Shown: positions 1 through 64,000 of the stretch, one piece after another
Layout of the letters: every line of letters begins with the position of its first letter
Numbering within the stretch: position 1 is the first letter of the stretch
From: Bacteroidia bacterium
Lineage (GTDB): Bacteria > Bacteroidota > Bacteroidia > Flavobacteriales > Flavobacteriaceae
Assembly: GCA_030428705.1 (NCBI GenBank)
Contig: JAUIDI010000002.1
Coordinates: 124,001-188,000 of the forward strand
DNA: 64,000 nt
Direction: 5' to 3'
Program-made: the position numbers and the translations under genes
The notes under the pieces: generated by a model
What the model saw: only the letters and a program-made list of their open reading frames with translations
What the model was told of the DNA's origin: nothing
Databases searched by the model: none

Positions 1-1248
1 GGCATTGATCTTGCGGAAAAAGTAGCTTCGAAGCTTCAAAAAAAACCTCAGGTATCGGTTTTCAAAAATTTTGGTACGGCGATGATCAAATATGGCAATA
101 TCGAACTGGAATTTGTCGGGGCCAGAAAGGAAAGCTATCACCGTAACAGTAGAAAACCTGTTGTTGAAAATGGAACTTTGGAAGATGACCAAAAACGAAG
201 GGACTTTACTATCAACGCCCTTGCACTTTCATTGAACCAAGAAGATTATGGAAATCTTTTGGATCCTTTTAATGGTGTACATGATCTTGAAAAAAAAATG
301 ATCCGTACCCCCCTCGAACCTGATATTACCTACTCCGACGACCCCTTGCGAATGATGCGGGCCATTCGCTTTGCGACCCAATTGAATTTTGAGATCGAAT
401 TGAAATCGTTGCAGGCTATAACGGCGAACAAAGACCGCATCAAGATTATTTCAAAAGAACGTATTGTAGACGAACTCCATAAAATTCTGGCAAGCCCAAA
501 ACCTTCAAAAGGTTTCACATTACTTCATAAAACAGAATTACTGCCCTATATTCTTCCTGAATTGATTGCACTTCAAGGTATCGAGGAAATCGAAGGACAA
601 AGGCACAAAGACAATTTCTGGCATACTTTGGAAGTGGTCGACAATATTGCCGAAACAACCGATAATCTATGGTTGCTATGGGCCGCACTGTTGCATGATA
701 TCGGAAAAGCGCCAACCAAGAAATTCCATAAAAAAATTGGATGGACTTTTCACGGGCATGAATTTGTCGGTTCAAAAATGGTGTACAAACTTTTTAAAAG
801 GCTCCGTATGCCGCTGAACGACAAAATGAAATATGTCCAAAAAATGGTATTGATGAGTTCTAGGCCCCAGATATTGTCCGAGGATTTTGTTACCGATTCG
901 GCGGTACGACGGCTCGTTTTCGATGCAGGAGAATATGTCGATGACCTGATGACGCTTTGTGAGGCCGACATAACCACCAAAAATCCGAAAAAGCAGAAGA
1001 AGTATAAAAACAACTTCAAACTCGTACGCCAAAAGATAATCGAAGTAGAAGAACGGGACCATATTCGCAATTTTCAACCACCGATATCGGGTGAAGAAAT
1101 CATGGAAACCTTTGGTTTGAAACCATCAAAGGAGATCGGTATAATAAAAGACGCCATTAAAGAGGCGATTCTCGAAGGGGAAATTCCCAATGAATATGAT
1201 GCCGCGAAGGAATACATGTTGAAAAAAGGAGAAGAGTTGGGCCTTTGA
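1..1248 (+). CDS. cca: CCA tRNA nucleotidyltransferase / poly(A) polymerase family, 5' end cut by window
   Basis: The frame is open from base 1, so the N-terminus with the G-S/D-x-D metal motif lies outside the window; 415 codons are visible. The family adds or repairs the 3' CCA of tRNA from CTP and ATP in the cytoplasm. Visible hallmarks are the RRDFTINAL motif near visible residues 66-74, the [12 protein letters not shown] segment of the nucleotide-recognition region, and an HD domain with LLHDIGKAP near residue 230. The HD domain suggests added phosphohydrolase activity, as in other bacterial CCA enzymes of this type. The next gene starts 39 bases downstream on the same strand. Pure poly(A) polymerase activity cannot be excluded from sequence alone. 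Confidence 0.93.
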
Positions 1249-1287
1249 TCGAAAACCAATGTTTATGCTAAATATTTTCAGCTACGC

Positions 1288-2304
1288 ATGAAAAAAGAAA
1301 GTAAATCCGTTATTATCTGGCTATTGACAGGTTGTTTTCTGATATTCGTCATGGTATTGGTCGGTGGAATAACCCGATTGACGCATTCGGGGCTATCCAT
1401 ATCAAATTACAAGTTGGTAAGCGGTACGATTCCTCCGATGAACGAGCAAGAATGGCAAGAAGCCTTTGAGCTGTATAAACAATATCCCGAATATCAAAAA
1501 CTCAATAACCATTTCACGCTCGAGGACTTTAAAGACATCTATTTCTGGGAATGGCTGCATCGGGTAATCGGCAGATTTATAGGCCTAGTTTTTATCTTTC
1601 CGTTCGTTTTCTTTTTAATCAAGAAAAAACTTGACAAAGCTACCATCAAAAAATGTGTTGTTCTATTGGCATTGGGAGGTTTTCAGGGGTTTTTGGGCTG
1701 GTATATGGTCAAAAGTGGATTGGTAGACAGACCGGATGTTTCCCATTATCGGTTGGCGGCACACCTTATTACGGCCTTTTTGACATTTGCCTATAGTCTA
1801 TGGGTCGCCTTAGACCTTATGTATCCCGACAAAAAAAAGATTGATAATGGTACACGCAATTTAATCAGGGTTACATATATTGTCTTAGTAATTCAAATTA
1901 TCTGGGGAGCTTTCGTAGCGGGTCTTGATGCCGGTTTGGTGCACAACCATTGGCCGATGATGAATGAGGGCAAATTGATCCACGACACGGTTTTCATCGA
2001 ACAACGGCCCCTTGCCAAAAATTTTGTCGAAGGCCGTAGCGGTGTACAATTCGTACACCGTTACCTTGCCTATGTCGTTGTTGCGCTTTGTATAGCCATT
2101 TGGTACAGAACAAAAAACCGAACACTTACTTCACTGCAAAAGAAAGGGGTGCAATGGATATTGATCGTAGTCGGCTTACAGTTCGTGCTGGGTGTGTTCA
2201 CCTTGCTGAATGCTGTACCCATTTGGCTGGGAATCGCCCATCAGATAGGTGCTTTTTTTCTTTTGGCATCGATGACCTACACCTTACATCGCTTTTCGAA
2301 ATAG
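1288..2304 (+). CDS. ctaA: Heme A synthase (COX15/CtaA family)
   Basis: This 338-residue integral membrane protein should oxidise the heme O methyl group to a formyl group, giving heme A for the terminal aa3-type cytochrome oxidase. Several hydrophobic segments are visible. Family motifs are GGITRLTHSGLSI after the first helix (about residues 26-38), EWLHRVIGRFIG (about 90), HYRLAAHL, HRYLAY and AHQIGAFFLL. The histidines in these motifs are the expected heme ligands of the two four-helix halves. Length matches the alphaproteobacterial/Bacteroidota COX15 type rather than the shorter Bacillus form. It follows the CCA gene after 39 bases and could be co-transcribed with it. The ctaB and cox genes are not in the window. 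Confidence 0.93.
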   Translation: MKKESKSVIIWLLTGCFLIFVMVLVGGITRLTHSGLSISNYKLVSGTIPPMNEQEWQEAFELYKQYPEYQKLNNHFTLEDFKDIYFWEWLHRVIGRFIGLVFIFPFVFFLIKKKLDKATIKKCVVLLALGGFQGFLGWYMVKSGLVDRPDVSHYRLAAHLITAFLTFAYSLWVALDLMYPDKKKIDNGTRNLIRVTYIVLVIQIIWGAFVAGLDAGLVHNHWPMMNEGKLIHDTVFIEQRPLAKNFVEGRSGVQFVHRYLAYVVVALCIAIWYRTKNRTLTSLQKKGVQWILIVVGLQFVLGVFTLLNAVPIWLGIAHQIGAFFLLASMTYTLHRFSK

Positions 2305-2328
2305 CAAAGTCGTTTTAACATAATGTCG

Positions 2329-2336
2329 TACCTTTG
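2329..2336 (+). promoter_or_regulatory. Bacteroidota-type -7 box TACCTTTG
   Basis: TACCTTTG matches the TAnnTTTG consensus of the primary sigma factor of Bacteroidota. It lies 23 bases before the ATG at 2360. No clear TTTG element is visible about 20 bases upstream, so only the -7 part is supported. Confidence 0.55.
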
Positions 2337-2359
2337 CCTTCACTCAAAAGTTGAGATAA

Positions 2360-2854
2360 ATGATCTATAAAATCAGGATAATTCTGGATGCTGAGGAAGA
2401 CATTTTTCGGGATGTTGAAATAGAGGCCAGTACCACAATGGAAGATTTCCATAACGCGATAGCGCAATCCTTCGGCTTTTTAGGCAACGAAATGGCCTCG
2501 TTCTATACTTGTGACGAGAACTGGAACCAGGACGAGGAAATCGCTCTTTTCGACATGAGCGAAAATGGGTCGAACGTACGATTGATGAACGAAACCTTTC
2601 TCGAAGATGTCATGACCGAAGATTCGCCGAAACTCATATACGTCTATGATTTTTTGAGCATGTGGACGTTCTTTGTCGAACTGGCCGATATCGTAGAAAA
2701 AGAAAGTGGTCAATCGTATCCTAATTTACTTTTCAGCTTTGGCGAGTTGCCGGAATCACCACCTGAAAAAAGGTTCGAGGCCGATTCCAATTTTAACTTC
2801 GATGATACCTTTGAAAACTATGATGACCTCGATTTTGATGAAAATTGGAATTGA
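2360..2854 (+). CDS. Plasmid pRiA4b ORF-3-like family protein
   Basis: A cytoplasmic protein of 164 residues resembling the pRiA4b ORF-3 family (PF07929), known from plasmids, IS1096-type elements and many chromosomes; the molecular function is not established. The N-terminal half carries the family pattern of a short beta strand followed by a helix (FHNAIAQSFGF) and aromatic-rich strands (MASFYTC near residue 50). The last 25 or so residues are strongly acidic, rich in Asp, Glu, Phe and Asn, suggesting a flexible tail. It has its own -7 box at 2329. No transposase is nearby, so the mobile-element history of the family does not appear to apply here. Confidence 0.8.
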   Translation: MIYKIRIILDAEEDIFRDVEIEASTTMEDFHNAIAQSFGFLGNEMASFYTCDENWNQDEEIALFDMSENGSNVRLMNETFLEDVMTEDSPKLIYVYDFLSMWTFFVELADIVEKESGQSYPNLLFSFGELPESPPEKRFEADSNFNFDDTFENYDDLDFDENWN

Positions 2855-2925
2855 TCTATCCAACAAAACGTAGCCAACCCCCTAAACTTGTAAACTTCTA
2901 AACCCATAAATTCCGCAAGAAAAGA

Positions 2926-3984
2926 ATGATCAACCTCTATCCCGCCCAAATCGAGAGTATTTCACTTCATCGTGTCGGCAATAAGAATAAGAACGAAAAT
3001 GTTTTTCTATCTGCCGAACCGCTGACCTTGAACGATGAGACTACCGCATTGCTCAAAGAGTATTTTTTTAAGCCCTTTCGTGAAAAAGAGGAAAACTATT
3101 ACCATTTGACCAACGAGGTCGATGTGGAATTCAACGAAGTCTACAAATTTGTTTCGGAGATTTTTGATGATACGGCCAAAACCCACCAAAATTCCAAAAA
3201 ATTGGCTACCCATCTGTTCGAGCAATCGAACCACCCGCATATAAAAAGTGGCGAGGTTTATATCGTCTATTTGACGGGAATTCTTTTGGACAATCAGAAA
3301 ACCGATGCCGTCGGAATTTTTAAAAGCGAGCTAAAACATGATTTTTTGGAGTTTGAGGAAAAAGACAACAATCTAGATATCGTTGTACGCCAAGGTATCA
3401 ATATTAATAAGCTCGATAAGGGTTGCCTTATCTTTAACCTGAACAAGCAAGAAGGCTACAAAGTGCTCTCCGTTGACAATAACCGTTATGATGCCAAATA
3501 CTGGTTGACCAATTTTTTGGGGGTCGATGCCTTGGCCGATGAAAATTTCTATACCAAGAATTATCTGAAATTCTGCCAGAATTTTGCAAAGGACGTCGTA
3601 CTACCGGCGGAAGACAAACAGCAAGAGGTTTTGTTCATGAACCGTGCGGTCAATCATTTTGCCAAGAACGATGCATTCGAAGAAAGTAATTTTTTGAACG
3701 AAGTCATGGAGAATCCCGAATTGATTCCCGAATTCAAACATTACAAAGTCGAGAAAGGGCCTAAATATAGCATCGAAGATGTATCAAACTTTGATATTGC
3801 GAACAAGGCGGTCTCGGATGCCCGAAAAAAAATCAAAAACGTTATCAACCTCGATACGAACATCCAAATAAAACTTGATTTTATCAATCCTGAATCGGCC
3901 GAAAAGTTTGTGGAAAAAGGTTGGGACGAAGAGCGGCAAATGTACTATTACCTCGTCTATTTCAATAAGGAACAAAAAAGCTAG
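2926..3984 (+). CDS. Nucleoid-associated protein, NdpA/YejK-like
   Basis: A 352-residue protein of the 37-kDa nucleoid-associated family (PF04245). It opens with the family-typical pattern of an N-terminal strand followed by HRVGNK, then LLKEYFFKPF (about residue 43). The middle part carries SGEVYIVYLTGILLD and the C-terminus ends with FINPESAEKFVEKGWDEER. Members bind DNA in the nucleoid; the exact role is unclear even in Escherichia coli. There is no signal peptide. The gene sits 71 bases after the pRiA4b-like gene on the same strand and converges with the leftward gene at 4062. Confidence 0.85.
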   Translation: MINLYPAQIESISLHRVGNKNKNENVFLSAEPLTLNDETTALLKEYFFKPFREKEENYYHLTNEVDVEFNEVYKFVSEIFDDTAKTHQNSKKLATHLFEQSNHPHIKSGEVYIVYLTGILLDNQKTDAVGIFKSELKHDFLEFEEKDNNLDIVVRQGININKLDKGCLIFNLNKQEGYKVLSVDNNRYDAKYWLTNFLGVDALADENFYTKNYLKFCQNFAKDVVLPAEDKQQEVLFMNRAVNHFAKNDAFEESNFLNEVMENPELIPEFKHYKVEKGPKYSIEDVSNFDIANKAVSDARKKIKNVINLDTNIQIKLDFINPESAEKFVEKGWDEERQMYYYLVYFNKEQKS

Positions 3985-4061
3985 GGTTTTAGTGGTCAGA
4001 TGTTGGCTATTCGTTCGGGCCCGCCTTACTGCCAACTGCTTACTATTTAATGCTCCACTGA

Positions 4062-5150
4062 TTACCGCCCACCGGGTATTTTATTCTCGATAATCTGCTT
4101 CATGCTGACATCCTCATAGTTTCTTCGAACAAAGCTTAAGGCCAAATCAAGTACTTCGCCCATATTCTTACATTTTTTGAAATCCATATCCAGGGTCAGC
4201 TCATAAATTTGATTTTTGAGCATTTCGATGTTCTCAGGCGTCGAAATCACATCGTTCCTGCTAATTTCACGCAATTTTTTAATACGGTTGCCTGAGCTCA
4301 AAATACGTTTCGCTACGATGGAACGCTCTTCCAATTTGTATTGATCGACCGAATCTCGTAGTAATTTATCGCTCACCAATTCTACCATCAACAAATTTTC
4401 TTTAAAAAACTGAGGGCGATATACCTTTAATTTTCCTTCGAAACATTGCTGGTCGAAATCGATCGCCCTGATCTTATAGACCACATGATCAAAATCATGG
4501 GTAGGAACGATAACATAGTTGTACGAACGCATATCGCCTAAAAGCCGGATCATACAACGTTCGTTGAACTTCACGAACTCTTTGGCCAATTGCGCCTTTT
4601 CCGATTCGGTACATTTCGGCAAGAACTCCTTGATAAATACATCGCCCGGTATACCGGCGATATGTTCTTCGATCAAGGTGTCTTTGTAAACCAAAAAGTT
4701 CAGGTTGTAAGGTGAAAGCATATGCTCCAATTCAAGGCCATAAATACGGGATGCATCTGCTTTCTTTACATAGAAATAGGTAAAATTATCATTGAGGATG
4801 TTCCTAACCTTAATTCGAAAAGGTTTCGAATTTCCGAAAGTACAATAATCGACCGCATCTACGTTCAAGTACTGGATAATACTATCACTACCATCCGAAT
4901 GTAAAATAGAATATACTTTTTTAAGACTTATATCAATCTCTTTTCTATCGAATTCGGAATAATAGACCCTGATCCATAAAGTATCTTCGTCATTTGAATC
5001 ATAGACGACAACAGAACCGGCAAAACGGAGCAAGTCCTCATAAAAAATGGGAATCTCGATTTTGCGGTTATAATGATCCAAGTATCCGTCCAACTGCTCA
5101 TTGACCGGATAGGCAGGTTTCTTTTTCGACATTAAACGTTCCTCTGACAT
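4062..5150 (-). CDS. Conserved flavobacterial protein with protein-kinase-like motifs
   Basis: I do not recognise an established family name. The 362-residue protein has no signal peptide or membrane segment. The middle third carries motifs in the order expected for a kinase-like fold: FYVKKAD with a possible ATP-binding lysine (about residue 130), a long middle helix region, GDMRSYNYV (about 208, resembling the HGDxxxxN catalytic loop) and IRAIDFDQ (about 230, resembling the metal-binding DFG/DFD). The His before GDM is replaced by Leu. Two ATGs at the start (5150 and 5132) are possible. A leftward -7 box lies at 5185-5192. Kinase activity is inference from motif order only. Confidence 0.6.
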   Translation of the reverse strand: MSEERLMSKKKPAYPVNEQLDGYLDHYNRKIEIPIFYEDLLRFAGSVVVYDSNDEDTLWIRVYYSEFDRKEIDISLKKVYSILHSDGSDSIIQYLNVDAVDYCTFGNSKPFRIKVRNILNDNFTYFYVKKADASRIYGLELEHMLSPYNLNFLVYKDTLIEEHIAGIPGDVFIKEFLPKCTESEKAQLAKEFVKFNERCMIRLLGDMRSYNYVIVPTHDFDHVVYKIRAIDFDQQCFEGKLKVYRPQFFKENLLMVELVSDKLLRDSVDQYKLEERSIVAKRILSSGNRIKKLREISRNDVISTPENIEMLKNQIYELTLDMDFKKCKNMGEVLDLALSFVRRNYEDVSMKQIIENKIPGGR

Positions 5151-5184
5151 GTTCCGAAATTAAATTAAAAACTGCGAATTGTAA

Positions 5185-5192
5185 CAAATTTA
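5185..5192 (-). promoter_or_regulatory. -7 box TAAATTTG for the leftward kinase-like gene
   Basis: Read on the minus strand this is TAAATTTG, a full TAnnTTTG match, 35 bases before the ATG at 5150. It lies in the 89-base divergent spacer shared with the ABC transporter operon. Confidence 0.5.
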
Positions 5193-5239
5193 GGCTTTCT
5201 TCGTCAAGTAAGAACAGACCACCTAAAACAACACCAATT

Positions 5240-6142
5240 TTGGAAAAAATTCTTACGGTAAGCAATCTTACCAAAAAATTCGGCTACCTGACCGCCGTCA
5301 AAGACCTTTCATTCAGTATTGAAAAAGGCAATGTCTATGGTATTCTTGGGCCAAATGGGAGTGGCAAATCGACCACCTTGGGTATTGTCCTTAATGTAGT
5401 GAACCGCACCAACGGCGAGTTTTCGTGGTTCGATGGCAGTACTTCAACGCACGAGGCTTTGAAAAAGGTAGGCGCCATCATTGAGCGGCCCAATTTCTAT
5501 CCCTATATGACCGCCGTCCAAAACCTAAAACTGGTCTGTAAAATCAAAGAAGTATCGGTAGACAAAATCGAGGAGAAACTGGAGCTCGTAGGACTTTTAG
5601 ACCGAAAGAACAGTAAATTCAGAACTTATTCTTTAGGAATGAAGCAGCGCTTGGCCATTGCCTCGGCTCTATTGAACGATCCCGAAATATTGATTTTGGA
5701 CGAACCCACGAACGGATTGGATCCGCAGGGCATTCATCAAATTCGGGAAATCATTAAAAAAATAGCTTCCCAAGGTACTACTATCCTATTGGCATCCCAT
5801 CTTTTGGATGAGGTGGAAAAGGTATGTAGCCACGTGGTCATTCTCCGCAAAGGGGAAAAACTCTACTCGGGTTCGGTCGATGGAATGTTGGCGAGCCACG
5901 GGTTTTTCGAGCTAAAAACGGATCAGATAGAAAAACTCAAAACGTATTTGGAAAGCAATTCCAATTTTGGTGAAATAAAATCGGAAAACGGTATGGTCAC
6001 TGCATTCCTTAAAGAAGAAATGAGCGCTGTAGATTTAAACAAAGCCTTGTTCGAAAAAGGAATTTATCTTTCCCATCTCGTCAAGCGTAAGGAAAGCTTG
6101 GAAGAACAATTCTTGACATTGACCGAAAACCAAGCAAACTAA
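5240..6142 (+). CDS. ABC transporter ATP-binding subunit (ABC-2 exporter type)
   Basis: A 300-residue ATPase subunit. Walker A is GPNGSGKST (about residues 38-46), the signature is YSLGMKQRLAIA (about 133), Walker B is EILILDEP (about 152) and the H-loop lies in LLASHLLDE. The most likely start is TTG at 5240, giving the usual N-terminus EKILTVSNLTKKFG directly before the ATPase core; no ATG fits. The C-terminal 85 residues form a divergent extension as in BcrA/drug-resistance type ATPases. It is followed by its permease after 7 bases. The substrate is unknown. Confidence 0.9.
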   Translation: MEKILTVSNLTKKFGYLTAVKDLSFSIEKGNVYGILGPNGSGKSTTLGIVLNVVNRTNGEFSWFDGSTSTHEALKKVGAIIERPNFYPYMTAVQNLKLVCKIKEVSVDKIEEKLELVGLLDRKNSKFRTYSLGMKQRLAIASALLNDPEILILDEPTNGLDPQGIHQIREIIKKIASQGTTILLASHLLDEVEKVCSHVVILRKGEKLYSGSVDGMLASHGFFELKTDQIEKLKTYLESNSNFGEIKSENGMVTAFLKEEMSAVDLNKALFEKGIYLSHLVKRKESLEEQFLTLTENQAN

Positions 6143-6149
6143 GAAAACC

Positions 6150-6983
6150 ATGGTACGACTGCTTCAAATAGAATTTATAAAATTATGGAACAACCGGGCC
6201 AGTAAGGTGCTGATCATATCTTATTTTGTTCTGTTGACCTCAATTGCGCTGGTAGCCGCCATAAAGTTCGATATAGGCCCGATCAAATTTCATTTGGCGG
6301 AAATCGGAATTTTCAATTTTCCCTATATCTGGCACTTCAACACCTTTGTGACCGCTTTTTTCAAATTGTTTCTTGCCATCGTAATCGTATCGATGATGGC
6401 CAATGAATACAGCAATAAGACAATCAAACAAAATTTGATAGACGGCCTTTCAAAAAAGGAATTCGTATTATCGAAATTCTTGACGGTACTATCGTTCGCG
6501 TTGATTTCGACCGTCTTTGTCTTCGTAGTGTCCATGATTTTAGGGTTGATTTATTCCGATTACGATGAATTGTCGATAATTTTTTCCGATTTGGAGTTTT
6601 TATTGGCGTTTTTCATAAAACTGGTCGGATTCTTCTCTTTCTGCTTGTTTTTGGGAATCTTGGTCAAACGGTCCGCCTTCGCCTTGGGGTTCCTCATTTT
6701 ATGGCAGATTTTTGAAGGATTTGTTAGGGGAATGATCCGCTGGAAACTTTTCAACGAAGAAACCACCGATACCATTATGGGGTTCTTTCCATTGAACTCA
6801 ATGTGGAATCTTATCAAAGAACCGGTCACCCGATTGGAAGCCGTACAATCGGTCGCCGATCAGGTCGGCGAACAAATCGTACTTGACTATCGAACACAGT
6901 GGTACGAATTTCTCATCGTTCTCGCTTGGACGGCCATTTTTATCTATTTGTCATATGTTTTGCTAAAAAAGCGGGATTTATAG
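6150..6983 (+). CDS. ABC-2 type transporter permease subunit
   Basis: A 277-residue membrane protein with about six hydrophobic segments, starting with an amphipathic RLLQIEFIKLWNNRASK region followed by VLIISYFVLLTSIALVAA. The ANEYSNKTIKQNLIDGLSKKEF loop is typical of BcrB-like ABC-2 permeases. It lies 7 bases after the ATPase gene and forms one transporter with it. The three secreted T9SS proteins follow directly, but ABC-2 exporters do not carry T9SS substrates, so a functional link is not supported. Confidence 0.87.
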   Translation: MVRLLQIEFIKLWNNRASKVLIISYFVLLTSIALVAAIKFDIGPIKFHLAEIGIFNFPYIWHFNTFVTAFFKLFLAIVIVSMMANEYSNKTIKQNLIDGLSKKEFVLSKFLTVLSFALISTVFVFVVSMILGLIYSDYDELSIIFSDLEFLLAFFIKLVGFFSFCLFLGILVKRSAFALGFLILWQIFEGFVRGMIRWKLFNEETTDTIMGFFPLNSMWNLIKEPVTRLEAVQSVADQVGEQIVLDYRTQWYEFLIVLAWTAIFIYLSYVLLKKRDL

Positions 6984-6990
6984 TATATTG

Positions 6991-7009
6991 TAGGGTTGCG
7001 AGAACCCTA
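6991..7009 (+). promoter_or_regulatory. Hairpin at the start codon of the first T9SS protein gene
   Basis: TAGGGTT and AACCCTA form a 7-bp inverted repeat with a GCGAG loop. The last A is the A of the ATG at 7009. It could limit ribosome access or mark the end of the ABC transcript; no T-run follows. Confidence 0.35.
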
Positions 7010-9717
7010 TGAAAACGAAAATTGTAAAGACACTGCTTTTTGGTATGCTCTGCCCTGTCCTGCTTTTCGGTCAAGGGGAGACCGACAATTGGTACTTTGG
7101 CAATGGCGCTGGAATTACTTTTAACAATGATGGAAGTGTTACTCCCTTAGCGGATGGTCAAATCAACACTTTAGAAGGCTGCGCAACGATTTCAGACCCC
7201 TTTGGAAGCCTGCTGTTCTATACCGACGGCATAACCGTTTATAACCGCAATCACCAAATTATGGAGAACGGTCAGGGTCTTTACGGTGACCCATCGAGCA
7301 CCCAATCCGCATTGATCGTACCAAGGCCTGACCATCCGAATCTTTATTACATTTTCACGGTGGATACTTCAGTATTTGAGGGAGATCCCGATTTTGGGTT
7401 GAATTATTCGGTAGTCGATGTATCCGCTGACGGCGGTAATGGGTCGGTCATTGAAAAAAACCGTAGGCTGCTACAAGATTGTTCCGAAAAGATAACCGCG
7501 GTTCTAAAAGACTGTAGCGATAAGTCGATTTGGGTAATAACCTTGGCATCTGAAACAGGTACCGGTCATATTTTGAATACCTATCATGCCTTTGAAGTCA
7601 ATGCAAACGGGGTCGTCCATACCTCGGTAAAGTCTACATTTACCAATTTGGCCATCGAGGATCCCAGAGGGTACCTCAAATTATCGCCCGACGGCACCAA
7701 GTTGGTAAGTGCCAATGCCAATTTTGGCCTTTATATGTACGATTTCGATGCAGCATCGGGTACATTGACCAATCAAGAAAGAATTACTACTTCCGCCATT
7801 AACAAAAACCCCTATGGTGTCGAATTCTCACCGAACGGCCAATATCTCTATATCTATTCCTCAAACGATCTTTTAGGTCCTACCGGTCATACCTCTACCC
7901 TATCGCAATATGACCTTTTGGCGGGAGATGTTTCAGCATCCGAAGTAGTGCTCGACAGCCGTTCTTTATACCGAGGCGCCCTGCAATTGGGGGACAATGG
8001 CAAAATCTATCGAACATTGCCGCAAAACTATTTGAACGGGTCTTCTTTTTTGGGAGTCATTGAAAATCCGAATGAAAAAGGCCTTGCAGCGAACTATGTA
8101 CACAATGCCATATCATTAGGTGGAAGAACCGCTACCCAGGGCCTCCCACCTTTCATACAATCATTTTTCAACAAAATCGACCTTATTGTAAATGCCGATG
8201 GTTCAACATCAAGTTCTTTGTCGATATGTGAAGGGGAAAGTTTCACGCTACAGACCGATATAGTTCCCGGTGCCACCTATTCTTGGGAAAAGGATGGGGT
8301 TCCACTAACCGGAATAGGAACCAATTCTTTGGAGGTCTCAAATGTAGATATCGATAACGCAGGGCGTTATCGTCTTGTAATAACTTCTGATGAATTGAAC
8401 TGCCCGATCATTGGTGAATCGTCTATAGAGGTCGAACCCATGCCCGAAACACCGAATCTGATCTTGGAGCAATGCGATGTATATGAGGGTTCGGAAGACG
8501 GTATCGCCTTGATAGATTTAAGACAGGTCGAATCCGACGGCGATTTTGAATACCAATATTTTCTGAGCATCGAAGACAGAAATAATGGAAATCGTATTGA
8601 TGATCCGTCCCACTTTAGCAATACCATTCCTTTTGAGCAGACCATTTATTACAACGTGGTCAACAATTTGGGATGCGAAAATACGGGCGAACTGCAACTG
8701 CAAATTAATCCCGTAGTTTTCAGCGATAATGAGCAAACCGTTTTTCATAGCTGTGATGAAGATCCCCTTGACACTGAACTCATCGGTATTTTTGATTTGA
8801 ACGAAATAAGAGCGGCAAACTATCCGAACAATCAGGTCAACTTTTATGAAACTTTGGAAGATGTCTCTTTGGAACGCAACCAACTTCCACAAACCTATGC
8901 CTCGGAAACAAATATTATCTATGCCCGTATCGAAAATGCGAACCAATGTCAAGATGTACTCGAAGTTTCTTTGGTGGTGAATGCGACGCCTTTCTTTTCA
9001 ATGCCAGATAGTTATTTGTTATGTACAAATGACCCCGACCTAACGATTAGTGCGCCTGAAGGATTCGATTCATACTCCTTTTTTAGAATCGAAGGTGGTA
9101 CGGAAGAGATTATTTCAACGGCTCGGACAACCTCTATCCTCAAAACTGGTGATTACGTAGTCGAGGCCGGCTATGAATATTCGCAAAACGGTGAAACAAC
9201 ATTGTGTACAAGTCGTGTCGGATTTAAGGTACTGCCGTCGAATAACGCAATAATCGATGATGTTCTGATCTCGGATATCTCAAGTAACAATACGGTACAA
9301 ATCGAGGTGTCCGGCGATGGCGACTACGAATTCTCAATTGATGATGAAATATATCAGGATTCCAATTTTTTCGAAAATATCACTCCAGGATTTATCACGA
9401 TCTATGTTCGTGATAAAAATGGTTGCGGAATTACAGAAGATTTGATATCCGTAGTCGGCTATCCGAAATTTTTTACGCCAAATAACGACGGATTCAACGA
9501 TACATGGCAACTTATAGGTGTCGATAGCAGATTTCAATCCGGCTCTTCCATAACAATCTTTGACCGTTTTGGAAAACAAGTTGCCGAAATAGATACCAGT
9601 AGCAAAGGATGGGACGGCACATATAATAGTCGAACACTTCCGGCATCCGATTATTGGTTTAAAGCGGTTTTGGAAAGTGGTAGGGAATTTAAAGGCCATT
9701 TTACCCTTAAAAGATAA
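7009..9717 (+). CDS. Large secreted protein with type B T9SS sorting domain
   Basis: A 902-residue protein. Residues 1-22 form a signal peptide ending LLFGQ. Residues about 25-390 look like a beta-propeller: the repeated strands KLSPDGTKLVSANA and EFSPNGQYLYIYSS are WD40/PD40-like. An Ig-like domain follows (ICEGESFTLQTD, about 405). The last 90 residues hold the type B sorting signal: FFTPNNDGFNDTW, then FDRFGKQV, GWDGTYNSRTLPASDYWF and final FKGHFTLKR. Such proteins are exported by Sec, cross the outer membrane by T9SS and attach to the surface or are released; many help gliding or adhesion. The exact ligand is unknown. The next gene begins 26 bases downstream. Confidence 0.9.
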   Translation: MKTKIVKTLLFGMLCPVLLFGQGETDNWYFGNGAGITFNNDGSVTPLADGQINTLEGCATISDPFGSLLFYTDGITVYNRNHQIMENGQGLYGDPSSTQSALIVPRPDHPNLYYIFTVDTSVFEGDPDFGLNYSVVDVSADGGNGSVIEKNRRLLQDCSEKITAVLKDCSDKSIWVITLASETGTGHILNTYHAFEVNANGVVHTSVKSTFTNLAIEDPRGYLKLSPDGTKLVSANANFGLYMYDFDAASGTLTNQERITTSAINKNPYGVEFSPNGQYLYIYSSNDLLGPTGHTSTLSQYDLLAGDVSASEVVLDSRSLYRGALQLGDNGKIYRTLPQNYLNGSSFLGVIENPNEKGLAANYVHNAISLGGRTATQGLPPFIQSFFNKIDLIVNADGSTSSSLSICEGESFTLQTDIVPGATYSWEKDGVPLTGIGTNSLEVSNVDIDNAGRYRLVITSDELNCPIIGESSIEVEPMPETPNLILEQCDVYEGSEDGIALIDLRQVESDGDFEYQYFLSIEDRNNGNRIDDPSHFSNTIPFEQTIYYNVVNNLGCENTGELQLQINPVVFSDNEQTVFHSCDEDPLDTELIGIFDLNEIRAANYPNNQVNFYETLEDVSLERNQLPQTYASETNIIYARIENANQCQDVLEVSLVVNATPFFSMPDSYLLCTNDPDLTISAPEGFDSYSFFRIEGGTEEIISTARTTSILKTGDYVVEAGYEYSQNGETTLCTSRVGFKVLPSNNAIIDDVLISDISSNNTVQIEVSGDGDYEFSIDDEIYQDSNFFENITPGFITIYVRDKNGCGITEDLISVVGYPKFFTPNNDGFNDTWQLIGVDSRFQSGSSITIFDRFGKQVAEIDTSSKGWDGTYNSRTLPASDYWFKAVLESGREFKGHFTLKR

Positions 9718-9743
9718 CTATGCGCTGCTTTAAGATTTATCCC

Positions 9744-11156
9744 ATGGGAAAAAAAGTTCTTTTAATTGGGTTGTTATTTGCAGGGGTTGTATCGTTCGGC
9801 CAAAACTGTCCGAGAATCCAAAATCCTTCGAACGGTTCCGTCGGCGTACCGGTGAACACTACGATTACCTGGAATCAGGTTAGCGGTATAGACGGGTACC
9901 TGATTTCCCTAGGTACGACCCCAGGTGGAACGGATATCCTCAATCGTAGGTCGGCTGGGCTTGTAAACTCATTTACACCTGAATTGGGCTTGCCTGATGA
10001 TACCCTCATATATGTCACCATAAGTTTATTCATTACTAATGGCCAATTGGTCGAATGTCCCGGTGAAACTTTTACGACCGAAGACGTTACAACTCCACCA
10101 AATTGCACACAATTGGCAAATGATCAAGATTCGGGAAGTGATGCCGGTAAGGTTCACTGGGCCTATGCCCCGACCGCAACAGGTTACCGGATAACCATAG
10201 GAACTTCTCCAAACGGTAGCGAAGTGGCAAATAATATCGATGTGGGCAATGTATTGTCCTACAGGCCTGAAAATGGTCTTCCGTTAGATCAAGAACTCTT
10301 TATAAAAGTTGTACCCTATAATGAAAATGGTGAGGCTACAAATTGTCCTACACAAAATATAACCTACAGTGAACCCGAATTGGATTGCACTCCTTTTATA
10401 CCGTTTTTGGATATTCCAGGTCAAATAGGGATTTGTCGGGATGGTACTATGGCCATAGACCCGCATCAAATGTTGGCCGCATCCGGTTTTCGGTGGTTCA
10501 AAAAGAATGACGATAATACCGAAACCTTGCTTTCCGACAATGATATTTTCTTTCCATCCTTACCGGGTGAATATCGTTTTGAGGCCTTCAATATTATCAA
10601 TGAAAACGGGGTCGATATTGAATGCTCCGATTCAAGGGAAATAACGGTTCTATTATCCGAAGCACCCATTATTGAGTCGGTACACATTGAAAGAAAACCC
10701 ATGGGACTGGAAATAGAGGTACGGGTTCGTGGAACTGGCGAATATGAATACGCACTAAATCGTGAAAACGGACCATATCAACCTATGCCCATGTTTCAAG
10801 GGATAATGGACGGACAACATATTGTTTTTGTAAGAGATAGAAATGGCTGCGGAATGGATAATCGGGTAATCGAACTCGATCTGTCACCAAAAAACTTTCC
10901 CGCCTTTTTTACCCCGAACCAAGATGGCATCAATGATTTCTGGCAGTTCAAGCCTTCATCAGAAAGTGGGGAGGTAAACGTGGAGTATATCAGAATTTAT
11001 GATCGATACGGTAACTTGTTAAAACAGTTGGATCCGAATTCCCAAGGATGGGATGGGTCGTTCAAAGGAAGACGTTTACCTGAATCGGATTATTGGTACT
11101 TGGCCGCCTCGTTTAGCGGACAGCAAATAAAGGGCCATTTCACCCTTAAACGATAG
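9744..11156 (+). CDS. Secreted fibronectin-like repeat protein, type B T9SS sorting
   Basis: I chose the ATG at 9744 because it gives a clean signal peptide (MGKKVLLIGLLFAGVVSFGQ); an ATG at 9720 would add eight residues. The 470-residue product carries two tandem Fn3-like modules of about 95 residues, each with the pattern VxxTITWxxVxGxxGY and LGTTPGGTDI or GTSPNGSEVA, then an Ig-like domain and the type B sorting domain (FFTPNQDGINDFW, GWDGSFKGRRLP, final GHFTLKR). It is a clear paralogue of the following gene and shares its C-terminal third with the preceding one. Likely a cell-surface or released adhesion-type protein. Confidence 0.88.
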   Translation: MGKKVLLIGLLFAGVVSFGQNCPRIQNPSNGSVGVPVNTTITWNQVSGIDGYLISLGTTPGGTDILNRRSAGLVNSFTPELGLPDDTLIYVTISLFITNGQLVECPGETFTTEDVTTPPNCTQLANDQDSGSDAGKVHWAYAPTATGYRITIGTSPNGSEVANNIDVGNVLSYRPENGLPLDQELFIKVVPYNENGEATNCPTQNITYSEPELDCTPFIPFLDIPGQIGICRDGTMAIDPHQMLAASGFRWFKKNDDNTETLLSDNDIFFPSLPGEYRFEAFNIINENGVDIECSDSREITVLLSEAPIIESVHIERKPMGLEIEVRVRGTGEYEYALNRENGPYQPMPMFQGIMDGQHIVFVRDRNGCGMDNRVIELDLSPKNFPAFFTPNQDGINDFWQFKPSSESGEVNVEYIRIYDRYGNLLKQLDPNSQGWDGSFKGRRLPESDYWYLAASFSGQQIKGHFTLKR

Positions 11157-11194
11157 ACTTTTTGGTAATTTTCAATAGTCGAATTTCATTTATA

Positions 11195-12649
11195 ATGCCC
11201 AAAAAAGTGCTCTATTTCGGATTATTACTTCTTGGGATGGTTTCTCAAGCCCAAGAATGCCCCGTTATATTTTATCCTTCCGATGGAACAACCGAGGTGC
11301 CTGTCGACGTCACCATTTCATGGCCGGAAATAGAGGGAATAAATGGCTATCTGCTGTCTTTGGGAACAACTCCCGGCGGCAACGACATAATCAACAGAGA
11401 AGTACTGGGGTTGACGAATTTCTACAAACCACCTGTAGGCTTGCCTGAAAGCACCCACATCTATGTAAGTCTGAGCATCATTCAATCTAACACCATACCA
11501 ATGGCTTGCAATGTAATCAGTTTTACAACATCCGATGTGACCACACCTCCACCCTGTACCATTTTGGCGGCACCCGATGACGATGCGGCCAATGTAACGG
11601 TGGTAACCGACATTATATGGAATTACGCCCCGACCGCCACAAGTTATAATCTTTCCATTGGAACATCCGAAGGTGGAACGGAGATTTTGGATAATTTGAA
11701 TGTAGGCAACGTACTTTCATATGACCCTCCGGTCGATTTACCGCAAGATGTACGAATTTACGTAACCGTACGTCCTGAAAATGAAAACGGAATTGCCGAA
11801 CCCTGCAATGAAGAAAGCTTTTTTACTGGGGCCATACATGATCCCTGTGAAGAGGAAGATCCTCTTACCGGCGAAACAAGAACGTTAGGTCCTGAAATAG
11901 AATTTCCCAGCCTATTTATTAAGTGTAAGGATAGCCCGCCTATTGATGTCATGGCAGATGGCGGGGCGGATGGGTATCGTTGGTACCGAATTGAAAACGG
12001 CAACGAGACATTACTCTCCCAAAGTCGTAATTTTCAAATAACGGAAGCAGGTAATTATTTTCTCGAAGCATACAATACAATTGACCGATCGGGCACCACC
12101 ATAGAATGTTCAAGTATCAATAATTTCAATGTCATTCCCTCAGAATCTGCCATTATAGAATCCGTGGATATCAGAAAATTGACCGCTGGTAAACAGGTTA
12201 CTATAAATGTTACAGGGATAGGGGATTACGAGTACGCCATGGACGCCGAAAATGGCCCTTATCAAAATGACCCCTCTTTTTACAATGTTCCGGAAGGACC
12301 TCATGTGGTATTCGTGCGTGACAAAAATGGTTGTGGCATTGTTTCGCAACTGATTGAACGAGGTCTCAAATCAGAAGATTTTCCTACTTTCTTTACCCCC
12401 AATCATGATGGCTTCAATGATTTCTGGCAGTTTGTTCGACCTGATGAGATCAAGGACATTTCAGAGGTACTCAAAGGGTACATCTCGATATTTGACCGCT
12501 ATGGCAATCTTTTGTTCCAATTGGACCCTAATTCAAAGGGATGGGATGGAAATTTCAAGGGCAGGCCGTTACCATCATCGGACTATTGGTTCAGGGCGGT
12601 TTCTACGGCTCAACAAGAAATAACCGGTCATTTTACGCTGAAACGATAG
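11195..12649 (+). CDS. Secreted fibronectin-like repeat protein, paralogue of the preceding gene
   Basis: The start is set at the ATG at 11195, which opens a signal peptide (MPKKVLYFGLLLLGMVSQAQ); the frame extends to a TTG at 11162. The 484-residue product has the same order as its upstream neighbour: signal peptide, two Fn3-like modules (VDVTISWPEIEGINGYLL, then VVTDIIWNYAPTATSYNL), an Ig-like domain, and a type B T9SS domain (FFTPNHDGFNDFW, final GHFTLKR). The two genes are 38 bases apart and almost collinear, indicating tandem duplication. The cysteines in the Fn3-like and Ig-like parts are retained in both copies. Confidence 0.88.
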   Translation: MPKKVLYFGLLLLGMVSQAQECPVIFYPSDGTTEVPVDVTISWPEIEGINGYLLSLGTTPGGNDIINREVLGLTNFYKPPVGLPESTHIYVSLSIIQSNTIPMACNVISFTTSDVTTPPPCTILAAPDDDAANVTVVTDIIWNYAPTATSYNLSIGTSEGGTEILDNLNVGNVLSYDPPVDLPQDVRIYVTVRPENENGIAEPCNEESFFTGAIHDPCEEEDPLTGETRTLGPEIEFPSLFIKCKDSPPIDVMADGGADGYRWYRIENGNETLLSQSRNFQITEAGNYFLEAYNTIDRSGTTIECSSINNFNVIPSESAIIESVDIRKLTAGKQVTINVTGIGDYEYAMDAENGPYQNDPSFYNVPEGPHVVFVRDKNGCGIVSQLIERGLKSEDFPTFFTPNHDGFNDFWQFVRPDEIKDISEVLKGYISIFDRYGNLLFQLDPNSKGWDGNFKGRPLPSSDYWFRAVSTAQQEITGHFTLKR

Positions 12650-12704
12650 ATTAAAATACAGCTTCACCTAAAACAATACCGGTGGTCTTTCGTATTTTTA
12701 TGAA

Positions 12705-14693
12705 ATGAAATTTAAAGTGGTTTCAGAGTTCAGACCGACCGGTGACCAGCCAGAGGCCATCAAACAGTTGGTAGAGGGAATCGAGACAAGCGAACGTTAT
12801 CAAACTTTGCTTGGGGTAACAGGTTCAGGTAAGACATTTACGGTTGCCAACGTCATTGAGAAAGTACAACGCCCGACACTGGTCTTGGCCCATAACAAGA
12901 CATTGGCAGCGCAGCTTTATTCGGAATTCAAACAGTTTTTTCCTGAAAATGCGGTCGAATACTTTGTCTCATATTACGACTACTATCAGCCTGAGGCTTT
13001 TATTCCCACAACAGGACTTTATATCGAAAAAGACCTTTCGATCAACGAGGATATTGAAAAACTAAGGCTTAGCACGACTTCTTCGTTACTGTCCGGGCGA
13101 CGCGATGTTTTGGTCGTCGCCTCCGTATCGTGTCTATACGGTATCGGAAACCCGATAGAATTTCAAAAAAATGTAATCGCCCTTGAAAGAGATCAGGTCA
13201 TTTCCCGAACAAAGTTCCTGCACCAATTGGTACAGAGTCTCTATTCAAGGACCACTGCCGATTTCAGAAATGGTAATTTCAGGGTCAAAGGTGATGTCGT
13301 AGATGTTTTTCCAAGTTATGCCGACCATGCTTTCCGTATTCATTTTTTTGGGGATGAAATAGAGGAAATAGAGGCATTTGACCCATTCAACAATACTATT
13401 ATCGAGGTTTATGAGCGACTGACCATTTATCCGGCCAATATGTTCGTTACCTCGCAGGACGTACTTCAAAACGCGATACATCAGATACAGGATGATTTGG
13501 TCGCCCAGGTCGATTATTTCAAGGAAATAGGGAAACCTTTGGAAGCCAAACGTTTGGAAGAACGTACCAATTTCGACCTAGAGATGATCCGTGAATTGGG
13601 GTACTGCTCCGGTATTGAGAACTATTCCCGGTATCTCGATGGCCGTGAGGCGGGTACCCGCCCATTCTGTCTTTTGGATTATTTCCCGGATGATTACTTA
13701 ATGGTGGTCGATGAAAGCCATGTGACCATTCCCCAAGTGCATGCCATGTACGGTGGCGATCGGTCAAGAAAGGAAAATCTCGTGGAATATGGTTTTCGAT
13801 TACCTGCGGCGATGGATAACCGGCCCTTAAAATTTGAGGAATTCGAAGCTTTGCAGAATCAGGTAATCTATGTAAGCGCAACTCCCGCTGATTATGAACT
13901 GCAACTTAGCCAAGGTGTTTACGTAGAACAGGTAATTCGTCCGACGAGCCTTTTAGATCCCATTATCGAGGTCAGACCCAGCTTGAACCAAATCGATGAT
14001 CTCGTCGAAGAGATACAACAACGCGTAGAGAAAGACGAACGAACCCTGGTTACAACACTTACCAAGCGTATGGCGGAAGAATTGGCCAAATATTTGGCGC
14101 GGATCAATATACGATGTCGCTACATTCACAGTGATGTCGATACTTTGGAACGTGTCGAGATCATGCAAGATCTTAGAAAAGGCATATTCGATGTGCTTAT
14201 CGGAGTGAACCTTCTTCGTGAAGGCTTGGACCTGCCCGAAGTCTCTTTGGTGGCAATTCTCGATGCCGACAAAGAAGGATTTTTGCGAAGCAACCGTTCA
14301 TTGACCCAAACCGTGGGTCGCGCCGCAAGACATTTAAATGGTAAAGCAATCATGTACGCGGACAAGATTACGGAAAGTATGCAGAAGACGATCGATGAAA
14401 CCAATTACCGAAGGGAGAAACAGACCTCCTACAATTCGGAACATAATATTACCCCCAAGTCATTGAACAAAAGTCTGGATAGTGCCCTGGCCAAAAATTC
14501 GGTTTCCACATACCATTTTGAAAAAGAAGAGTTGCGTGCCGCCGAACCCGATCTGGAATATTTGACCAAGGAACAAGTGGAAAAATTGATTCGGGAAAAA
14601 CGTAAGGCGATGGAAAAAGCAGCCAAAGAATTGGATTTTATGCAAGCTGCAAAACTACGTGACGAAATAAAAATGTTGCAAGAACAGGAGTGA
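12705..14693 (+). CDS. uvrB: UvrABC system protein B
   Basis: The 662-residue helicase-like subunit of nucleotide excision repair, loading onto damaged DNA handed over by UvrA and recruiting UvrC. Walker A is GVTGSGKTFT (about residues 39-48). The damage-probing beta-hairpin is present as SYYDYYQPEAFIP (about 92-105). The DEAD-like box is VVDESH (about 338), and the helicase motif V/VI region contains LLREGLDLPEVS and QTVGRAARH. The C-terminal UVR motif, which contacts UvrC, is visible as AAKELDFMQAAKLRDEI. Length is normal. No LexA-like operator is evident upstream. Confidence 0.97.
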   Translation: MKFKVVSEFRPTGDQPEAIKQLVEGIETSERYQTLLGVTGSGKTFTVANVIEKVQRPTLVLAHNKTLAAQLYSEFKQFFPENAVEYFVSYYDYYQPEAFIPTTGLYIEKDLSINEDIEKLRLSTTSSLLSGRRDVLVVASVSCLYGIGNPIEFQKNVIALERDQVISRTKFLHQLVQSLYSRTTADFRNGNFRVKGDVVDVFPSYADHAFRIHFFGDEIEEIEAFDPFNNTIIEVYERLTIYPANMFVTSQDVLQNAIHQIQDDLVAQVDYFKEIGKPLEAKRLEERTNFDLEMIRELGYCSGIENYSRYLDGREAGTRPFCLLDYFPDDYLMVVDESHVTIPQVHAMYGGDRSRKENLVEYGFRLPAAMDNRPLKFEEFEALQNQVIYVSATPADYELQLSQGVYVEQVIRPTSLLDPIIEVRPSLNQIDDLVEEIQQRVEKDERTLVTTLTKRMAEELAKYLARINIRCRYIHSDVDTLERVEIMQDLRKGIFDVLIGVNLLREGLDLPEVSLVAILDADKEGFLRSNRSLTQTVGRAARHLNGKAIMYADKITESMQKTIDETNYRREKQTSYNSEHNITPKSLNKSLDSALAKNSVSTYHFEKEELRAAEPDLEYLTKEQVEKLIREKRKAMEKAAKELDFMQAAKLRDEIKMLQEQE

Positions 14694-14737
14694 AATTCCA
14701 AACATTTTTTGCACCTTTAGGTAAAATTCCCACTTAA

Positions 14738-14751
14738 TTGATAAATATCAA
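14738..14751 (+). promoter_or_regulatory. Perfect CRP/FNR-type box TTGAT-N4-ATCAA
   Basis: TTGATAAATATCAA is an exact match to the FNR-family consensus TTGATnnnnATCAA and is itself a 14-base palindrome. It sits in a 164-base AT-rich spacer, centred about 113 bases before the ATG of the M20 peptidase gene at 14858. Which Crp/Fnr protein might bind cannot be told from here. Confidence 0.45.
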
Positions 14752-14857
14752 TATTTTGATTAAATAATATTATTCATATTTCTGATTTATAATATTTTAG
14801 GTATTATTTTTAGACAAGACTAAATTGAATTTTATTAAGGATTTGAAGAGATTTTAA

Positions 14858-16393
14858 ATGATAATCGGCAAGCGAAATACGACATTTCAAATTTCGGCGA
14901 TCTTGTTTTTTTTCGTCAGTTTTCTTTGTGCTCAAAAGTTGTCTTCCGAGGAAATCAAAATCGCTGCCAACGAGAAATTTTTAGAGTCCGTTTTTGAATT
15001 GAATTCATTTTTGGAAATTCCGAACGATGGTCATTTTCCAGATCAGATTACTGCCAATCTAAAAAAATGTGAGTCGTATTTCTCCCAACTTGGGTTTACT
15101 GTAGAGACCATTTCGACAGAAGGTGCTCCCCTACTCTTTGCCGAAAAAAGGTTCCGTAAAAAAGCGAAGACCATACTTTTTTATCTACAGATCGACGGAC
15201 AACCGGTCGACACCACAAAATGGGATCAGCCAGATCCGTTCAAACCGGTTCTGAAAAAACAGCAAAACGGGAAATGGGAAACAATCGGGTTTGATCATCT
15301 GAAAAACGAGTTTGATCCCGATTGGCGGATTTTTGCTCGTTCGGCATCCGATTCCAAAGGTCCGGCCATGGCATTTATAAGTGCCCTGAAAATCTTGGAC
15401 AAAAAAAGAATAACCCCGCAATTCAATATTAAGGTAATTATGGATTTTCAAGAGGAAATGGGATCCCCCCACCTTCCGAAAGCCGTATCCGAAAATAGAG
15501 AATTGCTCAATGCCGACATGCTCTTCATTATGGATGGTACCCGTCATGTATCCAACTTGCCCACTTTGACCTTTGGTGCCAGAGGTATTGCCACGGCGAC
15601 CTTAAAAGTATTCGGTCCTCGTTACCCGTTGCACAGTGGGCAGTATGGAAACTTTGCCCCTAATCCGGTTTTTAAGATGGCCAAATTATTGGCCGGTCTT
15701 AAAGATGAGAACGGCAGGGTGACACTTTCGGGTTTCTATGACGGAATAACGTTAAGCGAACCGGAAAAACGACGATTGAACGATGTTCCCGAACATAGGG
15801 ACAGTATCTTGGCACGTATCGGTATGGCCGACGCCGATGGCCTCGGCAACACCTATCAGGAAGCTTTGCAGTACCCATCGCTGAATATCAGGGGACTGAA
15901 TGCCGCATGGGTAGGAAAAGAAGTTCGGACCGTAATCCCTTCGGAAGCGATTGCCGAAATCGATATGCGCCTCGTGCCCGAATCGGACGGCAAACGCCTC
16001 ATGGAACTTTTGAAATCTTATGTTCGAGAACAGGGTTATCATTTGGTGGATTCCATCCCTACGGAAGAAGAACGAAAAAAATATCCAAAACTGGCATCGT
16101 TCACCTATCGTCTGGGCTCCTTGCCCTTTCGTACCAAAATGGATTCTGAAATCGGGGATTTTTTGAACAGGGCGACGTATAAAGTCTTTGGCGATCAGGT
16201 GGTCAATATGCGTACTACGGGCGGATCACAGCCCATGTCACCTTTTATCACCACATTGAATATTCCCGCCGTATCCATTCGTATTCCAAATCCCGACAAC
16301 AATATCCATAGCCCCAACGAGAATTTACGTCTCGGTAATTTTTTGGAGGGAATTATAACATGTCTGGCAATTCTGGACGAGCCGATTAAATAA
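14858..16393 (+). CDS. Secreted M20-family metallopeptidase-like protein with altered first zinc motif
   Basis: A 511-residue protein with a signal peptide ending FVSFLCAQ, so it acts in the periplasm or outside. It aligns with M20 dipeptidases: ARSASDSKGPA (metal-bridging Asp retained, about residue 165), QEEMGSPHL (about 205; catalytic and metal Glu), HSGQYGNFAPNP (about 265) and the last metal His in IHSPNE (about 488). The first motif, usually GHxDxxPV, reads LQIDGQPV, so its zinc His is Gln. Either zinc binding differs or the active site has been re-purposed. It lies behind a CRP/FNR-like box and is followed by a strong hairpin. Confidence 0.85.
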   Translation: MIIGKRNTTFQISAILFFFVSFLCAQKLSSEEIKIAANEKFLESVFELNSFLEIPNDGHFPDQITANLKKCESYFSQLGFTVETISTEGAPLLFAEKRFRKKAKTILFYLQIDGQPVDTTKWDQPDPFKPVLKKQQNGKWETIGFDHLKNEFDPDWRIFARSASDSKGPAMAFISALKILDKKRITPQFNIKVIMDFQEEMGSPHLPKAVSENRELLNADMLFIMDGTRHVSNLPTLTFGARGIATATLKVFGPRYPLHSGQYGNFAPNPVFKMAKLLAGLKDENGRVTLSGFYDGITLSEPEKRRLNDVPEHRDSILARIGMADADGLGNTYQEALQYPSLNIRGLNAAWVGKEVRTVIPSEAIAEIDMRLVPESDGKRLMELLKSYVREQGYHLVDSIPTEEERKKYPKLASFTYRLGSLPFRTKMDSEIGDFLNRATYKVFGDQVVNMRTTGGSQPMSPFITTLNIPAVSIRIPNPDNNIHSPNENLRLGNFLEGIITCLAILDEPIK

Positions 16394-16423
16394 GAAAGCG
16401 TCTCCAAGAACGGAGACGCTTTC
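16394..16423. terminator. Strong 12-bp hairpin between convergent genes
   Basis: GAAAGCGTCTCC and GGAGACGCTTTC form a perfect 12-bp stem around a six-base loop, starting directly after the stop codon of the M20 gene. No long T-run follows on either strand, but the position between convergent genes fits a bidirectional terminator. Confidence 0.6.
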
Positions 16424-16500
16424 CAAACTAACCAACTAAACCAACCATTATGTATGTTCCACCTAGAACGATGAAACGAAACATAATTTTTTAAATACCC

Positions 16501-16926
16501 TTATTTGATCTCGATCATCCTTTTAGGCTTGGGCAATGCTTCTTTTCGCTTTGGAAGTGTAAATCGAAGCAACCCATCAACATAATCGGCTTTGATTTTA
16601 TCCTCATCAATGGTCTCAGGCAAGGTAAATGCCCTTCTGAAAGAGGTAAACCCGAATTCCTTACGGGTATAGTTGTCTTCTTTCACCTCGTTTTCAGATT
16701 TCATTTCAGAGGAAATAGTCAATACATTGTTATCGATTTCTATATTGAAATCTTCTTTTTTTCTACCGGGTACGGCAAGCTCAAGTTCGAAATCCTTTTC
16801 ATTCTCCTTGATATTCACCGCCGGAACACTGGTATTATAATTTTCCATACCACCAAACCAATCGGGCTTGAAAATTTCATTCATCAGCGAAGGAAACACC
16901 AAATTATTTCTTTTAACGATACTCAT
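16501..16926 (-). CDS. Small heat shock protein, Hsp20/alpha-crystallin family
   Basis: A 141-residue ATP-independent chaperone that holds unfolding proteins. The alpha-crystallin domain covers about residues 35-130, with PAVNIKENEKDFELELAVPG at its start and AFTLPETIDEDKIKA in the middle. The C-terminal anchor (I/V)-x-(I/V) is represented by the PKPKRMIEIK ending. The N-terminus (VKRNNLVFPSLMNEIF) is short and aromatic, as in bacterial class A Hsp20. It converges with the M20 gene. No CIRCE-type element is seen in the 153-base upstream spacer. Confidence 0.93.
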   Translation of the reverse strand: MSIVKRNNLVFPSLMNEIFKPDWFGGMENYNTSVPAVNIKENEKDFELELAVPGRKKEDFNIEIDNNVLTISSEMKSENEVKEDNYTRKEFGFTSFRRAFTLPETIDEDKIKADYVDGLLRFTLPKRKEALPKPKRMIEIK

Positions 16927-17079
16927 GTCTTTATAATTTAGATTAAACTTTGTTTTTTATTCCTAAATAGACAAATCATGTACCATTGACAAATAACTGT
17001 CTTTATGTCCTGTTTTCAAGACGATATACTGCCAAAATGACCTATTTGTTTCCAAAAAGGATATTCTTCTGAGAAAATT

Positions 17080-17481
17080 TTAGTTATAATGTGCCTTGAA
17101 GATATCTATGAGCACGTTTGGAGGTATCACCTTATTAGGGTATTCATGCATGATAGTGAGCACTTGCTGAATTGCAGAAGGGGGCAAACCCATACCTAAG
17201 CCGATGTTGTGCAGACGATTGATTTCCTTTGGTTCTTGAACCTCATCGACATTCATCAGCAAGACCAGGCGATGAAACTGGAGAATTCGATCGGCCTGTG
17301 ATTTGGGTATGATATGTTCCGCTTTCTTTTGAAACAAGGAATCGAAGGTCTCACGATCGACTCCGAGGTGGGCGGCCACTTCGAGTAGAAAGTTGTATTC
17401 CGGCTCTTTAACCGCCCCATCTACCTTGGCAAAGGCTATCATTTCCGACAAAATACTCAGTTTTTCTTCGTAGCTGCCCAT
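17080..17481 (-). CDS. TerB-like (tellurite resistance B fold) protein
   Basis: A 133-residue all-helical protein of TerB/DjlA-N type. The start LSILSEMIAFAKVDGAVKEPE (split here as LSILSEMIAFAKVDG, then AVKEPE) contains the acidic DG-x-x-x-x-E pattern typical of the metal-binding site in this family. A second half, NVDEVQEPKEINRLHNIG, repeats the pattern, so the protein looks like an internal duplication. No signal peptide. The role in Bacteroidota is unknown; tellurite resistance should not be assumed. The divergent DUF1456 gene starts 132 bases away. Confidence 0.75.
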   Translation of the reverse strand: MGSYEEKLSILSEMIAFAKVDGAVKEPEYNFLLEVAAHLGVDRETFDSLFQKKAEHIIPKSQADRILQFHRLVLLMNVDEVQEPKEINRLHNIGLGMGLPPSAIQQVLTIMHEYPNKVIPPNVLIDIFKAHYN

Positions 17482-17613
17482 ATCTGAACGTTTCTTAATT
17501 GAAAAATCCTTATGAATATAACATTAAATATGGTCTTTTCGTATAGGAAGCTACTTCGGTGACCAAGGTCGTTCACAATAATTATTTTATAATACCTTGC
17601 GAAAAAATAATAA

Positions 17614-17976
17614 ATGGACAACAACGATATTTTCAAAAAGCTCAGGGTAGCTTTGAAACTAAGGGATGATGAAATCATCGATATTCTAAAATTGGTCGAT
17701 TTCAATATCTCAAAAAGTGAACTTGGGGCGTTCTTTAGAAAAGAAGACCATCCAAATTATATGGATTGCGGCGACCAGGTGCTCCGCAATTTCCTTAACG
17801 GACTGGTCATCCATTTGCGGGGTACCAAAGAAAATCCTAAAAATCCGGGAGAAGTACTTTTAAGGCAAAAAACCGTAAACAAAGAAAAGCCAAAACCCGT
17901 TTATAAGGCCGTACAGCGAAAGAAGATGGACAAGGACATCAGCTATGTAAAATATAAGAACAAAAAAAAATCCTGA
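17614..17976 (+). CDS. DUF1456 family protein (YehS-like)
   Basis: A 120-residue protein with two copies of the roughly 50-residue DUF1456 helical unit: DIFKKLRVALKLRDDEIIDI near the N-terminus and LRNFLNGLVIHLRG near residue 65. The conserved LGAFFRKEDHPNY lies between. The C-terminus is strongly basic (KYKNKKKS), consistent with nucleic-acid binding, which is inference. The stop codon lies inside a bidirectional hairpin terminator. Confidence 0.85.
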   Translation: MDNNDIFKKLRVALKLRDDEIIDILKLVDFNISKSELGAFFRKEDHPNYMDCGDQVLRNFLNGLVIHLRGTKENPKNPGEVLLRQKTVNKEKPKPVYKAVQRKKMDKDISYVKYKNKKKS

Positions 17977-18000
17977 TAGACCTTTCCATCAGGATTTTTT
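17965..18000. terminator. Bidirectional terminator overlapping the DUF1456 stop codon
   Basis: An A-run, TCCTGAT (17971-17977), a ten-base loop, ATCAGGA (17988-17994) and a T-run form a hairpin that ends transcripts in both directions. The TGA stop of the DUF1456 gene is part of the left arm; the leftward gene ends 17 bases beyond. Confidence 0.8.
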
Positions 18001-18016
18001 CCAGTTTAAATTGAGT

Positions 18017-18367
18017 TTATCCTTCTGTGATACGTACCGGTATTGTAAAGGCCCTGCCTTCTTTGTAAGCGGCATTCTCTACTTTTTTGTAGTTCAACCT
18101 ACTCTTGACAAAACCTTCAAGAACCTCGTTATCGGTATCTACCGATAAGACCACAATTTCTTTGTCGTTGTTCAAAATGAACTTCACATTGGCGGTCCAA
18201 TCACCTTTCTCCAATACGAATGAATTATCATCCAACAAATCGGCTATCTGGGTAGATAGGCTTTTTGAAGGATCGGCTTTTTTGGAGTTTTTCTTTGAAT
18301 CGTTGGCAAAAATACTCCCTGTTGCAAGTAGCATCGCAGCTACCATTAATACACTAAATTTTCTCAT
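18017..18367 (-). CDS. Small secreted protein, possibly TonB-C-like fold
   Basis: I do not recognise a named family. The 116-residue product has a clear signal peptide (MRKFSVLMVAAMLLATGSIFA). After a lysine- and serine-rich linker, residues about 55-116 show the rhythm ANVKFILNNDKEIVVLSV, then VKSRLNYKKV, then FTIPVRI. This resembles the strand-helix-strand pattern of TonB C-terminal domains, seen in many small flavobacterial periplasmic proteins. That relation is inference. It is monocistronic, with a 289-base upstream spacer and a shared terminator downstream. Confidence 0.65.
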   Translation of the reverse strand: MRKFSVLMVAAMLLATGSIFANDSKKNSKKADPSKSLSTQIADLLDDNSFVLEKGDWTANVKFILNNDKEIVVLSVDTDNEVLEGFVKSRLNYKKVENAAYKEGRAFTIPVRITEG

Positions 18368-18656
18368 GACTTGTTTGTTTTTTAATCCCGTACTTATGGT
18401 ATCAGGATTTGATTAATGATTGATGATATTACTAAAAAGACGTCGCAGAATTAAGAATGTTACATTGAAATGTTATTTTAACAAATAATTAATCATTTTT
18501 CTTTTTCTTCGACGCTGTAAAATTAACGGGAAGGAAGATTACATACAATTGAAAACAAGAAGGTTAACCGTTATTTAAAACAGATAACATTTGCGCAATA
18601 CTGGAAACAAAAAAAGGCCATGTTTTCACATGGCCTTTACATTAATATGTAATTTT
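18368..18656. other. 289-base intergenic stretch, AT-rich, with the sucC terminator
   Basis: No reading frame with a convincing start is seen. The right part holds the sucC terminator (18613-18638). The remainder is AT-rich and should contain the promoter of the small secreted gene at 18367, but no clean TAnnTTTG box is visible on the minus strand. Confidence 0.6.
18613..18638 (-). terminator. Rho-independent terminator of sucC
   Basis: Read leftward, AAAGGCCATGT, a four-base loop and ACATGGCCTTT form an 11-bp stem followed by a run of T. It lies 18 bases after the sucC stop codon. Confidence 0.9.
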
Positions 18657-19850
18657 TTAACTCAAAACCTCTTTTACCTTATCGGCAGCTTCTTGAAATT
18701 GTACGGCCGAATGCACCGCGAGTCCTGAATTGTCGATAATTTCTTTTGCCAATTCCGCATTGGTACCCTGCAGCCTTACGATAATAGGTACCTTGATGGC
18801 GTCCCCCATATTCTTATAGGCATCTACAACGCCTTGAGCCACACGGTCACAACGAACGATTCCTCCGAAAATATTTATCAATATGGCTTTGACCGCGGGA
18901 TCTTTGAGTATAATTCGAAAAGCCTCCTCTACCCTTTTCGCATCGGCTGTACCTCCTACATCCAAAAAGTTTGCCGGTTCTCCGCCAGCCATCTTGATAA
19001 GATCCATCGTGGCCATGGCCAGACCCGCACCGTTGACCATACAACCTACATTTCCATCCAAATCAACATAGTTCAGGCCAACCGCCCTAGCTTCGACTTC
19101 AATGGGATTCTCTTCCCGCAAATCGCGCATTTCGGCATATTGTTTTCTTCTATACAGTGCATTGTCGTCAATGGAAACCTTGGCATCAACAGCCATGACC
19201 TTATCATCGGAAGTCTTCAGCACGGGATTGATCTCAAACAAACTCGCATCACTTTCAACGTACGCCTTATATAAGGACATGACAAATCTTGTCATTTCCT
19301 TAAAAGCCGTTCCTGAAAGACCAAGGTTAAAAGCAACTTTTCGCGCCTGAAAAGGAAGCAAGCCCGTAGCCGGATCGATTTCTTCCGTAAATATCAGGTG
19401 CGGGGTTTTTTCGGCAACTTCCTCAATGTTCATTCCCCCTTCGGTAGAATACATGATCATATTGCGACCCGTACCCCTGTTCAACAATACCGACATGTAG
19501 AATTCACTTGTCTCGCTATCGCCTGGGTAATAAACGTCCTCGGCGATCAAAACCTGATGGACCTTTTTTCCCTCGGCAGAGGTCTGCGGGGTAATCAATC
19601 GCATTCCAATGATCTCTCCCGCCAATTCTTCAACTTCTTTCAGGTTTTTGGCCAGTTTGACACCGCCACCTTTACCACGTCCACCTGCATGTACTTGTGC
19701 TTTTATTACATGCCAGCCTGTTGCTGTTTCTACGGTCAACTGTTTTGCGGCCTCAACGGCCTCCTTGGCATTATGGGCTACGATACCTCGCTGTATGCGC
19801 ACTCCAAAACTTGCCAAAATTTCCTTTCCCTGATACTCGTGAAGATTCAT
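18657..19850 (-). CDS. sucC: Succinyl-CoA ligase (ADP-forming), beta subunit
   Basis: The 397-residue beta subunit of the TCA-cycle enzyme that makes succinate and ATP from succinyl-CoA. The N-terminal ATP-grasp domain starts NLHEYQGKEILASFGV and contains the glycine-rich HAGGRGKGGGVKLA (about residues 51-64). Conserved later motifs are LFEINPVL (about 205) and LDVGGTADAKRV with FGGIVRCDRVAQG (about 320). Length is standard. The alpha subunit gene sucD is not adjacent, which is common in Bacteroidota. A -7 box lies at 19878-19885 and a terminator directly downstream, so it is probably monocistronic. Confidence 0.96.
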   Translation of the reverse strand: MNLHEYQGKEILASFGVRIQRGIVAHNAKEAVEAAKQLTVETATGWHVIKAQVHAGGRGKGGGVKLAKNLKEVEELAGEIIGMRLITPQTSAEGKKVHQVLIAEDVYYPGDSETSEFYMSVLLNRGTGRNMIMYSTEGGMNIEEVAEKTPHLIFTEEIDPATGLLPFQARKVAFNLGLSGTAFKEMTRFVMSLYKAYVESDASLFEINPVLKTSDDKVMAVDAKVSIDDNALYRRKQYAEMRDLREENPIEVEARAVGLNYVDLDGNVGCMVNGAGLAMATMDLIKMAGGEPANFLDVGGTADAKRVEEAFRIILKDPAVKAILINIFGGIVRCDRVAQGVVDAYKNMGDAIKVPIIVRLQGTNAELAKEIIDNSGLAVHSAVQFQEAADKVKEVLS

Positions 19851-19877
19851 ATATAATTAGGTGTCTTTGGTTCGGTG

Positions 19878-19885
19878 CAAAAATA
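19878..19885 (-). promoter_or_regulatory. sucC -7 box TATTTTTG
   Basis: On the minus strand TATTTTTG matches TAnnTTTG and ends 28 bases before the sucC ATG. A TTTG lies close upstream but too near to serve as the -33 element. Confidence 0.55.
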
Positions 19886-19940
19886 GCAAACCAAACGCAT
19901 TTACGCTAAAATAAAAAATGTTGATGTGAATGGTCGCTGA

Positions 19941-20576
19941 CTACTTGATTCCCTTAAAGTCCAAAGGATCGAAATTTCTAAAATCGCCATTGAGTTCGAT
20001 GGTCTTTTTGGTTCGCTGTACTTCTTTCAGTACGGAAATCGTTCCTATCAAATGTGCCTTTAGAAAAGCAAGACGTTCACTTTCCCTGGAAAATTGTAGG
20101 AGCTGGAATTCTTGCTCATACGACAATCCCATTTTATGTGCCAAAATATAACTGTGGAATTTTTCGGGAGGTATCGGGGTAAAGGGCACTTCCATGAGTT
20201 CATACAGTTCCTCTATCAAATCCAATACCTCAACCGTTGCGGAAGCTTCGGCATCATTGAACGAATCAAGAAATTGAACGACTCCCCCGGCATAGGGCTT
20301 TCCGGGCATTTCATTTTCAAAGGTCAGGATTTTAAAGACCTGTCTGGCGACGCAGACGACATCCATCTCGCCGTTCTCATAAGTAGTGACTACTTCTACC
20401 AGTTGAACCTCGGTACCGTAGGCCACATTTCCATAGATATAGACCGGAATACCAAAGGTTATGGCTTCCTCCCTACAGTCGATGATCAATTGTTTGTAGC
20501 GTTCTTCGAAGATATGCAGCGGTACCGTTTCCCCCGGAAAAAATACTGATTGCAATGGAAAAAAAGGTAGCTTCAT
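19941..20576 (-). CDS. LON peptidase substrate-binding (N-terminal) domain protein
   Basis: A 211-residue stand-alone Lon-N domain (PF02190). It begins LPFFPLQSVFFPGETVPLHIFE, here recognisable from the FPL-x-x-VFFPGE and PLHIFEERY motifs. ATPase and protease domains are absent, so it cannot be a Lon protease by itself; related proteins are thought to bind protein substrates, but function is not settled. No signal peptide. It sits 90 bases upstream of sucC on the same strand and is divergent from lysA. Confidence 0.88.
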   Translation of the reverse strand: MKLPFFPLQSVFFPGETVPLHIFEERYKQLIIDCREEAITFGIPVYIYGNVAYGTEVQLVEVVTTYENGEMDVVCVARQVFKILTFENEMPGKPYAGGVVQFLDSFNDAEASATVEVLDLIEELYELMEVPFTPIPPEKFHSYILAHKMGLSYEQEFQLLQFSRESERLAFLKAHLIGTISVLKEVQRTKKTIELNGDFRNFDPLDFKGIK

Positions 20577-20648
20577 AGACGCTCATCATTTGTTTTTAAA
20601 TGTACAATTACAATGGCATAAGGACAAATGATATATTTATTTTTTAAA

Positions 20649-20664
20649 TGTTATATTTATAACA
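20649..20664 (+). promoter_or_regulatory. 16-base palindrome upstream of lysA
   Basis: TGTTATATTTATAACA has seven perfect pairs around a TT centre. It lies about 85 bases before the lysA ATG in the AT-rich divergent spacer, where an operator would be expected. No regulator is assigned. Confidence 0.3.
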
Positions 20665-20747
20665 AAATGTTGTATTAATCATGTATCCGCTTAAAATTCT
20701 TGTACGGGAAGCCTAAGTACGTTAGCTTTACCAAAAATGATAGCAAA

Positions 20748-21989
20748 ATGAGAAATGCTGACCTGCTAAAAATTGCAAAATCTTATGGCGATCCGGTATA
20801 TGTCTATGATGCCGAAAAAATAATCAGTCAATTCAAAAGGCTCACCAATGCGTTCAAAGGGGTCAAAAAACTGAAATTGAACTATGCCGCGAAGGCCCTG
20901 TCAAATATCACGATCCTTCGGCTGATGAACAGTTTGGGAAGTGGTCTTGATACCGTATCCATTCAAGAAGTGGAATTGGGTCTCATGGCCGGGTTCAAGC
21001 CCGAAGATATCATTTTCACCCCGAACGGGGTTTCTTTGGAGGAAATCGAAAGGGCTTCGGCCCTCGGTGTTCGTATCAATATAGACAACCTTTCCATTCT
21101 TGAGCAGTTCGGTAGCAAGCACCCTAAAATACCTGTGTGCATTCGTATCAATCCGCATGTGATGGCCGGTGGCAACTCCAATATTTCGGTAGGCCATATC
21201 GATTCGAAATTCGGTATCAGCATACATCAGATTCCGCATTTATTGCGAATAGTCGAACTCACCAAAATGAACATCAACGGTATCCACATGCATACCGGAA
21301 GCGATATTCTCGACATCGACGTTTTTCTATACGCCTCCGAAATCCTTTTCGAAACGGCCAAAAATTTCAAGAACCTTGATTTTATCGATTTCGGAAGTGG
21401 TTTTAAAGTACCTTATAAAGATGGGGATATCGAGACCAATGTGGAGGAGCTTGGCAAAAAACTGGGCAAGCGCTTCAATGACTTCTGCTCGGAATACGGC
21501 AAGGAACTGACCTTGGCCTTTGAACCCGGTAAATTTTTGGTAAGCGAGGCCGGTTATTTTTTAGCGAAGGTGAATGTGGTGAAACAAACGACCTCTACGG
21601 TTTTCGCGAGTATCGATTCCGGTTTTAACCATTTGATACGTCCTATGTTATATGGTGCCACCCATAGTATCAGCAATATTTCGAACCCTGACGGCCGGGA
21701 ACGCTACTATTCGGTGGTCGGCTATATCTGCGAGACCGATACTTTTGGCAACAATCGTAGGATCAATGAAATTGCCGAGGGCGATATTCTTTGTTTTAGA
21801 AATGCCGGTGCCTATTGTTTTACCATGGCGAGCAATTATAACTCAAGATACAGACCGCCTGAAGTTCTTTGGTATGAAGGCCGGGCCGTTCTGATCCGTG
21901 AGCGCGAAACATTTGAAGACCTTGTACGAAACCAAGTGGATGTCAAGGATCTCTTTGCCCCCAAAAAGGAAAAAGCCTTGGTGAAATAA
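20748..21989 (+). CDS. lysA: Diaminopimelate decarboxylase
   Basis: A PLP enzyme of fold type III that converts meso-diaminopimelate to lysine. The ATG at 20748 is chosen because family similarity begins there; the frame runs back to a TTG at 20700. The product is 413 residues. Visible motifs are NYAAKAL with the PLP lysine (about residue 46), HMHTGSD (about 184), FEPGKFL (about 262; usually EPGR) and the CETDTFG loop (about 330) corresponding to the CES-x-D motif that reaches the partner active site. It appears monocistronic, with a palindrome upstream. Confidence 0.94.
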   Translation: MRNADLLKIAKSYGDPVYVYDAEKIISQFKRLTNAFKGVKKLKLNYAAKALSNITILRLMNSLGSGLDTVSIQEVELGLMAGFKPEDIIFTPNGVSLEEIERASALGVRINIDNLSILEQFGSKHPKIPVCIRINPHVMAGGNSNISVGHIDSKFGISIHQIPHLLRIVELTKMNINGIHMHTGSDILDIDVFLYASEILFETAKNFKNLDFIDFGSGFKVPYKDGDIETNVEELGKKLGKRFNDFCSEYGKELTLAFEPGKFLVSEAGYFLAKVNVVKQTTSTVFASIDSGFNHLIRPMLYGATHSISNISNPDGRERYYSVVGYICETDTFGNNRRINEIAEGDILCFRNAGAYCFTMASNYNSRYRPPEVLWYEGRAVLIRERETFEDLVRNQVDVKDLFAPKKEKALVK

Positions 21990-22006
21990 ACCTCGGGTAT
22001 TTTCGT

Positions 22007-22014
22007 TAGTTTTG
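22007..22014 (+). promoter_or_regulatory. -7 box TAGTTTTG before the thioredoxin-fold gene
   Basis: TAGTTTTG fits TAnnTTTG and ends 38 bases before the ATG at 22053. No -33 element at the expected distance is clear. Confidence 0.4.
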
Positions 22015-22052
22015 GTATAGAATTTGGACTAATAGGCCAAAATGCATAATCC

Positions 22053-22583
22053 ATGAAAATATTCGCCCCATTACAGGTCAAAATTGCGCTCTTCTTGTTT
22101 GTAGCACTTTTGGCCGTTGATTCAAGTGCCCAAGAAGTGAAGTGGCTCTCATGGAACGAAGCGGCCGAGTTGGCGGCGACCGAAAAAAATCCGAAGAAAA
22201 TTTTTATCGACATCTATACCGATTGGTGCGGATGGTGTAAAAAAATGGACAAGGACACTTTTCAAAATGCCGAAGTCGCAGCCTATATGGCCGAAAATTT
22301 CTATATGGTAAAACTTGACGGCGAGGGCAAGGAAGACATCGAATTCAAGGGTAAGGTCTTTAAGTTCGTACCCTCGGGCAGAAAAGGTTATCACGAATTC
22401 GCCGCGGCATTGATGCAAGGGAGACTTAGTTACCCGACTACCGTGTTCTTGGATGAGAAGTTGAATATGCTTTCCCCTGTACCGGGCTATCAAAAACCAA
22501 AGCCTTTCTTGAACATTGCCAAGTATTTTGGTGATGACATCTATAAGGATAAGGATTGGAAAACCTACGCCGAAGGAAAGTAA
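22053..22583 (+). CDS. Periplasmic thioredoxin-fold protein (DUF255-like)
   Basis: A 176-residue secreted protein with signal peptide ending VDSSAQ. The thioredoxin-like active site is DWCGWCKKMDKDTF (about residues 56-69), followed by the acidic KLDGEGKED region and the cis-Pro region in LSYPTTVFLDE (about 129-139). Such proteins reduce or isomerise disulfides in the periplasm. Its closest types are the thioredoxin/DUF255 proteins widespread in Flavobacteria. It follows lysA after 63 bases with its own -7 box. Confidence 0.88.
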   Translation: MKIFAPLQVKIALFLFVALLAVDSSAQEVKWLSWNEAAELAATEKNPKKIFIDIYTDWCGWCKKMDKDTFQNAEVAAYMAENFYMVKLDGEGKEDIEFKGKVFKFVPSGRKGYHEFAAALMQGRLSYPTTVFLDEKLNMLSPVPGYQKPKPFLNIAKYFGDDIYKDKDWKTYAEGK

Positions 22584-22717
22584 GGTTTCCACGCTATCGA
22601 CAATAGCATTGGGTCGTTATAAACTCGCTTACCTTATTTAGCTTGTATTCCGTTATCGCATTAATTACCTTTCAGGAGTAATTGCAAGTATGATCCGTAC
22701 TTTTTATCCCTGAGACA

Positions 22718-25300
22718 TTGAAGCTGTACAATTGTATTTTCGTATTAATTTTTGCGCTTTCCTGTAAAAACAATCCACCGTTCGAAGAAACCCTGTTGAA
22801 AGATGGCGTGCCCCTTGCCTTGGCGGAATACCGCCACGGGCAGGTATCGAATGTTGAATACGGATTGTCTTTCACGATTCCTAAGGAGAAAGAAGATCCT
22901 ATCAATGCAAAATTGATTTTGACCCTGCATATTTCCGAATCCGATGCGCCCCTTTATTTGGATTTCAAGGAAGACGCCGACCACCTAAAATCCGTAATGG
23001 TCAATGGTAAATCGGAAGAAATCGACCACCGGAACGAACATTTGGTCATCGGCCCACAAAATCTTAAATCGGGTTCCAATCAAATCGAAATCGAATTTGT
23101 TATGGGCGAACTCTCGCTCAACCGCAATGAAGAATATCTATATACACTTTTGGTACCGGACCGTGCACGTACGTTGTTCCCCTGTTTCGACCAACCGAAT
23201 ATCAAGGCCAAATATACCTTGACCATTACCGCTCCGAACGATTGGCAGGTACGCTGTGGTGCTCCGGAAAAAAATGCCTTGCAAAAAGAGGGTTTTACCG
23301 TACATGAATTCGGCCAGACCGAAAATATCAGCACCTATCTTTTTTCGTTCGTAGCGGGAAAATTTCAATCCGCCTCGGAAAATCCCGAAGGTTTTGATAT
23401 GACACTTTTATACCGTGAGAACGATACGGCAAAGATTTCTCGGAGCTTGCCCGTTATTTTTGATTCGCATTACCGATCGGTCAAATTTCTTGAAGACTAT
23501 ACGGCGTACGGCTTTCCGTTTCAAAAACTGGATTATGCCGCCATTCCCGGATTTCAATATGGCGGTATGGAGCATGTCGGAGCCATACAATATCGTGAAA
23601 GTGCCTTATTTTTGGATGAAAGTGCCACTGAAAACCGAAGGCTTTCAAGGGCCAAGTTGATTGCACACGAAACGGCGCACATGTGGTTCGGCGATCTGGT
23701 TACCATGGATTGGTTCAATGATGTTTGGATGAAAGAGGTCTTTGCCAATTTTATGGCCGATAAGATCGTGAATCCGGCTTTCCCTGAAATCGATCATAAT
23801 CTGGCTTTTATGGTCACCCATTATCCGCGGGCCTATGGCGAGGACCGCACCTTGGGTACCAACCCGATTCGGCAGCCTCTTGATAACCTGAACGATGCGG
23901 GATCGCTCTATGGCAGTATCATCTACAACAAGGCGCCCATTATGATGCGCCAGTTGGAAACGGTTATGGGCAAACCGGCCTTTCAAAAAGGCATTCAAAA
24001 CTATATTAAGAACTATGCCTATGAGAATGCCGTATGGAACGACCTTGTCGAAATTCTAGACCAAGAAACGGATACCGACCTCAAAACATGGAGCAAAATC
24101 TGGGTCGATAGCTCCAGCCGCCCTATTTTCGACCAAACCGTTTCGTATGCCGACGACGGGACCATCACGAAATTCGAACTGGACCAAAGCGCCGAGGATG
24201 GTAGTGATGGCATTTGGCCCCAGACCTTTGATATTGCCCTGACGTATCCCGATACGGTCATTTCGTTGACCGCGAATATCATTGAAAGGAAAACCAACCT
24301 CGATCAAGCAAAAGGATTAAAGAAACCGAATTCCATCGTATACAATTCAAACGGACTCGGATATGGGGTCTTTCCCGTGGATGTATCGAGTCTGGACAAC
24401 ATTCCTGACCTGGAAGATCCTGTGGCAAGGGGTTATGCCTATATCAATAGCTACGAAAACACCTTAAACGGAAATATTCCGGTCGAGGCTGCTTTCGAAC
24501 TGTTCCGTAAAGGGATTGCCACCGAACACAATGAACTGCTTATCAACCTCATTAGCGGATATCTGGGTTCCATGTATTGGAACTATCTGACGGAAGCCCA
24601 ACGCGAACGGTACCAACAACCCCTGGAAAATCAATTGCTTCAACAATTGCAATCAGAACTTCCACCGAACATAAAGAAGACGCTGTTCGGTCGTTTCCGT
24701 TCCATTGCCTATTCGGATTCGGGAAAAAATACGTTGTACTCCATTTGGAACAAAACCAAGGTAATTCATGACCTCAAGCTCAACCAAGACGATTATACGG
24801 CCATGGCCATGGACCTGGCACTTTATGGGCACCCCGAACAACGTAAAATTCTCGAAAAAGCTAAAAGCGAGCTGACCAATCCTGATAAACTGGAGCGTTT
24901 CGAATTTCTATTGCCCGTACTGTCAAACGATGTGGCCGAGAGGGATGCTTTTTTTGAATCGTTGAAAGCCGAAGAAAACCGCGCCAAGGAAAGTTGGACA
25001 TTGACCGCCCTTAACTATTTGAACCACCCGTTGCGCCAACAGGGAAGCATAAAATACCTCAAACCAAGTCTGGCGCTTTTGGATGAAATTCAAAAGACGG
25101 GCGATATCTTTTTCCCAAAAGGGTGGTTGAACAATACCATCGGAGCCTATACTTCTGCCAAGGCCAATACGATACTGGAAGATTTTATTGCTGAAAACCC
25201 TGATCTGAACCCTGCGTTGTTAAAAAAACTGTTGCAGGCCTCCGATGATCTAAGAAGAGTGCAATTGTTGGGTAAAAAAGTAGATAGGGGAAATGACTAG
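22718..25300 (+). CDS. M1 family aminopeptidase lipoprotein
   Basis: An 860-residue zinc aminopeptidase of the M1 (gluzincin) family. The start is TTG at 22718, which opens a lipoprotein signal peptide with lipobox FALSC, placing the enzyme on a membrane in the periplasm or outside. The exopeptidase motif is YGGMEHVGA (usually GAMEN), and the zinc site HETAHMWFGDLVTMDWFNDV (HExxH with Glu 18 residues on, in WMKEVFANF) is complete. The C-terminal half is helical, as in ERAP-like M1 enzymes. No ATG gives a better N-terminus. Role: trimming of environmental peptides (inference). Confidence 0.92.
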   Translation: MKLYNCIFVLIFALSCKNNPPFEETLLKDGVPLALAEYRHGQVSNVEYGLSFTIPKEKEDPINAKLILTLHISESDAPLYLDFKEDADHLKSVMVNGKSEEIDHRNEHLVIGPQNLKSGSNQIEIEFVMGELSLNRNEEYLYTLLVPDRARTLFPCFDQPNIKAKYTLTITAPNDWQVRCGAPEKNALQKEGFTVHEFGQTENISTYLFSFVAGKFQSASENPEGFDMTLLYRENDTAKISRSLPVIFDSHYRSVKFLEDYTAYGFPFQKLDYAAIPGFQYGGMEHVGAIQYRESALFLDESATENRRLSRAKLIAHETAHMWFGDLVTMDWFNDVWMKEVFANFMADKIVNPAFPEIDHNLAFMVTHYPRAYGEDRTLGTNPIRQPLDNLNDAGSLYGSIIYNKAPIMMRQLETVMGKPAFQKGIQNYIKNYAYENAVWNDLVEILDQETDTDLKTWSKIWVDSSSRPIFDQTVSYADDGTITKFELDQSAEDGSDGIWPQTFDIALTYPDTVISLTANIIERKTNLDQAKGLKKPNSIVYNSNGLGYGVFPVDVSSLDNIPDLEDPVARGYAYINSYENTLNGNIPVEAAFELFRKGIATEHNELLINLISGYLGSMYWNYLTEAQRERYQQPLENQLLQQLQSELPPNIKKTLFGRFRSIAYSDSGKNTLYSIWNKTKVIHDLKLNQDDYTAMAMDLALYGHPEQRKILEKAKSELTNPDKLERFEFLLPVLSNDVAERDAFFESLKAEENRAKESWTLTALNYLNHPLRQQGSIKYLKPSLALLDEIQKTGDIFFPKGWLNNTIGAYTSAKANTILEDFIAENPDLNPALLKKLLQASDDLRRVQLLGKKVDRGND

Positions 25301-25600
25301 CGGTCTCCTCAAGAATTGAAAGAATTTATAGCCTTTAGTCAGGACGGGGTATTGTGATGCTAACGACCAAGTATAGGCGTACTGCGGAATTAGAAGCACT
25401 TCCTTTTCGGTTTGCCGATATAGTTTGTAATATTCAATGCGTGTAGATTTTAGAAGATACGTACACATTACGCATATACAATGTTGTGCAGTCATACTTT
25501 TAAGGGATTTCTTTGAGCTTTGTTTTCGTCTTAACAGTTCTCTTCTTGTTCTTTTGTGGATTTACAAAGATTATGCAATAAATAACCGTTTTTAACCCTG
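25301..25600. other. 300-base spacer at the left edge of the accessory region
   Basis: No convincing gene, hairpin or RNA is seen. It separates the core M1 peptidase gene from the GC-rich methyltransferase. Confidence 0.6.
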
Positions 25601-26389
25601 TTATGCGATAACTGTCCGAGCCCTGGCTAAGAAAAGAGTATTGCTCAGACCATAAAAGTCCGGTAACCGCATCAGGCCTTGAAGCCGCTCGAACTCCTCC
25701 TCCGACAGCGTGCCACTACTTACCACGAAATCTCTTAAACGCAAAAAAGTCTTCTGGTACAGCGCCGCTAACGGATGTCCAGCATCCCATTCGAACACAA
25801 TGCCTTCAACGCAAACGTCCTTCAATTCTAAGGATCGCAGAATAGCGCCGATACGTCGTCCATAGTAGGGATCAAAGCCTGTGACTCGCGCCGCTTCGAT
25901 CACCGATGCAAATGTCTTGTCGAAAAAAGCGATTTCCCGCTCCGGCGCTTGAACAGCCCGCACTGACGAAAAGTCCGTGACAATCGGAATCAGCCAACCA
26001 CCGGGCCGAAGCGCTGCAACCAGCCGACGTAAAATAGCATCGCGTTGCGGTAGGTGAGCGAGGACGGCTCGGATATGGATAAGATCAAACGCTGATTCCT
26101 CTAAAGGGTCTTTTGTAATATCATGGGTCTGGACCTGGAGATTATCGGCATTAATAGCCTCTAAGAACTTCGTCTCTACATCAGTTGCTACAACTTCTCC
26201 TTTGGGGCCAACTAACCCACAGAGCCATTCAGCTATTGACCCACCACCGCCGCCGACCTCAAGGCAACGCCAGCCGGGCTGAGGATTTGTATCCAGTATG
26301 GCTCGCTTGCTCCACGGGTCGAAGGCTGATTCAAGAGCCGCGAGTCGAGCCCGTTCTTGGTGCCATTGATGGTCAAATTGGTAGGACAT
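25601..26389 (-). CDS. Class I SAM-dependent methyltransferase, probably acquired
   Basis: A 262-residue cytoplasmic methyltransferase. Motif I is CLEVGGGGGSIAEWL (about residues 43-57), motif II ends in VVATDVE, the motif III region is THDITKDP and the post-motif AALRPGGWLI is clear (about 127). The substrate is unknown. Base composition is unusual: 39 of 60 bases are G or C at 26221-26280 and 34 of 60 at 25921-25980, against 26 of 60 in the neighbouring hydrolase at 27301-27360. Arg codons are mostly CGN. These facts suggest horizontal transfer from a GC-richer donor. Confidence 0.85.
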   Translation of the reverse strand: MSYQFDHQWHQERARLAALESAFDPWSKRAILDTNPQPGWRCLEVGGGGGSIAEWLCGLVGPKGEVVATDVETKFLEAINADNLQVQTHDITKDPLEESAFDLIHIRAVLAHLPQRDAILRRLVAALRPGGWLIPIVTDFSSVRAVQAPEREIAFFDKTFASVIEAARVTGFDPYYGRRIGAILRSLELKDVCVEGIVFEWDAGHPLAALYQKTFLRLRDFVVSSGTLSEEEFERLQGLMRLPDFYGLSNTLFLARARTVIA

Positions 26390-26693
26390 GCTCTATTTCT
26401 TCAAATCTAACCTGCCACATTATCTAATTCAATGTTCGTACGGTCAGTTTTTCTTTTTAATCTTCAAAGAGGTTTGTTTTTTGTCGCCCGATTACAATTT
26501 ACCAAAATTAGTTATTATTAAAGCTAAGTTGGCAACTTTTTCATTTCTATGTTTTTAACTCCAATTTCGAACAGTTATCATTTCAAATGACGGACGACGG
26601 TCAAGGATATGGTTTCGTTGCGTGAAAATCTGTGAAGACTTTCCGAGAGATGAGCTCAACCAATGAACTATATCCGCTATTAGCAACCGCTCT
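26390..26693. other. 304-base spacer between accessory genes
   Basis: No reading frame with a plausible start. On the minus strand the right part reads CGGATATAGTTCATTGG followed by mixed low-copy sequence; I recall similar phrases from spacers in other Bacteroidota genomes, but cannot confirm this here. It may be a cassette boundary. Confidence 0.4.
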
Positions 26694-27068
26694 TTAATAT
26701 TTCCATTTTGCTCCCCTTTCTTCGACATCCTTTTTTCTGTATTCGGCAATTTTTCGGATCAGATTTTCAGGCAGGGGTCGGTCATATTGAAATTGAACGG
26801 AGTCTTGTTTGGTCGTATAGGTGCCAAGCTCTTTTTCAAAGGGCTGCATCGCGGGTCCGGTCGGGATAAAACTCAAATGGGATTTATGCGCGGAATATGC
26901 AAAAAGTATCATTTCGGATTCGAAAACCGGTTTTCCCCATTTTAATCCCTCCTTTGCTTCTGGGACAACACTTTTTAAGATCGCACGCAATTCTTCTATT
27001 TTCGATTGGGCAATTTCAGGCAATTGCTCAATATATGCTTCTACGCTGGTAGGTTTCTTTTTTTCCAT
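26694..27068 (-). CDS. DUF1801 domain protein (YdhG-like)
   Basis: A 124-residue protein with the DUF1801 fold. Typical features are VEAYIEQLPE at the start, LRAILKSVVPEAKEGLKWGKP (conserved WGKP-type turn at about 45) and LSFIPTGPAMQPFEKEL. Family members have been linked to intracellular iron or stress, but no firm function is known. It is one of three DUF1801-related genes in the window (others at 31563 and 50837). It is upstream of the alpha/beta hydrolase gene on the same strand, 54 bases away, with a GC-rich inverted repeat between them. Confidence 0.87.
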   Translation of the reverse strand: MEKKKPTSVEAYIEQLPEIAQSKIEELRAILKSVVPEAKEGLKWGKPVFESEMILFAYSAHKSHLSFIPTGPAMQPFEKELGTYTTKQDSVQFQYDRPLPENLIRKIAEYRKKDVEERGAKWKY

Positions 27069-27122
27069 TTTACGTTTTTTTGGCTTTCACCGACCCTCCT
27101 CCCCATCAACAGGGGTTTTGTT

Positions 27123-27896
27123 CTACGGCAATTTTATTTTTTTATTGATATCGGTGTATAGTTGCTTTGCATTCTCGACCATGTGCCAATGACCGATTCC
27201 TGCATACAATTGATTCGGAATTTTATTTTCCTCGATGAAGCTTTGGGTTTCTTTTGGAGTATCGACATCGCCCCATATATAAACCTTTTTACAATTTAAT
27301 TCTTTGAATTCAATTCCACAGCTACCCTCCTTGATATATTCTTGGCTGGTAAAGCTCCAGTTTTTCATTCCTTCCGGTTCTGCAAGCCTCAAACTGCAAT
27401 AATATCTTTTATAGCGTTCTTCGAATTTGGCGAGCTCAAATACTTCCTCGTCAAATTTCGTTACAAACTCCTCGGTTGAATTAAATTTTAACGGCTTGCC
27501 CGAAAAGTAGCTATCCGCCTCGGTCAAATTGCCTTCAATATTGAAGTAATAGTTTATTTTTTCTTTCAGGTTTTGACAAACCCAAGTTCCGATTAACGCT
27601 CCCAAGGAGTGGGCCACTAAATTTACCTTGCCCTGATTTGCTATTTCTTCCTCAATAATGTTTGATACCAAGGTGGCCTGCTGCTTAATTGAAAGAAAAT
27701 CCGGATTTATTGGACTAACACCAAAACCCGGTAAATCAATTACATAAATGTTGAAATCTTCGTTAAGTGGTGATTCAAAGACTTCTTTATAGGCCAAACC
27801 GGAATCCGCAAAGCCGTGAAGAAACCAAATCGATTGTCTTCCGCTTTTTATTTGATTGGTTCTGATAAATACTTTATGCCGAATCTGAATGGTCAT
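27123..27896 (-). CDS. Alpha/beta hydrolase
   Basis: A 257-residue cytoplasmic hydrolase. The early WFLHGFADSG holds the oxyanion-hole HG (about residue 27), the nucleophile elbow is AHSLGALIG (about residue 98), and the C-terminal catalytic His lies in YAGIGHWHMVE (about 240). The catalytic Asp candidate is in WGDVDTP. The substrate cannot be predicted. It belongs to the run of unrelated leftward genes. Confidence 0.88.
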   Translation of the reverse strand: MTIQIRHKVFIRTNQIKSGRQSIWFLHGFADSGLAYKEVFESPLNEDFNIYVIDLPGFGVSPINPDFLSIKQQATLVSNIIEEEIANQGKVNLVAHSLGALIGTWVCQNLKEKINYYFNIEGNLTEADSYFSGKPLKFNSTEEFVTKFDEEVFELAKFEERYKRYYCSLRLAEPEGMKNWSFTSQEYIKEGSCGIEFKELNCKKVYIWGDVDTPKETQSFIEENKIPNQLYAGIGHWHMVENAKQLYTDINKKIKLP

Positions 27897-27957
27897 TTTT
27901 GTTTTTTCTTAACGGTGTGGAACGGTTTGATCGTAAGCAATAAAATCAAATAGGACA

Positions 27958-28461
27958 TTATTTTTTATAAGTTTCGTTAGGTGCCGACTTCTTTTTAATC
28001 GGAATCCATATTTCTTCCTCAGATTCAGGGTCATCGTTCTTGTACTTTTCGCCTAAAACTTCAAAATGGGGCCTATTGTCCAAGTCATATGCTGAGTCAG
28101 GCAACCATGTTCCCAATATGTATTGAAATATAGAATTATCGGTATTCAATCCTTTATATTCAAAGACGGCGTAAAGTCCGCCTTGTAAATCGAATCTTTC
28201 CATTTCGGGAGGCACATAATTATAATTGGCTACCTCGACCGCTGCCCATCTTTCAAATTCATTAGTTGGCTTAAAATCAATAAAGTGAGTTGGTTCGTAA
28301 ACGACCAATGAAATCAAATCGTCATTTATGGTGTTGGTAATTTCTTTTCGCTTTGGGCCAAATCTTTTCCAAAGTTCACCAATCCTGTAATCGGCAAAAC
28401 TCATTTTCAAGCATTGACCGATCAACTTCTTGTCATTTATTGTTTCGATTCTTGGCTGCAT
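27958..28461 (-). CDS. GyrI-like / AraC effector-binding domain protein
   Basis: A 167-residue stand-alone GyrI-like domain (SHS2 module, PF06445 or PF14526). The duplicated strand-helix-strand layout shows as IGELWKRFGPKR near residue 28, GLYAVFEYKGLN (about 100) and TWLPDSAYDLDNRPHFEVLG (the last about 125; written here in one motif of 20). There is no AraC-type DNA-binding domain, so it is not a regulator by itself; such domains bind small hydrophobic ligands, and some hydrolyse electrophilic compounds. It is preceded by a hairpin-rich spacer of 128 bases. Confidence 0.85.
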   Translation of the reverse strand: MQPRIETINDKKLIGQCLKMSFADYRIGELWKRFGPKRKEITNTINDDLISLVVYEPTHFIDFKPTNEFERWAAVEVANYNYVPPEMERFDLQGGLYAVFEYKGLNTDNSIFQYILGTWLPDSAYDLDNRPHFEVLGEKYKNDDPESEEEIWIPIKKKSAPNETYKK

Positions 28462-28589
28462 TCTCTTCCTTTTGATTTTTCTGATTGCACCAAATGGTCC
28501 CGTATATGCAAAGTACGGGGTTTTACCCCTCCACTTTTCAACTTGTAACCGACCTTTGTTTTACATTTTATCACTTAAACAGGTTGTCT

Positions 28590-29180
28590 TCATTTACGCT
28601 GGCGTAAAACGTTTTTCCTTTCCCATTTTATTATTCTCAAAGTCCATACAATTACCGCTATCAACAAGAGTATCGAGAAAAATGGATTTTCAAATGTATA
28701 CCTCAAATAAGCTACCGTAAAAGTGGTCAAAATTGCATAACCGCCGATTTGATGAAGATAATTCCAATTTTTGGTGGTCATACGTTTTGAAAAATAAGGG
28801 AAAGATGTAATTAACATTAGCCCGATAAATGAATATGTAATAATTCCGCCAACTAAGGAAATCAAGCTACTTTCAATAAATGGAGGTTCAAAAAAGTGAT
28901 TCTTTGTAACCAAAAGCATTAGATGAAGAAAATGTATAACTGCAAAAGAAATTCCCAAATAACGCCTGTTCGTCAACATCCATTTTGTAATTCCATTTTC
29001 ATAGAACAAAATCAAGGAAGAAGCGGAAAAAGTTATACAGAAAATCAAAAAAGAAAATCGAGCGGAGAATTTCAACAATTCCTGTAACGATTCCAAGTTA
29101 AAGCCATTGATCCCAATGAATATAATAACAAACAAAACAAATGAAACGGTAATGATATATACTAAATTCCATTTATTCAT
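28590..29180 (-). CDS. Ferric reductase-like heme membrane protein
   Basis: A 196-residue protein with about six transmembrane helices. The conserved pattern of ferric reductase-like/MsrQ proteins is visible: RRYLGISFAVIHFLHL (two His on one helix, about residues 91-106) and WNYLHQIGGYA (about 145). These histidines are the likely heme ligands. No flavin or NAD(P)H domain is fused, so electrons must come from another protein. A molybdoprotein MsrP partner is not adjacent, so the msrQ name is not used. Confidence 0.82.
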   Translation of the reverse strand: MNKWNLVYIITVSFVLFVIIFIGINGFNLESLQELLKFSARFSFLIFCITFSASSLILFYENGITKWMLTNRRYLGISFAVIHFLHLMLLVTKNHFFEPPFIESSLISLVGGIITYSFIGLMLITSFPYFSKRMTTKNWNYLHQIGGYAILTTFTVAYLRYTFENPFFSILLLIAVIVWTLRIIKWERKNVLRQRK

Positions 29181-29251
29181 AAAGCTCTTTTTTCGAATGT
29201 TTTACAATGCCCTGCCAAACGCAGTTGGGATGCCTAGCCCCACTTGCCGTT

Positions 29252-30439
29252 TTAGCCTTTGCCATGGGCTTTTTTCATTTCGTTCAATATTTCATTTACT
29301 ATATGCATAAGCTTTCCTCCTGTCTGCCAATCCCCTTGGTTTGTAATAATCGATATTCCGATATTCTTTTCTGGGTAGATGAACATCCAATTTTGCATCC
29401 CATAGGCACCTCCATGATGACTTAAATATGTCCCAAAATCCTCGTCCTCGTTAAGGATCCAGAAATACCCTATTTTATTATCGGGATCCCCGAATATTAT
29501 TTCATTATCGTAAAGTACCTGATGCGTTTTCCGTATTGCCCGATCAGATTTATCCAATTGTAAATCTATATAGTTCAACAGGTCTACTATCGTCGATTTC
29601 CCAGCTCCTGAAGCCCCCCATAATGTAGTACTCATGTAAGGAGTTCTTTTTCCGTTACTACCATAACCGTTCGCTAATTTTTTCTTTTGCCGCTCATTAA
29701 GATTTATTCCCGTATTCGGCATATTCGAAGGAATCAAAATTTTTTCTTTCATAATTTTTTCAAAGGATTTTCCGTATGCTTTCTCTAAAATGTATGCGGC
29801 AAGTTCCGTATCCGCGTTTGAGTATGAAAACCTAGTTCCTGGAACAGTATCTATCTCAACACTTTCCAAGTCTTTTAGGAATTTGTTTTTTGAATAATTA
29901 TTTTCAATTTCCGCAATTCTAAAAGGCAACTCATCATCATTCGCTTCGGTAAATAAATCATTGATACTTTCAGGAAGAAATCGTGGCAATTCACTTGTAT
30001 GGGTAAGCAGATGCCTGATTTTTATGGGATTGCCCTCATATTCCAAGTTATTATACGTAATTCCAATGTACTTTCGAATGTCATCCTCGATCGATAATTT
30101 CCCCTCCATTTCTGCCCGAGCTATTAACGTACCCACGAAAGTTTTGGTCACGGAAGCAATTTCATAAATCGTCTCATCGGTCGGTCGGTTACCCTTTCCT
30201 TTATCCAATTCGCCGTAATGTTTTGTCGACATTTCACCCTTATCATATATCCCGAGCGATAGGGAATTTATCAAAGAATCCATCAAAAGGGTATCGACAC
30301 TTTTATCGATTGAGTTAGTAATTATCTTAATTTTTTGTGCCGATTTCTTTTCCGTTGCCGATCGATTGCAACTTAACAGTAAAACTGAGAATACTATAAA
30401 TAGGGTCGATATCATGATTTTTTTGTGCAATTGTTCCAT
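29252..30439 (-). CDS. Serine hydrolase lipoprotein, beta-lactamase/class C PBP-like
   Basis: A 395-residue protein if started at the ATG at 30439, which gives a lipoprotein signal with lipobox VLLLSC; the frame extends to 30505. The SxxK catalytic motif is SVTK (in EIASVTKTFVG) and the tyrosine motif is YSN (in RFSYSNADTELAAY). A C-terminal HHGGAYGMQN segment fits the third motif. Family members are esterases, peptidases or beta-lactamases; true beta-lactamase activity cannot be claimed. Membrane-anchored in the periplasm (inference). Confidence 0.87.
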   Translation of the reverse strand: MEQLHKKIMISTLFIVFSVLLLSCNRSATEKKSAQKIKIITNSIDKSVDTLLMDSLINSLSLGIYDKGEMSTKHYGELDKGKGNRPTDETIYEIASVTKTFVGTLIARAEMEGKLSIEDDIRKYIGITYNNLEYEGNPIKIRHLLTHTSELPRFLPESINDLFTEANDDELPFRIAEIENNYSKNKFLKDLESVEIDTVPGTRFSYSNADTELAAYILEKAYGKSFEKIMKEKILIPSNMPNTGINLNERQKKKLANGYGSNGKRTPYMSTTLWGASGAGKSTIVDLLNYIDLQLDKSDRAIRKTHQVLYDNEIIFGDPDNKIGYFWILNEDEDFGTYLSHHGGAYGMQNWMFIYPEKNIGISIITNQGDWQTGGKLMHIVNEILNEMKKAHGKG

Positions 30440-30538
30440 ATGGCTTGTGTATGATCGGTTGTTTTGTTTGACACGGAATTTTACAAGCCTATCCATGGCA
30501 GGCAAGCAATTATTTAGGGTTATCTTCGGTTTGTTTTG

Positions 30539-31390
30539 TTAATTTGGTTTAAAAGCAAAGATAGTTTTAGCATCTACCCAGAATATATCCGCTTTATCAC
30601 CACCGAAAGACCTCGTGAAAAAGAAATACTTTCCATCCGGGGTAATACTTCCGTAGGCATCTTCAAATTCGGTGTTTATTTTATCTCCCAAGTTTATCGC
30701 AGCACCCCATGTACCATCTTCTTGTCGAAAAGAGATATACAAATCAGAACTCCCATATCCGCTTTCTCTCTGGTCGTCCCAAATTATATAAGATTCATCA
30801 GGAGCAATAAAAGGGTGGGCATTCCATTTTCCCACGTCAATATCCAAAACTTTGGGTTCTTCATGTACGCCATTTATTAGTCGGGAATAACGAAGTGGAC
30901 CATTTTCACTTGCTTCATCAAAATAATACGTTTTATCTAATGAAGCGGTAAGACGCATAATGCGAAAGTCGTTGAAAGGAGGCTCAAGGTTTTTCACTTC
31001 GGACCACCCAGATTCGGTACGCTCCCTATAGTTTTTTCCCAAATGCATCATATTGCCATCAAAGGAAATAAATGGTTCTCCAGATTTGGATGCTACAACG
31101 GATTCCTTCCATTGACCATTTTTATTCTGAACGACGACCAAGGTGTTATTTTTATATTCGCCTCCTCTTCTACGGAAATAAAACTCCTTTAAATCTGGAG
31201 TAAGGGCATATGCTCCTTCCCTAAATTCTGTCCGAATAATATCGGGGGCGAACAATTCGGGGGTCAAACCTGGTGGTTTTTGACCGAGATAGCGTTCTTC
31301 AATAGTCAGGGAATCACTGTCTTTTACTTTATTATTGCATGCATTAAAAAACAATGTACAAACAAGTATTAAAAAGAAGTTTTTTTTCAT
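30539..31390 (-). CDS. PD40/TolB-type propeller lipoprotein
   Basis: A 283-residue lipoprotein; lipobox LFFNAC follows a hydrophobic stretch. The body shows repeated PD40-like strands: [45 protein letters not shown] and [14 protein letters not shown]. The [15 protein letters not shown] segment is typical of WD40-like periplasmic proteins. Likely a small beta-propeller that binds protein or sugar; no catalytic residues are evident. Confidence 0.82.
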
Positions 31391-31562
31391 TATTTAAATT
31401 TCATAATGTTTTGTAGCGGTCTCGGCTATAAGTAGTCATGGTTTAGCTCTCAACTTTGCAAGTTCACACCAAACTTAAAATCTGCAAGTCCCGATAGTTA
31501 TCGGGATTCAGAAGTAGACGAGAACAAGCAATTACTTAAAGTCATTGTTGGCGGTTCGTTTT
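31391..31562 (-). repeat. Hairpin-rich intergenic spacer, possible dispersed repeat
   Basis: At 31489-31506 TCCCGATA and TATCGGGA form an 8-bp stem around GT. Around it lie two GCAAGT-type words (31457-31463 and 31484-31489) and, on the minus strand, the edges CGCCAACAATGAC and CCGAGACCGC. From memory, this layout recurs as a dispersed spacer repeat in Flavobacteria; only one clear copy is in the window. Confidence 0.4.
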
Positions 31563-31952
31563 TTATTTCGCTTTTAAAATCCACTCGTTTACAATTGATG
31601 TCAAGTCCGCCTTTCCATTCTTAATTTCTGACATATTTTTGAACGTTACAATCGCTCTGTCATTCTCTTTCCAAGATAAAAGATTTGAATCGGTCTGTAT
31701 AATTCTTTCTTTTGGTTGTTCCTGTTTCTTTGCCCCACGATGAAATATCAATTGGATTTGTTTCGGTGGTTGAATTTTCATTGTTATTCGGTCATTATCT
31801 TCATAACAATAATTCGGTCCGTTCCATTTTATATTTTCCGTTAAGCCATTAATAGCATTTATTATTATATGACGTAAATTTTCAATTTCATCTCGCAATG
31901 GATGATTCAATCCGTCAAGAAATTCAGAAACTTCTTTATTTAATTTGTCCAT
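31563..31952 (-). CDS. DUF1801 domain protein
   Basis: A 129-residue DUF1801 protein of the sub-type with a conserved NIKWNGPNYCYEDNDRIT segment (about residues 39-56) and IQLIFHRGAKK. It differs strongly from the copy at 26694, so the two are not a recent duplication. Single gene with a hairpin-rich spacer downstream. Function unknown. Confidence 0.84.
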   Translation of the reverse strand: MDKLNKEVSEFLDGLNHPLRDEIENLRHIIINAINGLTENIKWNGPNYCYEDNDRITMKIQPPKQIQLIFHRGAKKQEQPKERIIQTDSNLLSWKENDRAIVTFKNMSEIKNGKADLTSIVNEWILKAK

Positions 31953-32056
31953 ATTTTGCGTTTAAATGACCTCCAAAATAGGTCATAACAGCATACTGTA
32001 AATCTCTTATAAAATAGTATCGATTACAAGTATACTAATCAAAAAGCGGGGAAAAC

Positions 32057-34333
32057 TTATTGCTTGATAACCCTATAGAATCCGATTCGTTTTTCCGGTG
32101 TTCGAACCTGTAGGAAATAGATTCCGGCAGGTTGGCCTAAAAGATCAAAAGTAATCGTATCGGTCAGGGTAAACTTCTTTGAGGAAACTTGCACCCTATT
32201 CGGGGTCAATACCTCAACCAACAGTTCATCATATACCTGATCAAGCAGGATATTGACCTCGCTATCCGTAGGGTTTGGATAAAGTATGCCATCCATTTCT
32301 GGCAATTCGTTTTTTAAGGGCAATTCGGTCATGGTATAATCCGGACCAGGTTGGTTACAACTGCTTACCGGTGGTTCATCGGCAAAACCGTCGGCATCAA
32401 CATCGAGATACCAAAGGGCCTCAGCATTCACGGAGGCATCATTGTCATCGCAATCCGTGGTCGGCAAAACCGTATTTGTGTAACCCGGACCGGGACTCTG
32501 ACAGCTCTCGACGGTTCCGGATTGTGCAAAACCATCGCCGTCGGCATCCAAATACCAAGTGGACGATGCGTTCACACTGCCATCGTTGTCGTCACAGTCC
32601 GTGGCCGGTAAGACCGTGTTGGTGTAACCCGGACCGGGACTTTGGCAGCTCTCCACCGTTTCGGATTGTGCAAAACCATCGCCGTCGGCGTCCAAATACC
32701 AAGTGGTCGACGCGTTCACACTGGCATCGTTGTCATCACAGTCCGTGGCCGGCAAGACCGTATTCGTGTAACCCGGACCGGGACTTTGGCAGCTCTCCAC
32801 CGTTTCGGAATGCGCGAAGCCATCGCCATCCGCATCCAAGTACCAAACCGTATTCGGATTGATTGTGGCATCATTGTCGTTACAATCCGTTGTTGGTAAC
32901 ACTGTAGTTGTATATCCCGTTCCGGGACTAGTTGGGCTTACAACCGTATCAGCATGTGCATAACCGTCACCGTCGGCATCGAGATACCAAGTCTGATCGG
33001 GGGTCTCGTTTCTAGAAATCACCAAAGTTATACTCTTGTTGAAGCCAATAGCATTGCCCTCCGCATCGGTCTGTGTGGTGCTTCCATTTCCACTATCGGG
33101 ATGTTGAATCGACATGAATAGAAATCGATTATCGGGCGAAAAAGTAATCCCCGTTGGCTCGGAGCCGATAGGGGTACGGCCAAAGATTTTGACTTTAGGG
33201 CTGTTTTGACTATGTCCGTTTTCAACGACCCAAATATAGTTCTGGTAATCATCGGCATCTTGCATCACCCAAAGATTGCCTTGGGTATCGAATGCAAGAT
33301 TATCAGGGCCATGGCCCCATGGAACTACGGAAGTACCATTTTCATGTGTAATCGAATAAGAAGCATTCCCCACATAGGTCTCCATATTAGATACGGTCAT
33401 GCCAGATATCGGGTCCGAATCTTGAAACCGATAAACCCGGTTCTCGTTTTTGACCGCAAAGTAGATCCAACCATCGGGACCGATTTCAACATCTTCTATC
33501 CCATTAAAAACCGTTGCCCCTACATCGGCACTTTGTTGAACAGTCGTATTCTGTTCTTCTTGGGTGGTATTGTTCAGTAAAACCCAACTGCCCGAACCGT
33601 TTTTAGAGCCGCTATAAACATACAAATTGCCACTGCTCAAATCTTGGGCGTTATCTGCCACAAACTTATAGAGGTAACCAACGGTAGCATCGGCACCCTG
33701 ATAAACCGTCCGCTGGTTACTGTGAACGATGGCATTTTCATGTTTGAAATTGCCCAAAGCCCATAATTTATCCGCCCCGTTATTGCCCCCGGGCTGGTCG
33801 ATTACCGTTTTGGTCACGGGATCGATCTCTATCGCCCACCCCAAGTCATGGTAACCATCGACATTCACATCTATAGGAAAACCAAAACGATCCTGTAATT
33901 CAATACTGGTATATTCTTCACAGGTGATAATTGTGTTCCAAGGAGTAACCGTACCGGAGCAATTGGCAGAGGTACCCACAACTGCACTAAAATCAACGGC
34001 CTCTGATCTTGTCGTTTGCCAAAGTCCCGTGCCAGGGTTATAATTAATGTCAAGAATCGCCACTCCGCCCTGAACCTCCTCGGCGTTGATTGCCAAATAT
34101 CCATTTTCACTACTACCGTTTATGGGTACATATCCCGTAAAATCATTTTTGTCTTTTAACGTACCGCCTTGGGTCAGTACATCGCCCGTTTCGATAATCT
34201 TCTGAAAGCGGTGTGTAGCGGGAATGATAAAATCGGTATTCTGAGCACCGGGAGGCACCGAAACGAAGTCCCCGATCTGCTGTGCATATACACCAACCGA
34301 AAGCAGTAAAAAAGGAAAAATTCTAAAGGTCAT
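32057..34333 (-). CDS. Secreted PhoX-like phosphatase (DUF839) with repeat region and type A T9SS signal
   Basis: A 758-residue protein. Signal peptide: FLLLSVGVYAQ. Residues about 30-450 resemble PhoX-type alkaline phosphatases (DUF839): WNTIITCEEY, IDPVTKTVIDQPGG, WVMQDADDYQNY and GITFSPDNRFLFMSIQHP, a Ca/Fe-dependent propeller in characterised members. Next come five 48-residue units, each starting WYLDxDxDGxA and holding acidic Ca-binding-like TDCxDND. The final 75 residues are a type A T9SS domain (LYPNPTDSEVNI, GIYFLQV). It may release phosphate outside the cell; no phosphate-type operator is evident. Confidence 0.87.
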   Translation of the reverse strand: MTFRIFPFLLLSVGVYAQQIGDFVSVPPGAQNTDFIIPATHRFQKIIETGDVLTQGGTLKDKNDFTGYVPINGSSENGYLAINAEEVQGGVAILDINYNPGTGLWQTTRSEAVDFSAVVGTSANCSGTVTPWNTIITCEEYTSIELQDRFGFPIDVNVDGYHDLGWAIEIDPVTKTVIDQPGGNNGADKLWALGNFKHENAIVHSNQRTVYQGADATVGYLYKFVADNAQDLSSGNLYVYSGSKNGSGSWVLLNNTTQEEQNTTVQQSADVGATVFNGIEDVEIGPDGWIYFAVKNENRVYRFQDSDPISGMTVSNMETYVGNASYSITHENGTSVVPWGHGPDNLAFDTQGNLWVMQDADDYQNYIWVVENGHSQNSPKVKIFGRTPIGSEPTGITFSPDNRFLFMSIQHPDSGNGSTTQTDAEGNAIGFNKSITLVISRNETPDQTWYLDADGDGYAHADTVVSPTSPGTGYTTTVLPTTDCNDNDATINPNTVWYLDADGDGFAHSETVESCQSPGPGYTNTVLPATDCDDNDASVNASTTWYLDADGDGFAQSETVESCQSPGPGYTNTVLPATDCDDNDGSVNASSTWYLDADGDGFAQSGTVESCQSPGPGYTNTVLPTTDCDDNDASVNAEALWYLDVDADGFADEPPVSSCNQPGPDYTMTELPLKNELPEMDGILYPNPTDSEVNILLDQVYDELLVEVLTPNRVQVSSKKFTLTDTITFDLLGQPAGIYFLQVRTPEKRIGFYRVIKQ
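32414..32989 (-). repeat. Four full 144-bp tandem units in the PhoX-like gene
   Basis: The Trp codon that opens each unit occurs at exactly 144-base steps: 32989, 32845, 32701, 32557 and 32413. Units 32702-32845, 32558-32701 and 32414-32557 are nearly identical in DNA; 32846-32989 is diverged, and a fifth, partial unit runs left from 32413 to about 32290. Confidence 0.95.
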
Positions 34334-34478
34334 AGCACATCATTTTACAGGAAAACGTGTTGTGGTGATACCTGTTCAGTTACCTGATTTCCACGAATTT
34401 ATGCAAAACATCCGCGGAAAGAACCAAAAATTCGATGTGGAACCCGATATAAAGGCCACTTTACCAATCAAGAAAGAC

Positions 34479-35126
34479 TTAATCAGCGCGCTTGGCGACC
34501 GTGGCAAATTGAAGGTAGAACATATCCATCGCCGTGAACAAAAAAGGAATATTGTAGAGATAGGGCTTTAGGGACCCTGTTCTGTTAATCCCTTCGTGCC
34601 GTACTATTTCGAAACCTAGCCTGCGGTACATGTTCGCAATACTGCTCTTGGTAAAAAAGCGCAAATGGGTCTTATCGAAAATACCATGGCCTTCATATTC
34701 GAACTTTTTTTGGAGTACGATCTTCTTAAAAGCATCATGATAACGGATATTGGGGATGGAACTAATTACAACACCTCGATCAGTAAGCTTGTTCCTCAAA
34801 GTGGCCAATACCGAATAGGGATCCACCAAATGCTCCAGAACATCATTGCAATAAATGGCATCGAAATAATTGTCGGGTAGCCCGTCCAAAAAATCCTCAC
34901 ATGGCCCAATGCATACTTTGTCCAATATTTTTTGTGCCTGCTTGCCTGGTTCCGGCATCAACTCAATACCCCAGGCCTCAAGGCCTTCCCTTTGTTTGAT
35001 ATGTGCGGCAAAAGTGCCTTCACCACAACCAACATCCAATAGTGTTTTGCATCCCGGCGGGAGATAGGCCAACATTTCCGGTCGAACATGGTTGTAATAG
35101 TCGTCGGCTTTGTTCTCGTAGTCCAT
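34479..35126 (-). CDS. Class I SAM-dependent methyltransferase
   Basis: A 215-residue methyltransferase of the UbiE/Methyltransf_23 type. Motif I is LLDVGCGEGTFAAHI (about residues 27-41), the motif II region is GIELMPEPG, and the motif III region is CNDVLEHLVDPYS (about 92). The C-terminal HGIFDKTHLRFFTKSS is typical of methyltransferases that act on O-antigen or lipid-linked intermediates. The gene starts 9 bases after guaB ends and is probably co-transcribed with it, though a functional link is not obvious. Confidence 0.87.
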   Translation of the reverse strand: MDYENKADDYYNHVRPEMLAYLPPGCKTLLDVGCGEGTFAAHIKQREGLEAWGIELMPEPGKQAQKILDKVCIGPCEDFLDGLPDNYFDAIYCNDVLEHLVDPYSVLATLRNKLTDRGVVISSIPNIRYHDAFKKIVLQKKFEYEGHGIFDKTHLRFFTKSSIANMYRRLGFEIVRHEGINRTGSLKPYLYNIPFLFTAMDMFYLQFATVAKRAD

Positions 35127-35135
35127 GTAAGTGTA

Positions 35136-36608
35136 TTATCGACTATAGTTCGGAGACTCTTTGGTAATGGTCACATCATGGGGATGGCTTTCATTGATAC
35201 CGCTCGCAGTAATCTTTATGAACCGGCCCGATTCTTGTAGTGTGGCGATGTCTTTGGCACCACAATAACCCATACCGGCCCGTAGTCCGCCGACGAATTG
35301 ATGGATGCTCTCATTAAGTTCACCTTTATACGGTACACGCCCAACAATACCTTCAGGCACTAGCTTTTTAATATCGTCTTCGACATCTTGAAAATAACGG
35401 TCTTTTGAACCTTGTTTCATGGCTTCAACGGAGCCCATTCCTCGGTACGATTTGAACTTTCGTCCTTCATAGATAATGGTCTCGCCAGGAGATTCCTTGG
35501 TACCCGCCAGCAATGATCCGAGCATTACGGTATCCGCTCCAGCGGCAATGGCCTTGGGGATATCTCCCGTATACCGGATTCCACCATCCGCGATAACGGG
35601 AACCCCGGTTCCTTTTATGGCCGCGGCGACTTCCAAGACAGCCGAGAATTGTGGAAATCCAACTCCGGCGACGACCCGGGTGGTACAAATAGACCCCGGA
35701 CCTATTCCTACTTTTACGGCATCGGCCCCCGCCTCGACCAAATATTTGGCAGCTTCTCCAGTGGCGATATTACCCACGATGACTTCAAGGTCGGGGAATT
35801 TCTTTTTGACTTCCTTTAAAACCGAAACAACCCCTTTTGTATGCCCGTGTGCGGTATCGATTACGATGGCATCGACCCCGGCATTGACCAACGCCGCTGC
35901 CCTTTCGACCGCATCACCCGTTACGCCCAGTGCGGCGGCCACGCGCAAACGACCGAATCGGTCTTTATTGGCAATCGGTTTTTGCGTTAATTTTGTAATA
36001 TCCCTAAAGGTAATCAGGCCGACCAGCTTGTAATTTTTATCAACTACGGGAAGTTTCTCTATCTTGTTTTCTTGAAGAATATCCTCCGCCTCGGCCAAAG
36101 AGGTTCCCTCTCCGACCGTAACCAGATTCTCGGATGTCATGACTTCGGATAACGGTCGATCGTTATTTTTTTCAAAACGCAAATCCCTGTTCGTGACTAT
36201 CCCTAACAGCTTTCCTTTATCATCAACTATGGGAATACCGCCAATACTAAATTCGGCCATATTCGCCTTTGCATCGCGAACAAGGGCATCGGCCGGTAGG
36301 GTAACGGGATCTAAGATCATTCCGCTTTCGGCTCTTTTGACCTTTCTGACCTTCAGGGCCTGCTGCTCAATGGTCATGTTTTTGTGCAACACCCCGATAC
36401 CACCTTCTTGGGCGATGGCAATAGCCATTCGCGATTCGGTCACGGTGTCCATGGCCGCCGAGACAATGGGCACGTTGATCGTGATATTTCGTGTGAATTT
36501 TGTTTGAATGTTTACCTCGCGGGGCAATACTTCGGAAAAGGCCGGAACAAGGAGTACGTCGTCATATGTGAGACCTTCTCCAAGGATTTTATCAAGGTGG
36601 GCTTGCAT
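35136..36608 (-). CDS. guaB: IMP dehydrogenase
   Basis: This 490-residue enzyme makes XMP from IMP with NAD, the first committed step to GMP. The N-terminal [18 protein letters not shown] is family-typical. Two CBS domains lie at about residues 100-210 and are complete. The catalytic loop is [17 protein letters not shown] with the reactive Cys (about residue 308). The mobile flap holds YRGMGS. It has its own -7 box at 36632. Confidence 0.97.
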
Positions 36609-36631
36609 GGCAATTAAGGATTAATTGCGTG

Positions 36632-36639
36632 CAAATATA
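36632..36639 (-). promoter_or_regulatory. guaB -7 box TATATTTG
   Basis: TATATTTG on the minus strand, 24 bases before the guaB ATG, in the 50-base gap after the membrane-protein gene. It shows that guaB need not depend on the upstream operon. Confidence 0.6.
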
Positions 36640-36658
36640 GTGTTTTTTGAGGCAGCTT

Positions 36659-37165
36659 TTACACCTGTTCAAAAGTCTTCGGACTATTTAAAGATTGGCT
36701 CAGTACCAATATGGCAGAAACCGCAAAAGTGGCGGTCATCAACATCCCTGAAAACATAACGATGTACTTCATCCAAAGCACACCGGACCACAACAGGTAA
36801 ATACCCCCGAAGGTCAATATAACGGAGAAAAAAGGTTCAACGGTCAAAAACAGTTTCAACTTTTTGGAGGCCTTGGTAATCCAGACCAGACCACCCAATA
36901 AAAAGAAAATCAACGACATTGAAAGAATATGGGTATGGACGATCGTCAACATTTCCCTTTCACTCTTTTTGAACTTCATGACCTCTGCCCCTTCATCTTC
37001 TTCATTGCCCAAATAGTTTTCTTCCATTCCCACGGGATCTGTGCTACCGGTCTCCGAAACAAAGAACAGCCCGGTAAAAAATCCGATGGAAAGAACAATT
37101 ACAAAGCAAGCGACAAAGACCCTGATTTCCATGGGAAAAGTACCCAAAAGCCCGTTGTACCGCAT
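36659..37165 (-). CDS. Four-helix membrane protein of the porin/flavin operon
   Basis: Not recognised as a named family. The 168-residue product has four hydrophobic helices: VFVACFVIVLSIGFFTGLFF, then one starting after IVHTHILSMS, one with ILTFGGIYLLWSGVLWMKY, and one with MTATFAVSAILVL. The acidic loop between helix 1 and 2 is periplasmic by charge. The HTH pair at the start of helix 2 could bind heme or metal. Its ATG overlaps the stop of the FMN-binding gene as TAATG, so translation is coupled and the two proteins probably act together. Confidence 0.7.
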   Translation of the reverse strand: MRYNGLLGTFPMEIRVFVACFVIVLSIGFFTGLFFVSETGSTDPVGMEENYLGNEEDEGAEVMKFKKSEREMLTIVHTHILSMSLIFFLLGGLVWITKASKKLKLFLTVEPFFSVILTFGGIYLLWSGVLWMKYIVMFSGMLMTATFAVSAILVLSQSLNSPKTFEQV

Positions 37166-37701
37166 TAGATGATTTTATTTTCCTGAAGGATGCCGATGGT
37201 CTGCAGAAGATTATCCATCGCCGTGGTCATGGACCTGACCGAAATGGTTGCACCCGAAATTCCATCGATATTGGATTCATAATCCACTCGATCGTTTCCG
37301 GTCTTGCCAAAAAACTGTTTTAACCATCGCTTGCTACCAATTTCACCCCCATACTCTTCCCGATACACGAGAACTTTTGAATTTATGACTTCCAGTTTCG
37401 CGTTGAATATGACCAGATAATCAAATTTGGCCGTTTTGCTAGGGGCTTGGTCGACAAAGACATAGCCCAGAAGGTTGCCGTCCTTATAGATTCCGTTGAA
37501 GTTGTCCTCGGTTATTTTAGAGGGAAGTTTCTCGTTCAAATCATTGTTCACCAAAACCGATCGAAAGGATGTATCGCTAACCTCAAAGGTTTTTTCGACC
37601 ACTTTGACCACTTTTTTTTCCATTTTTTTAGGCAAACCGAATCCCAAAAGCAAAAAGGAGGCCGTCAATGGTAAAACAAATAAGATTTTCATCGAGCGCA
37701 T
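37165..37701 (-). CDS. FMN-binding domain protein (RnfG/NqrC-like, covalent flavin)
   Basis: A 178-residue exported protein with one N-terminal hydrophobic signal or anchor (ILFVLPLTASFLLLGFG). The C-terminal FMN-binding domain contains IDGISGATISVRS (about residues 150-162). This fits the D-x-x-S/T-G-A-T-x-S/T flavinylation site, where ApbE attaches FMN to Thr through phosphodiester. The domain carries one-electron or two-electron transfers outside the cytoplasm. Tight coupling to the four-helix membrane protein and its place behind the porin gene argue for one electron-transfer or uptake module. Confidence 0.88.
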   Translation of the reverse strand: MRSMKILFVLPLTASFLLLGFGLPKKMEKKVVKVVEKTFEVSDTSFRSVLVNNDLNEKLPSKITEDNFNGIYKDGNLLGYVFVDQAPSKTAKFDYLVIFNAKLEVINSKVLVYREEYGGEIGSKRWLKQFFGKTGNDRVDYESNIDGISGATISVRSMTTAMDNLLQTIGILQENKII

Positions 37702-37779
37702 GCGACAAATATAATTATTTGGAATTAATCTTAATAAAATGAAGTGTTTTTAATTACAATTAAACTTTGAACGCCATGG

Positions 37780-38961
37780 TTAGAACCAGACCCCGATTCC
37801 GAAGTTGAGTTGATTCTTCACACCATCATTACCCCCCAACTTGTTGCTGCGAAACTGGTAATCACCCTTTACCACGACACCTGGAGCAATATGATACGAA
37901 AGACCGGTAGTCACATCAGTCCGGTCGTATGCCTCGTTTCGCTGAAGGGCCCCATCGGTATCGGCATGCGTATCGAATTTTTCGTAGCGGACGAAAGCGA
38001 ATAATTTCTGCTTTTTTACTGTAGGCAGGAGGTTATACCCGCCCTCAACATAAAACCCTTGTAAGGCACTACCAAGATCTCTTCCCGTCACATTATTGTA
38101 CTGCTCCGTATCGCTTAAGGAGGCATGGATAAACTGACCTCTGGCCGTAAATCGCCGATACGCATAACGTGCGTCCAGACCGATCATCGAAATACCGATA
38201 TTCGTGCCATCGACTTCTTCCACGTTGTCGGCGGCCTGGGTCTTTCCGAAATAACCGGACAAACCCAATCGAAGCCCTGGAATGCCATAGTAATCCAGTT
38301 TTGTTGAAAGCGTGGGGCTGTCAACGGTGGATTTGATTCCTTTTTGACGTCCGCCCCGAAGTCCGCTCGAGCCTTGCAGGAATCCTGAAATTCCACCTTC
38401 GCCATCAGCTTCCGTCGATTTGAACCCGTTGAAGACATAAACTTGATATCCCAAGGATACATCATTGAAACGCCCGCTCACGCCCACACCGAGTTCACGC
38501 CATGTAGTCGGCACGATGGCATTGTCCATTGCCGGACGTTCCACTCCATTGAAAGTCGTGGGTTCATGATATTCATTTATTATGCCCATGGGCACCAGCA
38601 TCAAACCGCCGCGCAAGTTCACATTATTGGCCACATTATAGTTTACAAAAGCTTGTTCGACAAAGACCTCTTCCACATGTTCAAATTCAATTTCGGTAAA
38701 GAATTGTACTTTATCCGTAAATCGATACCCTAGCAACAAGACCAAACGTTGTACATCGATTTCCCCATTATCCCCCTCGGGCTGGTTGTACAACATTTCA
38801 CCATAGGCCCCGACAGTTACTTCCGAGCCGTAGTTTCCGGAAAGAATCCTTTGCGCGGAATTCAGCTGCTTTTGTGGGTCCAACATAATCGAATCGGTAC
38901 CCACCTGGGCAAAGGAAAACGTAGCAAAAAATAGGGCAAGTACGAAGTAATTTTTAAACAT
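37780..38961 (-). CDS. Outer-membrane porin (OprP/OprO-like)
   Basis: A 393-residue beta-barrel with signal peptide ALFFATFSFAQ. The body alternates hydrophobic and polar residues, ends in an aromatic residue as outer-membrane barrels do (FGIGVWF), and carries the phosphate-selective porin pattern EIEFEHVEEVFVEQAFVNY and GLMLVPMGIINEYHEP. The substrate is not predictable; iron-linked or anion uptake are options. It is the first gene of an operon with the FMN-binding protein (78-base gap) and the four-helix protein, behind a promoter flanked by palindromes. Confidence 0.87.
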   Translation of the reverse strand: MFKNYFVLALFFATFSFAQVGTDSIMLDPQKQLNSAQRILSGNYGSEVTVGAYGEMLYNQPEGDNGEIDVQRLVLLLGYRFTDKVQFFTEIEFEHVEEVFVEQAFVNYNVANNVNLRGGLMLVPMGIINEYHEPTTFNGVERPAMDNAIVPTTWRELGVGVSGRFNDVSLGYQVYVFNGFKSTEADGEGGISGFLQGSSGLRGGRQKGIKSTVDSPTLSTKLDYYGIPGLRLGLSGYFGKTQAADNVEEVDGTNIGISMIGLDARYAYRRFTARGQFIHASLSDTEQYNNVTGRDLGSALQGFYVEGGYNLLPTVKKQKLFAFVRYEKFDTHADTDGALQRNEAYDRTDVTTGLSYHIAPGVVVKGDYQFRSNKLGGNDGVKNQLNFGIGVWF

Positions 38962-38975
38962 GATAGGGTTCTTTT

Positions 38976-38996
38976 TATTTAGATTATATTTAAATA
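38976..38996. promoter_or_regulatory. Operator-like palindrome 1, in the porin leader
   Basis: A 21-base dyad with arms TATTTAGATT / ATTTAAATA, eight of ten pairs matching around a central A. It lies between the transcription start expected from the promoter and the porin ATG, so a bound protein could block elongation. Confidence 0.5.
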
Positions 38997-39010
38997 AATA
39001 ATTCGGAGCG

Positions 39011-39041
39011 CAAATTTAATGGCAATATTGAAATTGCCAAA
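39011..39041 (-). promoter_or_regulatory. Porin operon promoter, TTTG-N19-TAAATTTG
   Basis: On the minus strand TTTG (39041-39038) is followed after exactly 19 bases by TAAATTTG (39018-39011), a full match to the Bacteroidota primary promoter. Transcription should start near 39004, about 43 bases before the ATG. Confidence 0.75.
39021..39038. promoter_or_regulatory. Dyad GGCAAT-N6-ATTGCC in the promoter spacer
   Basis: GGCAATATTGAAATTGCC is a perfect six-base inverted repeat with a six-base centre, filling the spacer between the -33 and -7 elements, where a bound repressor would exclude RNA polymerase. It is unrelated to the two flanking palindromes. Confidence 0.4.
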
Positions 39042-39044
39042 CTG

Positions 39045-39065
39045 TATTTATATTAATTCTAAATA
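39045..39065. promoter_or_regulatory. Operator-like palindrome 2, upstream of the porin -33 element
   Basis: A 21-base dyad with arms TATTTATATT / ATTCTAAATA, eight of ten pairs matching. Read on the opposite strand it shares 16 of 20 positions with palindrome 1. The combined consensus TTTAGA-N5-7-TCTAAA resembles sites of metal-dependent repressors (inference). Confidence 0.5.
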
Positions 39066-39229
39066 AAGTGGAAGTTTTAACATTTGGGAAAAGTATACGC
39101 TCTCTTATGCGACCCACAAACAATCAACCAGAGCTATATGAGATTCAGGATTTTACCAAGGATACGTTGCTTTAACTTGGCTTCCATAAATATTTGAAGG
39201 AAATGCCCAAGGACCTATTTTCATGCCTA

Positions 39230-40846
39230 TCAATTCCACTGATAAGCAAAGTACATGCACTGTTCATCGGAAAGATTTCGAATGGCATGTGGAACGTTCG
39301 ATGGCACAAAATAAACATCGCCCTTTTTGGCTTGATAGCGTTGATTGCCAATTTCCATTTCGGTATTGCCTTTGACCATCAAAATAATCTCGGTCGCAAA
39401 ATGGGTATGGGGCTCATGGCTTTTGATTCCCCCATTTAGATTGGTTACATGCATTTCATAGTACGGGCACATAGCCGTTGACCGACGAAAATAATTTCGA
39501 ATGCCGCCCTTATCATGTTCTTTAAATTCAAGTTCATCAAAATCGATTATTGCCGAACCTCCGTCTTTTTTTCCACGTTTTAGGTTCATTGCAATTTTCG
39601 ATTCATACTTCATGGTATAGTAGGTGGCATTATCAGAAACGGATCGTATCGTTCCCTTATCCTTTGGCATTAATACGACCACACTGTTCGGCCCAATGGT
39701 TTTTGTATTTCCCTTTACCGAAACTTCTACTTCGCCTTCCTTGATTATGAATATCTGTTCTTTCGAATCGTTTTTCAAGGGCAGTGTTCCCAGGTCGTTT
39801 TTAAGTTGTACGACTTTTAATTCGCTATACGAAAAATGGCTTGTTTCCCCCTTTAACAAAACCGAATCGGTATTTGCCACCGAAAAGGGATAGACCCCTG
39901 CGGCCACAGTATTCGGCATTACATCGCTCCAAAGCCACAATAAGGATTGCGGCAAAATGGCACCGCCATGCTTTCCGTTATGCCCTTCGGTTCCTTCGAC
40001 AAACTTATAATCGTATTCCTTGAATTTGAGGGCCGATTCCATTTGTAGATTGGCCAAATACCAATTACCGTATTGGTTGTTCAAATCGTTCGATCCATCT
40101 TGCAAAAAAACCTTGATGTCTTTTTTATCGGTCTTTCGGATTATCGGGGGATAGTTGTGTCCCCCACGTATATCCGTATAACTGCCTATATGACTAAGCA
40201 CTTTGTGAAAATGTTCGGGGAAAAACCATGCGGCTGTAAATGCGCATATCGCGCCCGACGAAAGTCCACCTATTGCTCTCATTTTTGGATTATCGGATAT
40301 GTTATATTCTTTTTTAAGTTCCGGTATCATTTCTTCAATCAAAAACCTGCCATAGGTATCGGACATGTCATCATACTCCAAACTACGGTTCGACGCCCTA
40401 AAGGGGTTTTCTATCGCCAAGGAATCCATAGAGTGCCCCGGATTTATAAAAAGTCCGATGGTCACGGGTATTTTTTTTTGCGCGATCAAATTGTCAAAGA
40501 CCACGGGCACCCTAAAATCACCGTCCTCTTTGACATAGGTATGACCATCTTGAAAAACCATCAATGCCGCAGGTTCCGATGGGTCGTACTGGCTAGGCAC
40601 GTATACATAATAATCGCGTATCGTGTTGGGATAGATTGTACTTTTCCAGATATGTTTGGTAACCTTTCCTTCGGCAATCCCTTCATATTTTGCCGAGCTC
40701 GGCCCCAGAATATATTCCTCTTGCGCTAAAATCAACGAAGTACAAAACGCACACATCAATAGCATGAATTTGGCAAATAATTTAGAAATCGAAGCCGCCT
40801 GTGTTTTATTCATTATGGCCAAAGATTTTATCATCAAATCCATCAT
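39230..40846 (-). CDS. Secreted esterase fused to two cupin domains
   Basis: A 538-residue exported protein. The ATG at 40846 overlaps the upstream stop as ATGA; an ATG at 40813 would give a shorter, cleaner signal peptide. Residues about 60-320 are an enterochelin-esterase-like alpha/beta hydrolase (PF00756) with nucleophile GGLSSGAICAF. Next come two cupins: a degenerate one (EQIFIIKEGEVEVSV, about 370-385) and a complete one near the C-terminus (PHTHFATEIILMVKGNTEME, metal His/Glu visible, then VPSNVPHAI). Fused cupins suggest sensing or converting a small product. Substrate unknown. Confidence 0.82.
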   Translation of the reverse strand: MMDLMIKSLAIMNKTQAASISKLFAKFMLLMCAFCTSLILAQEEYILGPSSAKYEGIAEGKVTKHIWKSTIYPNTIRDYYVYVPSQYDPSEPAALMVFQDGHTYVKEDGDFRVPVVFDNLIAQKKIPVTIGLFINPGHSMDSLAIENPFRASNRSLEYDDMSDTYGRFLIEEMIPELKKEYNISDNPKMRAIGGLSSGAICAFTAAWFFPEHFHKVLSHIGSYTDIRGGHNYPPIIRKTDKKDIKVFLQDGSNDLNNQYGNWYLANLQMESALKFKEYDYKFVEGTEGHNGKHGGAILPQSLLWLWSDVMPNTVAAGVYPFSVANTDSVLLKGETSHFSYSELKVVQLKNDLGTLPLKNDSKEQIFIIKEGEVEVSVKGNTKTIGPNSVVVLMPKDKGTIRSVSDNATYYTMKYESKIAMNLKRGKKDGGSAIIDFDELEFKEHDKGGIRNYFRRSTAMCPYYEMHVTNLNGGIKSHEPHTHFATEIILMVKGNTEMEIGNQRYQAKKGDVYFVPSNVPHAIRNLSDEQCMYFAYQWN

Positions 40847-42027
40847 TTACCAATATTGTTTTCAAATAAGAACACCCCATTCTTATTGACTATGACAATA
40901 TCGGGCCTACCGTCTTTGTTCATGTCCTCGATGGTAATATTGAGCCCTATACCGGAATCATCATCTATCAAATGCTCTTTAAAATATGGCTTTTCATCGG
41001 GCGTGAATTCGATATAGAATAAAAAAGGGTCTTCGGCATCTCCAGGGTCATTGCCATTATGGGCCAAAAATCGCTTTCCGGAAATCATTTCCGAACGGCC
41101 ATCTCCATCTAAATCGGCCATAATGGTCGCGTGTGTCTGCGCCGTGGTGGAGCTGATCAAATGGGTGGTGAATTTTTCGTTTTGATCCTGTTCGTGCCAC
41201 CATACCCCAAGTTTGTGGGCAGAGGCGCTAACGACATCGTTTCTACCATCGCCGTTGACATCGAATACCTGCATATGTGAACAATCTTCACCGAGGTTCG
41301 TATTATGAAAAATCCAGTCTCCCGACTTTTTATTGGTCTTTCCTTCGAACCAGCCTTCCTTGATCACTACATCTTCGATACCATCGTTATTGACATCCCC
41401 ATAACCAATACCATGTGAATACCGTTCCGTTCCAGGTACATTTTCTTCGCTCAACGCGTAACGCTTCCATTCCGTTTGTCCCTTTTCCAAAGGGGCCTGT
41501 AACCAGATTATCTGGTTTTTATCGACGTCGCCACAAAGTATTTCAGGTCTTCCATCACCATCCATGTCGATAAACCCAGGGGATTCGTTCGAAATACCCA
41601 CGGAATCCGCAATAATATGTCTTTTCCATTCGCCGGGTTTGTTCTTCGGATTCTCGAACCAAAAACCGGGTTTTCCGGGATAATCTACAACTACGACGTC
41701 ATCCCATCCATCAAGATTTACATCCATACCAAGATTGAGGAAGGATTCACTATATTCCTTACGAGGGTCGAAAGTACGGGATGGTGCCATTTCATGGCGT
41801 GTCCAATTGGGTGCTTCAAACCAATAATATCCCGCCACGATATCCAATTGGCCGTCTTTGTTCAAATCGGCCACGGCACTTCCTTCAGAAATAAAATCCC
41901 TAGTAATGGTGGTTTTCTTAAAATGTTTGGAAGTACCCTGCTGTCCACTAACCCATTGCAGGCCCATCAATGAGGCAATCAACACTATTCTTAGCGGCCA
42001 TAAACTAGAATTGACTTTGTTCTTCAT
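40843..42027 (-). CDS. Secreted FG-GAP/VCBS beta-propeller protein
   Basis: A 394-residue exported protein (signal peptide ending LQWVSGQ). It has seven or so VCBS/FG-GAP units, each with a calcium-loop pattern: ADLNKDGQLDIVAG, DVNLDGWDDVVVV, DMDGDGRPEILCG, DVNNDGIEDVVI, DVNGDGRNDVVS, DLDGDGRSEMIS and DMNKDGRPDIVIV. Together these make a closed propeller of the integrin-alpha type that binds sugars or proteins. It lies 33 bases after the dehydrogenase gene and overlaps the esterase gene by four bases, so the three are co-translated. Confidence 0.9.
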   Translation of the reverse strand: MKNKVNSSLWPLRIVLIASLMGLQWVSGQQGTSKHFKKTTITRDFISEGSAVADLNKDGQLDIVAGYYWFEAPNWTRHEMAPSRTFDPRKEYSESFLNLGMDVNLDGWDDVVVVDYPGKPGFWFENPKNKPGEWKRHIIADSVGISNESPGFIDMDGDGRPEILCGDVDKNQIIWLQAPLEKGQTEWKRYALSEENVPGTERYSHGIGYGDVNNDGIEDVVIKEGWFEGKTNKKSGDWIFHNTNLGEDCSHMQVFDVNGDGRNDVVSASAHKLGVWWHEQDQNEKFTTHLISSTTAQTHATIMADLDGDGRSEMISGKRFLAHNGNDPGDAEDPFLFYIEFTPDEKPYFKEHLIDDDSGIGLNITIEDMNKDGRPDIVIVNKNGVFLFENNIGK

Positions 42028-42060
42028 AATGTAATGATATTATTTTAAGGGGTTCTATGT

Positions 42061-44949
42061 TCAAATGCTCATATTTGATAACACGGTATCTATTTGCATC
42101 TGATAATACCGATGCTCATTTGAACCTTCACCGTCCAATTTTCTTTTCAAATCTTCCAATAGACTTTTTGATTTTGAGGTATTCTTAGATCCGATTTTTC
42201 TAATGGAATAATCCAATATTTTTGGTATTTCGGAAGTTTCGGCCAATTTCAGGGCACGCTCCATATCCAAATCGATCAAGGGTTCAAAAGCGTACCATAA
42301 CATCAACGGCAAGTTATGATCCGCCGCATCTTCACTTCTGCGTAAAAGCGCCTGCATGGTGTCCCATCTTTCGCTTGGCGGTAATCTCAGCAAGCCGGAG
42401 ACAAGATAAAGCCTTACCAAAGGCGAAGAATCGTTTTCAGCAATTTCAATAAAACGCTTCATTATTGATTTAGAGGCCTTTTTGTTTTCGGTCACCAATT
42501 GTACGGCCCAACTCCTTAGGTACTCATTCTTGTTTTCCAATAAATCGTTCAAATCGCTTTCAGAAAGGCCATTGGTTACATGAAGTGTCCATAAAGCGCG
42601 GAGCTTTCGGGTTACATCCGGGTTTTCATTCAATATTTTTTTCAGGGCCGAATGTACCTCTGGATTTCCACCTCTTTCCTGTAAGATAGTCCTTGACTGT
42701 CTCACATACCATTCATTGGGATGGAGCTGGTATTCTACCAATTCGCTATCGGATGCCTTCGTCAAATCGACCTGCAGCCACCTATCATCCTTATGTGTAA
42801 TCTTAAAGATACGGCCCAATGTTTTATCGTGTACATCGGGATTTGGACTATGGCATTGGTTTTGGTCGTACCAATCGATCGCGAATACCGAACCACTGGG
42901 GTCGTATTTGAAATTCAGCCATTGTGACCACGAATCGTTCATAATCAAAAAGTCTTTGTTGTGAGAGGCTACATAGCCCGAGCCTGAACGCGTAAGCTGA
43001 TCATTGTTTAATCGTGCCCCATTGATATTGTTCATAAAAATGGTGTTACGGTATTGTTCGGGCCAAGTATCGCCTCCGAGATAGATCATTGCCCCGGCAT
43101 GGGCATGCCCCCCGCCAGCGGCCGCAGACCTGAAATTGCCCGCATGGGGGCCGCGATTCCCTAAATAATGGACGTGATCACCTATGGTCTTGATATCGTC
43201 ATAGGTATAAGGGTTAAAATGTTCGCCTCCTTGACGTTGATATCGCGCACCCTGAACGATATGATACATGTGCGGAATCACACAGACCGTTATAAACGGA
43301 TGCCCATAATCATTAAAGTCGATACCCCAAGGATTACTGGTGCCTTCTGAAAAAATCTCGAACTCATGTCTGGTCGGGTGGTACCGCCAAACCGCCGCGT
43401 TTAATTTTGTACGTTCTTTATCCGAAGCTCCAGGCTTGCCTACATTCGAATGGGTAAAGACCCCATGTACGCCGTATAGCCAACCATCTGGCCCCCACCT
43501 TAGATTATTAAGTACCTCGTGGGTATCTTCAAGCCCCCAGCCATCCAGCAGAATTTGAGGTGGACCGGAAGGTTTGTCATTAGCATCATCGACCGGAATA
43601 AACAGCAAATAGGGAGCGGCACCGACCCATACACCACCCATACCTACTTCGATTCCACTGGCCAGATTCAGACCTTCGATAAAAACCTTTCGCTTGTCCA
43701 AGGTTCCGTCGCCATTGGTATCTTCAAAAATCAAGATTCGATCTTTGCCTTTTCCTTCGGCCGCTGGTACGGGATAGGTATGCCCCTCGACCACCCAAAG
43801 CCTTCCACGGGCATCGATCGTAAAACTGATCGGCCTTACAACGTCAGGTTCGGAGGCCGCAAGGGTTATTTTGAAATCTTCGGGCAATGTCATGGCCTTC
43901 GCCGCTTCTTTTCCCGATAACCCGGAATTGATTATCGGATCCAGCGGGGGAAGCACGATAATATCCTCTTGGTTCAATTCATTGGTAAAACTCGGACGGC
44001 TTGGATAAAAGCGAAAATCGTCAAAGCTGATATGGGCCCACTTATCGTCACCGATATACGGAATGGGCGAAGTACCTGTTTCGTTATCGATAATGCGAAT
44101 GAAAATCTCTTTATTCAAGTAATCGCCTAAATCGACCACCACAGGTTGTAAGGTAGCCCTGCCCTGCCCGGTCGAGGTAAAAACTACTTCGTCGGTACCT
44201 GCCAAGACCAACTCGACACGGGTGTCAGCAAGCGCCCCGCCGGAAACCTTGAACGATGCAAAGGGATGGGTAACTTCAAAAGGAACAGAAGTAAGGGTTC
44301 CCTTTAACTTATAGTTCGAGGTTCCTCCGCTGCTTAAAAAATAATCCCCGTCAAGACCAATTTTTACATCCTTTTCATGTACTGTGGATGGATTATTAAA
44401 CAACGGGGCTTCAAAGGCTTTCCCCTCTGATTTCCAATCGCTCAGATTGCCCCGTTCAAAACCTACGTTCAAGGGTTTGCCATTTTTTACGGGAACAATG
44501 CCGACAACGGTGGGGGCAACAATTTCGCCTTCGGTAATTTCAAATTTTCCGACCATCCCTGCGGCCCGGTGACCGGGAACGGTGCAGTAGTATGTATCGT
44601 CCGAGGTCGCAACAAAAACAATACTTGTACTCGACCCCTTCTCTAACAAGGTTTCGCTTTTTATACCGAGCTTTTCCATGGCTACGTCATGGGTCATGAC
44701 TTCACCATTGGTAATGGTAATACGAACACGGTCTCCTTTGTTCGCCTTCAAAATGGGGTTTCTTGTACCATCTTGCGCAAAATAACCCAACATGGTCGCT
44801 TCAAGGGCATAATCGCGATCGATTCGATCGTCATTTTCGACTTCCTGCGCTTCGGAAATCTCTTTTTCTTTGGGTCGGCATGAGACAATTATACCAATAA
44901 GACCTATTGCGAGCATTGTTCGAAATGCCAATCGATTGCTTTTCTTCAT
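42061..44949 (-). CDS. Lipoprotein: cupredoxin + jelly-roll + PVC-type membrane-bound dehydrogenase
   Basis: A 962-residue lipoprotein (lipobox IIVSC). Domains in order: a blue-copper domain at about 45-145 with ligands in MTHDVAM and CTVPGHRAAGM (C-x4-H-x4-M); a jelly-roll domain at about 155-320; a dehydrogenase propeller of the TIGR02604 type at about 340-740 (RPISFTIDARGRLWVVEGHTYP split as RPISFTIDARGRLWVVEG, HTYP; NGDGTLDKRKVF; GPHAGNFRS); and helical HEAT-like repeats to the end. No CxxCH heme site is present. Oxidation of a sugar with electrons leaving by copper is inference. Confidence 0.82.
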   Translation of the reverse strand: MKKSNRLAFRTMLAIGLIGIIVSCRPKEKEISEAQEVENDDRIDRDYALEATMLGYFAQDGTRNPILKANKGDRVRITITNGEVMTHDVAMEKLGIKSETLLEKGSSTSIVFVATSDDTYYCTVPGHRAAGMVGKFEITEGEIVAPTVVGIVPVKNGKPLNVGFERGNLSDWKSEGKAFEAPLFNNPSTVHEKDVKIGLDGDYFLSSGGTSNYKLKGTLTSVPFEVTHPFASFKVSGGALADTRVELVLAGTDEVVFTSTGQGRATLQPVVVDLGDYLNKEIFIRIIDNETGTSPIPYIGDDKWAHISFDDFRFYPSRPSFTNELNQEDIIVLPPLDPIINSGLSGKEAAKAMTLPEDFKITLAASEPDVVRPISFTIDARGRLWVVEGHTYPVPAAEGKGKDRILIFEDTNGDGTLDKRKVFIEGLNLASGIEVGMGGVWVGAAPYLLFIPVDDANDKPSGPPQILLDGWGLEDTHEVLNNLRWGPDGWLYGVHGVFTHSNVGKPGASDKERTKLNAAVWRYHPTRHEFEIFSEGTSNPWGIDFNDYGHPFITVCVIPHMYHIVQGARYQRQGGEHFNPYTYDDIKTIGDHVHYLGNRGPHAGNFRSAAAGGGHAHAGAMIYLGGDTWPEQYRNTIFMNNINGARLNNDQLTRSGSGYVASHNKDFLIMNDSWSQWLNFKYDPSGSVFAIDWYDQNQCHSPNPDVHDKTLGRIFKITHKDDRWLQVDLTKASDSELVEYQLHPNEWYVRQSRTILQERGGNPEVHSALKKILNENPDVTRKLRALWTLHVTNGLSESDLNDLLENKNEYLRSWAVQLVTENKKASKSIMKRFIEIAENDSSPLVRLYLVSGLLRLPPSERWDTMQALLRRSEDAADHNLPLMLWYAFEPLIDLDMERALKLAETSEIPKILDYSIRKIGSKNTSKSKSLLEDLKRKLDGEGSNEHRYYQMQIDTVLSNMSI

Positions 44950-45088
44950 AATCTTTAACGGCCGTTGGTCATAAACAACGACTATAATACAATGACTTAC
45001 TCGATAATCGAGATTTAATGCTCAGATGTTAAAGCCGAAATCCAAAAAAAGTTCCTTTTAATGATTGACGAGCTAGCCCCTGGGCATT

Positions 45089-45742
45089 TTATTTTATGAG
45101 TTCTGTTATAAAAATATCCTTAATGGCCACCAACGCTTTCCCACCCACATGTATTTGGATACCGATTACACCTTCTTGGGGAATATCGGCATCATCTTCA
45201 TGATAATCCACCGTTTTATGTCCGTTGATGTAAAGGCGTATATGTCGATCTTCGGCCCGAATTTCATAGTCGTTCCAATCGTTTTTCTTGATCCATTGCA
45301 ATATTTGTGTAGAATCGGGCGCCATCAAGGTCTTGTTCCTTCTCGATTCGTCATAGAGACTGGCCCAGTATCCTTCACCCCAATCCGCTTGATAGCCTTT
45401 CATTTCATACGCAGGTTCTTTCATTCGCTCGCTCCGAAATTGAATTCCCGAATTTATGAATCCTTCGTCTCCGGTCAGTTTGATTTTTAAGGTCAAAATA
45501 AAGTCGGAATAGGATTTCTCCGTACAAAGAAAATCGTTATGGGGCACTTCATGTTCTAGCGAACCTCCGACAAGTGTTCCTTTCTCGATACGCCACGTGT
45601 TGGTCGTATCCCCTTCCCACCCTTTGAACGTCTTTCCATCAAAGAGTGCCTTCGCACTTCCTGCAGCCTGACCATGCACCAAAAACATATTGAGCGCCAA
45701 GGTCATTATTATCACCACAGTTATTTTAACTTTTTTAGACAC
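45089..45742 (-). CDS. DUF1080 protein (3-keto-disaccharide hydrolase type)
   Basis: A 217-residue secreted protein (signal peptide ends VHGQA). The concanavalin-like DUF1080 fold shows as LFDGKTFKGWEG (about residue 34), FINSGIQFRSER (about 101), YEMKGYQADWGEGYWASLYD (about 115; the usual ExQ-x-xD pattern) and DWNDYEIRAEDRHIRLYING (about 158). Family members tested elsewhere cleave 3-keto-glycosides. It lies 139 bases upstream of the dehydrogenase gene on the same strand, the arrangement expected for an oxidise-then-cleave route. Confidence 0.88.
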   Translation of the reverse strand: MSKKVKITVVIIMTLALNMFLVHGQAAGSAKALFDGKTFKGWEGDTTNTWRIEKGTLVGGSLEHEVPHNDFLCTEKSYSDFILTLKIKLTGDEGFINSGIQFRSERMKEPAYEMKGYQADWGEGYWASLYDESRRNKTLMAPDSTQILQWIKKNDWNDYEIRAEDRHIRLYINGHKTVDYHEDDADIPQEGVIGIQIHVGGKALVAIKDIFITELIK

Positions 45743-45927
45743 CTTTTTTCCGCTTATCGATTATATTTCTCAAATCCTTAACCTTTACTATGTTCGAAAT
45801 CTTTGTCAAGGACTAGGGCATCTCTAAAAATAGTGATTTATTTCTGAAAGAGGATTGGTTTTTAAAAGGTTGCACGGTTTGCGGTCCAGCTTACATTTTG
45901 GGTGCAAGAACCCGTGTGTTCAATTTT

Positions 45928-46797
45928 CTATTCGGAATATTTCGAAAACAGTTCCAGTGCCTTGTTATAGGCCGCCTCAAAATCGAGCCAATTGACCCCG
46001 GTATCGACTTTATTGGCCGTAAAATACGAGAGCATTTTTTCGGTCGGCATATTTCCTGTCAATTCATCCTTAGCCATCGGGCAGCCGCCGAAACCTTGAA
46101 TGGCCCCATCGAATCTTCTACAACCCGATTTATACGCGGCATCAACTTTTTCTTTCCATTTGGAAGGAGTGGTATGCAAATGAGCCCCAAATTCGACTTG
46201 CGGATATTTGGGAATCAAGTTTGAAAAAAGGTAGTCGATAATATCGGGCGTGGAAGAGCCGATTGTGTCGGACAAGGATAGAATTCGGGCACCCATGGCG
46301 GTAAGTTTCTCCGTCCATTCGCCAACGATCTCAACATTCCACGGGTCACCGTACGGATTTCCGAAACCCATTGAAATATAGGTGACGACTTCCTTACTGG
46401 CGGCGTTGGCAATCTCAAAAATTTGTTGCAAAGTCTCAACGGATTGCGCTATGGTCTTATGGGTATTCCGCATTTGAAAATTCTCCGAAATCGAAAAAGG
46501 AAATCCCAAATAATCGACTTGTCCGTGCTTGACGGCTTCCTGGGCACCTCTTACATTAGCAACAATTACAGAGAACTTACTGGTTGTCCCGGTGAAATCG
46601 AGTTGGCCCAAAACCTTTTCCGTATCGGCCATTTGCGGTATGGCTTTGGGCGATACGAAACTACCGATATCGATAGTATCAAAACCACAACCCAATAGCG
46701 ATTGCAAATATTTGACCTTGGCTTCGGTTGGGATAAAGGTCTTAATGCCCTGCATAGCATCGCGCGGACATTCTATGATTTTGACCGTTCTCGTCAT
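45928..46797 (-). CDS. mvaB: Hydroxymethylglutaryl-CoA lyase
   Basis: A 289-residue TIM-barrel enzyme cleaving HMG-CoA into acetyl-CoA and acetoacetate, the last step of leucine breakdown. Visible: ECPRDAMQG at the N-terminus (catalytic Arg and metal Asp), GAHLHTT (metal His, about residue 198), and the signature GFGGCPMAKDELTGN with the active-site Cys (about residue 236). The Tyr after GGCP is replaced by Met-Ala, a variation seen in some bacterial sequences. It follows the LysE gene after 30 bases. Confidence 0.9.
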   Translation of the reverse strand: MTRTVKIIECPRDAMQGIKTFIPTEAKVKYLQSLLGCGFDTIDIGSFVSPKAIPQMADTEKVLGQLDFTGTTSKFSVIVANVRGAQEAVKHGQVDYLGFPFSISENFQMRNTHKTIAQSVETLQQIFEIANAASKEVVTYISMGFGNPYGDPWNVEIVGEWTEKLTAMGARILSLSDTIGSSTPDIIDYLFSNLIPKYPQVEFGAHLHTTPSKWKEKVDAAYKSGCRRFDGAIQGFGGCPMAKDELTGNMPTEKMLSYFTANKVDTGVNWLDFEAAYNKALELFSKYSE

Positions 46798-46827
46798 AAA
46801 GGTGTAACCTGATGTTCAAAATTAGCA

Positions 46828-47454
46828 CTATTTATCCGATATCAATATGTAGACCGCGATACCGACGAATACCAAAATTTGAAGCCATTTCAGATAAAGC
46901 CCGACTCTTGAATTTCCCTTGATGAAATCGGCGATATATCCCGCCAAAATTGCGATCAGGCCAAAAACAATAAAGGACACCGCCATGAACAAAAATCCCA
47001 GGACAAAAAATTGAATAACTGTATTTATCGAATCACTGAACAAAAATCCCGGGAAAAAAGCTAAAAAGAAAATAGCTACTTTAGGATTCAAGACATTCAT
47101 AATGAAGCCTTGCTTGAATAACTGCCACGGACTTTTTTTGGGCATCCCACTATTCTGTAATTGGATATCGCTATCACTTTTAAAAACCCGATATGCCAAA
47201 TAAATGAGATATATCGCCCCAAAAAGTTTGATGGTAAAAAATAACGTATCACTTCGTTTGATTACCGCCGAAACACCGAAAGCCAATAATGCGGTATGCA
47301 CCAAACAACCGGAAATAAGTCCGGCCACGGTCGCCAAGCCGTGTTTTTTACCATTGACCATGCTTTGCATGAGCACATAAATATTGTCCGGTCCGGGCGA
47401 AAATGCCAAAGCCGCCGTGGCCAACATGAAGCCCGCTAAAATTTCAAAATCCAT
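46828..47454 (-). CDS. LysE family translocator
   Basis: A 208-residue inner-membrane exporter with about six helices. LysE/RhtB hallmarks are FSPGPDNIYVLMQSMVNGKK (about residues 19-38), GAIYLIYLAYRVFKS and NVLNPKVAIFFLAFFPGFL (about 115). Family members export amino acids or their derivatives; the substrate is not predictable. Probably in one transcript with the HMG-CoA lyase gene. Confidence 0.9.
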   Translation of the reverse strand: MDFEILAGFMLATAALAFSPGPDNIYVLMQSMVNGKKHGLATVAGLISGCLVHTALLAFGVSAVIKRSDTLFFTIKLFGAIYLIYLAYRVFKSDSDIQLQNSGMPKKSPWQLFKQGFIMNVLNPKVAIFFLAFFPGFLFSDSINTVIQFFVLGFLFMAVSFIVFGLIAILAGYIADFIKGNSRVGLYLKWLQILVFVGIAVYILISDK

Positions 47455-47542
47455 CTGTAGCTATAGAACTCATTTAATTGGCGGTAAAATACAAATTCAT
47501 TGATATCTATTTTTTATATCTTTCGACTTAAATCAATATGAA

Positions 47543-47965
47543 ATGAAAAATTACGGTTTTACCCTTCTATTATTTCTCGGTATCTTGGCATGCGGGTTTA
47601 CATCAAAAAAGGAAATAAAAGAAAATGCAAATGTAGCTATGGAAAAAACTCCGGTAGTCGACAGTGTTTTGAGGCACGTTGTTCTGTTTAAATTCAAGGA
47701 TGGAACGTCCGAGGAGGATATCAAAAAAGTCGAAGAGGCGTTTTCTGCCCTACCCTCGAAAATACCTGAAATTGCAGGGTATGAATGGGGGACGAACAAC
47801 AGCCCTGAAGGCTTGAACAAAGGCCTTACCCATTGCTTCTTTTTGACCTTCAAATCGGAAGCCGACCGCGAAGTATACTTACCGCATCCGGCGCATAAGG
47901 CTTTTGGTGAAGTCTTAGGCCCACACTTGGACGATGTTACGGTTGTCGATTATTGGACAAAGTAA
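47543..47965 (+). CDS. Dabb-domain lipoprotein
   Basis: A 140-residue lipoprotein with lipobox FLGILAC. The mature part is a stress-responsive A/B barrel (Dabb) domain, recognised by LRHVVLFKFKDGTSEEDIKK (about residues 44-63), YEWGTNNSPEG and LPHPAHKAFGEVLGPHLDDV. In plants and bacteria these small dimers bind hydrophobic ligands; here membrane anchoring suggests a periplasmic role, unknown in detail. Confidence 0.87.
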   Translation: MKNYGFTLLLFLGILACGFTSKKEIKENANVAMEKTPVVDSVLRHVVLFKFKDGTSEEDIKKVEEAFSALPSKIPEIAGYEWGTNNSPEGLNKGLTHCFFLTFKSEADREVYLPHPAHKAFGEVLGPHLDDVTVVDYWTK

Positions 47966-47974
47966 TACCCAATC

Positions 47975-49015
47975 TTAGCTCTGTCCTAAAATAGCCTTGT
48001 TGATTCTTTTGATAAGGCTCGGTCCCTCATAAATAAACCCGGTATAGAGCTGAATGAGATCGGCGCCGGCGTTCAGTTTATCCAAGGCATCCTTGGGTGA
48101 ATGAATGCCCCCTACCCCGATAATCGGAAAGGCCTTGTTACTTTTTTCGGCCAAAAACCGAATGACCTCGGTACTTCGTTTCGTCAATGGTTTTCCGCTG
48201 AGTCCACCTTTTTCTTCAGTATGTACGAGATCCGATTTCAAATTCTTGCGTTCAATTGTAGTGTTGGTCGCAATAACTCCATCAATTTGGGTCGTTCCTA
48301 CGATTTCGATAATATCAAGTAACTGAGCTTCAGTTAAATCCGGTGCTATTTTTAACAAGATGGGCTTTTCTAGACCGTTCGAAGCTTTAGCGGCATATTT
48401 TTCGTTTTCCTTTTTGAGTTCTTTCAACAAAGCGGTCAACGGTTCTTTATCTTGAAGTTCCCTAAGGCCGGGGGTATTCGGCGAACTCACATTGACAACA
48501 AAGTAGTCCACATACTCAAAAAGCGCATCAAAACAAATAAGATAATCTTTTATGGCATCATTGTTCGGGGTAACCTTGTTCTTGCCGATATTACCCCCTA
48601 TCAATACATTTTTATTTGATTTTAAACGTTCGACCGCATCGAAAACCCCTTGATTGTTGAAACCCATACGGTTTATAATGGCCTTGTCCGCCGTCAATCG
48701 AAATAGTCTTTTCTTAGGATTGCCTTCCTGCGCCTTGGGCGTCAAGGTTCCTATTTCGATAAATCCGAACCCAAAATTCGAAAGCTCTTGGTACAATTTG
48801 GCATCCTTATCGAACCCCGCCGCAAGACCAACTGGATTTTTGAATTTCAGACCAAAAACCTCACGCTCCAACCTTTTGTCCTCGATTACAAAAACGGACC
48901 TGAAAATTCCGGAAAAACCAAGATTTGAAAACAGTCGGATTAACGAAAATGTTAGATGATGTACCTTTTCCGGGTCAAGGAGAAAAAGAAAAGGTCGGAC
49001 AAGGATTTTGTACAT
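47975..49015 (-). CDS. pyrD: Dihydroorotate dehydrogenase (quinone), class 2
   Basis: A 346-residue FMN enzyme of pyrimidine synthesis, peripheral on the inner membrane. The N-terminal helix [13 protein letters not shown] and the long N-terminus mark class 2. Catalytic Ser lies in [12 protein letters not shown] (about residue 177), FMN-binding segments are [13 protein letters not shown] (about 62), NRMGFNNQG and [12 protein letters not shown] (about 301). It converges with the Dabb gene, with nine bases between them. Confidence 0.95.
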
Positions 49016-49104
49016 AAAACGTGGGAGGATTTCGGCAAAAATACGAACAAAAGCATCGTATTTATCCTATCCCAGCCGATTTTATCAACATAAGAAAGTT
49101 AACA

Positions 49105-49545
49105 TTATTCTGGGTCCACGACACCTCCCATTTGAACCGGGGCAACACGTATGGGATCCAACAATGCTTCCATACAAAGACTTAGGTAGCGTTCGTATTG
49201 TCTTTCATTGAAGGTCTCGAGCAATTTCCTGTCGCTGTCATATGAAGCATCGACCAACTTTTGTTGAAGTACTTTGTATTTTTCGGCCAAGGTGGTCAAC
49301 TGCTCAGGTGAACTTTGCGGATGCTGATCGAAGAGTTTTTGAATATCGTCTTCAACGGTCTTTGTTGTAATTTCAAGTTCTGCCCTCAATTTTTCCATTG
49401 TTTCTACTTGTGCCTCATTGAGCTGGAAAACCTTCACAATGAGGTCAATATCCTTCCCTCCAATGTCCAAGGTACAACTTTGGGCTCCGGCTGAAAAGAA
49501 CAAGAAGAAAGTTACCACTAATGTAAGAATGGCTTTGGAATACAT
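49105..49545 (-). CDS. Small secreted helical protein, unassigned
   Basis: I do not recognise a family. The start at 49545 gives a signal peptide (MYSKAILTLVVTFFLFFSAGAQ); an earlier ATG at 49593 adds 16 residues. The 146-residue product is mostly helical, with a heptad-like EKLRAELEITTKTVEDDIQ and LAEKYKVLQQKLVDASY pattern. It ends RYLSLCMEALLDPIRV. The layout resembles periplasmic chaperone-like or Spy-like helical proteins; this is inference. Divergent from pepT. Confidence 0.6.
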   Translation of the reverse strand: MYSKAILTLVVTFFLFFSAGAQSCTLDIGGKDIDLIVKVFQLNEAQVETMEKLRAELEITTKTVEDDIQKLFDQHPQSSPEQLTTLAEKYKVLQQKLVDASYDSDRKLLETFNERQYERYLSLCMEALLDPIRVAPVQMGGVVDPE

Positions 49546-49604
49546 ACGGTTACAACTTGTATTTGCTCTAGTATAAACAGTATTTTTACGCAAAAATTAT
49601 ATAA

Positions 49605-50831
49605 ATGCAGCACATAATCGACCGATTTATTGGTTACGTAACCATCGATACGCAGAGCGATCCGGCCTCGGATAGTACCCCCAGTACTGAAAGGCAATGG
49701 GTGTTAGCACGAAAACTTGCCGAAGAACTGCGACATATAGGTATGAAAAACGTCACTTTGGACGACAACGCCTATATCATGGCGACTTTACCGAGCAATA
49801 TTGACAGAAAAGTGCCGACCATTGGTTTTATCTCACATTTTGATACTTCTCCCGACTTTTCCGGTACTAACGTAAATCCGAAGATTATCGAGAATTATGA
49901 TGGAAAGGATATCGTTTTGAATGCCGAACAAAATATTGTACTCTCACCCGATTATTTCGAAGACCTGCTCCTGTACAGGGGCCAGACCTTGATAACTACG
50001 GACGGCACTACCCTTTTAGGTGCCGATGATAAAGCAGGAATCGCTGAAATCGTCACGGCGATGGAATATTTAATCAACCATCCGGAAATCGAACATGGCG
50101 AAATAAAGGTAGGTTTTACCCCCGACGAGGAAATCGGTCGGGGCGCACATCATTTCGATGTCGAAAAATTCGGGGCCGATTGGGCCTACACTATGGACGG
50201 AAGCCAGATCGGAGAGCTTGAATACGAGAATTTCAATGCCGCAAGTGCTAAGATTATCATCAAGGGAAAAAGCGTTCACCCCGGGTATGCCAAAAATAAA
50301 ATGGTCAATGCTATAAGTATTGCGAACGAGTTTATGGCTGCATTACCGCTTGGAGAAACACCCCAAAATACAGAAGGTCGTGAAGGTTTCTTTCACATAC
50401 ACCACATAAAAGGTGAAATCGAACATGCCGAACTCGAGCTTATAGTCCGGGATCATGACAAGAACCGATTCGAAAAAAGGAAACGGTTTTTGCAAGAAAC
50501 AACGGAAACGTTGAATAAAAAACATGGGAATCATGTTACCCTCGAACTGAAGGATCAGTACTATAATATGCGCGAAAAGGTCGAACCTGTTTTTCACATC
50601 GTTGAAATCGCAAAAGAGGCTATGGAAGCTGTTGGAATCACTCCCATTATAAAACCCATACGTGGGGGAACGGACGGCTCGCAATTGAGCTTTATGGGAT
50701 TACCTTGCCCGAATATTTTTGCCGGAGGGCATAATTTTCATGGAAAATATGAATATGTTCCGGTCGAGAGCATGCTCAAGGCCGTTGACGTTATCGTCAA
50801 AATTTGCGAACTTACTGCAAGCAAAGAATAG
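49605..50831 (+). CDS. pepT: Peptidase T (tripeptidase, M20B)
   Basis: A 408-residue cytoplasmic aminotripeptidase. Zinc and catalytic motifs are intact: [14 protein letters not shown] (first His-x-Asp, about residue 78), [13 protein letters not shown] (bridging Asp), [15 protein letters not shown] (Glu pair, about 172) and [13 protein letters not shown] (last His, about 380). In contrast with the M20-like gene at 14858, the first His is present here. The next gene starts five bases downstream. Confidence 0.95.
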
Positions 50832-50836
50832 TTACT

Positions 50837-51433
50837 ATGGACACTTCTGAAAAAGTAGAGGCCTATTATCAAACTGACCATCATTTTAAAGATGGGATAA
50901 ATATACTTCGTGATTTGGCTCTGAAGTCCAACGCAGAAGAAACTTTTAAATGGCAGGCCCCAGTATATGGAATCGATGGAAAAAATGTATTCTGGATCGC
51001 CCGGTTCAAAAATCATTTCGGAATCGGCTTCTTTAACGGAATGCTTTTAAAAGATCCGAAAAAGGTTCTCGTGAATGTGCAAAAAGGGAAAACCTTGGCC
51101 ATGCGACATTGGCATTTTACATCTTCGGATGAAATCGATAGAAAGGGAGTCCTGTCTTACATTAGGGAGGCCTTGGAAAATCAGAAAAAAGGTTTGGTCT
51201 TGGCACCCGCACAAAAGAAAAAAACTAAAACTACAGTCGTTCCGGCATTATTGATGGATGCATTGAAGAAAAGTTCGGCCGATAATGTCTTTAAAAAACT
51301 ATCACCTTACAAACAGGCCGAATATGCCGAATACATCGAAAGCGCCAAGCAAGAAAAGACCAAAATATCAAGGTTGGAAAAAATTATTCCGTTGATCAAA
51401 GAAGGTAAAGGTCTTAATGACAAGTATCGGTAG
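50837..51433 (+). CDS. YdeI/OmpD-associated DUF1801 family protein
   Basis: A 198-residue protein. The start at 50837 avoids overlap with pepT; the open frame reaches back to 50804. It combines an N-terminal DUF1801-like part (WQAPVYGIDGKNVFWIARF, about residues 35-55; GFFNGMLLKDP) with a C-terminal YdeI/bacteriocin-protection-like region (VPALLMDALKKSSADNVFKK, YAEYIESAKQEKTK). Function unknown. It may be co-transcribed with pepT. Convergent with the oxidoreductase gene, four bases away. Confidence 0.87.
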   Translation: MDTSEKVEAYYQTDHHFKDGINILRDLALKSNAEETFKWQAPVYGIDGKNVFWIARFKNHFGIGFFNGMLLKDPKKVLVNVQKGKTLAMRHWHFTSSDEIDRKGVLSYIREALENQKKGLVLAPAQKKKTKTTVVPALLMDALKKSSADNVFKKLSPYKQAEYAEYIESAKQEKTKISRLEKIIPLIKEGKGLNDKYR

Positions 51434-51437
51434 CCGT

Positions 51438-52787
51438 TTAAACCATCGGTAGCTTCCACCCATTGTGATAGGTTGCCTTGGTCAATTCGTTGGCGGCTTC
51501 TTCCTTGAACCTATTCGCGGCCGTATCCCAATAGATGCGATTTCCGGTCTTGAAAGCCACGTTACCCATATGCGAGACCAAAGCGGCGTCATAACCCACT
51601 TTTATTGGCGCAGTAAGTTTTGAAGCATCCCGATCTTTCACTGCGGCGATGAAATTTTTCGTATGCAGATCCAATCCACTGACACCACCAGTGTCATGTG
51701 ATTGTGCTTCCATCTTCGGAATGCCTTCCTTGCCCCAACCTTGAAATTCTTCTTCGGGGATGATTTCCCAACCATTACGGTCCAGCACCAAAGTGCCGAG
51801 ATTTCCGATGAAGGCTATTCCATGATTGCGCCCATAATTGCCCCCGTCTATTCCCGTTGCATGCTCCCATAAAATGGAAAAATCGTCATATTCAAAAACG
51901 GTCTGCAGGGTATCGGGCGTCTCGGAGGCATCATCCGGGTAGGCGAATTTTCCGCCAAGTGCCATCACGGACTTCGGTCTTCCCGCCTTCATTCCATATA
52001 AGGCATAATCGATCAGATGAACGCCCCAGTCGGTCATTAATCCTCCGGCATAATCCCAAAACCATCTAAAATTAAAGTGGAAACGGTTTTGGTTAAAAGG
52101 TCGTTGGGGAGCCGGCCCCAACCACATATTATAATCGACACCATCGGGAACCGGGACATCTTCGATTACAGGTACGGGTTTCATCCAACCTTGATAGGCC
52201 CAAGCCTTTGCCAACCTGATATTGCCCAATTTACCTGAATGCACGAAGTCAATGGCATCGACAAAATGAGGTTGACTTCTTTGCCATTGCCCGATTTGCA
52301 CCATGCGATCACTTGCACCGACATAATTCAGCATAATATCGGCTTCTTGAATCGAATTGGCAATCGGCTTTTCGCAATAGACATCTTTGCCCGCCTGTAG
52401 CGCATCGGTAAGCATTAGGCAATGCCAGTGATCCGGCGTGCCGATTATCACGACATCGATATCCTTGTTTTCGAGCAGTTTTCTATAGTCTTTATACCAT
52501 TTCGGTTTTTTAATTCCCGCTTTTTCGAGGTCGGCCGTCCGTTTTTTCAGCACGTTTTCATCAACATCACACAAGGCGATTATATGCACCTCGCTAATTT
52601 TAAGCATCGAACTTAAATCGGAAAAACCCATACCATTGCAACCGATCAATCCTGCATTGATCCTATCGTTCGGTCCGACCCTTTTGCGAATCTTGCCCAG
52701 AAGCTCGATCGGGAATAAAAAGGAGGCCGTTACTCCCGTTGCCACAAGGGAGCTTTTTTTGATGAAGTTTCGTCTATCGGTGTACAT
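51438..52787 (-). CDS. Tat-exported Gfo/Idh/MocA family oxidoreductase
   Basis: A 449-residue NAD(P)-dependent oxidoreductase. The ATG at 52787 opens a twin-arginine signal (RRNFIKKSSLVATGVTASF), so it is exported folded with its cofactor. The Rossmann motif is GLIGCNGMGFSDL (about residues 47-59) and the EKP motif is VYCEKPIANS (about 133). The following CEK Lys and a DWGVHLIDYALYG segment (substrate side) are conserved. Such exported members are thought to act on sugars in the periplasm. It lies 5.7 kb to the right of the DUF1080 locus, on the same strand. Confidence 0.9.
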   Translation of the reverse strand: MYTDRRNFIKKSSLVATGVTASFLFPIELLGKIRKRVGPNDRINAGLIGCNGMGFSDLSSMLKISEVHIIALCDVDENVLKKRTADLEKAGIKKPKWYKDYRKLLENKDIDVVIIGTPDHWHCLMLTDALQAGKDVYCEKPIANSIQEADIMLNYVGASDRMVQIGQWQRSQPHFVDAIDFVHSGKLGNIRLAKAWAYQGWMKPVPVIEDVPVPDGVDYNMWLGPAPQRPFNQNRFHFNFRWFWDYAGGLMTDWGVHLIDYALYGMKAGRPKSVMALGGKFAYPDDASETPDTLQTVFEYDDFSILWEHATGIDGGNYGRNHGIAFIGNLGTLVLDRNGWEIIPEEEFQGWGKEGIPKMEAQSHDTGGVSGLDLHTKNFIAAVKDRDASKLTAPIKVGYDAALVSHMGNVAFKTGNRIYWDTAANRFKEEAANELTKATYHNGWKLPMV

Positions 52788-52843
52788 GGTTACAATTTTT
52801 AAGAACCATTGAATATACTTATTTTGCCCGAAAAGCAACAAAA

Positions 52844-52876
52844 AAAAGCGGTGACCTTATCAAGGTCACCGCTTTT
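52844..52876 (-). terminator. Terminator of the nusB-DUF1573-yajC transcript
   Basis: AAAAGCGGTGACCTT and AAGGTCACCGCTTTT form a 15-bp perfect stem with a three-base loop. Read leftward it is followed by a T-run. It lies 22 bases after the yajC stop. Confidence 0.93.
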
Positions 52877-52897
52877 CGATAAACTATTGTTTTTAAT

Positions 52898-53185
52898 CTA
52901 TTTTTTGGCAGGAGCATTTAATTTTTTGCTCAGCTCCATTGAAATAGCGGTACGATCGAATTTTAATTTACCTGCCATCGTTTCAATGACGCATGAAAAA
53001 TCGCTGTCATTCAACTCAAGTATCTTACCATGAAGACCGCTTTTGGTAATAATCCGATCTCCACGCTTCAACTCAGAGGCGAATTTTTTTTCGTCTTTTT
53101 GCCGTTTCATCTGCGGGCGTATCATAAAAAGATAGGCCACCACAAAAATCAATATCATCGGCAGAAACTGCCCCAATCCTTCCAT
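52898..53185 (-). CDS. yajC: Preprotein translocase subunit YajC
   Basis: A 95-residue single-pass protein of the SecDF-YajC complex. The single helix PMILIFVVAYLFMIRPQMKR (about residues 8-27) and the following basic RQKDEKKFASELKRGDRI, GLHGKILEL are standard. It follows the DUF1573 gene after 23 bases and ends in a strong terminator. Confidence 0.92.
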   Translation of the reverse strand: MEGLGQFLPMILIFVVAYLFMIRPQMKRQKDEKKFASELKRGDRIITKSGLHGKILELNDSDFSCVIETMAGKLKFDRTAISMELSKKLNAPAKK

Positions 53186-53208
53186 ATTGTGTTCTCGTTT
53201 GTTCTATT

Positions 53209-53682
53209 TTATTGTGCTACCGGACCTGTAGGTGTCGCACCCTTAGGGTTTACAAATGCCTTGATCCTCAATAGCTCTTGTCCTTTTTCGGTATTGGCCG
53301 TTACCGTAATCGTTTTGGTAACCTGATTTTGACCAGAACCATTAAAGCGGACCAAAAGCTCGCCTTTTTCACCAGGTGCGATCGGAGCATCCGGTTTTTT
53401 AGGTACGGTGCATCCACAGGTACTTTTGGCATCGGTAATAATTAATGGCGCATTACCGGTATTCGTAAAACTGAAGATGGTCTCTTGCGGAGTACCTTGT
53501 TCTATAGTACCGAAATCATGTTCCGATTTATCGAATTCCATAACAGGAAGTTGCCTCGCTGCCTCGTCGCGTTCGGCGGCCACGGCAACGTTGCCCGTCT
53601 TGATCTTACTCGTTGCGTTTTCCTTACAGGAAGTGAAAACTAAAAGGGCCAAAACCCCCAATGATAAAACTGCTCTTTTCAT
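53209..53682 (-). CDS. DUF1573 domain lipoprotein
   Basis: A 157-residue lipoprotein (lipobox LVFTSC; start at 53682). The DUF1573 domain is an Ig-like fold recognised by DFGTIEQGTPQETIFSFTN, the Cys-Gly-Cys centre STCGCTVP (about residue 80) and PGEKGELLVRFN. Family members sit in the periplasm, sometimes bind copper or act as scaffolds, but no defined role exists. The yajC neighbour is usual in Bacteroidota. Confidence 0.9.
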   Translation of the reverse strand: MKRAVLSLGVLALLVFTSCKENATSKIKTGNVAVAAERDEAARQLPVMEFDKSEHDFGTIEQGTPQETIFSFTNTGNAPLIITDAKSTCGCTVPKKPDAPIAPGEKGELLVRFNGSGQNQVTKTITVTANTEKGQELLRIKAFVNPKGATPTGPVAQ

Positions 53683-53846
53683 TTCAGTAATTTTTATTTG
53701 TTGCAAAACTAAAGAATTATTAGTTACTAACGTAAAAATTGAATTTGTAGTCTATGAACACCCGATTATCTCTCAATGTATTTCATCGATCGTCATCTAT
53801 ATAGCCTGTCGTTGGGGCCATTCTAAATTTTGAAACCCATCACTGG

Positions 53847-54794
53847 TCACAATAGGCCTCTGCCCGTTTTTTTTAATTTTCCTTCCTCCCGATATTCCTT
53901 GACCAATTTATCGAGCACCCCGTTTATAAATATGCTACTCTTCGGGGTGGAATATTCCTTGGCAATCTCAAGAAACTCATTAATGGTAACCTTTTCGGGG
54001 ATAGAAGGGAAATTAAGTAGCTCGCATATCGCCATTTTCAATAAAATGGAATCTACATCGGCAATCCTGTCTTTATCCCAATTTGGGGTTTTTCCCTCTA
54101 TTTCCCTCTCCAGCATCGCATCGTTCAATAGGGTTTTCGTCAGCAGTTTTTTTGCGAAATCCATATCATCATCGTCCTTCAGCAATCGGGGCAGAAAGAA
54201 TGACTCATTTTGATTTTGTTTTATTTTCTTGAAAAGCTTGATGATATAGGTATTCACGATGGGAATGTCATCCACCCAAGTCAATTGGCTATCTTCAAAA
54301 TAATCGTATATTTTTTCATTGGGCGCAATGACTTCCCGATATAGTTCAATGATAAGCATGCGATCTTCTTCATAAGAACTACCGATTCGAAGCATATAAT
54401 CAACGTACAGTTTACTCTCTGCAATTTCCTTGTAAATGAGTCTGACATATTCCTCGTTCAGATACCAGTCTTTCAACTTTCTTCTTTCGAGCTCTGAATT
54501 CAGTTTGGTATTGGTCGCCAACTGTTGTAGTAACGAATTGTTGACGAACTTTTCCTTATCGGGATAATTATCGGATGTATTCTTTAGGTATTTGTTCGAT
54601 GAAAGTTCGATCTGCTCTTTGGCCATTCTACGGACTTCGATCAAGAGGCTTAAAATCAATAGGTATAGGGTATACATATTCCCAATACTTGATTTCAAGA
54701 ACTTTTCTTGGGCTTCCAACGAATTATCCTTTGATTGGACCAAGGCGTATATGCATTGCATAACCTTTACACGAATATGCCTTCTGGTAAGCAT
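53847..54794 (-). CDS. nusB: Transcription antitermination protein NusB, long Bacteroidota type
   Basis: A 315-residue protein, more than twice the E. coli length. The NusB parts are split: RRHIRVKVMQCIYALVQS at the N-terminus and LLKMAICELLNFPSIPEKVT, EFLEIAKEYSTPKSSIFING at the C-terminus. In between is a 150-residue helical insertion typical of Bacteroidota. Function: binds boxA RNA with NusE (S10) during rRNA transcription. Its -7 box is at 54831. Confidence 0.9.
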   Translation of the reverse strand: MLTRRHIRVKVMQCIYALVQSKDNSLEAQEKFLKSSIGNMYTLYLLILSLLIEVRRMAKEQIELSSNKYLKNTSDNYPDKEKFVNNSLLQQLATNTKLNSELERRKLKDWYLNEEYVRLIYKEIAESKLYVDYMLRIGSSYEEDRMLIIELYREVIAPNEKIYDYFEDSQLTWVDDIPIVNTYIIKLFKKIKQNQNESFFLPRLLKDDDDMDFAKKLLTKTLLNDAMLEREIEGKTPNWDKDRIADVDSILLKMAICELLNFPSIPEKVTINEFLEIAKEYSTPKSSIFINGVLDKLVKEYREEGKLKKTGRGLL

Positions 54795-54830
54795 GTTAAA
54801 GAACTTTTAGGTACGGTCAAGTTTTCGATG

Positions 54831-54838
54831 CAAAAATA
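54831..54838 (-). promoter_or_regulatory. nusB -7 box TATTTTTG
   Basis: TATTTTTG on the minus strand, 37 bases before the nusB ATG. Confidence 0.55.
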
Positions 54839-54918
54839 ACAATCTATTTTCGAAACAGAATCAAGAAGATACTATTTATCTTATATATTTTATAACATTT
54901 GCATTTGTCTCAAACCGT

Positions 54919-54926
54919 TATCTTTG
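54919..54926 (+). promoter_or_regulatory. -7 box TATCTTTG for the ABC exporter gene
   Basis: TATCTTTG, with TTTG words 11 and 17 bases upstream; neither spacing is ideal. The ATG is at 54970. Confidence 0.5.
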
Positions 54927-54969
54927 GCACTTACGAAAACGCATCGACCCGAACAGACCGACCGACGGT

Positions 54970-56724
54970 ATGAAAGAACTAAAACACGTCAACAAGTATT
55001 TCAAGAAGTATTGGTTCAAATTGTTGATGGGTGTGATCATAACTATCATCGCCCGTGTCTTTACACTTATAATGCCTTCTTATGTCAACAAATCGATAAG
55101 TGTCGTGGAGAATTTCATGGGCGGCAAAATCGTGGAGTCCTTGGCTAGGGAACAACTACTACAGTATATTTTGATAATTGTCGGAGCGGCTCTGCTATCG
55201 GGGTTCTTCACATTTCTCATGCGCCAGACCATTATCAACGTTTCAAGATATATCGAGTACGATCTTAAGAACGAGGTTTTCGATCATTATCAATTCTTGA
55301 GCCTTGATTTTTATAAAAAGAACAGAACGGGCGACCTGATGAACCGTATCAGTGAAGATGTCGGCCAGGTGCGAATGTATGCCGGCCCAGCGTTGATGTA
55401 CGGCATCAATACGATCACACTTTTTGCCTGTATCATTCCTATAATGTTCTTTACCGCGCCTACATTGGCCGCCTATGCCTTGATTCCGCTGCCCATTCTT
55501 TCGGTACTTATCTATCAAATAAGTCGGATAATCCACCGACGCAGTACCAAAGTGCAAGAATTTTTGTCTACCCTTTCGACATTTACTCAGGAGACGTTTT
55601 CAGGTGTTTCGGTAATCAAGGCCTATGCCCTTGAGCCTCAAATCAATTCCGAGGTCGGTGTTCTTGCCCTGGAGGGAAAGGACAGGAGTATGGATCTTGC
55701 CAAGGTCAATGCTTGGTTCTTTCCGCTAATGGTGCTGATGATAGGAATCAGCAACATTTTTGTCATTTATATCGGGGGAAGACAATATCTGAATGGGGAA
55801 ATAGCCTCTGTTGGTGTCATCGCCGAATTCATCCTCTACGTGAATATGTTGACTTGGCCCGTGGCCATCGTCGGATGGCTCACTTCAATAGTGCAACGGG
55901 CAGAAGCATCACAAAAAAGAATCAACGAGTTTCTAAAGGAGAAACCTTCGATTACCAATACTGTGATCGGAACGACCCCCATCAAGGGTAAAATAGAGTT
56001 CAAAAATGTTTCGTTCACCTACAGCGATACCAATATTACCGCGCTGAAAAATATTTCCTTTACCATAAACGAAGGCGAAACTGTTGCCATTTTAGGTAAG
56101 ACCGGGGCCGGAAAGTCTACAATCCTAGATTTGGCGGCAAGGCTTTATGACGTTGATTCAGGAGAAATTCTGGTAGACGACGTTCCTATAAAAGAATTGA
56201 ACCTGGAAAGTCTTCGAGGTAGTATAGGTGCCGTGCCGCAAGATGCTTTTCTGTTTTCAGATTCGATCAAGAACAATATTAAGTTCGGCAGGGAAAATGC
56301 CAGTGAAGCCGAAGTTATCGAAGCCGCTAAAAATGCCGTCGTCCACAAAAACATTATAGGTTTTGCAAAGCAGTATGACACGGTTTTGGGCGAAAGAGGA
56401 ATCACGCTGAGCGGAGGACAAAAACAAAGGGTTTCGATTGCCAGGGCTTTGATCAAAGAGCCGCAGATCTACCTATTCGATGACTGCCTTTCGGCGGTGG
56501 ATACCGAAACCGAAGAAGAAATTTTGAACAACCTTAAAAAGGCATCAAGAAATCGAACGACGCTCATCGTAAGCCATAGGGTCTCTTCGGCCAAGAATGC
56601 AGATAAAATACTTGTTATTGAAGACGGAAAGTTGCTCCAAGAAGGGACACATGACCAACTGAACGGTGTCGAAGGTTACTACAGCGAACTTTATCGCAAT
56701 CAGCTTTCGGAGAAAGAAAACTGA
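54970..56724 (+). CDS. ABC transporter, fused permease and ATPase (exporter type)
   Basis: A 584-residue half-transporter that should work as a dimer. Residues 1-320 hold six membrane helices (type I ABC exporter, MsbA-like). The ATPase has Walker A GKTGAGKSTI (about 374), signature TLSGGQKQRVSIARAL (about 478) and Walker B IYLFDDCLSAVD (about 500). It belongs to the MdlA/MdlB-like drug and lipid exporter group; the substrate is unknown. Confidence 0.92.
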   Translation: MKELKHVNKYFKKYWFKLLMGVIITIIARVFTLIMPSYVNKSISVVENFMGGKIVESLAREQLLQYILIIVGAALLSGFFTFLMRQTIINVSRYIEYDLKNEVFDHYQFLSLDFYKKNRTGDLMNRISEDVGQVRMYAGPALMYGINTITLFACIIPIMFFTAPTLAAYALIPLPILSVLIYQISRIIHRRSTKVQEFLSTLSTFTQETFSGVSVIKAYALEPQINSEVGVLALEGKDRSMDLAKVNAWFFPLMVLMIGISNIFVIYIGGRQYLNGEIASVGVIAEFILYVNMLTWPVAIVGWLTSIVQRAEASQKRINEFLKEKPSITNTVIGTTPIKGKIEFKNVSFTYSDTNITALKNISFTINEGETVAILGKTGAGKSTILDLAARLYDVDSGEILVDDVPIKELNLESLRGSIGAVPQDAFLFSDSIKNNIKFGRENASEAEVIEAAKNAVVHKNIIGFAKQYDTVLGERGITLSGGQKQRVSIARALIKEPQIYLFDDCLSAVDTETEEEILNNLKKASRNRTTLIVSHRVSSAKNADKILVIEDGKLLQEGTHDQLNGVEGYYSELYRNQLSEKEN

Positions 56725-56804
56725 AAAATTGTTGCTCCATAAGCATTTTTTTTTCATTTTTGATGGAATAATTACTCACCGTTAGGAACCATATACCACA
56801 CAAA

Positions 56805-57188
56805 ATGGGCGATAGAGATTTAATGGATCAAGAAGAGATTTATTCGAAAGTTTTAAGGGCGGGCAGAAGAACGTATTTCTTCGATGTCAGAAGTACTAAG
56901 GCCGGCGACTACTACCTTACCATTACCGAAAGCAAAAAATTCACCCACGATGATGGTTCTTTTCACTATAAAAAACATAAAATCTATTTATACAAGGAAG
57001 ATTTTAGTGCTTTTAGGGAGCATGTTGAAGAAATGATGGACTATATAATCGGTGAAAAAGGAAGCGAAGTAATCTCTGAAAGACATCAAAAAGATTTCAA
57101 AAAAGAAGAAAATATCGAAGCTCCAATAGAAAATGGGGAAGTAAAATCGACTGAAAACTTTACCGATGTCGACTTTGACGACATTTAA
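56805..57188 (+). CDS. DUF3276 / PUR-alpha-like nucleic-acid-binding protein
   Basis: A 127-residue protein with one PUR repeat: SKVLRAGRRTYFFDVRSTK and DYYLTITESKK, KIYLYKEDFSAFREHVEEMM. The relative in Borrelia (BpuR) binds RNA and DNA. Two starts, at 56805 or 56823, are possible. The C-terminal 40 residues are acidic and disordered. It follows the ABC exporter on the same strand after an 80-base gap and ends in a hairpin terminator. Confidence 0.9.
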   Translation: MGDRDLMDQEEIYSKVLRAGRRTYFFDVRSTKAGDYYLTITESKKFTHDDGSFHYKKHKIYLYKEDFSAFREHVEEMMDYIIGEKGSEVISERHQKDFKKEENIEAPIENGEVKSTENFTDVDFDDI

Positions 57189-57193
57189 ACAAT

Positions 57194-57244
57194 GACCTTA
57201 TCAATAAACAACTTGCGGCCCTTTTGATAGGGTCGTTTTTTTTA
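57194..57244 (+). terminator. Rho-independent terminator after the PUR protein gene
   Basis: GACCTTATCA (57194-57203) pairs with TGATAGGGTC (57225-57234), one G-T wobble, followed by a run of T. Confidence 0.8.
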
Positions 57245-57269
57245 TTTTTAAAGACTTACAAAAATACAT

Positions 57270-59795
57270 ATGAAAAATTTAATTCTCGTTTTTGCAATTG
57301 GCATCCTACAATCAAGCTTCGCCCAACAAACACTTGATCTCAATTATTATTTACCGCAGAACATCACATATGACGAGTCGATTCCCACCCCTAAGGAGAT
57401 TATCGGCCATGAAGTGGGCGAATGGCACGTAACGCACGATAAGCTGATGTTTTATATGCAGACCCTGGCAAAAGCGAGCGATCGGATTTCCATTGAAAAT
57501 CGTGGATCGACTTTCGAAGGAAGACCCATCCTTCTGTTGACCGTTACTTCTCCCAAAAACCATCGGAACATTGATAAAATAAGAGAAGACCATATAGCCC
57601 TTACCGAGAACGAGGCTAACTCATTATCGATCGAAGATATGCCCATAGTGGTCTATCAGGGTTTTTCGATTCACGGCAACGAGCCAAGCGGTGCCAATGC
57701 CGGACTGGCGTATGCCTATTATCTTGCGGCAGCGCAAGGGCCCGAAATCGAATCAATGCTGAACGATTTGGTCATTTTGATGGATCCATCTTTCAATCCT
57801 GACGGATTACAACGATTTGCCTATTGGGCAAATACGAACAAGAGTATCAATCTAAATTCCGATACGAATGAAAGGGAGTATCACGAGGTTTGGCCCGGAG
57901 GCCGTACCAACCACTATTGGTTCGATATGAACCGTGATTGGTTACCAGTTCAGCTTCCTGAAAGTCGCGCCCGTATCGAAACGTTTCACAAATGGTTGCC
58001 CAATATACTCACAGACCACCATGAAATGGGAACGAATTCAACCTTCTTTTTCCAGCCGGGCGAACCGACCAGGGTCCATCCGTTGACCCCTAAAATAAAC
58101 CAGGAGCTGACCGCCGAAATCGGCACCTACCACGCAAAGGCATTGGACAAAATAGGGTCACTATATTATTCAGAAGAAAACTACGACGATTATTATTATG
58201 GAAAAGGCTCTACTTTTCCCGATGTCAACGGAAGCATTGGTATTCTATTCGAGCAAGGAAGCTCACGGGGGCATATTCAAGAAAGTGAAAACGGAACACT
58301 TACCTTTCCCTTTACGATAAGAAATCAGTTCACCACCGCCCTATCGACCATCGAGGCAGCTCAAAATATGCGGACAAAAATCCTGTCATACCAACGCGAT
58401 TTTTATTCAGGAATGCGTTCCGAGTCCGCAAAAACCAAAACCAAGGCCATTGTTTTTGGCGACAGTAAAGATGCCGCCAAGGCATGGCATCTCGCTGAGA
58501 TTCTTAAACGCCATAAAATAAAGGTACATGCATTGGAAAACGATGCGTCATTAGGAGGTAAATCATATAAAAAAGGAAATGCCTATGTGGTGCCCATGGC
58601 CCAAAAGAATCCGAGATTGATCAAGGCCATGTTCGAAAAGCGTACCACTTTTACCGACAGTCTTTTTTATGATATTTCGGCTTGGACCTTTCCGTTAGCC
58701 TTCAATGTGGATTATAGCGAGTTGGGCTCGACATCACGTATGGGCGCAGAGATTTCTGAACTACCTGCCCTATCTGGCGGTGTTGACAAGCAAAGCAACT
58801 ATGCCTATCTGTTCGAATGGAACGAGTATTATACCCCCAAGGCATTGAATAAAATAGTGAATAAAGGTATTCGCGCCAAGGTTGCTAAATCTCCTTTTTC
58901 TTTGGAAGGAAAAAATTATGATTACGGTACCATTATGATTCCTGTCCAAAATCAGGTATTGGATACGTCGCAGCTCCATTCCTTTTTATCCACCGTTGCA
59001 GAAGAAAGTCACTTGCGTATAACCGCCGTCGGTACCGGTTTGACCAAGGGTATCGATTTGGGCAGTAATGACTTTGATCCCATCAAAAAACAGAAGGTCG
59101 CGATTTTGGTCGGCGGTGGGGTCCGTTCGTACGATGCGGGTGAAATCTGGCATCTGTTCGATACCCGGTACAATATGAAATTGACCAAGCTGGATACCGA
59201 GTATTTCGGCGGGGTCGACTTAAGCTCTTACACCGACATTATACTACCTCGATCTTGGGGTTCGGCCTTGAGCAAAAAGAATGCCGACAAATTAAAGGAA
59301 TGGGTCAAAGAAGGCGGCACTTTGATCGGATACACCAATGTGGCCGAATGGCTTGACAAGAACGAATTTTTAAAACTGAAGTTCAAAAAAGATACGACCA
59401 GGGTCGCCAAAAATATTTCTTTTGATCAGAAGGGGGCGTACAATGGTGCCCAGGTAACCGGAGGAGCGATTTTTGAGGCAAAGTTAGATCGCTCGCACCC
59501 TATCAACTTTGGATATAAAAATAACAGGTTGGCCCTATTTCGAAATTCGAACGTTTATATTACCCCTGATAAGCAAAGCTATAACAACCCGATCCAATAT
59601 ACCGATAACCCGCTTCTAAGCGGTTATATCTCGGAAGAAAATGCCGAGCTCATTACAAATTCGGTGCCGTTCGTTGTAAAAAGACTTGGTAAAGGCAGGG
59701 TAATCGTCTTTACAGATAATACCAATTTTCGCGCTTTTTGGTATGGTACTAACAAATTATTGATGAATGCGATTTTCTTTGGGGAAATGATGTAG
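57270..59795 (+). CDS. Secreted M14 zinc carboxypeptidase
   Basis: An 841-residue exported protein (signal peptide ending LQSSFAQ). The M14 peptidase domain is at about residues 50-380: zinc ligands in SIHGNEPSGAN (HxxE, about residue 133) and TDHHEMGTN (His, about 250), catalytic Glu in ILFEQGSSRG. The 450-residue C-terminal part has a Rossmann-like/GATase-type fold (KVAILVGGGVRSYDAGEIW, ILPRSWG), seen in many Bacteroidota M14 proteins. It follows a terminator, so it has its own promoter. Function: peptide or peptidoglycan trimming outside the cell (inference). Confidence 0.9.
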   Translation: MKNLILVFAIGILQSSFAQQTLDLNYYLPQNITYDESIPTPKEIIGHEVGEWHVTHDKLMFYMQTLAKASDRISIENRGSTFEGRPILLLTVTSPKNHRNIDKIREDHIALTENEANSLSIEDMPIVVYQGFSIHGNEPSGANAGLAYAYYLAAAQGPEIESMLNDLVILMDPSFNPDGLQRFAYWANTNKSINLNSDTNEREYHEVWPGGRTNHYWFDMNRDWLPVQLPESRARIETFHKWLPNILTDHHEMGTNSTFFFQPGEPTRVHPLTPKINQELTAEIGTYHAKALDKIGSLYYSEENYDDYYYGKGSTFPDVNGSIGILFEQGSSRGHIQESENGTLTFPFTIRNQFTTALSTIEAAQNMRTKILSYQRDFYSGMRSESAKTKTKAIVFGDSKDAAKAWHLAEILKRHKIKVHALENDASLGGKSYKKGNAYVVPMAQKNPRLIKAMFEKRTTFTDSLFYDISAWTFPLAFNVDYSELGSTSRMGAEISELPALSGGVDKQSNYAYLFEWNEYYTPKALNKIVNKGIRAKVAKSPFSLEGKNYDYGTIMIPVQNQVLDTSQLHSFLSTVAEESHLRITAVGTGLTKGIDLGSNDFDPIKKQKVAILVGGGVRSYDAGEIWHLFDTRYNMKLTKLDTEYFGGVDLSSYTDIILPRSWGSALSKKNADKLKEWVKEGGTLIGYTNVAEWLDKNEFLKLKFKKDTTRVAKNISFDQKGAYNGAQVTGGAIFEAKLDRSHPINFGYKNNRLALFRNSNVYITPDKQSYNNPIQYTDNPLLSGYISEENAELITNSVPFVVKRLGKGRVIVFTDNTNFRAFWYGTNKLLMNAIFFGEMM

Positions 59796-59827
59796 GCAAC
59801 ATTCTTTGTCTGCCTGTTCTTGAAGCG

Positions 59828-60871
59828 TTATCCGATTCTGGTGTAGATCCAGTTGAAAAAAAATACACTTGTTACTACTACAAGCGCCGATCCAGAATTT
59901 GAGGTGGCGGTCAGAAGGATGAATATAATGATATAATATATCGGGTAAGCAAATAATGCGAATGCAAATCGCAAGGTACCCGTAAACTCGGGTTCCCAAA
60001 CTTTTGGCTTGATCAGAAGTCGCCAAGCCGATACCACAGGAAAATTGAGAAGTACAAATACTCCCTTTAAAATATTGCGGGCATACGATGGTCTTGAAAC
60101 ATTTTTTGACTGAGGATTGTTCGCATCGTAATTCGAAATAGTTCCATTGACCTCTTGGGGGTTCAAATAATCCATGCCTTGGGCATCAAGCCAAGATATG
60201 ATGTTTTCGTACTCCGAATCATCTTCGACATGGGTCGTCAAACCTTTTAAGGCCGCGGCGACCGTATCCTTGATTTTTTGTGTGGATCCCGGAATATCGT
60301 TTTTTAAGAGTAAACCTTGAATCGAGATGTTCTCCCCAAAATAAAGTGCGACCCGATCGGGAAAGATTTCGGCATTTTGGTAATTCAACCCGACCGGAAC
60401 CAATTGAATGTCCAATTCAGGATACTTCTCCAAAGCCGCGAACAAAACACGGGTAAAACCTTTGCTCAAAGGTCGCACCCTACGTTTTAGATTGTGGTTC
60501 GCCTCGGGAAACATAAGAATCGCTTCGCCCTGACCTAAAAGTTGTGCACATCGTTCAAAAATGACATTATTGTTCTTTAACGAGTCACGTCCGTCACGAA
60601 TACGATAAATCGGAATCATTTGAAAAAAATCGAAAACCGCTATTAAAATCTTGTTTTTGAATATATCGGACCGTGTCAAAAAGTAAGGCTTCCTGTTGCA
60701 GTCAACTGCAATCAAAAGAACATCCAACAAAGCACTTTGATGATTGGGCAGAAATAGTACAGGTTTGTCCTTTGGCACATTACCCAACCCTGAAACTTTT
60801 ATCTTTCCAAAGAAGAGATAAAGACTCGTCCTTATCCATATCTTGACCAGATTGTATCCGAACTTCTTCAA
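59828..60871 (-). CDS. 1-acyl-glycerol-3-phosphate acyltransferase-like protein
   Basis: A 347-residue PlsC-type acyltransferase. The catalytic motif reads NHQSALLDV, HX5D rather than the usual HX4D; the longer form is common in Bacteroidota PlsC-like proteins. The second motif is FPEANHN (in place of FPEG), with an earlier PIYRIRDGRDSLKNN block. Two C-terminal hydrophobic segments anchor it to the membrane. Its ATG overlaps the stop of the BASS-type symporter gene as ATGA. Confidence 0.85.
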   Translation of the reverse strand: MKKFGYNLVKIWIRTSLYLFFGKIKVSGLGNVPKDKPVLFLPNHQSALLDVLLIAVDCNRKPYFLTRSDIFKNKILIAVFDFFQMIPIYRIRDGRDSLKNNNVIFERCAQLLGQGEAILMFPEANHNLKRRVRPLSKGFTRVLFAALEKYPELDIQLVPVGLNYQNAEIFPDRVALYFGENISIQGLLLKNDIPGSTQKIKDTVAAALKGLTTHVEDDSEYENIISWLDAQGMDYLNPQEVNGTISNYDANNPQSKNVSRPSYARNILKGVFVLLNFPVVSAWRLLIKPKVWEPEFTGTLRFAFALFAYPIYYIIIFILLTATSNSGSALVVVTSVFFFNWIYTRIG

Positions 60872-61806
60872 ACCAGTTTTTCTTCGTTTATCGGTCTATA
60901 TCCCCAAAAGCCCGCCAAAATCAAGCCTGATACCAAATGCCAAATACCCCAAAAAGCGGCCAACAAGGCCATGCCGCCCAAACCATCAAAAAATGTAAAG
61001 ATGAGTAAAAGTCCTAATCCCGAATTCTGAATGCCGGTCTCTATGGTAATGGATCGAACATCACTTTGTGACAATCGCAAAAACTTCGCTAATGAGAAAC
61101 CAGCGGTGAACGCCAAAAGGTTGTGGATCAATACGATCCAAAAAACATAAAACACATACTCTGAAAAGATTTCATGGTTATTATAAAGAGCCAAGAACAC
61201 TAAAGAAATAAAGAATAGTATGGAGACCACCTTCAACACCTTTGCCATTTTTGAAGCTAGAATCGGCATGGTGTGATTTACCAGCATACCCAATATCAAA
61301 GGCAACCCCAACAATAAGGAAACTAATTTGACCATTTCGAACGGTGAAATGGCGACCTCTTTTAACAATAGGGCCGTCGGTTCGTACAGTGACCCCCATA
61401 ATTGTAAATTCAAAGGAGTCATAACCACTGCCAACAAAGTTGCTATCGCGGTCAGGCTGACCGAAAGCGCTGAATTTCCTTTCGCCGCGTGAGCTATAAA
61501 GTTCGAGACATTACCGCCCGGACATGCAGCGACCATAAACATACCCAAAGCAATACTAGGCAAGGGGTCGATAAACCAGACCATTACAAAGGTAATTGTG
61601 GGCAACAAAACAAATTGACTGATTACACCCGTAAAAATGGACTTAGGGTTTTCGAACAATCGTTTAAAATCATCTTTTGAAATTTCAAGAGCCACACCGA
61701 ACATGACCAAGGCCAAGGCCATGTTCATCAACCATAAAGATTCGGTGTCAAAATTAATATGAACGTTATCGAGAATGGTGTCTGTCAAAAAGCAAAGTGA
61801 TTTCAA
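60868..61806 (-). CDS. Bile acid:sodium symporter (BASS) family transporter
   Basis: A 312-residue membrane protein with about nine helices. The BASS signature AACPGGNVSNFIAHAAKGN (about residues 94-112) and ETGIQNSGLGLLLI (about 265) are present; they hold the sodium-site Asn residues. The likely start is TTG at 61806; downstream starts cannot be ruled out. In marine bacteria such proteins move organic anions such as pantoate or taurine-like compounds. Coupled to the acyltransferase gene by a four-base overlap. Confidence 0.87.
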   Translation of the reverse strand: MKSLCFLTDTILDNVHINFDTESLWLMNMALALVMFGVALEISKDDFKRLFENPKSIFTGVISQFVLLPTITFVMVWFIDPLPSIALGMFMVAACPGGNVSNFIAHAAKGNSALSVSLTAIATLLAVVMTPLNLQLWGSLYEPTALLLKEVAISPFEMVKLVSLLLGLPLILGMLVNHTMPILASKMAKVLKVVSILFFISLVFLALYNNHEIFSEYVFYVFWIVLIHNLLAFTAGFSLAKFLRLSQSDVRSITIETGIQNSGLGLLLIFTFFDGLGGMALLAAFWGIWHLVSGLILAGFWGYRPINEEKLV

Positions 61807-61992
61807 GGTCTTTCATAACGATTACACAAGTGAGATTTCACGGTGCCCCTATTGAAGAACGTGTGCAATATAAGACAATCGAATATAAATAATTCGAAGC
61901 TTTTAAGTAAATCATGGGATTAAAAAATTGGCAGCCTCGCAAATTAATTTGACAAATACCTTTAACTTTAAAATCCTTTAAATCGATTTGAA

Positions 61993-62547
61993 ATGGCAAG
62001 AACACCCAGTAATATGATTCCCCTAGGAACAATTGCTCCCGATTTTAAACTTTTGGATACCTTAACCGATGAGTTTTTGACACTTCAATCCTTAAAGGGG
62101 AATAAAGGCACGGTTATCATGTTCATCTGCAATCATTGCCCTTTTGTAAAACATGTGAACCCTGAAATTTCGAAAATGGCCCATGAATACCGGTCCAAAG
62201 ACATCGGATTCGTTGCGATTTCAAGCAACGATATTATCAATTATCCGCAAGATGCACCTGATCTAATGCGGCAAGTTGCCGTAAAAGAAGGTTATGGTTT
62301 TCCTTACCTCTACGATGCCGACCAAGAAATTGCAAAAAAATACGATGCGGCCTGTACACCCGATTTCTACTTGTTCGATTCGGGCCTGAAACTTGTTTAT
62401 CGGGGACAATTGGATAATTCTAGACCCGGAAACGGAATTCCTGTTACAGGAACCGATCTGCGCAATGCCATGGACGCACTACTTGCCGGAGATGAAATAG
62501 ATCCGAATCAAAAACCGAGTATCGGTTGTAATATCAAATGGGCATAA
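61993..62547 (+). CDS. Thioredoxin-fold (AhpC/TSA-like) protein
   Basis: A 184-residue cytoplasmic protein. The redox motif is CNHCPFVKHVNP (about residues 38-49), a CxxC type in the first helix, followed by the AISSNDIINYPQDAPD region and the cis-Pro AACTPDFYLFDSGLK (about 117). This is the common alkyl hydroperoxide/thiol-disulfide family of flavobacteria; peroxidase activity is not assured. It is followed after ten bases by a cupin gene. Confidence 0.9.
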   Translation: MARTPSNMIPLGTIAPDFKLLDTLTDEFLTLQSLKGNKGTVIMFICNHCPFVKHVNPEISKMAHEYRSKDIGFVAISSNDIINYPQDAPDLMRQVAVKEGYGFPYLYDADQEIAKKYDAACTPDFYLFDSGLKLVYRGQLDNSRPGNGIPVTGTDLRNAMDALLAGDEIDPNQKPSIGCNIKWA

Positions 62548-62557
62548 ATAAGCGGCG

Positions 62558-62878
62558 ATGAAAATAGATAAAAACGAGGCTTTGAATAAGCTAGTCGGCG
62601 AAAGTTCACCATTTCTCCCTGTTTTCGAACACGGAACACTTTCTGTGGAAGTATACAAACCTGAAAAAATCGATCTACAGCAGCCACACACACGTGACGA
62701 AGTATATGTTATTATTTCAGGAAGCGGTGAATTTTTAAACGGTGGTGTCAAAATGAATTTCTCTCCCGGTGATTTTCTTTTTGTGCCTGCCGGAGTCGAA
62801 CATCGCTTCGAGAATTTTACCGACGATTTTTCGACTTGGGTAATTTTCTATGGCCCGGAGGGAGGCGAAAAATCTTAA
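62558..62878 (+). CDS. Cupin domain protein
   Basis: A 106-residue single cupin. Motif 1 is QPHTRDEVYVIISGSGEF (about residues 38-55) with metal His and Glu; motif 2 is PAGVEHRFEN (about 83) with the last His. The first His of motif 1 (HxH) is replaced by PHT-type, so three of four ligands are visible. Co-transcribed with the thioredoxin-fold gene (ten-base gap). Function unknown. Confidence 0.87.
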   Translation: MKIDKNEALNKLVGESSPFLPVFEHGTLSVEVYKPEKIDLQQPHTRDEVYVIISGSGEFLNGGVKMNFSPGDFLFVPAGVEHRFENFTDDFSTWVIFYGPEGGEKS

Positions 62879-62888
62879 CTTAAAAGGG

Positions 62889-63434
62889 TCATAGCCAACC
62901 ATTTCTTTTAAGAAGTCCTTCTATATGGGCATAATGATGGCGGCTATGCCAGGCATATTTTCCAATATTCTCCTCTACCGTTACCGTCGAACCATCTTCA
63001 GGATGTCTGTACGATTTTTGTAAGTCATCGTTTGAGAGTCCCCTCAGCAGAAAAACCATCTTGGCATGAAGTGCTTTTAGGTAATCAAGCGAAAGTTCGA
63101 TAGGTGCGGTTTTGGTATCGAACAAATCGGCCCAATCTTTTTCCTGATACGCTTTGATCAACGGACTTTCTTCGGTCAACGACCATTTAAAACGAGTATA
63201 ACTGTGGTGATGGCTATCTGCAATATGATGTACGACTTGTCGGACTGTCCAACCGTCCTGACGATACGGGGTATCCAGTTGTTCTTCGGAAAGATTTTTC
63301 ACCAAATTGTGCAATTTACCGGGTAAATCTTCCAAGACTTGAATCCATTCCTGTACATTTTCACCCGTTATTGGTTCTGGTCGCTCAAACTTTCCTATTG
63401 GGTATCGAAGCTTATCCAATGCTATATTTTCCAT
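62889..63434 (-). CDS. DinB/YfiT-like metal-dependent protein
   Basis: A 181-residue four-helix DinB-fold protein of the bacillithiol-transferase/YfiT type. Metal His candidates lie in VVHHIADSHHHSYTRFK (about residues 68-84) and AWHSRHHYAHIEGL (about 160). The WTVRQVVHH start of the first motif is family-typical. Members transfer thiols or bind Zn/Ni; bacillithiol is made in some Bacteroidota. Convergent with the cupin gene. Confidence 0.87.
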   Translation of the reverse strand: MENIALDKLRYPIGKFERPEPITGENVQEWIQVLEDLPGKLHNLVKNLSEEQLDTPYRQDGWTVRQVVHHIADSHHHSYTRFKWSLTEESPLIKAYQEKDWADLFDTKTAPIELSLDYLKALHAKMVFLLRGLSNDDLQKSYRHPEDGSTVTVEENIGKYAWHSRHHYAHIEGLLKRNGWL

Positions 63435-63578
63435 TCCCTAAAAATAAAAAAGAAAAACAATCCGAACCGTAAAATCAGGAATACTTTGAATACAGATTCC
63501 ATTTTGAAACGGCATCGACGAAATTCAAAATTTAATACATTTTTAACGATGAAAAAAAGATAGCCGACAATAATCTAC

Positions 63579-63586
63579 TAAATTTG
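63579..63586 (+). promoter_or_regulatory. -7 box TAAATTTG for the peroxiredoxin gene
   Basis: Full TAnnTTTG match, 35 bases before the ATG at 63622. No OxyR-like site is evident in the 187-base spacer. Confidence 0.55.
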
Positions 63587-63621
63587 TAGGATAATAATTA
63601 TTCATCTCTAAAACTTTTAAA

Positions 63622-64000
63622 ATGGCAACAATACGATTGGGCGACAAAGCCCCCGATTTTACGGCGAACAGTTCAATGGGTCCCATTAATTTTTACGACT
63701 ATCTGGGCGATGGTTGGGGTATCCTATTCTCCCATCCTGCAGATTTTACGCCTGTCTGCACGACCGAATTGGGTACCGCGGCCAAGTTCAAGGGCGAGTT
63801 CGACAAGCGAAACGTTAAAATGCTTGCATTGAGTGTAGATGGTGCCGAGTCACATAACGAATGGATCAAAGACATAAATGAAGTGCAACAAACGACCGTG
63901 AACTTTCCCATCATTGCAGATGAGGACAAAAAGGTTTCCGACCTTTATGATATGATACACCCAAATGCGGACAATAACCTTACCGTGCGTTCGGTATTCA
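63622..64000 (+). CDS. Peroxiredoxin, 1-Cys (Prx6) type, 3' end cut by window
   Basis: The first 126 codons of a peroxiredoxin. The N-terminus is ATIRLGDKAPDFTANSS; the peroxidatic Cys lies in SHPADFTPVCTTELG (about residue 49), with the conserved Pro and Thr of PxxxTxxC. The VDGAESHNEWIKDI segment is typical of the Prx6/1-Cys group. No resolving Cys is seen in the visible part; the C-terminal dimer arm lies beyond the window. It reduces peroxides in the cytoplasm. Confidence 0.93.
   Translation, partial: MATIRLGDKAPDFTANSSMGPINFYDYLGDGWGILFSHPADFTPVCTTELGTAAKFKGEFDKRNVKMLALSVDGAESHNEWIKDINEVQQTTVNFPIIADEDKKVSDLYDMIHPNADNNLTVRSVF

Follow-up and report, generated by a model that had tools for sequence, protein, structure and literature searches.

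The stretch of DNA analysed here (the window, 64,000 nucleotides) carries on its minus strand an operon of three genes, specifying a porin, an RnfG-like FMN-binding protein and a small membrane protein, with one pair of palindromes around the promoter of the porin gene and a third palindrome inside the operon (Table 1). The porin is modelled, with modest confidence (mean pLDDT 63), as a 16-stranded barrel whose fold matches solved porins; sequence searches of the PDB with the porin and FMN-binding profiles yielded nothing at E <= 0.01. Of the sequences at the 77 loci listed, 18 FMN-binding and 35 third-gene ones went into alignments together with those of the window. GATIS is invariant in the resulting 19 FMN-binding sequences and is preceded by S in 14 (SGATIS, in the window protein and 13 further sequences) and by A in the other 5 (AGATIS). 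The genome also holds four ApbE genes: the three marks of ApbE flavinylation (an FMN-binding domain, a [S/T]GA[S/T]-like motif and an ApbE encoded in the same genome) are found together, and the protein is accordingly predicted to be flavinylated.

Table 1. Coordinates of the operon genes, predicted Fur boxes and promoter elements in the window
Feature	Position	Strand	Remarks
Porin gene, 393 aa	37780..38961	-	Porin_4, E 1.9e-5, 25 bits (below the cut-off of 27)
Gene for FMN-binding, RnfG-like protein, 178 aa	37165..37701	-	contains SGATIS; PF04205, E 1.1e-7; weak rnfG match
Gene for 168-aa membrane protein	36659..37165	-	start overlaps the stop of the FMN-binding gene
Upstream predicted Fur box, TTATTTAGAATTAATATAAATAC	39044..39066	-	19-mer core 39046-39064; -38 to -60 from the predicted start
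Downstream predicted Fur box, TTATTTAAATATAATCTAAATAA	38975..38997	-	5' untranslated region; 19-mer core 38977-38995; +10 to +32
Third, internal predicted Fur box	37715..37737	-	just 5' of the FMN-binding gene
-33 element, TTTG	39038..39041	-	19-bp spacer to TAAATTTG
-7 element, TAAATTTG	39011..39018	-	predicted start near 39006
Internal -7 element, TATATTTG	37706..37713	-	3 bp past the internal Fur-box core

Along the minus strand the porin promoter region runs from a box through TTTG, a 19-bp spacer, TAAATTTG and the predicted start to a second box and the porin ATG at 38961. The start is placed where it is because TAnnTTTG occupies -12 to -5 in Flavobacterium psychrophilum (PMC9723704). An earlier note on this DNA had described a full-consensus promoter lying between two 21-base dyads at 38976-38996 and 39045-39065. 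The promoter, TTTG-N19-TAAATTTG (39041-39011), is indeed the sole exact instance of TTTG-N19-TAnnTTTG on either strand of the window. The dyads read TATTTAGATTATATTTAAATA and TATTTATATTAATTCTAAATA, respectively, at exactly those positions, and their coordinates agree with the description of one as lying just upstream of the -33 element and of the other as lying past the start. Each self-pairs at 8 of 10 positions and can be extended by one base per side, which gives the best drawing, a 23-mer. Their likeness in opposite orientation stands (17/21), but the orientation itself is uninformative since the two also agree at 17/21 when aligned in the same orientation. The third box did not figure in that description. 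The downstream and internal 23-mers are each separated by 13 bp from the following ATG, and the upstream one lies ~82 bp from the porin ATG: all are within the ~100 bp of a regulated start codon that is characteristic of flavobacterial Fur boxes. The promoter spacer also holds a perfect 7-bp inverted repeat, TGGCAAT-N6-ATTGCCA (39020-39039), which is rejected as a true operator because it is missing from the same spacer in a congener (L010).

Box sequence, conservation and promoter geometry

The three sites resemble the published Fur box ATTTAGAATTATTCTAAAT of Riemerella anatipestifer, which belongs to the same order as the source organism, Flavobacteriales: in the better orientation the upstream box agrees with it at 17/19 positions, the downstream box at 15/19 and the internal box at 16/19. 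The same AT-rich 9-1-9 palindrome is common to both (PMC5609570, PMC10986502). A symmetrised weight matrix made by leaving out the genus (20 sites, from other genera only) gives the downstream, upstream and internal boxes the three best scores in the window, 26.7, 26.05 and 24.55, the next-best match scoring 4.78. These 20 sites are part of a 24-site sequence-only model built from loci L009-L022, for which identical duplicates as well as L023-L027 were set aside. The best score among 200 dinucleotide-shuffled windows is 21.33, short of every one of the three sites, and the notion that the boxes are chance AT-rich palindromes is rejected on that ground.

Conservation was followed in two sets of relatives. 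A porin match was found in 26 of the 60 genomes searched (own included), some of these matches being distant, and each of 14 loci (L009-L022) has two motif-like sites, 61-73 bp apart, before the porin gene. The larger set comprises the best 80 of 543 matches; several of these repeat genomes of the 60-genome search, and its members include Maribacter, Arenibacter, Cellulophaga, Aquimarina, Winogradskyella and others, as well as records named to family or class only. The 300 bp upstream were scanned for the R. anatipestifer consensus at >=14/19, one locus (L154) being dropped for having only 74 bp upstream. At least two boxes are present in 67 of the remaining 79 promoters (two in 59, three or more in 8) and a single box at threshold in the other 12; none of these promoters, which represent the best 80 of 543 matches, is without a box. 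Dinucleotide-shuffled promoters have at least two boxes in only 22 of 1580 cases, and conservation in the orthologous promoters is thus not at a mere shuffled level. The loci are related and some genomes are repeated, so that these trials are not independent. Reversed promoters have two or more hits in 26/79 cases, and reversal is an unsuitable control: since AT-rich palindromes survive it, the box count rests on the shuffles and on fixed position.

The pairs lie 55-78 bp apart in 67/79 promoters (again among the best 80 of 543 matches), and 65 of the 67 pairs enclose TAnnTTTG; when the bases between the boxes are shuffled, the element turns up in 799 of 13400 cases. In all 65 of these promoters the upstream box ends 26-28 bp short of TAnnTTTG, and in 58 of them the gap is exactly 27 bp. 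Placement of the downstream box is looser, 18-19 bp past TAnnTTTG in 43/65, with a range of 5-20. Layouts were also surveyed at 39 loci with strong sites, of which ten are porins. Seven of the non-porin loci share the 26-28 bp upstream position: two for imelysin (L040, L118), one for a plug-domain receptor (L107), one for a secreted protein (L112, not scanned), and three for lipoproteins that have DUF4856 or look like those that do (L122, scanned; L124 and L131, judged by eye).

These facts bear on the proposal that the dyads owe their existence to chance or act in mRNA, and not as DNA operators. The sites are AT-rich, the downstream one falls within the untranslated leader, and matches survive when the promoters are reversed; the upstream site, however, lies outside the predicted transcript, yet its position is the less variable of the two and is met again at non-homologous genes, and the window shuffles never come up to any of the three sites. 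We consider a chance or mRNA origin exceedingly improbable.

Two other layouts were seen in the survey. In the second, one box lies 3-7 bp ahead of TAnnTTTG, as at feoA (L121, scanned; L128, by eye), at a gene for an ABM-domain protein (L117) and at others (L103, L119). In the third, the downstream box stands alone, for example at the TonB receptors of L039, L110 and L111. Several surveyed loci match none of these layouts or show no TAnnTTTG. The internal box of the window is an instance of the second layout, and the operon therefore carries both the bracketing and the single-box arrangement. An internal box at >=15/19 is found in 40 of the 78 readable orthologous gaps before the FMN-binding gene (2 of the 80 loci lack an FMN-binding start); as far as the TAnnTTTG element alone is concerned, it follows the internal core by 3 bp in the window and in 31 of those 40 gaps.

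Strict helical phasing of the two boxes, as in a DNA loop, would agree with some of the spacings and is contradicted by others. Near whole helical turns there is a cluster at 72-73 bp in porins, and imelysin, DUF4856 and receptor genes have spacings of 61 or 72 bp. Spacings that break such a rule are 65-70 bp at the porins of Allomuricauda, Flagellimonas and Arenibacter, 64 at L112 and 33 at L104. Two small genomes without DtxR, G041 and G054, have two boxes before FTR1 (L075, L089, L100), 41-42 bp apart and likewise near whole turns.

Further sites and the probable regulator

When the best 150 candidates in the genome were scored with the 24-site model, nine distinct places emerged at E<1, three of them in the porin operon. 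Each of the other six (among the same best 150) is at, or adjoins, a gene related to iron or haem. An imelysin operon has a box on either side of its promoter at a spacing of 61 bp, and the upstream box of this pair precedes TAnnTTTG by 27 bp. One box each lies upstream of a TonB receptor gene (divergent from an AraC regulator, with neighbours that include DUF4198 and PepSY proteins), upstream of feoA-feoB, in the gap between an AraC regulator gene and hemA, and past the stop codon of a ferritin gene, facing a 65-aa Cys-rich ORF. Strong sites in relatives are found at FTR1, FecCD, FeoA, imelysin, DUF4856 and receptor genes. The earlier note had proposed a two-site operator for a metal-dependent repressor and had let the proposal depend on further copies near metal genes and on conservation in orthologous promoters; both have been found, and both support it. 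The boxes of R. anatipestifer are likewise located at iron-gene promoters, including those of feoAB and outer-membrane receptors, but they are listed one per gene in Table 5 of PMC5609570, whereas the window has a pair bracketing the promoter at a fixed distance and a third box next to a predicted internal promoter.

That note had left the reader of the boxes as a Fur-like or a DtxR-like protein. The genome encodes an iron-type Fur: a 159-aa protein (PF01475, 93.2 bits), its gene followed by purA (named by eye), matches 11 solved chains, of which 10 are named Fur and 1 is a peroxide operon regulator. In R. anatipestifer, the box was predicted and purified Fur is reported to gel-shift promoter fragments that hold it (PMC5609570), and likewise a rhuB promoter fragment (PMC10986502). 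Deletion of fur in the same organism raises expression of feoA and feoB, Fur being in control of feoAB (PMC10434265), and rhuH rises upon fur deletion as well as upon mutation of the Fur box (PMC11967795). A further paper on R. anatipestifer refers to the classical GATAAT box and not to this one (PMC7976709). The classical Fur box, GATAATGATAATCATTATC, shares with the window sites an inverted repeat, a location near iron-uptake genes and Fe2+-Fur as the reader; it differs in sequence, the upstream window site agreeing with it at only 8 or 9 of 19 positions depending on orientation (counted by hand).

The presence of the boxes in other genomes separates the two candidates further. PF01475 (Fur) is present in 57 of the 60 genomes and PF02742 (DtxR) in 52, the source genome being included in each count. 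All five Fur-positive genomes without PF02742 keep sites: with the best 133 candidates per genome scored under a stricter filter, matches at E <= 0.5 number 3 in G022, 7 in G037, 9 in G041, 8 in G052 and 9 in G054, strands sometimes being counted twice. PF01325 was not found in G022, G037, G041, G044, G054 or G057, while G052 has two weak partial hits, one of which is just over the cut-off together with its neighbours (26.7 bits versus 26). Among the G041 and G054 sites are the FTR1 pairs (scanned at L075, identified by eye at L089), and those of G037 include the porin; several sites or pairs in these DtxR-free genomes are near genes with no clear iron role. G044 and G057, which have neither Fur nor DtxR, yield zero matches at E <= 0.5, with one match at E 1.84 in G044 in a laxer scan. 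A 0.3-Mb genome with neither regulator (G051) has three weak matches, the best at E 0.25, and G025, G050 and G059, in which Fur and DtxR are both present, show no site at E <= 0.5 among the best 133 candidates of each.

The boxes of DtxR, IdeR and MntR are of the TTAGGTTAG type, and TTTAGA..TCTAAA resembles half of a DtxR/MntR box. It is this likeness, in the TTTAG..CTAAA outline, that makes an operator of the genome's own DtxR/MntR-family regulator, an iron or manganese repressor, worth considering, along with the wide occurrence of PF02742 noted above and sites beside dtxR in two relatives (G056 and G043). The difference is that the second G of the arm is A in the window sites. Window-type sites persist without a full DtxR: G022, G037, G041 and G054 have them with neither PF02742 nor PF01325 (the G041 and G054 assemblies being 88% and 86% complete), G052 has them with just its weak partial PF01325, and the sites are therefore not confined to genomes with a DtxR-family protein. 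The genome's own DtxR/MntR-family gene, at C14:185585 and adjoining a ZIP-like transporter gene (named by eye), has no site at threshold in the 5.5 kb around it, and the published gel shifts on this box were done with Fur (PMC5609570, PMC10986502). Judged from these sequences, DtxR is disfavoured as the reader, and we regard the DtxR/MntR reading as quite unlikely.

Another Fur-family protein, or the MerR-like iron activator MliR, might read the boxes in place of Fur. The source genome (G000) has four PF01475 matches, three of them below 46 bits, so that three further, lower-scoring family members accompany the 159-aa Fur; in Bizionia (Flavobacteriaceae) deletion of mliR lowers expression of an imelysin-like gene, a siderophore receptor and a FeoB-associated gene (PMC9478572), so that MliR could act on the same promoters. 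Against this stand the single Fur-family match in several site-bearing genomes (e.g. G007, G008, G009, G026, G033 and G034), the purA-linked Fur at all seven of the relatives' Fur loci that were looked at (7/7, purA by eye), and the papers in which it was Fur that was put to this sequence (PMC5609570, PMC10986502). Such a reader seems very unlikely. The regulator is narrowed to Fur because the Fur box of R. anatipestifer forms part of the motif and because sites persist without full DtxR; of the two candidates originally named, it is the Fur-like one that gains from these results.

A proposed role in iron uptake

The palindromes are very probably Fur boxes of the flavobacterial type placed around one promoter, with the operon under iron control through Fur; Fur binding, repression and the iron response in the source organism are what we infer from sequence. 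When iron is sufficient, Fe2+-loaded Fur dimers would occupy the box by the -33 element (centred at about -49) and the box past the start (centred at about +21), and with Fur on both, RNA polymerase could, we propose, neither settle nor leave. The third box would overlap a second, internal promoter ahead of the FMN-binding gene. When iron runs short, Fur would release the boxes, and the porin, the flavin protein and the small membrane protein would be made.

What the operon does is probably reductive iron uptake, in which the porin would admit iron and the ApbE-flavinylated protein would pass electrons. Flavinylated proteins have been tied to iron assimilation by gene neighbourhood (PMC8238504). 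The iron clusters linked to flavinylation in PMC8238504 (PepSY-, MsrQ- and P19-associated) have in common with the window an exported FMN-binding protein, the GA[S/T] motif and the iron context; they differ in that here the FMN-binding protein is paired with a porin and the 168-aa membrane protein.

Searches of Pfam and NCBIfam place this third protein in no family at E <= 0.001, and none of its Pfam scores comes close to a cut-off. Pfam searches of the 36 aligned sequences of its type give scattered weak hits, most commonly Claudin_2 (6/36, best E 8e-4). It is modelled as helical, with four long helices; H77 and H79 are invariant among the 36 sequences, and a fold search against the PDB found no match at E <= 0.001. 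No transmembrane electron-transfer partner of a known class was found beside the FMN-binding gene by Pfam or PDB fold at E <= 0.001. Given the lack of a Pfam match at that threshold, none of the five transmembrane classes described in the available part of PMC8238504 fits, and the 168-aa protein is a candidate for a new partner of flavinylated proteins. A fuller scheme can be put forward only tentatively, as a hitherto undescribed Fur-gated module for reductive iron uptake: a dedicated porin might admit ferric complexes, the ApbE-flavinylated periplasmic protein might reduce them and the four-helix 168-aa protein might supply that protein with electrons. Two Fur dimers would be clamped on the promoter at fixed positions, and the third box would allow separate tuning of the flavin part.

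The Fur box itself is already known. In the open-access literature we found no description of the paired layout, of the bracketing rule or of this operon as a Fur target, and no described role for the porin/flavin-protein operon; the operon is not recognisable in Table 5 of PMC5609570. A table in PMC5429918 has a porin among the changes under iron limitation in R. anatipestifer (value 1.02). It is a conserved, little-studied operon of flavobacteria, and iron starvation is the likely condition for its expression as well as for that of the small Cys-rich protein. Iron control in Flavobacteriaceae has so far been poorly mapped; a portable box model and a fixed promoter geometry make the Fur regulon of the family more readable from sequence.

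Other loci with predicted Fur boxes

The segment G000:C17:314000-331000 (L137) has three predicted Fur boxes and holds the imelysin operon together with PepSY_TM, DUF4198, TonB receptor and AraC genes; it is likely to be an iron island. In the AraC/hemA gap (L138 2317-2339, G000:C14:306316-306338) lies the palindrome TTATTTAGAAACGTTCTAAATAA, with perfect 10-bp arms, a possible link from Fur to haem synthesis. In G056 a strong site (L141 2489-2511) separates dtxR from a receptor-like gene that diverges from it, and a ZIP-like gene comes after dtxR; in G043 a site (L142 2345-2367) coincides with the start, as called, of a receptor-like gene just before dtxR (gene names by eye in both cases). The two sites suggest that in that family the DtxR locus is controlled by Fur.

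Ferritin is rejected as a Fur target here because its box lies past the stop codon and faces the 65-aa ORF. This Lys/Cys-rich ORF (L045, G000:C14:5267-5515), with KCCKKYKKGENKRCGNCPCFDLIKKVA at its end, has the predicted Fur box upstream and TAnnTTTG 3 bp behind the box. Of 40 genomes, the source genome among them, 11 have a match to it (L045, L229-L237); 10 of the 11 have a box at >=15/19 within 150 bp upstream, followed after 3-4 bp by TAnnTTTG in 8 of these 10. It looks like a small Fur-regulated protein.
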